Both the position numbers and the translations under genes were made by a program. Under the pieces are notes generated by a model, which saw only the letters and a list, made by a program, of their open reading frames with translations, did not search any database and was not told the origin of the DNA. Positions 1-34,184 of a DNA stretch of 34,184 bases are shown here, one piece after another. The first letter of the stretch is position 1. Each line of letters opens with the position of its first letter. This DNA is from Bacillota bacterium (GTDB lineage: Bacteria; Bacillota; Sulfobacillia; JAJYWN01; JAJZPE01), in assembly GCA_036504675.1 (NCBI GenBank), contig DASXUT010000074.1, forward strand, positions 1-34,184. The letters are read 5' to 3'.

Positions 1-1232
1 CATCGGCCGGACCGGGTGGGGTGACCGACGCCGGGAGCCTGTTCGTCGCCTTGGCGAGCGACGGCTCAGTGCTTCAGCGCGTGGACGGGACCGCCGCCGA
101 GGAGGAACGCGCGTTCTCCCTGGCGTTGATTGGCGACGTCAACGGGGACGGCGTGCCGGATTACATCGTGGGGGCCCCGTCGGCGGCGCCGGCCGGCCGG
201 TTCCTGGCCGGAAGCGCGTTCATCATCTCCGGTCTCGACGGCTCGATCATCCGCCGATTCGACGGCGCCAATGCTGGAGACCAGTTCGGCTGGTCGGTGG
301 CGGCGGCCGGGGACGTAAACAGCGACGGCACGCCCGATGTCATCGTGGGCGCGCCGTCGACCGCCCCCGGGGGAAGGTCGTTCGCTGGAAGCGTCTTCGT
401 CTTCAGTGGCCTTGATGGCTCACTGTTGTACCGATTCGACGGCCCGAGCCCTGGCGATGCCCTGGGCTTTTCCGTCCTGGGAGGAGTCGACCTCAATGGG
501 GATGCGGTCCCCGACATCGTCGCCGGTGCCCCATCGGCCTCGCCCGGCGGCAGGACGGACGCGGGCAGCGTCCTGGTCTTTTCCGGGGCGACCGGCGGGG
601 CGCTCTATCGGGTGGATGGCCCGGAGCAGGCCGATGAGCTTGGCTTCTCCTTGGCCGCGGTCCACGATATCGATGGGGACGGAACCTCCGATTTGGTCGT
701 CGGGGCCCCATCGGCGTCCCCCGGTGGAAGGTCCGACGCCGGAAGCGTCTTCGTCTTCTCCGGCCGCACCGGAGCCCCGCTGCTGAGGGCCGACGCGGCG
801 ACGCCCGGCGGGGAGATGGGCGTGTCCGTCCTGGGGACCGTGGACCTCGACGCCGATGGCTTTTCCGATTTCGCCGTCGGCGCCCCCTCAGCCAGCCCCG
901 CTGGCCGCACCTGGGCTGGAAGCGTCTTTGTCATGTCCGGGCGGACCGGCCTGGTCCTTCAGCGGTTGGATGGCGCGGCGGCCGGCGATGAGTTCGGTTG
1001 GTCCCTGGCCAACGCGTCGAATGTTGACGGCGCGGGGGCCCCAGGGGTGGTTGTCGGCGCTCCATCCACGAGTCCATCCGGTCGCCGCTCGGCGGGGACG
1101 GCCTACGTCTTCGCCCTGACCTCGCCGACCATTGCCCTTTGCTGCTACGTGCTCTTGGCCGCCCGAGTCATCGCCAAAAGGAACGTCACCCTTCTGGTCC
1201 CGGTGTTCGGGATCCCCCCGCGGGTCGGCTGA
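1..1232 (+). CDS. FG-GAP / integrin-alpha-like repeat protein, 5' end cut by window
   Basis: Beta-propeller made of tandem repeats of about 59 residues. Each has a calcium-loop-like motif (DVNGDGVPD, DVNSDGTPD, DLNGDAVPD, DIDGDGTSD, DLDADGFSD), then VGAPSASPGGR, AGSVFVFSG and a run ending near RVDG. The frame is open to the first base and the codons before the GTG at 21 (SAGPGG) belong to another repeat, so the true start lies upstream and GTG21 is only internal. About six repeats are visible. The last one (NVDGAGAPG) has lost its acidic ligands. The protein ends in a short tail with a hydrophobic stretch (IALCCYVLLAA) and a basic stop-transfer-like patch, but no LPXTG or dockerin. FG-GAP proteins are usually extracellular and act in adhesion or carbohydrate binding; the ligand cannot be told here. 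Confidence 0.85.
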   Translation, partial: SAGPGGVTDAGSLFVALASDGSVLQRVDGTAAEEERAFSLALIGDVNGDGVPDYIVGAPSAAPAGRFLAGSAFIISGLDGSIIRRFDGANAGDQFGWSVAAAGDVNSDGTPDVIVGAPSTAPGGRSFAGSVFVFSGLDGSLLYRFDGPSPGDALGFSVLGGVDLNGDAVPDIVAGAPSASPGGRTDAGSVLVFSGATGGALYRVDGPEQADELGFSLAAVHDIDGDGTSDLVVGAPSASPGGRSDAGSVFVFSGRTGAPLLRADAATPGGEMGVSVLGTVDLDADGFSDFAVGAPSASPAGRTWAGSVFVMSGRTGLVLQRLDGAAAGDEFGWSLANASNVDGAGAPGVVVGAPSTSPSGRRSAGTAYVFALTSPTIALCCYVLLAARVIAKRNVTLLVPVFGIPPRVG

Positions 1233-1253
1233 CGGTTCGACGGCGGCGGCAAC

Positions 1254-2069
1254 CTATCCCTGATCCGCATCCGCTCGGGGAAACCGGAAGTGGTACCTGA
1301 TTCCCGTCGGCCAGGTGATCAGGGAATCGTCCTCAGTCCCCCAGGGCCCGGCGTTGTGGACGAGAAGCGGGACCCCATCCTTTCGACGCCGGTCGGAAAC
1401 GATTCCGATGTGGTCCAAAGACCGCCCGAAGATGACGATATCCCCTCCCTGCCATTGCTTCAGGTTTTCCCTGTCCCCCGGGATGACCTCCCGCGTCAGA
1501 CTGGTCGCCCGCTTGCTGAAGAACACGGCCAGGTTCTGGACGCGCCGGAAGTCGATGTTGGGGTCGGGCCGGCCACCCACCCGGGGGTAGTCGCCGGGGT
1601 GAGCCTTGATGTCCGCGTCAAGGATGGCCTTGAAATCGTAACCCGCCGCCTTGAGAGCCTTCCAGATCACGTCGGTGCAGACGCCCTCATCCTCGGGCGG
1701 GTAGCCGCCCGCATAATAGGCGTCCCGATACTGCGGCTTGGACTGGACGTATTCCCGGGCCCCGGCGACCATGTCGTCAAGATCCAGGAGCCCGTCCCCG
1801 TCCTGGTCGTGGGGGATGGCGACCTTCTCCACCTCGACCCGTGGCTCGAAGGGGTTCAGTCGGTCGATGGGCGAGGCCAGGCCGGTCAACCGGCCGATCG
1901 ACGACCAACCGACGTCGGTCAGGAAGACGAAGGTCGCCGCGGCCAAGACCAACCCGGCGACGATCAGCCAGGCCGCCGGCAAGCCCTTACGGGCACGCCG
2001 ACCCCGATGGGTCCTGGCCGATCGGCCGACATCTTCCCTCGGTTTGAACGGCGTCGGCACTCTCTCCAT
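1254..2069 (-). CDS. DUF1287 domain protein, membrane-anchored NlpC/P60-like fold
   Basis: About 271 residues. A basic N-terminus is followed by one membrane segment (about 33-51), then a DUF1287 domain on the outer side. Recognisable are GVCTDV with a likely catalytic Cys near 131, GGDIVIFG, SLDHIGIVSD with His near 220, and VHNAGP near 238. This Cys-His arrangement is that of the papain-like NlpC/P60 superfamily, so wall hydrolase or amidase activity is plausible but unproven. Residues about 88-99 (DQDGDGLLDLDD) look like an EF-hand/dockerin-type calcium loop. ATG at 2069 is chosen because GGAGAAAGG lies 11 bases upstream; the GTG at 2081 overlaps that site. The 3' end faces the FG-GAP gene, 21 bases away. 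Confidence 0.8.
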   Translation of the reverse strand: MERVPTPFKPREDVGRSARTHRGRRARKGLPAAWLIVAGLVLAAATFVFLTDVGWSSIGRLTGLASPIDRLNPFEPRVEVEKVAIPHDQDGDGLLDLDDMVAGAREYVQSKPQYRDAYYAGGYPPEDEGVCTDVIWKALKAAGYDFKAILDADIKAHPGDYPRVGGRPDPNIDFRRVQNLAVFFSKRATSLTREVIPGDRENLKQWQGGDIVIFGRSLDHIGIVSDRRRKDGVPLLVHNAGPWGTEDDSLITWPTGIRYHFRFPRADADQG

Positions 2070-2146
2070 GGTCGATCGCACCTTTCTCCGAGCCTGCCGG
2101 CCGCGCTTCGCCGCGGGCCTGGACCTCAGCGCGCGGACCGATGCAC

Positions 2147-2177
2147 GAAGGGCCGTCGCTCAACGCGGCGGCCCTTC
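2147..2177 (-). terminator. GC-rich hairpin between nfnB and the DUF1287 gene
   Basis: Nine-base perfect arms GAAGGGCCG / CGGCCCTTC enclose 13 bases. It sits just downstream of nfnB in its reading direction. There is no U-run, so it may be a weak terminator or an mRNA-stabilising hairpin. Confidence 0.4.
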
Positions 2178-2212
2178 TCGTCACGTTCGTCCAAAGCTGG
2201 CCTTTCCGTGGC

Positions 2213-3619
2213 TCAGGCCTTCTTCGCCCGCTCCTGGAGGTCCTCGTGGATGGCCTTGGCCGCCTTCTTGCCGGCGCCCATGGCCAGGATGACGGTGGCC
2301 GAACCGGTGACCGCATCGCCGCCGGCGTAAACGGCGTCGCGGGTCGTCTTGCCGGTCTCCTCCTCGACGATCAGGCCGCCCCATTCCTTCGTCTTCAGCC
2401 CCGGGGTGGTGCTGGAGAGGAGCGGGTTCGGGCTGGTCCCGAGGGCGACGACGACGGTGTCGCACTCCATGACGTAGTTCGAGTTGGGGATGGGCACCGG
2501 TCGCGCCCGACCGCTGGCGTCGGGCTCACCCAGTTCCATCTTCTGGACCTCCATCCCCTTGACCCAGCCGGTCTCGTCGCCGAGGAACTTGACCGGGTTG
2601 GTCAGGAAATGGAACTTGACCCCTTCCTCGATGGCGTGCTCGAACTCCTCGGCCCTGGCGGTCATCTCTTTCTCCGTCCGGCGGTAGACGACAAAGGCCT
2701 CATCGGCCCCGTGGCGCAGGGCTGAACGGACCGAGTCCATGGCCACGTTGCCGGCCCCGATGACGGCGACCTTCTTCCCCATCTTGATCGGTGTGTCGTA
2801 ATCGGGGAATCTGTAGGCCTTCATCAGGTTGGTCCGGGTCAGGTACTCGTTGGCCGAGTAGATGCCATTGAGGTTCTCCCCGGGGATGCCCATGAACTTC
2901 GGCAGACCGGCCCCGGTACCGAGGAAGACGGCTTCGTAGCCCATGGCGAAGACCTCGTCGACGGTGACCGTCCGGCCGATAATGACGTCGGTGCGGACCT
3001 CGACGCCGAGCTTCTTCAGAAGGTCGACCTCCTCGGCGACGATGGCCTTGGGGAGACGGAATTCGGGGATGCCGTAGATGAGGACCCCGCCCGACGCGTG
3101 GAGGGCCTCGAAGATGGTCACGGAGTAGCCCAGCTTGGCCAGGTCTCCGGCGGCCGTCAGGCCGGCCGGGCCGGAGCCGACGATGGCCACCTTGCGGCCC
3201 TTCCCCGGAGCCCCGTCGCCGGGCTTCTGCACGTTGACGCCCCGCTTCATGGCCATGTCGGAGGCGTAGCGCTCCAGCCGGCCGATGGCTTCGGGCTGAC
3301 CCTTCTTGCCCAGCAGGCAGAGCTTCTCGCACTGCTCCTCCTGCGGGCAGACGCGCCCGCAGACGGCCGGCAGGGAGTTGGTTTCCTTGATCTTGTCGTA
3401 GGCGGCCGCCCAATCACCCGTCTTGGCCGCTTTGATGAAGTCCTTGATCTGCACGCCGACGGGGCAGCCCTTCTGACAGGGCGCGTCCTTGCATTGCAGG
3501 CAGCGGGCCGCTTCGGCGATGGCGTCCTCTTCCCGATAGCCCAGGGCGACTTCATTGAAGTTGCGCTTGCGCGCCTCGGCCTCCTGGGTCGGCATCGAGG
3601 TTCTCGGCTTGATCGGCAT
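2213..3619 (-). CDS. nfnB: NfnB / glutamate synthase small subunit-like FAD-NAD(P)H oxidoreductase
   Basis: 468 residues, normal length for the large Nfn subunit. The N-terminal domain carries two clusters of cysteines for [4Fe-4S] centres (RCLQCKDAPCQKGCPVG, then VCGRVCPQEEQCEKLC). A Rossmann FAD site follows (VAIVGSGPAGLTAA, about 149-162), then the NAD(P) site (VAVIGAGNVAMD, near 290) and the C-terminal FAD contact (VYAGGDAVTGSATV). With NfnA this forms the bifurcating NADH-dependent reduced ferredoxin:NADP oxidoreductase of anaerobes; homologues are often annotated as gltA. Its ATG shares one base with the nfnA stop (TAATG), implying translational coupling. A glutamate synthase small subunit would normally sit next to a large gltB, which is absent here. 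Confidence 0.85.
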   Translation of the reverse strand: MPIKPRTSMPTQEAEARKRNFNEVALGYREEDAIAEAARCLQCKDAPCQKGCPVGVQIKDFIKAAKTGDWAAAYDKIKETNSLPAVCGRVCPQEEQCEKLCLLGKKGQPEAIGRLERYASDMAMKRGVNVQKPGDGAPGKGRKVAIVGSGPAGLTAAGDLAKLGYSVTIFEALHASGGVLIYGIPEFRLPKAIVAEEVDLLKKLGVEVRTDVIIGRTVTVDEVFAMGYEAVFLGTGAGLPKFMGIPGENLNGIYSANEYLTRTNLMKAYRFPDYDTPIKMGKKVAVIGAGNVAMDSVRSALRHGADEAFVVYRRTEKEMTARAEEFEHAIEEGVKFHFLTNPVKFLGDETGWVKGMEVQKMELGEPDASGRARPVPIPNSNYVMECDTVVVALGTSPNPLLSSTTPGLKTKEWGGLIVEEETGKTTRDAVYAGGDAVTGSATVILAMGAGKKAAKAIHEDLQERAKKA

Positions 3620-4455
3620 TACTTGGCCACCTCCGCCTTGTAGCGATCAAAGGCCACCCTCTGCTCGGCCGCGTACATCTTGCCGCGCCGGACGGCCTCG
3701 TCGAAGTCGACCTTGTGGGCGTCGAAGATGGGGCCGTCGACGCAGGCGAAGCGGGTCTTCCCCTCGACCGTGCAGCGGCAGGCGCCGCACATCCCGGTCC
3801 CATCGACCATGATCGGGTCCAAGCTGACCAGGGTCTTGAGGTTATATGGCCGGGTCGCCTCGGCCACCGCCCGCATCATGACCATCGGGCCGATGGCGAT
3901 GACCTGGTCGATCTTGACGCCCTGGTCGATTAGTTCCTTCTTGAGGACGTCGGTGACCAGGCCCTTGGTGCCCAAGCTGCCGTCGTCCGTGGCCACCAGG
4001 ACTTCGCCGCACGACTCGGCCAGCTCGTCCCGGAGGATCAGGAGGTCCTTGGTCCTGGCGCCGACGATCCCGGTCACCTTGACCCCTCGGCTCTTGAGAG
4101 CCTTGGCGATGGGTAGGATCGGGGCGACGCCGAAGCCTCCACCGACGACGACGACGTGACCCGAATCGAGCAACGGCGCGGGCTTGCCGAGGGGGCCGGC
4201 GAAGTCCAGAAGATCCTGCCCTTCCTCGAGTCTTCCCAACATGCTGCTGGTCTTGCCGACTTCCTGGACGACGATGGTCACCGTCCCGCGACCCGGGTCA
4301 GTGGCGGCGACGGTGAGCGGGATGCGTTCGCCCTTCTCCGTCACCCTCACCACGACGAACTGACCCGGCTGCGCCTTCTTGGCCACCAGGGCGGCATCGA
4401 CTTCGAAGAGCTTGGTCACTGGGGTCAGGATCCGTTTCTTGACGATCTTGAACAT
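3619..4455 (-). CDS. nfnA: NfnA, FAD/NAD-binding [2Fe-2S] subunit (sulfide dehydrogenase-type)
   Basis: 278 residues with ferredoxin-reductase-like architecture: FAD-binding beta barrel at the N-terminus (PGQFVVVR, then RIPLTVA), an NAD-binding half (VVVVGGGFGVAPILPIAK), and a C-terminal [2Fe-2S] ligand set (GMCGACRCTVEG, then FACVDGP). This is the layout of the small Nfn subunit and of the dihydroorotate dehydrogenase electron-transfer subunit PyrK. Pairing with nfnB and lack of pyrD nearby favour Nfn. ATG at 4455 is chosen because AGGAGA precedes it closely and it begins the family-typical MFKIV; an upstream GTG-type extension to 4539 has no such support. It is first in a two-gene unit with nfnB, with a 139-base upstream region holding an inverted repeat. 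Confidence 0.82.
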   Translation of the reverse strand: MFKIVKKRILTPVTKLFEVDAALVAKKAQPGQFVVVRVTEKGERIPLTVAATDPGRGTVTIVVQEVGKTSSMLGRLEEGQDLLDFAGPLGKPAPLLDSGHVVVVGGGFGVAPILPIAKALKSRGVKVTGIVGARTKDLLILRDELAESCGEVLVATDDGSLGTKGLVTDVLKKELIDQGVKIDQVIAIGPMVMMRAVAEATRPYNLKTLVSLDPIMVDGTGMCGACRCTVEGKTRFACVDGPIFDAHKVDFDEAVRRGKMYAAEQRVAFDRYKAEVAK

Positions 4456-4492
4456 TCCGGTCTCTCCTGTCTGGTCGTTTGTAAAAGGGGAC

Positions 4493-4516
4493 CAGTAGTG
4501 ATTCTTGGCACTACTG
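4493..4516. repeat. perfect inverted repeat upstream of nfnA
   Basis: CAGTAGTG and CACTACTG, 8-base perfect arms separated by 8 bases, lie 38 bases before the nfnA start and downstream of any likely promoter. It could be a regulator site or a hairpin in the nfnAB leader. No known operator was recognised. Confidence 0.45.
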
Positions 4517-4594
4517 CCTTCATCCTTTTCAGGACCCAACAGTTTTTATCCTATCATGATTGCCGCCGTTCGTCGGCCCCTAAAGCCTGGCATT

Positions 4595-5656
4595 TCACTG
4601 CGTCCTCGAGCGTCGATGCCTGGGCCAGAGGGCCGCCCCTTGCCAGGCCACGCCGACGGCGTTATCGGTGCACAGCCGGCCGTCGGGAAAATAGAGTCGG
4701 GCCCCGACGGCGCGGTGGCCCAGTCGTTCACCGAGGCGTTCACGCAGATAGGCGTTGGAAGCCACCCCGCCGACGACGAGGACGTCCTTGATCCCGGTGC
4801 TCTCGACCGCGGGCCGGATCATCTTCTCAAGGGCCTTGGCCAGCGCCCGTTGGGCCGCCCAGGCCACGTCGGCTGCCGCCGCCCCACCCCCCAGGGCCCG
4901 GTAAGCCGCCGATAGGGGCCCCGACAGGCTGAAGTAGAAGCGCCCGTCGCGCAGGCCGGCGGCCACCGGCAGGGTGACCGCGTCCGGCCGCCCCTCCTTG
5001 GCCAGCCTTTCGAGGTGCGATCCCGCCGGGAAGGGCAGTCCCATGTGCACTCCGAGGTGGTCCAGGAACTGGCCGGCGTGGAGGTCGATGGTCCCGCCGG
5101 TGAGGATGACGTCGAAAAGGGGTCGCGGGCGCCCGGACCTACCCCTCGCCCGGACGGCCTGGGCGGGTTCGAGGATCAAGAGCTCACTGGTCCCGCCGGA
5201 GAGGTGCACGGCCAGCAGACGGAGTCCGGCGCCGAGGACCGCCCCGGCTTCCGAGGTCTCCAGGCCGGCCCTGAGGTGACCCTCTTGGTGGGTCACCGGA
5301 ATCAAGGGAAGGCCGAGGGCCGCGGCCAGGGTCCGGCCGAAGCCCTCGGCGACCTTGAAGACCGGCATGTACGATCCCATTTCCGGACGCGGGGCGACGC
5401 TGGCGGCCACGGCCGCCAGGCGGAAGGGCTCACGGCCTTTGGCCCGGGCCTCGCCGAGGACCTCGTCGAGGACCTCGGGCAGGGCCAGGAGGTGCCGGAA
5501 GACCGCCTCCGACTGAGCCAAGCCACGCCCCCCGGAGGGGACCGACACGGGGCGGCGGGCCTCGGCCAGCGGGGCAAGATCTCCCCCCGCCCGGACCAGG
5601 GCCACCGACGTCGTGTAGTAGCTGGTATCCAGACCGAGGATGGCCCGCTCGCTCAT
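4595..5656 (-). CDS. TsaD/Kae1-like (M22) ATPase-fold protein, probable TsaD paralogue
   Basis: 353 residues of the ASKHA-type TsaD/Gcp fold. Seen are ILGLDTSYYTTSVAL at the N-terminus, the metal-ligand motif HQEGH (TsaD: HxEGH), HLSGGTSELLI, DLHAGQFLDHLG in place of the TsaD DDAAGEAFDK segment, VVGGVASN, and CTDNAVGVA near the C-terminus. TsaD makes t6A37 on ANN-decoding tRNAs with TsaB/TsaE/TsaC. In many Clostridia a second, divergent TsaD-like gene sits after nusB, as here (43 bases after nusB, same strand), with unknown role. Divergence at the substrate loop and absence of tsaB/tsaE nearby make me favour the paralogue over the true t6A enzyme. Confidence 0.75.
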   Translation of the reverse strand: MSERAILGLDTSYYTTSVALVRAGGDLAPLAEARRPVSVPSGGRGLAQSEAVFRHLLALPEVLDEVLGEARAKGREPFRLAAVAASVAPRPEMGSYMPVFKVAEGFGRTLAAALGLPLIPVTHQEGHLRAGLETSEAGAVLGAGLRLLAVHLSGGTSELLILEPAQAVRARGRSGRPRPLFDVILTGGTIDLHAGQFLDHLGVHMGLPFPAGSHLERLAKEGRPDAVTLPVAAGLRDGRFYFSLSGPLSAAYRALGGGAAAADVAWAAQRALAKALEKMIRPAVESTGIKDVLVVGGVASNAYLRERLGERLGHRAVGARLYFPDGRLCTDNAVGVAWQGAALWPRHRRSRTQ

Positions 5657-5699
5657 GGGTTCACCCCGCCCTTTCCCCGCGCCCGCCGACTCTCCCCGG

Positions 5700-6206
5700 C
5701 TACTCGTCGCGCTTCAAGAGCCGAGCGGCGTTGCCGAGGATGCCGTTGACGAAGCGTCCCGACTCCCCGGTCCCGAATTTCTTGGCCAGTTCGACCGCCT
5801 CATTGATGGAGACCGAGACCGGGATGTCAGGCCGGTGAGCCATCTCGTAAAGGGCCAGACGCAAGACATTTCGGTCGATGTTGGCCATCCGCTCGATCCG
5901 CCATTCCCGGGCGTGGTCGACGATGATCTGATCGATCTCCGGTAGGTGGTCCAGGGCGCCGCGGACGAGTTCGCCGGCAAAGGCCACGTCCTCGGGGGTC
6001 AGGTCGGCGCTGACGCCCAGCCCGCCGGTGTGGCCGGTGTGGCCGCCACGGCCGGTGTGGCCGGTCCGGGCAGCCTCTTCTTCCCCATCACCCATCAGTC
6101 GCTGGAGCTCAGCCGTATAGTCGAGGGCCCGAGCCGGATCGGCCCGACCGACGTCGACCTGAAACAGGACCTTAAGGGCCAATTCTCGGGTGGCCCTCCG
6201 GCTCAT
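5700..6206 (-). CDS. nusB: transcription antitermination factor NusB
   Basis: 168 residues, somewhat longer than the usual 130-150. The N-terminal RRATRELALKVLFQVD helix and C-terminal NIDRNVLRLALYEM, VSINEAVELAKKFG and RFVNGILGNAAR are diagnostic. NusB binds boxA RNA with S10 (NusE) in rRNA antitermination. Residues about 40-66 form a low-complexity loop (ARTGHTGRGGHTGHTGG) encoded by a 9-base tandem repeat; it falls between helices and probably does not destroy function. ATG at 6206 has GAGGAGG nine bases upstream. It follows the Asp23/AmaP/DUF2273 genes and precedes the TsaD-like gene, a common order in Clostridia. Confidence 0.93.
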   Translation of the reverse strand: MSRRATRELALKVLFQVDVGRADPARALDYTAELQRLMGDGEEEAARTGHTGRGGHTGHTGGLGVSADLTPEDVAFAGELVRGALDHLPEIDQIIVDHAREWRIERMANIDRNVLRLALYEMAHRPDIPVSVSINEAVELAKKFGTGESGRFVNGILGNAARLLKRDE

Positions 6207-6328
6207 AGAACGATGCCTCCTCGCAAAATCCCCGGCTGCGCTAGGCCGCCGGGGCGGTGTCGCTCGTCGATAGTTTGCTCAAAGCCGGGCTTCAGCCGCC
6301 GTCGCCGAAGGTGCCCTCCCGGGTGTCC

Positions 6329-6595
6329 CTAGCGTTCGCGGCCTCCGGGCGGCAGGAGCCGGTCGAGGATGTCGATCAGGCCTTCCTTGTCCTCATCCAT
6401 CTTGCGGCCGATCTGATAGCCGACGAAGACACAGATGGCGATAAAGATGGTCCACAGAAAGCCGAGCTTATAGATGGACAAGCTGATGGCCAGGCCAATC
6501 AGCGAGCCCACGGTTTTCCCGCGGTGGTTCTCGAAGAGCTCCTTGAAGAGCCGTTCCCAGACTGACCCTTCCTGCTTCTGGCCCTCTTGGCTCAT
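6329..6595 (-). CDS. DUF2273 small membrane protein
   Basis: 88 residues. An acidic/basic N-terminus is followed by a hydrophobic hairpin (about 29-62: VGSLIGLAISLSIYKLGF then TIFIAICVFVGYQIG) and the tail DKEGLIDILDRLLPPG. This is the small DUF2273 protein regularly found beside Asp23 and AmaP in Firmicutes. Its ATG overlaps the amaP stop codon (ATGA), so the two are translationally coupled. Its role is not established; a place in the Asp23 envelope-stress membrane complex is inferred from context. Confidence 0.88.
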   Translation of the reverse strand: MSQEGQKQEGSVWERLFKELFENHRGKTVGSLIGLAISLSIYKLGFLWTIFIAICVFVGYQIGRKMDEDKEGLIDILDRLLPPGGRER

Positions 6596-7134
6596 TCCAC
6601 TCGACCCTTCCGGACCTCATTGGTGATGTTCTCCACGAAGAGCCGGACCTCGTTGGCTTCCACCCCGACGACGTTCTTGACGTAACTCCGGGCGGATTTT
6701 TGGATCTGCTCCGAGACCTCGGGAATGTTGGATTCAGGGCTGACCCAGACCCTCAGCCTGACTCCGACCCCGCCCTGCAGGGCATAGACCCAGGCCTTGA
6801 CATCCCTGACTCCCTTGACTTGCCGAGTGACCTTCTTGACCAGGTTCTCGACGGCCCTGAGAGAGACCCGGACCTCGCCCAGGGAGGTCTCGTGGACGAC
6901 GGTCTCCAGCGGGTTCTGGCGGGAGAAGCCGTAGTAGATGAAACGCACGGCGACGACGAAGAACAGGGCGGCCAGGACGCCGATGGTCCAACGGCCGTTG
7001 GGATCGGCCAAGGCCTTCTGGGTGACTTTCAGCGGCTCGGCCCAGCCGCCCGCGGACATCGCCACGAAGATTAGCGACAAGAAAGCCATCCCGAAGGTGA
7101 AGACAGTCAGGATGATCCGATCGAAGATCCCCAT
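6592..7134 (-). CDS. amaP: AmaP, membrane anchor of Asp23-family envelope stress protein
   Basis: 180 residues. Two N-terminal membrane segments (about 7-29 and 48-68) precede a soluble domain related to Asp23 (about 80-178: LGEVRVSLRAVENLVKKV, VRDVKAWVYA, VGVRLRVWVSPESNIPEVSEQIQ, NVVGVEANEVRLFVENI). In Staphylococcus AmaP holds Asp23 at the membrane. The gene lies between the Asp23-family gene and DUF2273 as in other Firmicutes. Confidence 0.88.
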   Translation of the reverse strand: MGIFDRIILTVFTFGMAFLSLIFVAMSAGGWAEPLKVTQKALADPNGRWTIGVLAALFFVVAVRFIYYGFSRQNPLETVVHETSLGEVRVSLRAVENLVKKVTRQVKGVRDVKAWVYALQGGVGVRLRVWVSPESNIPEVSEQIQKSARSYVKNVVGVEANEVRLFVENITNEVRKGRVE

Positions 7135-7210
7135 TTAACAAAAGCTCCCTCCCAAAGGCTTGTCCTGCCGGAGCCCCAAAAAGGCCGCGGACAGCGGCTC
7201 CGCCCGCGGA

Positions 7211-7612
7211 TCAGCGCACCCTTTCGGTGGTCTCCTTCTCGTTATGGAAGGCTACCCCGTGGATGTGGACGTTGCACTCGACGACGTCAAGACCGGTCAT
7301 ACTCTCGACGGCCTTCTTGACATTCTCTTGCACCCTTTGGGCGACGTCCGGGATCCGCACGCCGTATTCGATGACGATGTAGAGGTCGACGGCGGCTTCC
7401 TTCTCCCCGACCTCGACCCGCACACCCTTGGAGAGGTTCCGCTTGCCGAGCATCTCGGTGATCCCGCCGACGATCCCACCGCTCATCCCGGCCACGCCTT
7501 CAACCTCCGTAGCCGCAATGCCCGCAATGATTCCGACGACGTCGTCGGCGATTCGGATGTTGGATCCGTCGTCACCGCCGTCGAATCGATTGATGGCTTC
7601 CGGCCGGTCCAA
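7211..7612 (-). CDS. Asp23/Gls24 family envelope stress response protein
   Basis: About 133 residues with the whole-family signature: IRIADDVVGIIAGIAATEVEGVAGMSGG, a GVRVEVGEKEAAVDLYIVIEYG core, IPDVAQRVQENVKKAVESMTGLDVVECNVHIHGV. Asp23 proteins are abundant cytosolic proteins tethered under the membrane by AmaP, encoded next. I place the start at TTG 7612 because AGGAGG lies eight bases before it; the GTG at 7621 overlaps that same Shine-Dalgarno and cannot use it. First gene of the unit running to nusB. Confidence 0.88.
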   Translation of the reverse strand: MDRPEAINRFDGGDDGSNIRIADDVVGIIAGIAATEVEGVAGMSGGIVGGITEMLGKRNLSKGVRVEVGEKEAAVDLYIVIEYGVRIPDVAQRVQENVKKAVESMTGLDVVECNVHIHGVAFHNEKETTERVR

Positions 7613-7792
7613 GCGTGCCACCTCCTAGCTCGTTCTCCCACTATGCTTATACCGAACCTGCCAGAATATAACTTTCGCCGGCGGCCGGTGGCCCAGGTCT
7701 GCCTGATTAGGGTGTTGGCTTGGGAAGACGCAAGGCTGATTGCTTTATCTTCTCCCTGGCGGTTTGAATTCCTGCAGAGGCAGTTCCTGCCG

Positions 7793-7821
7793 TTGACAGT
7801 AGTTCGCTATTTATGTTAACT
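7793..7821 (+). promoter_or_regulatory. probable sigma-A promoter of the riboswitch-controlled wall gene
   Basis: A perfect -35 TTGACA at 7793-7798, 17-base spacer and a weak -10 TTAACT at 7816-7821 (a TG just upstream gives an extended -10 character). The expected transcript start falls at the 5' edge of the riboswitch. Confidence 0.6.
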
Positions 7822-7825
7822 TGTT

Positions 7826-8052
7826 CACAGCCTAATCCGCGCCGCATTGGAAAGCGCGGACCGGGGGAACCAGAACCGTCCATCAGAGGCGGTAGGGGTG
7901 AACCGCTGCCGCCGACCCGGCCTGCCCAAGAGGGGCCAGGCTCGTTCGGGCCTGCCCGTCATTGGGACAAGCCCCTTGGTCGGCGCCGGCGCGGGCTGTT
8001 ATTCCCCAGTCCGAACCCGTCAACTAACCTCGGCGGCAAGCAAAAGGAAAGG
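7826..8052 (+). ncRNA. c-di-AMP riboswitch (ydaO-yuaA type)
   Basis: Conserved ydaO segments occur in order: GCCTAATCCGCG with its closing hairpin (CCGCGC...GCGCGG), GGGGGAACC, a hairpin GCGGTAGGGGTGAACCGC, a long variable stem region, then the 3' core CGAACCCGTCAACTAACCTC followed by GGCAAGCAAAAGGAAAGG. These match the published aptamer segments (for example CCGACAGCUAAC and GGCAAUAAAGGA of thermophilic representatives). The class binds c-di-AMP and usually turns off wall-hydrolase and K+ transport genes; the downstream gene fits exactly. The P1 helix looks short (GCC/GGC). The 3' core runs directly into the gene's ribosome binding site, with no room for an intrinsic terminator. Boundaries are approximate. 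Confidence 0.88.
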
Positions 8053-8062
8053 GGTCGAGAAG

Positions 8063-8767
8063 ATGAAAGACCGCAAGACGTTTGTCATCTTGGGCTGTCT
8101 CCTGGTGCTGGCATTGCTTGTGGCCAGCCCGCTCAAGACGCAGGCGGCCGGCCTGTCCCGCCTTCTCCAGCGGGGCGACTCGGGCAGCGACGTCCGACAG
8201 GTCCAGGTCGACCTCCAAAACCTCGGCTGCGACCTAGCCGCCGACGGCATCTTCGGCCGAATCACCCAGACCCGGGTCAGGACGTTCCAGGACGGTCACG
8301 GGCTGGTCGTGGATGGCATCGTCGGCCCCCAGACGGATCGCGCCATTGACGTGGCCCTGGGTCGCAGCGGCAGGGCGGCCAACGCCCCGAGCGGAGTGTC
8401 CCGTGGCGGGGGCGTCGTCCAGACCCCCGGCGGGTCAAGAACCTACCGAGGCGTCCTTAACGTCAAGGCCACAGCCTATGACGCAACTTGGGAATCGAAC
8501 GGCCGCTGGGGCCCGGTCGCGGCCTGGAAGGGCCTCGCCCTCCGCCCCGGCATGATCGCCGTCGATCCGCGGATCATTCCCCTCGGTTCCAAGGTCTTCG
8601 TGACCGGGTACAGAAACCCGAACCTCCCTTCCGGCGGTTTCGTCGGGATCGCCACCGATACCGGCGGAGCCATCAAGGGCAACCGGATCGACATCTACAT
8701 GGAGGCGAGCAAGAAGGAGGTTCTGGACTTCGGGATCCAGAACATCAAGGTCTACATCCTGAACTAG
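8063..8767 (+). CDS. secreted peptidoglycan-binding 3D-domain protein
   Basis: 234 residues. A signal peptide (MKDRK, hydrophobic 7-22, cleavage near 28) is followed by a PG_binding_1 repeat (about 37-97: LQRGDSGSDVRQVQVDLQNLG, DGIFGRITQTRVRTFQ), a flexible linker, and a C-terminal 3D domain (about 133-232) with the signature aspartates near 140 (ATAYD), 168 (AVDPRIIPLGSKVFV), 199 (ATDTGG) and 210 (GNRIDIYM). 3D domains share the fold of MltA-type lytic transglycosylases. A role in wall turnover or spore cortex remodelling is expected. ATG 8063 is taken because it begins the signal peptide and AAGGGG lies upstream; open frame further upstream lies inside the riboswitch. Confidence 0.9.
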   Translation: MKDRKTFVILGCLLVLALLVASPLKTQAAGLSRLLQRGDSGSDVRQVQVDLQNLGCDLAADGIFGRITQTRVRTFQDGHGLVVDGIVGPQTDRAIDVALGRSGRAANAPSGVSRGGGVVQTPGGSRTYRGVLNVKATAYDATWESNGRWGPVAAWKGLALRPGMIAVDPRIIPLGSKVFVTGYRNPNLPSGGFVGIATDTGGAIKGNRIDIYMEASKKEVLDFGIQNIKVYILN

Positions 8768-8792
8768 TCTGGCCGCCCATAGGCATGAGCAA

Positions 8793-8825
8793 GCCGGCAG
8801 CGTCGACAGCTGCCGGCCTTTTTTT
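8793..8825 (+). terminator. intrinsic terminator after the 3D-domain gene
   Basis: Nine-base stem GCCGGCAGC / GCTGCCGGC with a 7-base loop, then a run of seven T. It also closes the space facing the 3' end of the opposing spoIIIA operon. Confidence 0.92.
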
Positions 8826-8869
8826 GTCCGGCCCGGCCTCATCGCCCCCCGGCCGGACCCAAGCCGCGC

Positions 8870-9436
8870 TCACTTTGTCTTCGGGACGATGTTGACGTTC
8901 TCCGCCTTGACCCCCCCGACCTTGGCCACGAGGTCGGCGATGCGGGCCACCTCGACCTGGGTCAACTCCTTGACCTTGACGATGACCACCGCCGCGTTGT
9001 CGCGGAGCACGACCACCGCGTCGTCAAAGCCCTTCGAGCGGATGAGCCCCTCGAGCTCGACCTCGCGGCCCATCTCGTCGGTCATCTTCAGCCAACGTTG
9101 GCCGGCCTGCTGCCGGGTCGCCTCGTCGGCCTTGGGGTTATTCATCAGTTCGCGCAGTTGATCGATCTGCTGGCTGCGGACGCGATCGCGGTCCAACCGA
9201 TAGTCGATGAAGAAATCCTGATTGGCCGCGTTTGCACCGCTGCCGCCCGTCCCGGCGGCTCCCAACCCGAGCCCACCCGCTGATAGGCCGCCCTCCCCGG
9301 CCGAGACCTTGAGGTCGTTGCCTGGCGTGGCTTTGCCCTTCAGGCTGTTCCACTTGATGGCCACGTACCCGGCACAGACGAGGATGACCACGAGGAAGGC
9401 TGTGAACCTCAGAAGGGCTCGACGGTCAAAGATCAT
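8870..9436 (-). CDS. spoIIIAH: stage III sporulation protein AH (SpoIIIAH)
   Basis: 188 residues. One membrane segment (about 10-27: FTAFLVVILVCAGYVAIKW), a Gly/Ala-rich linker, then the SpoIIIAH domain (DFFIDYRLDRDRVRSQQIDQLRELMNNPKADEATRQ...; GFDDAVVVLRDNAAVVIVKVKELTQVEVARIADLVAKVGGVKAENVNIV, described here in parts). The C-terminal half has the ring-building fold shared with type III secretion ring proteins. In Bacillus it is made in the mother cell and binds forespore SpoIIQ across the septal space. Last gene of the spoIIIA operon, 6 bases after spoIIIAG. Confidence 0.93.
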   Translation of the reverse strand: MIFDRRALLRFTAFLVVILVCAGYVAIKWNSLKGKATPGNDLKVSAGEGGLSAGGLGLGAAGTGGSGANAANQDFFIDYRLDRDRVRSQQIDQLRELMNNPKADEATRQQAGQRWLKMTDEMGREVELEGLIRSKGFDDAVVVLRDNAAVVIVKVKELTQVEVARIADLVAKVGGVKAENVNIVPKTK

Positions 9437-9442
9437 CCCGGA

Positions 9443-10057
9443 TCACCCCCCGGTCGATTTGGGAACCACCTGGATGCGAAAAGCGGGCAGACCCAAGTAG
9501 GTCTGAACGGCTTCGATGAGACTGGCCCTCACCCGGGAGTCGGCCGCCCCCGGGGCGACGACGACGACACCGCGGACCGCCGGCCGGTCGATGGCCTCGA
9601 CGACGGGCTTCTCCGGCCCCGTCCCCTGACGGGTCAGGACCAGTTGAAGGCTGCGCACGATCTCGGTGATGATCCGCGACCCGCCGCCCTTGTCCTTCTC
9701 CTCGGTCTTCCGTTCGGTGGTGTCCTCGTTTTGGGCGTAGCGGTATTCCGGACCGCTCTCCAGGGTGACGATGACGGTCACCCGTCCGGCCCCCTGGATC
9801 TGGGAGAGGACCCGCTCCATCTCGACGGCCAAAGCCTTCTCGGACTCCGCATAGCCGCGCGGGTCGTTGTCGCCCACCGCCACACTGACCGTGGGCGGGG
9901 CATCCGCGGCGGTCGGTTCGGTCTTCGCTTTGGGTCGCCCAAAGATCCCTCCGGCGACGATCAGGGCCAGCCCCAGAAGGAGCAGAAGGAGCAGCCGGGC
10001 CGAGACCTTGATCTGACCCGGTTTGAGCCCGAGGAGTCTTCCGATGGCGTCTAACAA
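9443..10057 (-). CDS. spoIIIAG: stage III sporulation protein AG (SpoIIIAG)
   Basis: 204 residues. N-terminal membrane segment (about 22-38: LLLLLLLGLALIVAGGI), then the ring-building domain: SEKALAVEMERVLSQIQGAGRVTVIVTLESGPEYRYA, an acidic/basic variable loop (TTERKTEEKDKGGG), and PAVRGVVVVAPGAADSRVRASLIEAVQTYLGLPAFRIQVVP as separate blocks. In Bacillus SpoIIIAG forms a large oligomeric ring in the feeding-tube channel. The start is TTG at 10057 preceded by GGGGGTG. Confidence 0.93.
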   Translation of the reverse strand: MLDAIGRLLGLKPGQIKVSARLLLLLLLGLALIVAGGIFGRPKAKTEPTAADAPPTVSVAVGDNDPRGYAESEKALAVEMERVLSQIQGAGRVTVIVTLESGPEYRYAQNEDTTERKTEEKDKGGGSRIITEIVRSLQLVLTRQGTGPEKPVVEAIDRPAVRGVVVVAPGAADSRVRASLIEAVQTYLGLPAFRIQVVPKSTGG

Positions 10058-10077
10058 AGTCGCACCCCCTTAAGCCC

Positions 10078-10728
10078 TCATTGACCGGCGGTCACCCGGA
10101 CCGCCTCGGGCGCCAGCCCGTAGTAACCGGCCAGGGTCCTGGCCAGGGTCGAGCAGAGGACGGCGTCGGCCGGCGGGACCTCGCCGGTCGCGGCGTCGGT
10201 CGCGGCGGCTGCGGCGTCCGGCCCGCCGAAGTCGATCTGGACCGGGTCGACCGGCACGACGACGGTCGACTCGGATGGCGCGGCGGGCCTGGCGGCGACC
10301 ACCCGGATTGACCTGACCGCCCCGAAAGTCGATGACTTTGGATCGGCGTCGAGGTCGACGGAGACCGAGCGGGCCTCGGCCCCGGTCATCGACGCGATCG
10401 CGGTGACCTGGCGCTCCAGGGCCAGGCGGTACTGGTCCAGGGCCGCCCGATCGTGACCGGCCTGCAGCTCTCGGCCCTTGGCCAGGACGGCCGCGGTGTC
10501 GGGCGAGTTGGCCGCCGCCGCCTCCAGAAAGGCCGTGTCCACTGCGACCTGCTGGTGAAAGAACCCGATCAGCGGCTGAATGATCGCCAGGAGGATGAAG
10601 AACCCGACCACCAGCCGGGCAAAGCGCTGCAGGTCGCCCTGCGGCAGGACCATCTCGAGGAAGCCGGCGGCGATGATCACCACGGCGATGTTCCTGACCC
10701 AGAGCTTCACGCCTTCGAGAATCTCCAC
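10078..10728 (-). CDS. spoIIIAF: stage III sporulation protein AF (SpoIIIAF)
   Basis: 216 residues. Two membrane segments (about 11-27 and 36-55: VRNIAVVIIAAGFLEMVLP and LVVGFFILLAIIQPLIG) then a soluble ring-building-type domain (YRLALERQVTAIASM, ARSVSVDLDADPKS, C-terminal YYGLAPEAVRVTAG). The GTG start is preceded by GAGGTGAT, which lies at the very end of spoIIIAE, so the two are likely coupled. Confidence 0.9.
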   Translation of the reverse strand: MEILEGVKLWVRNIAVVIIAAGFLEMVLPQGDLQRFARLVVGFFILLAIIQPLIGFFHQQVAVDTAFLEAAAANSPDTAAVLAKGRELQAGHDRAALDQYRLALERQVTAIASMTGAEARSVSVDLDADPKSSTFGAVRSIRVVAARPAAPSESTVVVPVDPVQIDFGGPDAAAAATDAATGEVPPADAVLCSTLARTLAGYYGLAPEAVRVTAGQ

Positions 10729-10732
10729 CAGA

Positions 10733-11914
10733 TCACCTCATCATCACGGCGGCGTTGCCGGCCAGGAGGATCATGGTCGTGCCGATGAAGAACATCAGGG
10801 CGACCGTGGCGACGCTGACGAACACGAGGTTCAACGCGTTGCCGATGCCGTTGAGACAATCGACGACGCGGCCCGCCCCCACCGGTTGGACGATGACCGC
10901 CGCGAGGCGATAGACGACGATCACCGCGGCCACCTTGACCAACGGAAAGACCGTCATCACCAGGACGGCCGTCGCCCCCATCAGGCCGACCGCGTTCTTC
11001 AGGGCCAGGGAACCGCCGATGACCAGCTCGGCGGCGTCGCCAAACATCTTGCCAATGACCGGGATGAAGCTGGAGGCCATGAACTTGGCCGTCCGCAAGG
11101 TCACGCCGTCGGCCACCGAGCCGGCCGCCCCCTCGATGACGACGACCCCGAGGAACAGGCTGAAGAGGGCGCCGAGGACGGCCAGGGAGGCCTGACGCAG
11201 GAAATTGGACAGGTTCGAGATCTTGAAGCTGTCCGAGAGGGAACCGACGATCTCGATCACCGCGGCGAAAAAGAGCAGTGGGAAGATGACGTCGCGGACG
11301 AGGAAGCCGATGAGGTTGATGGCGGCGATCATCGCCGGGTGGAAGAGCCCGGCGGTGGTCACCGCCCCCGTGCCGGCCAGGAGGGTGATGAGGACGGGCA
11401 GAAGGGCCCACATGAAGCTGGTCAGGTCGTCGATGACCCCCTTGGCCGCGGTCACCGCGACCCCGAAACCGCCCATCGCCAGGACCACCATGACCAGGTA
11501 GACCACGAAGTAGGCGAGTTTGCCCACGCTCTCCCGCTCGAAGGCGCTCTGGAGGTTCTGGAGCAGGGCCGCCAGGACGGCCAGGATGACCAGCCGCCCG
11601 AGGAGGCGCGAGTTGGCCAGGACCTCGCGGAAGAGGTAGTTGACGATGCCCCGCCCAAGTTTGGCGAAGCCGTAACCGGCCGACTGGCCGCGGAAGAAGC
11701 CGATGAAGTCATCGAGCTTGAGGGGCGGGGCGTTCTCGCCGAGCTGGCGGTTGAGTTCGTCGAGCATCTGCTGGACCCCGGCCATGTCCACGGCGTTCAG
11801 GTCGTCCTCCTGGGAGCGCTCGATGGCGGGCTCCCGGGCCGGCGGCGATGGGGCGGCCGGGTCGACGGGCGCGGCGGCGGCGACGGGTCCGGCCGCCCAC
11901 GCCAGGAGGCCCAA
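10733..11914 (-). CDS. spoIIIAE: stage III sporulation protein AE (SpoIIIAE)
   Basis: About 393 residues, the usual length. After a short hydrophobic leader come QQMLDELNRQLGENAP, FRGQSAGYGFAKLGRGIVNYLFREV, and then 6-8 membrane segments including AYFVVYLVMVVLAMGGFG, LLPVLITLLAGTGAVTTAG, FHPAMIAAINLIGFLVRDV and SFIPVIGKMFGDAAELVIG. It is a polytopic mother-cell membrane protein of the SpoIIIA-SpoIIQ channel. No ATG or GTG exists at the right place. The frame is open far upstream but that part overlaps spoIIIAD in another frame. The first plausible start is TTG 11914, with GGGGGCGG before it; the exact start is uncertain. Confidence 0.88.
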   Translation of the reverse strand: MGLLAWAAGPVAAAAPVDPAAPSPPAREPAIERSQEDDLNAVDMAGVQQMLDELNRQLGENAPPLKLDDFIGFFRGQSAGYGFAKLGRGIVNYLFREVLANSRLLGRLVILAVLAALLQNLQSAFERESVGKLAYFVVYLVMVVLAMGGFGVAVTAAKGVIDDLTSFMWALLPVLITLLAGTGAVTTAGLFHPAMIAAINLIGFLVRDVIFPLLFFAAVIEIVGSLSDSFKISNLSNFLRQASLAVLGALFSLFLGVVVIEGAAGSVADGVTLRTAKFMASSFIPVIGKMFGDAAELVIGGSLALKNAVGLMGATAVLVMTVFPLVKVAAVIVVYRLAAVIVQPVGAGRVVDCLNGIGNALNLVFVSVATVALMFFIGTTMILLAGNAAVMMR

Positions 11915-11937
11915 GATGATGGCCGCCCCCAGGACCG

Positions 11938-12324
11938 TTAGGGCAGCAACTGCAAGATGACCTCGAGGATGGCGACGATGATCGGCACGGCGAGCACCAT
12001 GATCAGGACCTTGCCGGCCAGTTCGACCTTGCCGGCCACGGCCGACTCCTGGGCGTCCCGGCAGACCTGGGCCCCGAACTCGGCGATGTAGGCAATGCCG
12101 ATGATCTTCAGGACCGTGTCGAAGTAGAGAAAGTTCAAGTTGGCCCGCGAGGCCAAGTCGCGCAGGGTGGCAAAGACCAGCCCGAGCCGGTCGATGAGGA
12201 GCAAGAAGATGGTGATGGCCACGACGACGGTCAGCGGCAGGGCGACCTCGCTGCGAAACTGCCGCACCACGGCGATGACCATGGCCCCGACGATGGCGAT
12301 GGCCACGATCTGAAAGATCTCCAA
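11938..12324 (-). CDS. spoIIIAD: stage III sporulation protein AD (SpoIIIAD)
   Basis: 128 residues, four membrane segments. It begins MEIFQIVAIAIVGAMVIAVV as in the family and includes GIAYIAEFGAQVCRDAQESAVAGKVELAGKV, quoted here as the conserved block near 70-100. I choose TTG 12324 because GGGAG lies nine bases upstream and the product then starts at the family-typical MEI; the TTG at 12333 abuts that ribosome binding site. SpoIIIAC and AD are related small membrane proteins of the channel. Confidence 0.9.
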   Translation of the reverse strand: MEIFQIVAIAIVGAMVIAVVRQFRSEVALPLTVVVAITIFLLLIDRLGLVFATLRDLASRANLNFLYFDTVLKIIGIAYIAEFGAQVCRDAQESAVAGKVELAGKVLIMVLAVPIIVAILEVILQLLP

Positions 12325-12342
12325 AGGGCTCAACTCCCGCGC

Positions 12343-12537
12343 TCATAGCTGGAACATGGTCCTGACCGAGTTGAAGAAGTCGGCGACCAGCTGGATGACC
12401 ATGAGGAAGATGATGATCACCCCGACGAGACCGACCGCGAATCCCGCTTCCTTCCTGCCGGCCTGATCGAGGACGTGATAGAGGACGGCGGCGATGATCC
12501 CGATCCCGGCGATCTTGAAGATGACGTCGATGTTCAC
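12343..12537 (-). CDS. spoIIIAC: stage III sporulation protein AC (SpoIIIAC)
   Basis: 64 residues, two membrane helices: NIDVIFKIAGIGIIAAVLYH then the motif QAGRKEAGFAVGLVGVIII and a tail ending RTMFQL. GTG start at 12537 with AAGGG about eight bases upstream. Length and motif match SpoIIIAC exactly; the much longer open frame reaching to 13239 is antisense-like read-through of spoIIIAA/AB in another frame and is not coding. Confidence 0.9.
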   Translation of the reverse strand: MNIDVIFKIAGIGIIAAVLYHVLDQAGRKEAGFAVGLVGVIIIFLMVIQLVADFFNSVRTMFQL

Positions 12538-12572
12538 CGAGGACACCCTTCCCTTCGTGGGATGAAGCGGCT

Positions 12573-13097
12573 CTAGAGCAAGATGATTACCACCATCACC
12601 CCGCCCAGGAACCCGAGGTTCTTGTACAGCCTGGCCAGGCGCCCGGCCTCCCCGATGGCCTCGCCCTCGGCCCGGCGCAGGCGTTCCCGGGCCAAGCAGA
12701 TGTGCTTGATCTGGTCCTCCCGGTCGGAGGCCCCCAGGGAGGCCCCGAAGTCCAGGAGGATGTCCCGGTCGGCCGCCTTGAGGGACGTCGCCGTCCAGAC
12801 CTTCTGGACGGCCGACGACCAGACTTCGGCGGCCGGTCGCCCTTCCCCGCTGGTCAGGCAGCGCCGGGCCTCGGCCACGATTCCCCGGGCCGGCTGGCCC
12901 GACCGGGACGCGATCGACCCGAAGGCTTCGGCCAGCGGCGTGGCCGCGTAGGCGATCTCCGTTTCCAAGAGGCCCAGGGCCGAGATGAGCTCGGCCAGTT
13001 CCCGGGGTCTTCGCTCGTAGTTGGCGGCGGCCAGGAAGCCGAGGGCCGTCGCGGCGGCGATGACGATCAGCCCGCCGGCCAGCTTCAAAGCGAACAT
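12573..13097 (-). CDS. spoIIIAB: stage III sporulation protein AB (SpoIIIAB)
   Basis: 174 residues. N-terminal membrane segment (about 5-23: KLAGGLIVIAAATALGFLAA), the motif NYERRPRELAELISALGLLETEI typical of the family, a helical soluble domain resembling type II secretion GspF, and a C-terminal hydrophobic anchor (GFLGGVMVVIILL). Starts at ATG 13097 behind GGGGAGGGG and overlaps the end of spoIIIAA by 13 bases. Confidence 0.92.
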   Translation of the reverse strand: MFALKLAGGLIVIAAATALGFLAAANYERRPRELAELISALGLLETEIAYAATPLAEAFGSIASRSGQPARGIVAEARRCLTSGEGRPAAEVWSSAVQKVWTATSLKAADRDILLDFGASLGASDREDQIKHICLARERLRRAEGEAIGEAGRLARLYKNLGFLGGVMVVIILL

Positions 13098-14038
13098 GGG
13101 TGCCCCTCCCCATCGAGGATGGCGATGACCGTCCCCGGGAGGGGGCGCCGTCCGAGGAAGACATAGTGGCCAAAGGCTCCGCTTTCGATGATCTCGCGGA
13201 CGGCCGGGCGCCGCCGCAGCTCGTCGAGGGATGAGCCATGGGCCGAGCAAAGCACGGTGACCCCGGCGTTGACGGCCTCGCGGATGGACTCGGCGTCCTC
13301 CGGCCGCCCGACCTCGTCGGCCACCAGGACCTCGGGCCCGAGGGCGCGCAGAGCCATCATCATGCCGGCCGCCTTGGGGCAAGCGTCGAGGACGTCGGTC
13401 CGAGGCCCGACGTCCTTCTGGGGCACACCCTCGAAGCATCCGGCGATCTCGGAACGTTCATCGACGATGACCACCTTGAGACCGGGGCGTCCCGGCCCGC
13501 CGAGGCTCATCGAGCGGGCCAGGTCGCGGAGGACGGTGGTCTTGCCGGCCCGCGGCGGCGAAACCACCAGGGCGCTGCAGGGCCGTTCGCGCCCGGGCGG
13601 CCAGATGACCTCGAGGACCCGGGCCCCCGCCCCGGGGAACTCCCGGGACACCCGGATGACCAGACCGCCCAGGTGTTTGAGGGTGCGCACGCGGCCGTCC
13701 TCGACCACCGCCCGCCCGGCCAGCCCAACCCGGTGGCCGCCGGAAAGCGTGATGTACCCATTCCTGAGTTCCTCCTCGAGGGCGTACAGAGAACTGCCGG
13801 TGATCAGTTCGACGGTGGACCGGAAGTCGGCGGCCGAGACCACCACGTTCGAGAGGAAGACCTCCCCGGCCGTGCCGACCAGGTGCAGGGGCCGGCCCAC
13901 ACGGAGCCGGATCTCCTCGAGGCCGGCCAGGAACGATGAGTCGACCCCGGACAGGGCCACGCGCAGTCCATCGGCCAGCAGCGGCAGGACTTGGCGGGTC
14001 AGGGCGAGGTCGCTGGAAGTCACCGAACAAACGGCCAT
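13085..14038 (-). CDS. spoIIIAA: stage III sporulation protein AA, AAA-type ATPase
   Basis: 317 residues. Secretion-ATPase-like protein with Walker A PPRAGKT at about 161-167, Walker B-like LKVVIVDERSEIAG, and the segments GPRTDVLDACPKAAGM, EVLVADEVGRPEDAESI and TVLCSAHGSS. The N-terminal half has EIRLRVGRPLHLV and NGYITLSGGHRVGLAGRAV. It is the mother-cell ATPase of the SpoIIIA-SpoIIQ channel. ATG 14038 is chosen over GTG 14047 because AGGGGG sits eight bases before it. First gene of the eight-gene operon, with a sigma-E-type promoter about 35 bases upstream. Confidence 0.94.
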   Translation of the reverse strand: MAVCSVTSSDLALTRQVLPLLADGLRVALSGVDSSFLAGLEEIRLRVGRPLHLVGTAGEVFLSNVVVSAADFRSTVELITGSSLYALEEELRNGYITLSGGHRVGLAGRAVVEDGRVRTLKHLGGLVIRVSREFPGAGARVLEVIWPPGRERPCSALVVSPPRAGKTTVLRDLARSMSLGGPGRPGLKVVIVDERSEIAGCFEGVPQKDVGPRTDVLDACPKAAGMMMALRALGPEVLVADEVGRPEDAESIREAVNAGVTVLCSAHGSSLDELRRRPAVREIIESGAFGHYVFLGRRPLPGTVIAILDGEGHPCSL

Positions 14039-14072
14039 GCGCCCCACCCCCTGTCCACCTGGGTCTGTCCCG

Positions 14073-14101
14073 AAGATATGCTCTGCGTGAGAGGTTTATG
14101 A
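14073..14101 (-). promoter_or_regulatory. sigma-E-type promoter of the spoIIIA operon
   Basis: On the minus strand TCATAAA (14101-14095), a 14-base spacer and CATATCTT (14080-14073) fit the Bacillus sigma-E pattern (KMATATT-N14-CATACAHT) with few mismatches. Position just before spoIIIAA and the known mother-cell expression of that operon support it. Confidence 0.72.
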
Positions 14102-14103
14102 CG

Positions 14104-14133
14104 AAAACTGGAAGGCCCGCCATTTGGCGGGCC
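14104..14133 (-). terminator. terminator of the zinc-ribbon protein gene
   Basis: Eight-base perfect stem GGCCCGCC / GGCGGGCC with a 4-base loop, followed on the minus strand by TTCCAGTTTTC. It separates this gene from the spoIIIA promoter, whose -35 begins three bases further on. Confidence 0.65.
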
Positions 14134-14211
14134 CCCGGTCGTCATCGCGATCAGTTCTTAGTTTGGTCGCCCAGGTTCGGCCGGAACCGGCCGAGCCGCA
14201 GCCCCCGGCCC

Positions 14212-14664
14212 CTACTCCCGGGGTTCGATCTGGGACCACTCTTCCTCCGTGTCATCGTCGATCAGTTCGTCTTCCCCGGAGCGTATCTCGAGCTGGCCCT
14301 CGTCGTTGGAGTAGACCACCTCGCCACAGTTGGGGCAGGTGATCTCGACGTCCATGTCGTCGTTGGTCAGGGACTTCTCGAAGAGGACGGTCTCCCCGCA
14401 GCGGGGGCACCGGGCCTCGACGAAGTCGTCCTCGGCCGCGTTGAAGTAGTAGTCGTCCTCCAGGTTGGATAGGTCCTCATCGACGACCTCCAGATACTCG
14501 CCGAAGCGCTCCTGCTCCTCCTTGAGGTCCTCGATCTCCTCGACGACGGCTTCGAGGACACTGAGGACGCCCGCGAGGACCTTGCCCTCGGTGCTGTCTT
14601 GGGTGACTTTCAGCCCCTCGGCCAACCCTTCGAGATAGGAAACACGCTCTCTGAGATCCTCCAT
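14212..14664 (-). CDS. CD1247-type coiled-coil/zinc-ribbon protein
   Basis: 150 residues. The N-terminus MEDLRERVSYLEGLAEGLKV matches the CD1247 N-terminal domain seen in Clostridia. It is followed by an acidic helical or coiled-coil stretch (VEEIEDLKEEQERFGEYLEVV), then a zinc ribbon with CPRC (about 87-90) and CPNC (about 112-115), and a very acidic tail. Function is unknown; the ribbon suggests nucleic-acid or protein contact. ATG 14664 has AGGAGG nine bases upstream. Monocistronic, divergent from the ACT-domain gene. Confidence 0.78.
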   Translation of the reverse strand: MEDLRERVSYLEGLAEGLKVTQDSTEGKVLAGVLSVLEAVVEEIEDLKEEQERFGEYLEVVDEDLSNLEDDYYFNAAEDDFVEARCPRCGETVLFEKSLTNDDMDVEITCPNCGEVVYSNDEGQLEIRSGEDELIDDDTEEEWSQIEPRE

Positions 14665-14815
14665 GAGGCCCGACCTCCTTACCGCGCTAGCAGCAAAGCT
14701 AGTATCCCAGCGCCCAAAGCAAAATAATCGTCCCGGCGGTCGACCCTCCGGCCGCGTTGGAACCATCTGGTTCGTGCCAAAACCGCCACAGGCTGACTCT
14801 TTTGCCACCAACCCA

Positions 14816-14844
14816 TTGCCTTTTCCTCTGCTAGATATTATAAT
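14816..14844 (+). promoter_or_regulatory. sigma-A promoter of the ACT-hom-lysC genes
   Basis: TTGCCT (14816-14821), 17-base spacer, perfect TATAAT (14839-14844). It lies 46 bases before the start of the ACT-domain gene. Confidence 0.8.
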
Positions 14845-14890
14845 GTCTGTCATGCACGGACAAATGTCCACCTGGCATGGAGGAGCACCC

Positions 14891-15334
14891 GTGGGCCTGG
14901 ACACCGACTACTACGTCATCAAGACGGCCGTTCTGCCGGAGATCCTCCGCAAGACGATCATGGCCAAAGAGCTGCTCCAGCAGCAGAAGGTGGCCACGGT
15001 CAACGACGCGGTCCAGAAGGTCGGGATGAGCCGCAGCGTCTTCTACAAGTACAGGGACCACATCTTCCCCTTCTATGAGTTCAACCGGGGCCGCATCGTC
15101 ACCCTCGGGCTGACCCTGGAAGACCGCCCCGGCGTCCTTTCCTCCCTCCTCGACCGGATCGCCCGGGCCGGCGGGAACATCCTGACCATCAATCAGAACA
15201 TCCCCATCCACGGCACGGCCAACCTGACCCTTTCCGTCCGCACCGCCAACCTGCGCGGCGGTCCCGAGGGGTTGTTCCGGGGGCTCGAAAAGTCGGACGG
15301 AGTTCAGAAGGTGGAGATCCTCGCACAGGAATAG
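14891..15334 (+). CDS. ACT domain protein, UPF0735 (PheB-like) family
   Basis: 147 residues, the usual size. The N-terminal half is helix-turn-helix-like (LLQQQKVATVNDAVQKVGMSRSVFYKYRD), the C-terminal half an ACT domain (IVTLGLTLEDRPGVLSSLLDRIARAGGNILTINQ in parts; ending VQKVEILA). ACT domains bind amino acids; with the HTH-like half this looks like a small amino-acid-responsive regulator. It sits directly before homoserine dehydrogenase (12-base gap), an arrangement common in Clostridia, so regulation of the threonine/methionine branch is a reasonable inference. GTG 14891 is chosen because GGAGGA precedes it; open frame upstream crosses the promoter. Confidence 0.87.
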   Translation: MGLDTDYYVIKTAVLPEILRKTIMAKELLQQQKVATVNDAVQKVGMSRSVFYKYRDHIFPFYEFNRGRIVTLGLTLEDRPGVLSSLLDRIARAGGNILTINQNIPIHGTANLTLSVRTANLRGGPEGLFRGLEKSDGVQKVEILAQE

Positions 15335-15346
15335 GGGTGAATGATC

Positions 15347-16672
15347 ATGGCTCTCATCGGACTACTGGGCCTCGGCACCGTCGGGACCGGGGTCGTCGAA
15401 GTCCTCACCAATAACCGCGAAGACATCACCCGCCGGGCCGGCGAACCCATCACCATCGGGCCGATCCTGGTCCGGGAGACGGGCAAGGCCCGGGCGATCG
15501 CCCCCGAGCTGGTCCACCTGACCACCGACCCGGCCGAGGTCGTCACCGCCCCGGACGTCGACATCGTCGTTGAGGCCATGGGCGGCACCATCCCGGCCCT
15601 GACCTACATCCAGACCGCACTGGCCCACGGGAAGCACGTCGTCACGGCCAACAAGGAGGTCGTCTCCGAGCACGGCCAGGAGCTCTTCGAGGCGGCCGCG
15701 GCCAACCGCTGCCATCTTCTCTTCGAGGCCAGCGTGGGCGGGGGCATCCCGTTGATCACCCCCCTCAAGCGGTGCCTGGCCGCCAATGAGATCGATGAAG
15801 TGAGCGCCATCATCAACGGGACGACCAACTACATCCTGACCGAGATGGCCGTCCGCAAGAAGGACTTCAATGAGGTCCTCCGCGAGGCCCAGGCCCTGGG
15901 CTACGCCGAGACCGACCCCTCGGCCGACGTCGACGGCCTGGATGCCGCAAGGAAGCTGGCCATCATGGCTTCGATCGTCTTCAACACCCGGATCACCCCG
16001 GGCGTCATCCGGACCGAGGGCATCCGCCGGGTCTCGCGACGCGATACGGAGGTCGCCGACGAGCTGGGCTGCGTCATCAAGCTCGTGGCCACGGCCAGAC
16101 AAGAAGAGGCCCGCATCTTCGCCGCGGTCTCCCCCACCCTGCTCCCCAGGCGTAATCCGCTGGCCTTCATCGACGGGGTCCAGAATGCCGTGCTGGTCAG
16201 GGGGCGCCCGGTCGGCCAGGTCATGTTCGCCGGGCCGGGGGCCGGCCGGGGGGCGACGGCCAGCGCCGTGGTGGGCGACATCATGGAGATCGTCCGTTCG
16301 CGGACCCGCCCGACGGAAACCCAGTGTACCTGCTTCAGCCACAAGGCGGTGGCCCCGGCGGAGGAATCGGTGTCCCGGTTCTACCTCCGGCTCGAGGCCC
16401 CTCTGTCCCTCGGGCCGTTGAACCGGCTGTCGAAGGTTTTCTCCGCCGCCGGGGTGGCCCTGGAAGCCCTGACCGACCGGCCCATCCCCTCCGGCCGCTC
16501 GGAGGTGGTCATCGTGACCAGGCCGGCCCGGGAGATGGACGTCCGGGCGGCGGCCACCGAGTGCGCCCTGAGCGAACGGAGCATCGTCGTCGAGAGCCTC
16601 CTGAGGATGGCCGGCGACGCCGGAGAGCGGGCCAACCAGCCATTCTTCCGGTCGGCGGCGGCGACCCGCTAG
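15347..16672 (+). CDS. hom: homoserine dehydrogenase
   Basis: 441 residues. NAD(P) site GLLGLGTVGTG at the N-terminus, VTANKEVVSEHG with the conserved Lys, the catalytic-core signature SVGGGIPLI, INGTTNYILTEM, and ALGYAETDPSADVDGLDAARKLAIM; an ACT domain closes the protein (FYLRLEAPLSLGPLNRLSKVF and on). It reduces aspartate semialdehyde to homoserine, the branch point to threonine and methionine. ATG 15347 is preferred to ATG 15341 because AGGGGTG is seven bases before it. Followed after 78 bases by lysC. Confidence 0.95.
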   Translation: MALIGLLGLGTVGTGVVEVLTNNREDITRRAGEPITIGPILVRETGKARAIAPELVHLTTDPAEVVTAPDVDIVVEAMGGTIPALTYIQTALAHGKHVVTANKEVVSEHGQELFEAAAANRCHLLFEASVGGGIPLITPLKRCLAANEIDEVSAIINGTTNYILTEMAVRKKDFNEVLREAQALGYAETDPSADVDGLDAARKLAIMASIVFNTRITPGVIRTEGIRRVSRRDTEVADELGCVIKLVATARQEEARIFAAVSPTLLPRRNPLAFIDGVQNAVLVRGRPVGQVMFAGPGAGRGATASAVVGDIMEIVRSRTRPTETQCTCFSHKAVAPAEESVSRFYLRLEAPLSLGPLNRLSKVFSAAGVALEALTDRPIPSGRSEVVIVTRPAREMDVRAAATECALSERSIVVESLLRMAGDAGERANQPFFRSAAATR

Positions 16673-16750
16673 TTCTGCCGCCCCTTAGCTTCCACTGCGC
16701 ACCCCTTCAGCACCATCAATCCGGCACAGCAAGGTGAGGACCAGCCCAAG

Positions 16751-17989
16751 ATGAGCATTCTCGTGCAGAAATACGGTGGAACCTCGGTCGCCGACGAAGA
16801 ACGGATCCGCCACGTCGCCCGCCGGGTGGTCAAGGGCAAGGCCGCGGGCCATCAGATGGTGGTCGTCGTCTCGGCCCAGGGGGACACCACCGACCACCTC
16901 CTCGACCTGGCCCACAAGATCAACCCCGCGCCCTCCGACCGCGAACTGGACATGCTCCTAGCCGTCGGCGAGCAGATCTCCATCTCCCTTCTGGCGATGG
17001 CCATCGAGTCCCTCGTCCACCCGGTCATCTCCCTCACCGGGGCGCAGGTCGGCATCTACACCGACGAGGCCCACAAGAAGGCCCGGATCATCAGGGTCAA
17101 CTCCAAGCGGATCGCCAGGGAGCTGTCGGCCGGGAAGATCGTCATTGTCGCCGGTTTCCAGGGCATCAATCAGAAGAACGACATCACCACCCTCGGCCGC
17201 GGTGGCTCGGACACGACCGCCGTCGCCCTGGCCGCCGCCCTCGGCGCCGAACGGTGCGAGATCTATACCGACGTGGACGGGGTCTACACGGCCGACCCGC
17301 GGGTCGTCAAGGATGCCTTCAAGCTGGACCAGATCTCCCACGAGGAGATGCTCGAACTGGCCAGCCTGGGCGCCCAGGTGCTCCACCCACGCTCGGTGGA
17401 ACTGGCCAAGCAGTATGGGGTCAAACTCGCGGTCCTGTCGAGCTTCAGCGAAGCCGAGGGAACCATCGTCAAGGGGGCCGAGGAGATGGAAGACGTCCTT
17501 CAAGTCAGTGGGGTCACCAGCGACCAGAAGATCGCCCGGGTCGCCATCCTGGAGGTGCCCGACCGCCCCGGTGTGGCCTTCCGGATCATGGGCGACCTGG
17601 CCGCCGGGAACATCGTCGTCGACATGATCATCCAGAGCGTCAGCCGCGACCACATCAACGACATGTCCTTCACCCTCGGCGAGGATGACCTCGACCGGGC
17701 CATGGTCATCCTCCAGAAGACCATCGCCGACCTGGGGGCCAAGGACGTCGTTTACGACCGAAACGTGGCCAAGGTGTCCATCGTCGGGATCGGGATGAAG
17801 GAGAAGGCCGGCGTGGCCTCGGCGATGTTCCAGGCCCTGTCCGAACGGGGGATCAACATCCAGATGATCAGCTCGTCGGAGATCAAGATCTCCTGCCTGA
17901 TCGACCGGGAGCGGGCCGACGAGGCCGTCCGGGCGATCCACGCGAAGTTCTTCACCAGCGGGATGGAAATCGCCGCCCAGGCGGGGTAG
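16751..17989 (+). CDS. lysC: aspartate kinase
   Basis: 412 residues, the normal length of lysine/threonine-type LysC. KYGGTSV at 7-13 binds ATP. FQGINQKNDITTLGRGGSDTTAVALA in parts and CEIYTDVDGVYTADPRVV mark the kinase domain. Two C-terminal ACT domains follow (about 266-340 and 345-410; IQSVSRDHINDMSFTL, and VGIGMKEKAGVASAMFQALSERGINIQMIS in parts) for feedback by lysine and/or threonine. It catalyses the first step of the aspartate family, upstream of hom, so the two genes form one pathway unit. AAGGTGAGGA lies before the ATG. A small GGGCGG/CCGCCC hairpin without a T-run (17991-18008) follows the stop. Confidence 0.96.
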   Translation: MSILVQKYGGTSVADEERIRHVARRVVKGKAAGHQMVVVVSAQGDTTDHLLDLAHKINPAPSDRELDMLLAVGEQISISLLAMAIESLVHPVISLTGAQVGIYTDEAHKKARIIRVNSKRIARELSAGKIVIVAGFQGINQKNDITTLGRGGSDTTAVALAAALGAERCEIYTDVDGVYTADPRVVKDAFKLDQISHEEMLELASLGAQVLHPRSVELAKQYGVKLAVLSSFSEAEGTIVKGAEEMEDVLQVSGVTSDQKIARVAILEVPDRPGVAFRIMGDLAAGNIVVDMIIQSVSRDHINDMSFTLGEDDLDRAMVILQKTIADLGAKDVVYDRNVAKVSIVGIGMKEKAGVASAMFQALSERGINIQMISSSEIKISCLIDRERADEAVRAIHAKFFTSGMEIAAQAG

Positions 17990-18145
17990 AGGGCGGTCTT
18001 CCCCGCCCCGGCCGATCGTCTACACCGGCGGTCCACACCCATCCCCATCAAATCGGGTAGGAGGCGGGTTCGCCCCGCCGTCCTCCCACACCACCACCAT
18101 CAACCCGGATGACCCGAATCGAGTCCAGAAGTGAGTAGGGGAACA

Positions 18146-18174
18146 TCGACTTGGAAACCGCCCCCTGGTAGAAT
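18146..18174 (+). promoter_or_regulatory. possible promoter of the DUF1670-like gene
   Basis: TCGACT (18146-18151, 4 of 6 to TTGACA), 17-base spacer, TAGAAT (18169-18174, 5 of 6). It lies inside the insert, 35 bases before the ATG at 18209, and points the same way as the gene. Confidence 0.5.
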
Positions 18175-18250
18175 GAACTTGCCAGCTCAGTTGGGGGGGC
18201 GGTTCTTCATGGGTCGGGCCTAGTTCTTCCGGCAGAAGCTTGTCAGCCAT

Positions 18251-18991
18251 GTGGACTCCGTCATGGTCAAGACTGTGTATTCGTGGTTACTGCAGCAGAC
18301 ACGAGAGCGCTTTGGGGTGGCGGCTGACGAGGCAGGGCAAGTGGCTCAAAAGGGGTACCTTCTGCTCACGCGAACATTGGTCAAGCGTTCCGAAGAGCAG
18401 GTTGTGTTCATGGCTATCGCTGGGCGGGAGATTCACCGGAAGCGCCCGGCCCAGGATCTCCCCCGCCGGGAGGTGGTGCTCACGCCCTGGGGCCACGACG
18501 ACCTGGAGGTGCACCGAGAGTTCGGCCTCAAGGCTCTCCAGAACGCCCGTCTGGCTCGGCTCATCGAAGAGGCTTACTGCCAAGACGCCTCCCTCTCCAC
18601 CAGAATGCCCTGTCTCTTGACCAACATCACTCCCAAGTCCATCCGGGAACGGCTCATCCCTCTGTGGGGGGCAGATATCCGTCTTCCAGTGGCGGGCACG
18701 GCCAAGAAATATCGCCGGGGGCAGGTATTTCGTTCCACCGCGGCACTCGCTCAGTTCCTGGCCGGTGAACAGCCCAGCGCCATCCGCCAGCGTCTGTGGG
18801 TAAGCCTCACGACTTGGCAGCAGTATCAGGTGGATTTTCTGCACGTGGCCCAGCTTACGGGAGAAGGGTTGGAGGCCACCAGCATTGCCCAACACCTAAC
18901 CTTGGACCCGACGTTGGACGCTGTCAGGCACACACTATGGCCTCTGCTGACTCCTGCCGATTCAACCCGCCCTCTCCGCCCGGTTTGTTGA
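18251..18991 (+). CDS. DUF1670-like protein inside a group IIC intron, probably damaged at both ends
   Basis: Open frame of 246 residues. It resembles DUF1670 proteins, which are of unknown function and tend to occur in mobile contexts (YLLLTRTLVKRSEEQVVFMAIAGREIHRKRP, NITPKSIRERLIPLWGADIRLP and SIAQHLTL in parts). The natural start seems to be ATG 18209, followed by GGT CGG GCC and an in-frame TAG (18221-18223). After the stop the frame continues FFRQKLVSHVDSVMVK, which looks like genuine protein. So translation must restart at GTG 18251 or ATG 18263, or the gene is dead. From about residue 228 (HTLWPLL onward) the protein is encoded by antisense intron sequence, so the original C-terminus is lost. 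The family call is from memory of motifs and is moderate. Confidence 0.55.
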   Translation: MDSVMVKTVYSWLLQQTRERFGVAADEAGQVAQKGYLLLTRTLVKRSEEQVVFMAIAGREIHRKRPAQDLPRREVVLTPWGHDDLEVHREFGLKALQNARLARLIEEAYCQDASLSTRMPCLLTNITPKSIRERLIPLWGADIRLPVAGTAKKYRRGQVFRSTAALAQFLAGEQPSAIRQRLWVSLTTWQQYQVDFLHVAQLTGEGLEATSIAQHLTLDPTLDAVRHTLWPLLTPADSTRPLRPVC

Positions 18992-19282
18992 GTCACTCGA
19001 CCCCCGGCAGGCCTCCCCGGATAAGGACGTTCCCTTTCCTCCCACGCCCGCCGTGTTTACCCCCGCGCCCGTTGGCAGTATCGGGCTTCGCCTTGTGTGG
19101 CAGGCTCGCCCGAGCGCGATTGGCCTGACGCGGTTCATGTTCTTCGGGCCGGAATTTTGCCTCCGGCTTCCTCCAGATTCCGCCTCACGGCGGATACCCT
19201 TGCCTTCGGCTAGCGGTTGGCACTGCCAGCCTCCGCCGAGGACTTTCACCTCCATGAGAACGCCCATGCCGGGCGTACCACG

Positions 19283-19316
19283 AAAAGGGCCGGCTTCAAC
19301 AGCAGCCGGCCCTTTT
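19283..19316 (-). terminator. strong terminator after the beta-propeller gene; intron A target
   Basis: Thirteen-base perfect stem AAAAGGGCCGGCT / AGCCGGCCCTTTT with an 8-base loop, symmetric so it can act in both directions. It ends the low-GC gene pair on the minus strand, and intron A starts four bases after its T-run. The 3' UTR between the stop codon (19462) and this hairpin holds a further inverted repeat (TCTACTAG...CTAGTAGA, 19388-19426) and no gene. Confidence 0.88.
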
Positions 19317-19461
19317 CTCGGCAACTGCATGCTCGTAGGCCTAGGGCACCTTGAGTACATCGGCACTCCATAGGACAGGATGTGGGTTCTACTAGCTCTA
19401 GTTTCGTGACTACTATTACTAGTAGACATGGGATGTTGCCGGTTGGAGTGTAATCTTCAAG

Positions 19462-20592
19462 CTACTTGATGACTTCTTCCGTTCCGACGATGTCCCCGTC
19501 CAGAACCTTCCATAGCCGGAGGTGAAGCTTGCCGTTCTTATACTCGGCCCTACTCGCCGAGGACGGAAGCTTTATCTCCCGGGTGGTTCCAACAGGGAGG
19601 GGCTGAATCTGATGGACCCAGACAGTGTCCCTCAGGGAAATAGCTAAGGCTTCTGAGCCATCCGACCATACTATGGTGCCTATTGCATTGGCTATTTCCT
19701 GGTTCACTGCTCCGTCAAACGACCTTGCTACAATCCCCCTGGGAGGGGGGTCAACGTATACGCTGGGCGCAGACAGATACGCGATCAGGTCGCCGTTGGG
19801 AGAGACCTGGGGGTTCAGAGCTTGGTCAAGGAAGACCTCAACTCGGTTGTCACTGGCAGACCACCGCATAATCGCGGGTACCTCAGCCTGATCAACATCG
19901 AAGTACAGTTCGTCGTTGTGCCTCCAAGAAAGCCCGTCCATGGGAGTTCCGGTTGAGATAGAACTGTACTGGTATAGATCCGTAAATGATTGGCTTGTGA
20001 CGTCATAGACCAGGATGTTGACGGTGATGGAGCTCGAACTCTCTCTCGCACCGCGGACGGCGATCTTCGTCCTATCAGGACTTATGCTGTAGGCCAACAC
20101 CTTGGTCAACGGCAAATCCAGATCCGTACTCGCTCCCGTTTGGAGATCGATAGTGTGGAGCTTAGGATACTCAGCAGGTTTCATCAGCGGGACGACTGCG
20201 ACGCTGTCAGATAGCCACTTGACTGGGTTCCGATAGACTTCAGAGCTGCTTGCGTCGAAGAGCGTAGCCAAGTCGGTCATAACCGTTGCACCTTTACCTT
20301 GACGGTACCCGACCTTATAGTCCTTGAACTCTACGGGTCCTCTCCTATCGCTGCCCTGTAAGATCACCGTAGACTTTTCGGACGGCGATGCAAACTCAAG
20401 CGTGTAGGCCGGCCCAGTATGCGTGGGGGTGGGAGGAGCCGGGGGTTGCGGCGAAATCGGCCCTCGATTGTACGGGTGGTCAGCAGCCTCTGCCCCGACT
20501 CTCGGGTATCTGGCTACCCATATGGAAAAGGCGCAAACCACGATTAGCAGAGCGCTAAGCCCAATGACGTTGGCGACCTTTCTTCCGCGCAT
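19462..20592 (-). CDS. membrane-anchored beta-propeller-like protein (TolB/WD40-like), function unknown
   Basis: 376 residues. Signal anchor at about 9-27 (VIGLSALLIVVCAFSIWVA), a Pro-rich linker (PPAPPTPTHTGP), then an extracytoplasmic all-beta region. This has repeats of the type KLHTIDLQTGASTDLDL, LAYSISPDRTKIAVRGA, GLSWRHNDELYFDV, NPQVSPNGDLIAYLS and TIVWSDGSEALAIS, a TolB/PD40-like propeller pattern. I do not recognise a specific family. Codon use is clearly less GC-rich than in neighbours, suggesting transfer. It begins 16 bases after the stop of the M23 peptidase gene, with GAGGTG eight bases before the ATG, so the two form one unit. Confidence 0.7.
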   Translation of the reverse strand: MRGRKVANVIGLSALLIVVCAFSIWVARYPRVGAEAADHPYNRGPISPQPPAPPTPTHTGPAYTLEFASPSEKSTVILQGSDRRGPVEFKDYKVGYRQGKGATVMTDLATLFDASSSEVYRNPVKWLSDSVAVVPLMKPAEYPKLHTIDLQTGASTDLDLPLTKVLAYSISPDRTKIAVRGARESSSSITVNILVYDVTSQSFTDLYQYSSISTGTPMDGLSWRHNDELYFDVDQAEVPAIMRWSASDNRVEVFLDQALNPQVSPNGDLIAYLSAPSVYVDPPPRGIVARSFDGAVNQEIANAIGTIVWSDGSEALAISLRDTVWVHQIQPLPVGTTREIKLPSSASRAEYKNGKLHLRLWKVLDGDIVGTEEVIK

Positions 20593-20608
20593 CTTCTCCT
20601 CACCTCAC

Positions 20609-21517
20609 TTACTGATGGTTTAGGACAATGTTGGCCTGGGTGTATCGCTGTCCGTTGTAGAACCCGACCCTTTGCGTCTGCGAGATGTACGACGTGTAGG
20701 AGTACATGACATTGTATTCCACGTATGAAAGCCCCGCGCAGCTTACACGTGGAATGTAGTAGTTGTGTGGATAATAGATTTCGTTCTCGTCAGGGAATGG
20801 CTTAGACTTGATGCTGTCCATGTACCCGTACGTGTGAGCGTGCCCGGGCCAACTGTGCATGTCAGGAGACTGGACAACCGTTACTCCCGAAATCTCGGGC
20901 TGGTCAGATGGGCTTTGGGATCGCAGGTAGCTAACTACGCCACCTGTGTTTCCCTTGAGATACCCGGGAAGACTTGATTGGCCCGATGCGGCAGTCAATG
21001 CTAGATGCTCTAGTGGATTTCTGATGTCGAATACATCCATGGTTTGCCGTACTTCAAAATGTAGGTGAGGGCCAGTAGAATCCCCCGTTGAGCCCGAGTA
21101 TGCAACCGGCTCCCCCGCTGTCACTCCCTGACCTGGTATGCTCTTTATATAACTACTTAAGTGAGCGTAAAAGGTGTAGTATGCGCTACCATATGCGTCT
21201 GTGTGCCTTAGTTCAAGCCAGTTGCCATATCCTGCAGGATCCCAACCAGAGGTCGCCACCTCTCCGCCGGCAGCCGCCATAACGGTGCTACCTGACGCTG
21301 CATTGAGGTCTAGTCCATGATGCCCTCTATCCGGTTTAACTGTACTGTAGCTGCCATAAAGATATCCACCGTCAACAGCAGCGGCCACTGGCTTTAGGAG
21401 GTTCTGTACACCAACGATGCTGGCGTAAGCAGGTTTTGGGGAGGGTACAAGCGTCAAGATCAGCAGCCCCGCAATAGCAAGAATCAACTTCCCGGTCCGA
21501 ACTCTCCACGTCTTCAT
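20609..21517 (-). CDS. secreted M23 (LytM-type) peptidase
   Basis: 302 residues. A signal peptide (about 1-32, ending PAYA) is followed by the M23 catalytic domain: zinc ligands His66 or 67 and Asp70 in GHHGLDLN, His119 in FYAHLSS, and His151/153 in GPHLHFEV. All ligands of an active LytM endopeptidase are present. The C-terminal ~110 residues (Tyr-rich, PHNYYIPRV, ending YTQANIVLNH) match nothing I know and may bind a substrate or partner. ATG 21517 is chosen for the signal peptide; AGAGGTG lies upstream. Low GC like its partner. In the 218 bases between this start and intron B I see no gene and no clear promoter. Confidence 0.85.
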   Translation of the reverse strand: MKTWRVRTGKLILAIAGLLILTLVPSPKPAYASIVGVQNLLKPVAAAVDGGYLYGSYSTVKPDRGHHGLDLNAASGSTVMAAAGGEVATSGWDPAGYGNWLELRHTDAYGSAYYTFYAHLSSYIKSIPGQGVTAGEPVAYSGSTGDSTGPHLHFEVRQTMDVFDIRNPLEHLALTAASGQSSLPGYLKGNTGGVVSYLRSQSPSDQPEISGVTVVQSPDMHSWPGHAHTYGYMDSIKSKPFPDENEIYYPHNYYIPRVSCAGLSYVEYNVMYSYTSYISQTQRVGFYNGQRYTQANIVLNHQ

Positions 21518-21735
21518 GACAGGGGCTTCACCTCTTTCCACACAACTTTAGGAGCAGGACCTGGGCAGATCATGATTTCCAGCCATGCCTCACCCCGTTT
21601 GCCCATTTCTTGGCATCTTAGGTAATTGTCACCATATAGTTGAGATTCCTGTCGGGGTATTCCAAATTCTTCTCGCAAGTTTCGACAATTGACAACGACC
21701 CAAAGCCTGGTGCACCAACATCCTGCTGGATGCCA

Positions 21736-22044
21736 ATCAGGTAGGAGGCGGGTTCGCCCCGCCGTCCTCCCACACCACCACCATGAGGGTCCGCATCCGG
21801 CGGTTCATCAAGCGTGACGAAGGTTCAGATTGCCCCTGTGGCAGTATAGGGTTTTGCCCTGTCTGGCGGGCTCGCCCAAGCATGATTGCCCTGACGCGGT
21901 TCATGTTCTTCGGGCCGGGGCTTTGCCTCCGGCTTCCTTCAGATTCCGCCTCGCGGCGGACACCCTTGCCTTCGGCTAGCGGTTGGCACTACCACCCTCC
22001 GCAGAGGACTTTCACCTCCAAGAGAGCGCCCGTGCCGGGCGTAG
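21736..22044 (-). mobile_element. miniature group IIC intron relic (copy B), 309 nt
   Basis: Same orientation and family as copy A. The 206-base 5' part (22044-21839) is a clear homologue of 19278-19073. The last 44 bases of its 3' part (21784-21741) are identical to 18100-18057. Between them only about 55 bases remain, so the rest of domain I, domains II-III and the coding domain IV are gone. Domain V is partly kept (GAACCGCCGGATGCGG... GGTGGTGGTG). The first base on the minus strand is C instead of the required G. It abuts a hairpin terminator. It cannot splice as it stands. Confidence 0.82.
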
Positions 22045-22048
22045 GAGC

Positions 22049-22075
22049 GAGGCCCGGGCTGACCGCCCGGGCCTC
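22049..22075. terminator. GC-rich hairpin at the 5' edge of intron B
   Basis: Eleven-base perfect arms GAGGCCCGGGC / GCCCGGGCCTC with a 5-base loop. T-content beyond it is modest on both strands. It is the probable target hairpin next to which intron B inserted. Confidence 0.6.
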
Positions 22076-22195
22076 CGTATTTCCCCGCGACTTCGGCCCC
22101 GGGGGCCGGCCCCTCTCCCATGGAGGAGAAGTCGCCCGCCCCTGGAATGGTAGTAGTTGGCTAACGCGCTCAAACCGACGAGGAGGTCAGCACAA

Positions 22196-23248
22196 ATGGA
22201 ACGCGAACTGACCGTTCCCGTCTTCCTCTGCGACTCCAGAGGCAACCTCAACCCCGAGGCCGTCGGCTGGTCGAGACGGCCGCTCCACGACTGCAACCTC
22301 AGCGCTCACTGGCCGCGCAAGAAGCGCTGGGACTACTGGTGCGTGACCTCGGACGAGTACCTCTTCTCGGTGACCCTCTCCAACCTCGATTACGCCGGCC
22401 TGGCCTTCGTCTATTTCCACGACTTCGCCGGCGGGCGGTTCATCGAGAAGACGGTGATGAAGCCTCTGGGTGCGGGCTGCGCCCTCGGGCGGACGGTCGG
22501 GGAGCCGGTGCGCTTCGAGGGCCGGGGGCTTCGGTTTTCTATCGAGCCGGACCCTGCTGGCGCGTCGGTGACCCGGATCAGAGTCGAGTCGCCCGACTTC
22601 GGCGGCTTGCGACTGGCGGCCGCTCTCGTCGTCGAGCACCCGGCCGGGCACGAGACGATGAACGCGGTCATTCCCTGGAGCCGTAGCCGCTTCCAGTTCA
22701 CCTCAAAGCACCAGGCCCTGCCGGCCGAGGGCGTCGTGACCCTGGGCGGCGGGGGCGGGACCGGGCCCGGAGCCGGCACGGCTCTGGAAGCCCGCTTCCC
22801 GGCCGGCTCATCCTTCGCCTGCCTCGACTTCGGCCGTGGGGTCTGGCCCTATTCTTCCGCCTGGAACTGGGCCTCCTTCTCGGCGCTGGTCGACGGTTTG
22901 CCGGTCGGGGTCAACCTAGGCGGCCGGTGGACCGACGGCACGGGCTACACCGAGAACGCCATTGTCGCCGGAGGCCGCCTGAGTAAGCTTCCCGAGAAGG
23001 TGACCTTCGCCTATGACCCAAGGGACTTCATTCGCCCGTGGTCGATCCGCACCGAAGGCTCCGAGCGGGTCGACCTCCTCTTCGAACCGTTCTACGAGCG
23101 GATCGCCAGGAGTGACCTGCTCGTGGTCAGGTCCGAGATCCATCAGATGATCGGCCGTTTCAGTGGGACCCTGGCCATGGACGACGGCCGTCGCATCGCC
23201 ATCGACAAGGCCGTCGGCTGCACCGAGGACCATCGGGCGAGGTGGTGA
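22196..23248 (+). CDS. DUF2804 family protein
   Basis: 350 residues. Recognised by PLHDCNLSAHWPRKKRWDYWCVTSD near the N-terminus (quoted in full only as a landmark of about 25-49), VYFHDFAGGRFIEK, PWSRSRFQFTSKHQALPAEG, DFGRGVWPYSSAWNWASFS, GVNLGGRWTDGTGYTENAI and the C-terminal VRSEIHQMIGRFSGTL. DUF2804 proteins are cytosolic and of unknown function. ATG 22196 has GAGGAGG nine bases upstream, which decides against the longer frame from 22157. First of three closely spaced plus-strand genes (permease and DUF2817 follow at about 50-base gaps). Confidence 0.87.
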   Translation: MERELTVPVFLCDSRGNLNPEAVGWSRRPLHDCNLSAHWPRKKRWDYWCVTSDEYLFSVTLSNLDYAGLAFVYFHDFAGGRFIEKTVMKPLGAGCALGRTVGEPVRFEGRGLRFSIEPDPAGASVTRIRVESPDFGGLRLAAALVVEHPAGHETMNAVIPWSRSRFQFTSKHQALPAEGVVTLGGGGGTGPGAGTALEARFPAGSSFACLDFGRGVWPYSSAWNWASFSALVDGLPVGVNLGGRWTDGTGYTENAIVAGGRLSKLPEKVTFAYDPRDFIRPWSIRTEGSERVDLLFEPFYERIARSDLLVVRSEIHQMIGRFSGTLAMDDGRRIAIDKAVGCTEDHRARW

Positions 23249-23298
23249 GTCGGTGGGCGAGCCAGAGACCTAGCCAGATACCTCCAGGGGGTGTCACC

Positions 23299-24750
23299 GT
23301 GGAACAGTCAAAAGCCGGGGCCCAGATCGGCCGACGCGCCTTCATCCAAGCGGCCGTCATCCTCCTGGCCCTGATGATCCTGGCCGGGGTCCTGACCCGG
23401 GTCATCATGCCCGGTACCTATAGCCGGTCGCTGGTCGACGGCCGGGAGGTCATCGACCCGGCCTCCTTCCACTACACGGCCCAGCCTCCGTTGCCCGTCT
23501 GGCGGTGGTTCACCGCGCCGGTCGAGGTCCTCTGGGGTCCCGACGCGGTGATGGTCATCACCATCATCGTCTTCATCATGCTGGTCGGCGGGAGCTTCGC
23601 CGTCCTCGATAGGAGCCAGGTCCTTAGGTCGGTCATAGCTCGGGCGGTGGCGGCCTTCAAGCGCCGCAAGTATCTCCTGCTGGCCATCATCGTCCTCTTC
23701 TTCATGGCCCTCGGGGGGTTCCTCGGCATCTTCGAGGAGACCGTCCCGCTCATCCCGATGGTCCTGGCCCTGGCTTACTCTCTTGGCTGGGACTCCCTGA
23801 CCGGGCTGGGGATGAGCCTTCTGGCCACCGGATTCGGCTTCGCCGCGGCCGTCTCCAACCCGTTCACCGTCGGCGTCGCCCAGCGACTGGCGGGCCTGCC
23901 CCTCTTTTCCGGAGCCGCTTTCCGGGTGGTCATCTTCGCCGCCGTCTATCTCATCGTCCTCGCCTTCCTGACCCGGCACGCCCGGCGGGTGGAGCGCGAC
24001 CCCCGGTCCTCGCCGGTCTATGCCGAGGACCAGGCTCAGCGGGCCAAGTACGGCCTGGTCGAAGTGGCCGACGCCGCGGTCACCCCGGCCCTTCGCCGGG
24101 CCGGGGCCTGGCTCGGTCTTTCCCTCCTGGCCATCCTGGTCGTCTTCACCCTCTCCCCCTTCATCGCCACCCTCTCCTCCCTCTCCCTGCCCCTCACCGG
24201 CCTGCTCTTCCTCGCGGCCGGGGTGGGCTCGGGCCTCTTCGCCGGCTTCGGGGGTAGGGGCGTCTGGCGGGCCTTCCTCGAGGGCATCGGGGGCATCGCC
24301 CCGGGGATCATCCTCATCCTCATGGCCATGAGTGTGAAGTTCATCATCGTCGCCGGCGGGATCATGGACACGACCCTCCACGGGGCCTCGCTCTACATTT
24401 CGAGGACGACCCCGGTTGTGGCGGCCGCCCTCGTCTACCTCCTGACCCTGGTCCTCGAGTTCTTCGTCAACTCCGGTTCGGCCAAGGCCTTCCTGGTCGT
24501 TCCGATCATCGCCCCCCTGGCCGACCTGGTCGGCCTGACCCGCCAGACGGCCGTCCTGGGCTACTGCTTCGGCGACGGCTTCACCAACCTCTTCTACCCG
24601 ACCAACGCGGTGCTCCTGATCGGCCTCGGCCTGACCGTGGTCACCTATCCCAAGTGGATCCGCTGGACCATCGGCCTGCAGGTGGTCGTCTTCCTGGTCA
24701 CCCTGGGCTTCCTGGCCCTGGCCGCGGTGACCCGCTTTGGGCCATTCTGA
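23299..24750 (+). CDS. YfcC-family (DcuC superfamily) membrane permease
   Basis: 483 residues with about 12 membrane segments. The first segment (about 13-36) is followed by an extracytoplasmic stretch with MPGTYSR and DPASFHYT, then blocks typical of YfcC permeases: MALGGFLGIFEETVPLIPM, GFGFAAAVSNPFTVGVAQRLAG, FVNSGSAKAFLVVPIIAPLADLVG (in parts) and GYCFGDGFTNLFYPTNAVLLIGL. Members are thought to carry amino acids, peptides or dicarboxylates; substrate is not known. GTG 23299 is taken because AGGGGG precedes it. The next gene encodes a putative peptidase, which hints at import of peptides or amino-acid conjugates. Confidence 0.88.
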   Translation: MEQSKAGAQIGRRAFIQAAVILLALMILAGVLTRVIMPGTYSRSLVDGREVIDPASFHYTAQPPLPVWRWFTAPVEVLWGPDAVMVITIIVFIMLVGGSFAVLDRSQVLRSVIARAVAAFKRRKYLLLAIIVLFFMALGGFLGIFEETVPLIPMVLALAYSLGWDSLTGLGMSLLATGFGFAAAVSNPFTVGVAQRLAGLPLFSGAAFRVVIFAAVYLIVLAFLTRHARRVERDPRSSPVYAEDQAQRAKYGLVEVADAAVTPALRRAGAWLGLSLLAILVVFTLSPFIATLSSLSLPLTGLLFLAAGVGSGLFAGFGGRGVWRAFLEGIGGIAPGIILILMAMSVKFIIVAGGIMDTTLHGASLYISRTTPVVAAALVYLLTLVLEFFVNSGSAKAFLVVPIIAPLADLVGLTRQTAVLGYCFGDGFTNLFYPTNAVLLIGLGLTVVTYPKWIRWTIGLQVVVFLVTLGFLALAAVTRFGPF

Positions 24751-24802
24751 GGGACAGGCCCGCGACACCCGGCCCCACGCATGCCCGTCTGGAGGCGTCC
24801 CC

Positions 24803-25948
24803 ATGGACCGCGATTACTTCTCCAGCCGCACCTACGACCAATCGCGAGAGACCTTCCGAGGCCTCCTGGCGACCATCCGGGGACGGTGGCCGGGAGCCGT
24901 TCTGACCGCCCACCGCGTCGACGACGATGAGGACCTGACCATCGACGTCATCGAGGCGCCGGCCGAGGGCGGCGAGTCCGGGCCTGGGCGGCAGCGGATC
25001 GTCATCCTGACCTGCGGCCAGCACGGCGTGGAGGCCTTCGTCGGAGCGGCCATGCTCCGTCTGTTCACCGCCGAGTTCCTCGACCGGCTGGACCCCCGGA
25101 CCACCGGGCTCATCCTCGTCCACGCCATCAACCCCTGGGGGATGCGCCATTTCCGGCGGGTCGACAGGGACAACGTCGATCTCAACCGCAACTTCGTCTG
25201 GGACTGGGGGGCCACCCGGGGCGCCAATCCGGACTATCGCAGGATCGCCGGGCTGCTCGCTCCCGAGGGGAAGATCGATAGCGCGCTCTCCGAGAGGGTC
25301 CGCTTCTACGCCGGCGTCACGCGGGCGACGGTCTCCGGGCAGATCGAGGCCTTCAAGCGGGCCACCCTGCTCGGTCAATACGAGTTCCCGCGCGGCCTGT
25401 ACTATGGCGGGACAGCCCCATCCCCGTCGACAACAGTGATGACGTCCCTCTATCGCCGGACGATGGAGCGCTACGCTCAGGTCCTCCACCTCGACATGCA
25501 CACGGGCTACGGGCCGGCCGACCTGATGAACGTGGTCGGCTCGGCCCACGAACCGCGTGGCTCGATCGAACTCCAGCAGGCCTTCGCCTACCCGCGGGTG
25601 GTCGCCGCCACCCCCGGCGAGTTCTACGGCATCCTCGGCGACATGATCGACTACGTCTATCTCCTCGCCCGGCGGGACTTCCCCCGCCTGCGCCTCTACG
25701 CCGCCTCCTTCGAGTTCGGGACGGTCGGCGATTCGCTCCTCAGCGGGCTCGAGAGCCTCCGGAGGATGGTCGCCGAGAACCGCGCCTGTTGGAACGGCGC
25801 CCGCCGAGGGGCGGACGCCGAGAACATCCAGCAGGACTTCGTCGCACTCTTCGCCCCGTCCAGTCGGCGTTGGCGGGAGGCGGCCCTGGCCAACGCGAGA
25901 CAGGCCTTCGCTGGGATCCTTCGGGCCGAGGGGTTTATCACTGGGTGA
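24803..25948 (+). CDS. DUF2817 M14-like zinc carboxypeptidase/deacylase family protein
   Basis: 381 residues. Starts MDRDYFSSRTYDQSRETFRG. Zinc-binding motif GQHGVEAFVG (H and E), the RRVDRDNVDLNRNFV substrate-site motif with Arg-Asn-Phe, the third ligand in HLDMHTGYGP, and a likely catalytic Glu in FEFGT. These are the marks of the M14/AstE-AspA superfamily as seen in DUF2817. Substrate unknown. GGAGG lies seven bases before ATG 24803. The last 11 bases overlap the 3' end of the opposing MFS gene. Probably cotranscribed with the YfcC permease. Confidence 0.87.
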   Translation: MDRDYFSSRTYDQSRETFRGLLATIRGRWPGAVLTAHRVDDDEDLTIDVIEAPAEGGESGPGRQRIVILTCGQHGVEAFVGAAMLRLFTAEFLDRLDPRTTGLILVHAINPWGMRHFRRVDRDNVDLNRNFVWDWGATRGANPDYRRIAGLLAPEGKIDSALSERVRFYAGVTRATVSGQIEAFKRATLLGQYEFPRGLYYGGTAPSPSTTVMTSLYRRTMERYAQVLHLDMHTGYGPADLMNVVGSAHEPRGSIELQQAFAYPRVVAATPGEFYGILGDMIDYVYLLARRDFPRLRLYAASFEFGTVGDSLLSGLESLRRMVAENRACWNGARRGADAENIQQDFVALFAPSSRRWREAALANARQAFAGILRAEGFITG

Positions 25949-27211
25949 GCCCGGCGCCGGAGACGGCCTGGCGGTCCCCGCCATCGATATGCCTCTCGCG
26001 TCGAGATCGGATCAACAACCAGATGGCGGCGATCACCCCGATGAGGAGCGCTCCTCCCCCCACAACCGCGAACCCCAGTCCGAGCCCGAGGGCATCGCCC
26101 ACGACGCCAATGACCGGGAAGACGACCATCATTGACAAGCTGGAGAGCAGGCTGGCCGATGAAAGGACAGTCGCTCTGCGTTCCGACGAGACCAAGGCAT
26201 TGATGGCGCTGTTGAACAACGGGTACTGACCTTCCACCAAGGCGTCGAGGATGATCAGGAAAGCCGCGGCGACCAGCCCGGCGGCCGGCCCGGACCATCG
26301 GGGAAGCAGCCCTGCCAGCAGAAGGACCACTGGGACAGCCGCCGAGCTGACATTGAGCGTCCGATAGGGGCCGAATCGCCGCTCGACCCGGAAGGCTTGG
26401 GTAGTTGGGACGGCTGCGGACACCTGCCGGATGGCGCCGACGAGGCCGATGCCCACCAGACTCAGGCCGAGCCCTTGCAGGAGGCTCTGGCCATACATCA
26501 TGGCCGCGGCCGCCAGAGTACCGGTGACCCCCCACAGGACGACCAGCCCGGCGAGCCGGCGATCCTTGAAATCGCGGCCAAGCTCGCGAAGGTCGCCGAG
26601 GAAACTCATCTTCCGCGCCTTGCGAGGCTCGTCCCGGAAGGGGCGTTCCCTCAGTGGGGCCAGGACGCCCAGGGCCAGCAGGTCGACCCCGATGGAGAGG
26701 ACATAGAGGAGCTCGAGGGCCCGCTGAGCGACGAAGCCCCCAAAGAAGGCGGCCGAGGCACCGCCGATCAGGTACAGCGAGTTGATCAGGCCCATCACCC
26801 GGGTGGAGTCGGCCGACCTTCCGTCGGCCTTCATCTCGTCGTAGACGAAAGCATCGTAGGCACCACTATGGCAGGTGAAAGACCAGGCCGAAAGACAGAA
26901 GGCGACCCCGAAACCAAGCGGTGTCCGAGCGAAGAGCATCAGGGAAGCCGCGGCGATGGAGACGATCCGGCCGGCGATGAGGCTGACCTTCCGCCCGAAC
27001 GGTCGGCGATCCAGCCGGTGGGGATCTCACCGAGCATCGAGGCGACGTGGAAGACGGTCTCGAGGAGACCGATCATGGCGAAGGAGAGCCCGCGGCCGCT
27101 CAGATAGACAACCCAGAAGGCCTCGCTGAAGCGCATCGAGAAGAGGACCATATAGAGGTAGCTGAGGGCGGGGTTGAGTCGCCCCGGACGAGCCGGGGGC
27201 ACGGAACCCAT
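25938..27211 (-). pseudogene. MFS transporter interrupted by a one-base frameshift
   Basis: The N-terminal piece (27211 down to about 27000) has two membrane segments, LSYLYMVLFSMRFSEAFWV and FAMIGLLETVFHVASMLGEI, then the MFS loop motif PTGWIADR. Right after this the frame is lost: GACCGTTCGGGCGGAAGG should read as D-R-F-G-R-K-V. Inserting one base there (about 26998-27003) joins it to the downstream frame, which runs from SLIAGRIVSIAAASLML through about ten more segments to 25938. The whole would be about 424 residues, a normal MFS size. It has a good promoter and a GGAG site before ATG 27211. This may be a recent natural mutation or a sequencing error; substrate unknown (drug-efflux-like). 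Confidence 0.85.
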
Positions 27212-27273
27212 GGGGGTTCACTCCCGGACAAGGCAGGCTGGCAGCCGGAACCTCTTGTCGTCAAACCTTTCTG

Positions 27274-27302
27274 ATTCTATCGGAGGGGGGCCGGCCTGTC
27301 AA
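27274..27302 (-). promoter_or_regulatory. sigma-A promoter of the MFS gene
   Basis: On the minus strand TTGACA (27302-27297), 17-base spacer, TAGAAT (27279-27274). It is 62 bases before the MFS start. Confidence 0.82.
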
Positions 27303-27378
27303 TCCAGCTTTCCCCAGCTGTCTCCCGCCCCCTGGGTCCCGCCAGGTTCCCCCTACCCCCGCCAAGGAGGAGACGCCC

Positions 27379-28386
27379 GTGAAACCGACCCGTCTGCGCC
27401 CCGGCGATGTCATCGGCGTGGTCGCCCCTTCGGCCCCCGGCCCGGCCCGTTTCCCCCACCGCCTCGAGCGCGGCGTGGCCTTCCTGGAGTCCCAAGGCTA
27501 TAACGTGACGGTGGCCCCGCACGTCTACGGACAGTATGGCCACGTCTCCGGCACGCCCGAGGAGCGTGCGGAGGACATCATCGAGATGTTCCGCGCCCAG
27601 GAGGTTCGGGCGATCATCGCCGCCATCGGCGGCGACCACTCCTGCCACCTACTCCCCCTCTTGGACTGGGCGGTCATCCGCCAGAACCCCAAGGTCTTCA
27701 TGGGCTTCTCCGACGTCACCGTCCTCAACCTGGCCATCCATCATGAGACCGGCCTCATCACCTTCAACGGGCCGATGATCATGAGCGACCTGGGCGAGTT
27801 TCCTAAACCCCCGGGCTACACCGTGGACCACATGGCCCGGGCGATCGCCCGCCCAGAGCCCATCGGGGCCATCGCCCCCTCGACCGACTGGACCGAGGAG
27901 TTCCTGGATTGGGGTCAGAAGCTCGACCTGACCCGGCCGCGGGAGTTCCGGGCGTCGCCCGGCTGGACGTGGCTGAAAGAGGGCCGGGCCCATGGCCCGT
28001 TGGCGGGCGGCTGCTTCGAATCGCTCCAGCACCTGCGGGGGACGCCGTTCTGGCCAGACCTCGACGGGGCCATCCTCTTCCTCGAGACCTCCGAGGAGGC
28101 GCCGAGTCCGGCCTGGGTCGACGCCGCCCTGCAGGACCTGGAGAACATGGGCGTCTTCGGGCGGATCGCCGGACTTCTCTACGGCCGTCCCCTGGGCTAC
28201 ACGGCCGAGCAGCGGGACGAGTTGCGTTCGGTCCTCCTCGAACGGACCCGGCGCTATTCCTTCCCCATCGTCACCGATATGGATTTCGGCCACACCGCCC
28301 CCCAGATGACCCTGCCCATCGGGGCCCAGGCCGAGGTCGACACCAGAGAGCGGCGCTTCGCCGTCGTCGAGGCGGCGGTGATCTGA
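27379..28386 (+). CDS. S66 family (LD-carboxypeptidase/MccF-like) peptidase
   Basis: 335 residues. N-terminal LRPGDVIGVVAPSAPG, nucleophile Ser in MGFSDVTVLNLAIHH (about 115), ALGG-like GPLAGGCFESLQHL, catalytic Glu in ILFLETSEEAPSP, and His in DFGHTAPQMTLPIGA. The Ser-Glu-His triad is complete. S66 enzymes either trim tetrapeptides in murein recycling (LdcA) or cleave microcin C-like adenylates (MccF); sequence alone does not decide. GTG 27379 has AAGGAGGAG upstream. No signal peptide, so cytosolic. Followed by a bidirectional terminator. Confidence 0.88.
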   Translation: MKPTRLRPGDVIGVVAPSAPGPARFPHRLERGVAFLESQGYNVTVAPHVYGQYGHVSGTPEERAEDIIEMFRAQEVRAIIAAIGGDHSCHLLPLLDWAVIRQNPKVFMGFSDVTVLNLAIHHETGLITFNGPMIMSDLGEFPKPPGYTVDHMARAIARPEPIGAIAPSTDWTEEFLDWGQKLDLTRPREFRASPGWTWLKEGRAHGPLAGGCFESLQHLRGTPFWPDLDGAILFLETSEEAPSPAWVDAALQDLENMGVFGRIAGLLYGRPLGYTAEQRDELRSVLLERTRRYSFPIVTDMDFGHTAPQMTLPIGAQAEVDTRERRFAVVEAAVI

Positions 28387-28413
28387 TGCCGGGACAATTC
28401 GTGAGGCTCGAAA

Positions 28414-28450
28414 CAAAAAAGCCCTGGGGCTCTGCCCCCAGGGCTTCTTC
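28414..28450. terminator. bidirectional terminator between S66 gene and efp
   Basis: Nine-base stem GCCCTGGGG / CCCCAGGGC with a 6-base loop. On the minus strand it is followed by TTTTTTGTTT (end of efp); on the plus strand by a weaker TTCTTCC. Confidence 0.9.
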
Positions 28451-28478
28451 CATAATCGATCAGTCCGTTCCCGCCGGC

Positions 28479-29036
28479 CTACGCCCGCTCGATGTACTCC
28501 CCGCTGCGGGTGTCGACCTTGAGGAGGTCGCCGATGTTGATGAACAGCGGGACCTTGACGATGGCCCCGGTCTCGAGCTTGGCCGGCTTGGTCCCGGCAG
28601 TCGCCGTGTCGCCGCGGACGCCGGGCTCGGTCTCGACCACCTTCAGCTCGACCGAGTTCGGCAGGTCGACGCCGAAGGTCTGGCTCTGGAAGAAGAGGAC
28701 GTTGACGAGCATGTTCTCCTTGAGGAACTTGACCCCGTCCCCGATCTGGTCCTTGGACAGGGTCATCTGCTCGTAGTTCTCGGTGTCCATGAAGTTGTAC
28801 AGTCCGTCCGACTGATACAGGTATTGCATCTCACGTCGTTCGAGGTGGGCCCGCGGGAGCTTCTCGCCGGCGTTGAAGGTCCGCTCGACGACCGACCCGG
28901 ACCTCAGGTTCTTCAGCTTGGCCCGGACAAAGGCGGCACCTTTCCCCGGCTTGACGTGCTGGAACTCGACAACCGTCCACACCTGACCGTCAATCTCGAC
29001 GGTCAGCCCAGTCTTGAAGTCGTTGGTGGAAATCAA
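28479..29036 (-). CDS. efp: translation elongation factor P
   Basis: 185 residues, full length. N-terminal [17 protein letters not shown], the tip loop [12 protein letters not shown] with Lys32, two OB domains, and the C-terminal family signature [16 protein letters not shown] relieves ribosome stalling at proline runs. No modification enzymes are seen nearby. Starts with TTG at 29036, eight bases after GGGGGAGG. Downstream of an M24 aminopeptidase gene in genomic order but on the same strand, the pairing seen in many Firmicutes. The 132 bases between the two genes hold no clear feature. Confidence 0.96.
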
Positions 29037-29168
29037 GCTCTGTGCCTCCCCCTCGCCTGTGGGCCGTTCATATTGTGTCCGCGAAGGCGCGGCTCACTCC
29101 GTTGGTGGTACTGGTCGGGCTGGTCTGAAGCGGCTCGCAACCCACGTCGGGCGGCCTCTCGCCGCCCG

Positions 29169-30245
29169 CTAGTTCAGGGTGATGAGCTCTTTGGGCGCGG
29201 CGGTGAAGTCGTCGAACCCGGTCCTGGTGATGACGCCCATGTCCTCGATCCGGACTCCGCCCCAGCCGGGGAGGTAAATGCCCGGCTCGATGGTGATGAC
29301 GTGGCCGGCCTTGAGGATATCCTCGTGGGTTTGGCCGGCGCTCGGGCCCTCGTGGACGGCCAGGCCGACCCCGTGCCCGAGGCCGTGCCCGAAGTTGGGG
29401 CCGAAGCCGGCCTCGGTGATCACCTGACGGGCCACCGCGTCCAGTTCCTTGCCCTTGAGCCCCGGCCTGGCCGCCTCCAACGCGGCTCGCTGAGCCTCGA
29501 GGACGACATCGTACACCTCGCGCTGTTTCTTGGTGACCCGCCCGAAGACCACGGTCCGCGTGCAGTCGGAACAGTAGCCGCCGACGACGGCTCCGAAGTC
29601 GAGGGTCAGGAAGTCGCCGAAGTCGATCTTCCGGTCGGTCGGCTCAGCGTGGGGCAAGGACGACCGCGGCCCCGCGGCGGCGATGGTGCTGAAAGAGGCC
29701 GCCGTGGCCCCCAGCTTGCGCATCTGGTACTCGAGCTCGGCCGCCACTTCCTTCTCGGTCTGGCCGACCTGGAGGGTCTTCAGGAGGGCCTCGAAAGCGC
29801 GGTCGGCCACCTGGACGGCGGTCCGGATGGCCTTGATCTCGCCGGCGTCCTTGACCGCCCGGAGCTTCTCCACCAGGTCCTCGGTGGGCACCAGCTCGAC
29901 CGGGGCCAGCTTGTCCCGGAGTTCCTCATAGCGGGCGTAGGTCAGGTGGGCCTTCTCGAAGCCCAGCCGGCGGACCTTGGCTTTCTTGAGGACCTCTTGC
30001 AAGGTCTTGACGTATGGGCTCCCGTGCTGAATGACCTTGAACCCAGGGGCCTGGTCCGTCGCCTGTTCGGTGTACCGGAAGTCGGTCAGCAGGTGGGCAT
30101 AGTCCTGACCGATGACAAGGTAGCCGGAGGAACCCGAAAAACCGCTCAGGTAGAAGCGGTTCTCCTGGGAAGCCACGAGCAAGGCGTCGATGCCGAGCCG
30201 TTTATCGCCGATGAGCTTGCGGAGCTTCGCCAGTCGTCCGGCCAC
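29169..30245 (-). CDS. M24 family Xaa-Pro aminopeptidase
   Basis: 358 residues. N-terminal creatinase-like domain (LGIDALLVASQENRFYLSGFSG) and a pita-bread catalytic domain with the five metal ligands: Asp in LTLDFGAVVGGYCSDCTRT (two), His in GHGLGHGVGLAVHEGPS, Glu in ITIEPGIYLPGWGG and Glu in VRIEDMGVIT. It removes N-terminal residues before proline. I prefer GTG 30245, which has AGGGGGG at good spacing. The GTG at 30266 has no ribosome site and coincides with the expected transcript start. Transcribed ahead of efp on the same strand: both genes deal with proline-containing peptides. Confidence 0.92.
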   Translation of the reverse strand: MAGRLAKLRKLIGDKRLGIDALLVASQENRFYLSGFSGSSGYLVIGQDYAHLLTDFRYTEQATDQAPGFKVIQHGSPYVKTLQEVLKKAKVRRLGFEKAHLTYARYEELRDKLAPVELVPTEDLVEKLRAVKDAGEIKAIRTAVQVADRAFEALLKTLQVGQTEKEVAAELEYQMRKLGATAASFSTIAAAGPRSSLPHAEPTDRKIDFGDFLTLDFGAVVGGYCSDCTRTVVFGRVTKKQREVYDVVLEAQRAALEAARPGLKGKELDAVARQVITEAGFGPNFGHGLGHGVGLAVHEGPSAGQTHEDILKAGHVITIEPGIYLPGWGGVRIEDMGVITRTGFDDFTAAPKELITLN

Positions 30246-30272
30246 CGGGCCACCCCCCTGTTCCACCTGCTA

Positions 30273-30301
30273 ATATTACCATATTCCCCGGCCTTTGCAA
30301 A
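30273..30301 (-). promoter_or_regulatory. sigma-A promoter of the aminopeptidase-efp genes
   Basis: Minus strand TTTGCA (30301-30296), 17-base spacer, TAATAT (30278-30273). It lies 28 bases before the chosen start. Confidence 0.7.
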
Positions 30302-30310
30302 CACGAACCA

Positions 30311-30342
30311 GGCCGGACCCGGGCGCGCGCCCGAGTCCGGCC
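30311..30342 (-). terminator. long GC hairpin after lpdA
   Basis: GGCCGGAC and GTCCGGCC arms enclose CGGGCG/CGCCCG with one mismatch, a near-continuous stem. Read from lpdA it is followed by TGGTTCGTGTTTGC, a weak T-tract. It lies 12 bases after the lpdA stop. Confidence 0.7.
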
Positions 30343-30354
30343 CGACGTGGCCGC

Positions 30355-31770
30355 TTACTGCGCCCGACGGCGCGGGGCGATGTGGATCGACTCGCCCATG
30401 ACCCCTTCGCAGGCCTCCATGAAGGCTTCGGAGAGGGTCGGATGAGCATGCACCAGGATGTCGGCGATGTCCTGGGCCTTGGCGCCCATCTTCAGGGCGA
30501 TGGAGGCCTCGTGGATGAGGTCGGTCGCCCGCGGCCCGAGGATGTGCACCCCGAGCAGCTTGCCATCATCGGCCTTGGCCACGACCTTGACCACGCCCTC
30601 ATTCTCGCCCATGGCCATCGCCCGGCCGTTGGCGGTGAACTGGAACTTCGAGACCTTGATGTTCAGGCCCTGGTCGCGGGCTTCCTTCTCCTTGAGGCCG
30701 ACCGTGGCCACCTCGGGGATGGAGAAGACACAGCTCGGGACGATGCTGTAGTCGACCTCCGTCGGGTGCCCGGTGATGTTCTCGACCGCCACGACCCCTT
30801 CGGCCGAGGCCACCGGGGCCAGCCAGAACCGGCCGACGACGTCGCCGATGGCGTAGATGCCGGGGACGTTGGTCTGCATCTTGGCGTTGGCCTTGATCCC
30901 GCGCTTGTCGCGCTCGACCCCGAGGGCGTCGAGGTCGATCCCGCCGTAATTCGGCACACGTCCAAGGGCGAGGAGGATCTTCTCGGCTTCGAACTCGACC
31001 GGGCCGGCGTCCTTGGTGTCGGCGACGAGCTTCTTCAAGCCGTTGCCCGACTCCTTGATCTCCTTGATGTAGATGCCGTGGTTGATGGTGATGCCCTTGC
31101 GCTTGAGCATCGGGATCATCCGGATCTGGAGTTCCTCGTCGATCGGCGGGAGGATCCCGGGGCCGCGCTTAACCACCTGGATCTTGCTCCCGAAGGCGTT
31201 GTAGATGCAGGCGAACTCGATGCCGAGGACACCGCCGCCGATGATCAGGAGGCTTTCCGGGACGTGGTCGAAGTCGAGGGCGTCCTCACTGGTGACCGTG
31301 TGCGCCTTCACCTGCTCTTCGGGGATGGGCGGGAACTGTTCCAGGGAGCCGGTGGCGATGATGATGTTCTTGGTCTCGAGGGTTTCCTTGCCGCCGTCCT
31401 TGAGGGCCACCTCGACCAAGCCGACCTTGGGGACGCCGGCCGTGCCGTCGTAGACGGCCACCCCGTTGGACTTCAGGAGCAGGTCCACGCCGCTGGTCAG
31501 TTGATGGACAACCTTGCTCTTGCGGGCGATGACCGTCCCCCAATCGACCTTGACTTCACCCGGGGTCAGCCCGAACTCGGGCCCCCGCTTCATGTCCAGA
31601 TAGACCTCGGCCGTGCGGACGAGGGCCTTGGTCGGGATGCAGCCCCGATTAAGGCAGCACCCGCCGACTCGACGGTTCTCCACCAGGGCGACCTTCGCCC
31701 CCAGCTGAGCACCCTTGATGGCGGCGACGTAACCGCCCGGACCGCCACCGATGACGACGATATCGAACAA
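30355..31770 (-). CDS. lpdA: dihydrolipoyl dehydrogenase
   Basis: 471 residues. FAD site IVVIGGGPGGYVAA at 4-17, redox-active Cys39-x4-Cys44 (CCLNRGC), NAD site LLIIGGGVLGIEFA, second FAD contact IYAIGDVVG, and the C-terminal catalytic HAHPTLSE with His-Glu. It reoxidises lipoyl arms of 2-oxoacid dehydrogenases or the glycine cleavage system. TTG 31770 is the start: GGGGAGG sits seven bases upstream and it opens the canonical MFDIVVIGGG; the frame above it is not family-like. Cotranscribed with lipM (41-base gap) and the radical SAM gene; no E1/E2 or gcv genes are in the window. Confidence 0.94.
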   Translation of the reverse strand: MFDIVVIGGGPGGYVAAIKGAQLGAKVALVENRRVGGCCLNRGCIPTKALVRTAEVYLDMKRGPEFGLTPGEVKVDWGTVIARKSKVVHQLTSGVDLLLKSNGVAVYDGTAGVPKVGLVEVALKDGGKETLETKNIIIATGSLEQFPPIPEEQVKAHTVTSEDALDFDHVPESLLIIGGGVLGIEFACIYNAFGSKIQVVKRGPGILPPIDEELQIRMIPMLKRKGITINHGIYIKEIKESGNGLKKLVADTKDAGPVEFEAEKILLALGRVPNYGGIDLDALGVERDKRGIKANAKMQTNVPGIYAIGDVVGRFWLAPVASAEGVVAVENITGHPTEVDYSIVPSCVFSIPEVATVGLKEKEARDQGLNIKVSKFQFTANGRAMAMGENEGVVKVVAKADDGKLLGVHILGPRATDLIHEASIALKMGAKAQDIADILVHAHPTLSEAFMEACEGVMGESIHIAPRRRAQ

Positions 31771-31811
31771 ATCTGTTCCTCCCCTTTCAGACTGTAAGCT
31801 GCAAGCGCTGA

Positions 31812-32663
31812 CTACTTCCGCAGGTTCCAACTGTCCTGGTTGTATTTTGTCCGCTCCAACTCGTCGGCCAGAGCCGACTCTTCGGGGGTCAGCGCACCAT
31901 CTTCAAGGACGACGCCGAGGCCCGAGCTGAACCCGGCGGAGATCGCCCTGGCCATCTCCTCCGGCGCGATTCGCCGGCCGGCCACCTGGTCAACCCCGCC
32001 GGCCTTGGCCACGAGGGTCCGTCGGACCCGCTCGCGGACCTGATCCGATGGGAAGCGCATGGTGGTCAACAGCTTATCGACGTCGAGGTGAAGGATAATC
32101 GCCCCGTGCTGCAGGATGACGCCGCCGTGCCGGGTCTGGGCGCTGCCGACGATCTTCTTCCCGGCCGAGGTCAACTCGTACCACGACGGGGCGTCGAAGC
32201 AGGCGGCCGAACCCGAGACCCCGGAGCCTGAGGCCCCGGAGGCGACCGCCCCTCCCCCGCTCCGCCCCTGGGACGGCGGATTGGTCAGGTCGGCCGGGAC
32301 GTCCAGCAACCGGAAGCCCTCGAGCAGCCCGCGGCTGAGGAAACGGTAGGTCTCGAGGACGGTCCCCGGCAGGATCGACTCAGCGATGACCACGCTGTAG
32401 GTCAGTTCATCGTCGTGAAGGACGGCCCGACCGCCGGTCGGCCGACGGACGATGCCGAAGCCGGCTTGGCGGCAGGCATCGAGGTCGATCTCCCGGGACA
32501 GGGCCTGGAAGTAGCCGATTGAGACGCCGGCCGGCTGCCAGGTGTACAGCCGTAGGGTCGGCGGGACCAGCCCCTGGCCATGAACCTGCATGATCGCTTC
32601 GTCGATGGCCATATTCATGGCCGCCGTGGCCGGGCCGCTCTGGATGAGCCGCCAGGTCGTCAC
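31812..32663 (-). CDS. lipM: octanoyltransferase LipM
   Basis: 283 residues of the biotin/lipoate ligase fold. Matches Bacillus LipM closely in WRLIQSGPATAAMNMAIDEA, IGYFQALSREID, FGIVRRPTGGRAVLHDDELTYSV (in parts), the catalytic Cys155 in ACFDAPSWYEL, and IVGSAQTRHGGVILQHGAI. LipM moves octanoate from ACP to GcvH, the first step of lipoate synthesis in Gram-positives. Presence of this Cys distinguishes it from LplA. Residues about 127-153 are a Gly/Ser/Ala-rich insertion absent from the Bacillus protein. GTG 32663 (AGAGGT ten bases upstream) gives the normal length; the longer frame overlaps the preceding gene. Confidence 0.93.
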   Translation of the reverse strand: MTTWRLIQSGPATAAMNMAIDEAIMQVHGQGLVPPTLRLYTWQPAGVSIGYFQALSREIDLDACRQAGFGIVRRPTGGRAVLHDDELTYSVVIAESILPGTVLETYRFLSRGLLEGFRLLDVPADLTNPPSQGRSGGGAVASGASGSGVSGSAACFDAPSWYELTSAGKKIVGSAQTRHGGVILQHGAIILHLDVDKLLTTMRFPSDQVRERVRRTLVAKAGGVDQVAGRRIAPEEMARAISAGFSSGLGVVLEDGALTPEESALADELERTKYNQDSWNLRK

Positions 32664-32713
32664 CGACGGCCGGACCTCTTGTGGATCGATGGGTTGATGT
32701 CTTGGCACAGGGG

Positions 32714-33742
32714 TCACTCTCCCGGAGCGGCGCTGAGGACGAGGTCGATGGCCGCGGCGGCTTCTTCCGAGGTCAGCGGCCGTGGGTAGTTGTACATGAC
32801 CCCGCCCGGGCGTTCGTTGTAGTAGGGACGGTTGCAGTCCGGGCAACCGGCCGTCTGAAAGGCCTCCCCCGAGGCGAGCAGCTCGCGGATGGTGGCCGCG
32901 GGAAGGCCGAAGCCGGCCACCCGGCCGTCGGCGAAGCGGATCGCCTCGAGGTCGATGAGGTGCCGGCCCAGGAGCCAGTTGCAGGCCTGGACCCGGCGGT
33001 AGGAAGCCAGGTCGGGCGGGTTTGCCGCGGCCAGGGCCGTCCCCCGGACCGGGGTGAAGGCGAACAGGCCGATGGTCACGCTCAGGCCCGTCAGCCGGCC
33101 GATGAGCCTGACCATCTCCTCCTCGGTCTCGCCGAGTCCGACGATGAGGTGGGTGCCGATCCTTCCGGGCCAGCGCCCGGCGGCCTCCTCGACCCGCTTC
33201 AGGGCGGTCGCGAAGCCGCCGCCCTTGATCTTGCGGTGGATCTCCTCGCCGACGGCGTCGATGGGCATGGTCACCCGGTCGGCCCCGGCCTCGAAGAGGG
33301 CGGCGACGAGGTCCGGGTCGTTCAGGAAAACGGACACGCAGATGGGCACGGCACTGCGGGAGCGGATGCGGCGGACGGCCTCGAGGGTCCCCGGCAGGCT
33401 CGACCGGTCGTGGACGACCTGGAGGCAGACCCGCTTGACCCCTTCCCCGCCCCGGCCGGCCTGGTCATAGGACGAGGCGATGGCCTCGACGACCCGCTCG
33501 GGGTCGGCGTCGGGCCAGGTGACCCGAGACAGGAGGTCGGCCCGGGCCCCGCTCTCGCGGGCCTGCGGGCAGAAGCCGCAGTTGCGGTCACAGCGCTCCC
33601 CGGTCATCAGGTAGGCCGTGGTCGGCAGGCACTCGACCTTCAGGCGGTCGAGGCCGATGGCCGCGGCGGTGCCGGCCGAGACGCGCAGGCGGGGGTGAAT
33701 GGGCTGGGCCGCCGGCGCGGCGGCCTCTGATTCGGGCGTCAC
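32714..33742 (-). CDS. radical SAM protein of lipoate cluster, candidate LipS-type lipoyl synthase subunit
   Basis: 342 residues from GTG 33742. The radical SAM [4Fe-4S] motif is CDRNCGFC with Cys51/55/58. Later blocks are KRVCLQVVHDRSS, VPICVSVFLND, GTHLIVGLGETEEEMVRLI, LFAFTPVRGTAL, and a C-terminal Cys pair in TAGCPDCNRPYYNERPGG (Cys300, 303) that may bind an auxiliary cluster. It is not canonical LipA. Position upstream of lipM and lpdA suggests one half of the two-protein lipoyl synthase LipS1/LipS2; this is inference. Start is uncertain: an ideal AAAGGAGGG (33804-33796) lies eight bases before an in-frame ATT (33787), which would add 15 residues, whereas GTG 33742 has only a weak site. 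Confidence 0.75.
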   Translation of the reverse strand: MTPESEAAAPAAQPIHPRLRVSAGTAAAIGLDRLKVECLPTTAYLMTGERCDRNCGFCPQARESGARADLLSRVTWPDADPERVVEAIASSYDQAGRGGEGVKRVCLQVVHDRSSLPGTLEAVRRIRSRSAVPICVSVFLNDPDLVAALFEAGADRVTMPIDAVGEEIHRKIKGGGFATALKRVEEAAGRWPGRIGTHLIVGLGETEEEMVRLIGRLTGLSVTIGLFAFTPVRGTALAAANPPDLASYRRVQACNWLLGRHLIDLEAIRFADGRVAGFGLPAATIRELLASGEAFQTAGCPDCNRPYYNERPGGVMYNYPRPLTSEEAAAAIDLVLSAAPGE

Positions 33743-33748
33743 AAGACC

Positions 33749-33793
33749 GCCGCCAGAAAGCCCAGAGGCTTTAGCTCCGGGAGAAATGGCGGC
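33749..33793. repeat. compound hairpin resembling an IS200/IS605 end
   Basis: Outer arms GCCGCCA (33749-33755) and TGGCGGC (33787-33793) enclose CCCAGAG-GCTTTAG-CTCCGGG (33761-33781, one mismatch). A GC-rich stem capped by GCTTTAG is typical of IS605-family terminal hairpins. A TnpB gene starts 33 bases further on, so it may be a terminal hairpin of that or a neighbouring element. Confidence 0.4.
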
Positions 33794-33807
33794 TTCCCTC
33801 CTTTCAC

Positions 33808-33837
33808 TTGACGAACGTATGTTCGATGGTATATAAT
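33808..33837 (+). promoter_or_regulatory. promoter with embedded LexA-type (SOS box) palindrome
   Basis: TTGACG (33808-33813), 18-base spacer, perfect TATAAT (33832-33837). The spacer contains CGAACGTATGTTCG (33812-33825), a perfect CGAAC-N4-GTTCG palindrome matching the Gram-positive LexA/DinR box CGAACRNRYGTTYC except for the last base. A repressor there would cover the promoter. It reads toward the TnpB gene. Confidence 0.6.
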
Positions 33838-34184
33838 GGAAACACGAAAACCGAAGTCACGCTTAAGGTTCGACTTCTTGAGCCAACGATTACGAAGTCG
33901 TGCGCGCTTTCGGCCATGCAGGAACAGTACACGAAAGCCCTGTCATTGCTGGTGGAGAAGGCAAAGGGGCTTAACACGACCTCCCTGGTACGGTTGCATC
34001 GGGAGGCGTACCACCAAGTCAAGGCCGAAGTCTCACTGCCTTCCGAGTCGCTACGGGTAGCATTGAGTCAGACGTGTCACATCATGCGGTCCTGGAAGGC
34101 CCGGCAGAAAAAGGGGTTGAAGAACAGACCGCCGGTCATCAAGAGGCTTCAGCCAATAGGGGTGGGCATTCACGGATACCGGGT
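33826..34184 (+). CDS. TnpB / IS605 OrfB family nuclease, N-terminal part, cut by window end
   Basis: Frame open to the last base, 119 complete codons visible. From ATG 33826: MVYNGNTKTEVTLKVRLL, then ALSAMQEQYTKALSLLVEKA, LHREAYHQVKAEVSLPSE, and CHIMRSWKARQKKGLKNRPP. This is the usual wedge/REC-type N-terminus of TnpB-like RNA-guided nucleases (EVTLKVRLLEPT start, later basic KARQKKG). The RuvC motifs would lie beyond the window. The start is unsure: the promoter's expected transcript start (~33844) is downstream of ATG 33826, and the next in-frame ATG is 33916, so either another promoter is used or the N-terminus has been joined to this promoter by insertion. No tnpA seen. Confidence 0.75.
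   Translation, partial: MVYNGNTKTEVTLKVRLLEPTITKSCALSAMQEQYTKALSLLVEKAKGLNTTSLVRLHREAYHQVKAEVSLPSESLRVALSQTCHIMRSWKARQKKGLKNRPPVIKRLQPIGVGIHGYR

Follow-up and report, generated by a model that had tools for sequence, protein, structure and literature searches.

The structure between positions 18052 and 19278 is a dead nested insertion, ordinary mobile-DNA debris in which the remains of a group IIC intron enclose the remains of a DUF1670 unit on the opposite strand. It lies in a window of 34,184 nucleotides, the whole stretch of DNA that was analysed, which is contig C74 of a Bacillota draft genome of 199 contigs. Very probably a DUF1670 unit jumped into domain V (D5) of a IIC intron that was already in place, and a single deletion came later. 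The composite is unimportant as an intron variant and should not be read as an association of introns with cargo; the DUF1670 unit is a more interesting by-product than the junction itself. The pieces, in their order along the window, are the following.

18052-18095, minus strand: intron 3' end, comprising the last bases of the D5 3' strand and a complete D6, with the 3' splice site at 18052 (match to intron copies C18 and C166)
18096-18121, plus strand: left terminal inverted repeat of the DUF1670 unit, ACCATCAACCCGGATGACCCGAATCG (match to the left end of unit L094, alignment of nine termini)
18146-18174, plus strand: promoter-like site of the DUF1670 unit, TCGACT-N17-TAGAAT (9/12 matches)
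18209-18922, plus strand: pseudogene fragment of DUF1670 gene A (PF07900 match, translation, alignment of homologues)
18923-18931, no strand: presumed deletion junction, from the end of DUF1670 homology to the D3/D4 boundary, with at most about 9 nt unassigned (tblastn ends, start of intron identity at 18932)
18932-19278, minus strand: 5' half of the group IIC intron, D1-D3 (RF02001 and RF01998 matches, same-genome copies, end of D3)
19284-19321, minus strand: terminator hairpin forming the end of the 5' exon, AAAAGGGCCGGC...GCCGGCCCTTTT (fold and sequence)

A preliminary description, made from the letters of the window alone, had placed the intron ends at 19278 and 18052 with the two halves in the correct order, and both ends were confirmed. 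For the 5' half, Rfam searches of the minus strand matched RF02001 at 19194-19026 (129.7 bits, gathering threshold 32) and RF01998 at 18987-18887 (37.9 bits, gathering threshold 35). The 5' end at 19278 reads GTACGCCCGGC... and directly follows the terminator hairpin, for which folding gave -29.1 kcal/mol (z -6.4). At the D3/D4 boundary, 18932, D3 closes with GGCCATAGT, like the intact introns of relatives. Group IIC introns typically insert behind transcription terminator hairpins; the window copy lies 3' of such a hairpin and contains the D1-D3 ribozyme core, and both of its exons are normal for such a site. Two partial copies elsewhere were 89-91% identical to the 5' half, one on C141, where it is cut by the contig end, and the other in the window at 22043-21839.

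The 3' end at 18052, which reads ...CCTACCCGAT, was 98-100% identical over 45-50 nt to the intron 3' ends of C18 and C166, and in C166 the C-terminal part of a IIC maturase lies directly upstream of the intron 3' end. Because of this shared 3' end and the maturase tail, complete, maturase-bearing IIC introns are present in the genome or were so until recently. The intact D5-D6 segments of C18 and C166 scored 45.5 and 44.9 bits to RF00029 and read AACCGCCGGATGCGGACCCGCATGTCCGGTGGTGTGGGAGG..., with C166 differing by one base. The corresponding stretch of the window copy is only GGTGGTGTGGGAGG..., and RF00029 gave no match in this copy at E<=5. Alignment with the intact copies showed that the D5 5' strand (and apex) is absent from the window intron, and when the 3' piece was folded the D6 stem alone formed. 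The 3' end that had been assigned to 18100-18052 is therefore real in so far as D6 and the 3' splice site are present, but the piece begins at 18095 by comparison with the intact copies and is without most of D5. The extra bases ACCAT are common to the window copy and the copy at 22 kb, and the intron boundary is thus uncertain by about 5 nt; a boundary at 18100, marked by these shared bases, was considered, and the uncertainty of about 5 nt stays. The bases TTGATG before the D6 piece were also considered as the end of a maturase frame (compare TTGATGAACCGCC in intact copies), and a terminus of the DUF1670 unit fits them better.

No sense-strand reverse transcriptase (RT) frame was found at 18101-18931, so that the maturase which IIC introns normally encode in D4 is lacking in the window copy, as is the D5 catalytic hairpin. 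Within the genome, RVT_1 had its sole match at C44, whereas C166 has the IIC maturase tail. The C44 match (8102-8638, minus strand, locus L046), which is truncated by the end of its contig, looks by eye like a retron-like RT with a YSDD motif, not an intron maturase. Group II catalysis requires D5, and a maturase acting in trans cannot replace a missing D5. Because D5 has mostly been lost and could not be replaced by a maturase from another copy, the window copy is, on its sequence, a dead fragment of a IIC intron that would neither splice nor move. It resembles the group IIC (bacterial class C) introns in the sequence and order of D1-D3 and D6, in its insertion at a terminator hairpin and in having same-genome relatives with a maturase in D4. 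It differs from them in that the whole maturase gene and the greater part of D5 have given way to a reversed foreign gene fragment, and it cannot be active. Fragments and interrupted copies of group II introns are known in Enterobacteriales (PMC3522654), and there, as in the window, a truncated copy occurs among active ones and is tied to another mobile element; here, in contrast, the interrupting element is a DUF1670 unit, and a literature search on DUF1670 found nothing.

A second IIC intron copy lies in the window at 22043-21735 (minus strand), behind another strong hairpin. An internal deletion has removed everything between late D1 and the last codons of the maturase frame, inclusive, and in its D5 TCATGGTGGTGGTG replaces GCATGTCCGGTGGTG, a change that is partly common to the 18 kb copy.

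An opposite-strand, DUF1670-like frame had been noticed between the intron halves, and Pfam bore this out: the frame at 18251-18991 (plus strand) matched PF07900 with 55.4 bits (E=7e-15). The longest intact DUF1670 frame in the window begins with GTG at 18251. The natural start is an ATG at 18209, followed at codon 5 by an in-frame TAG (18221-18223), and the window translation here is MGRA*FFRQK against the homologous MGRPTFYRQR (homologues start MGRxxxYRQR). The homologues are about 510 aa long, and by tblastn the homology of the window ends at residue 222-224, about position 18922; the C-terminal 55% or so of gene A is gone, under half of the approximately 510 codons remain, and the last residues of the 18251-18991 frame translate the complement of the intron. 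Because of the TAG at codon 5 and this C-terminal loss, the frame is a pseudogene fragment. The site TCGACT-N17-TAGAAT is present ahead of the frame as had been reported, and 0.2 such sites are expected by shuffling; as a promoter it would drive nothing intact. What had been taken for a DUF1670 gene with its own promoter is thus a genuine DUF1670 frame behind a promoter-like site, but not a whole gene. The closest relative of the window frame is gene A of Desulfofundulus thermobenzoicus (locus L094; 49% identity), and a search of the window's own genome found no second DUF1670.

DUF1670 genes elsewhere occur in discrete units, each of about 3.1-3.2 kb and with two paralogous DUF1670 genes, A and B. 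Two sites of one relative's genome share blocks of 2144 and 922 bp that are 96% and 94% identical; the unit is 3061 bp, and one of the two copies is split by another insertion. Two genera share a DUF1670 block of 3.08 kb, 93% identical, with different flanks, and one copy sits in an apparent IS110-type transposase gene that continues on both sides of it. Most units end after gene B in a (C)GGTTATCTC-like motif. Partial copies in the D. thermobenzoicus genome break at query positions 285 and 3467, and these breaks define the ends of the unit in this species, TCCATCCACCGGTTTAACCCGTAAGG and, inverted, ACTGGAGATAACCGGTATAGCCCGTAAGG, which form an inverted repeat. Units with genes A and B and terminal inverted repeats were delimited at three loci.

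L069, 8747-11807: DUF1670 A+B unit with terminal inverted repeats
L090, 4046-7118: DUF1670 A+B unit with terminal inverted repeats
L094, 4185-7366: DUF1670 A+B unit with terminal inverted repeats

No clear target duplication was read at L068, L069 or L094, and none of the domains known from transposases, integrases or nucleases could be recognised in the units. Gene A was modelled with AlphaFold2 (513 aa, mean pLDDT 87). Sequence and fold searches of the PDB with gene A gave no convincing match and no nuclease fold, which excludes nothing; the best fold matches of the predicted structure, all below Z 6.5, were partial and DNA-binding-like, to short helix-turn-helix, sigma-region-4-like and HU/IHF-like pieces. 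We lean, by a modest degree, towards regarding the DUF1670 genes as an undescribed family of mobile units of about 3.1-3.2 kb, with imperfect terminal inverted repeats of about 20-25 bp and two paralogous proteins without a recognised transposase, integrase or nuclease domain. DUF1670 would then be a new kind of recombinase, or the units would be mobilised in trans, and the window would contain a decayed member. If this is borne out, DNA mobility would be a first role for a Pfam family whose function is unknown.

One subgroup of DUF1670 loci (L073, L078/L096 and L110) has, upstream of gene A and behind GATATGATGG-type ends, a sequence that resembles the N-terminus of an IS1634-type transposase, and at L038 a long IS1634-type transposase-like frame was seen by eye before gene A. 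These units are possibly using IS1634 ends.

The unit end in the window was located with the left end of L094, which had been defined independently of the window. When these 26 bases were slid over the window on both strands, the tied-best score of 17/26 fell at 18096 (three sites of about 68,000), precisely the base where the window begins to differ from the intact intron. The terminus match can be called good, though it would not be decisive alone. When nine termini were aligned, taken from four units and from the window, they had the pattern CATCAACCG...TCCCGAA in common. An 8-mer left-end matrix, built before the Desulfofundulus end was known, was also best at 18096; it was chosen after the sequence had been seen and counts less. 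A point against the insertion of such a unit is the spacer between the unit end and the ATG, which at 113 bp is shorter in the window than in the closest relative (about 317 bp). Like the DUF1670 (PF07900) genes of Moorella, Desulfofundulus and other Firmicutes, the window thus combines a homologous gene A product with a matching left terminal inverted repeat. The units elsewhere have two genes and both ends, whereas in the window the homology ends at about 18922 and the intron follows; because gene B and the right terminus are missing, the window holds a truncated remnant, the left 0.8 kb or so of a unit. The intron is a known host sequence, so the terminus of the unit could be placed almost to the base, which helps to show that these are discrete units with inverted-repeat ends.

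The locus was very probably formed in three steps. Two convergent genes with a transcription terminator between them would first have received a maturase-encoding IIC intron, behind the terminator. A DUF1670 unit would then have entered D5 of this intron, in its 3' strand and in the opposite orientation. A single deletion would have begun inside gene A and taken out the rest of the unit with its right end, the 5' strand of D5 and the maturase gene, stopping at the D3/D4 boundary and leaving D1-D3, the inverted DUF1670 left end and D6. The sequence shows what the pieces are, that D5 is mostly lost, that gene A is a pseudogene and that a unit terminus marks the insertion end at the junction. We infer both the order of these events and that one deletion removed everything between; one insertion with a single deletion accounts for every piece and is the simplest reading. 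The 22 kb copy, with its large internal loss, indicates that such deletions occur in this genome. With the unit's right end gone, and with it any target duplication, transposition into the intron is not provable from both ends. The 5' junction, moreover, coincides with the D3/D4 border, which is also where one would expect a functional swap. Of the two origins that had been proposed at the outset, the insertion of a DUF1670 element into an intron, or its recombination with one, is supported by the unit terminus at the junction and by the truncation of both partners.

An already truncated DUF1670 unit might instead have been joined to intron pieces by illegitimate recombination or successive deletions, with no transposition into D5. 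The degraded state of both partners and the missing right end of the unit would fit such a course, as would the 22043-21735 copy, which shows decay by a large internal deletion. Random breakage, however, is not expected to place the unit's left terminus on the very base at which identity to the intact intron ends, and we regard this course as unlikely. Less likely still is an assembly error at the D3/D4 border, by which repeated IIC introns were joined to a DUF1670 contig. A chimeric join in D4 is conceivable in a draft assembly, and the repeat did trouble the assembler, with the intron copies at C141, C18 and C166 running into contig ends; but a divergence of 9% from the others makes the window copy assemblable, the join between DUF1670 and D6 bears a biological terminus, and the exons are those of an ordinary site.

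The other origin proposed at the outset was that IIC introns bear DUF1670 as cargo in domain IV and are spliced or mobilised by the maturases of other introns in the same genome. The insert does occupy the D4 position, a maturase-encoding intron is among the other copies in the genome, and a promoter-like site precedes the DUF1670 gene. Against this, D5 is mostly gone and is not something that a maturase could supply, the DUF1670 gene is truncated and has an early stop, the genome contains one DUF1670 copy only, and no other DUF1670 gene was found inside an intron, so that we give the cargo proposal, which for this copy is refuted by the loss of D5, hardly any credence. For this last point, 20 DUF1670 loci in relatives were searched with flanks of up to 1.5 kb, and an Rfam intron was found in none (0/20). 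In the scan of genome contigs, the window protein alone retrieved 0 close relatives and an alignment query retrieved 38 loci. With flanks of up to 4.5 kb, a group II D5-D6 match occurred at one of 36 loci in genome contigs, L108 (3107-3026, minus strand; RF00029, 47.3 bits). It is separated from gene B by about 110 bp, beyond the unit and at the contig end, reads toward gene B, and is of a non-IIC type as judged from its sequence. In class-wide searches, in which just four intron candidates per genome were scored, none of the contigs listed for DUF1670 was listed for an intron as well, except the window. Altogether, none of about 55 other distinct loci (from overlapping sets) was inside an intron. 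The outcome that had been named beforehand as refuting the association, in which DUF1670 has ends of its own, occurs by itself at unrelated sites and does not recur in IIC introns, was looked for and found.

Two further features of the window were recorded. A c-di-AMP riboswitch (RF00379, 50.2 bits) lies at 7819-8053 on the plus strand, ahead of a gene whose product, judged by eye, is a peptidoglycan-binding / 3D-domain protein. At 33808-34182 (plus strand), a frame that runs off the contig end resembles, by eye, the start of a TnpB-type transposon protein.
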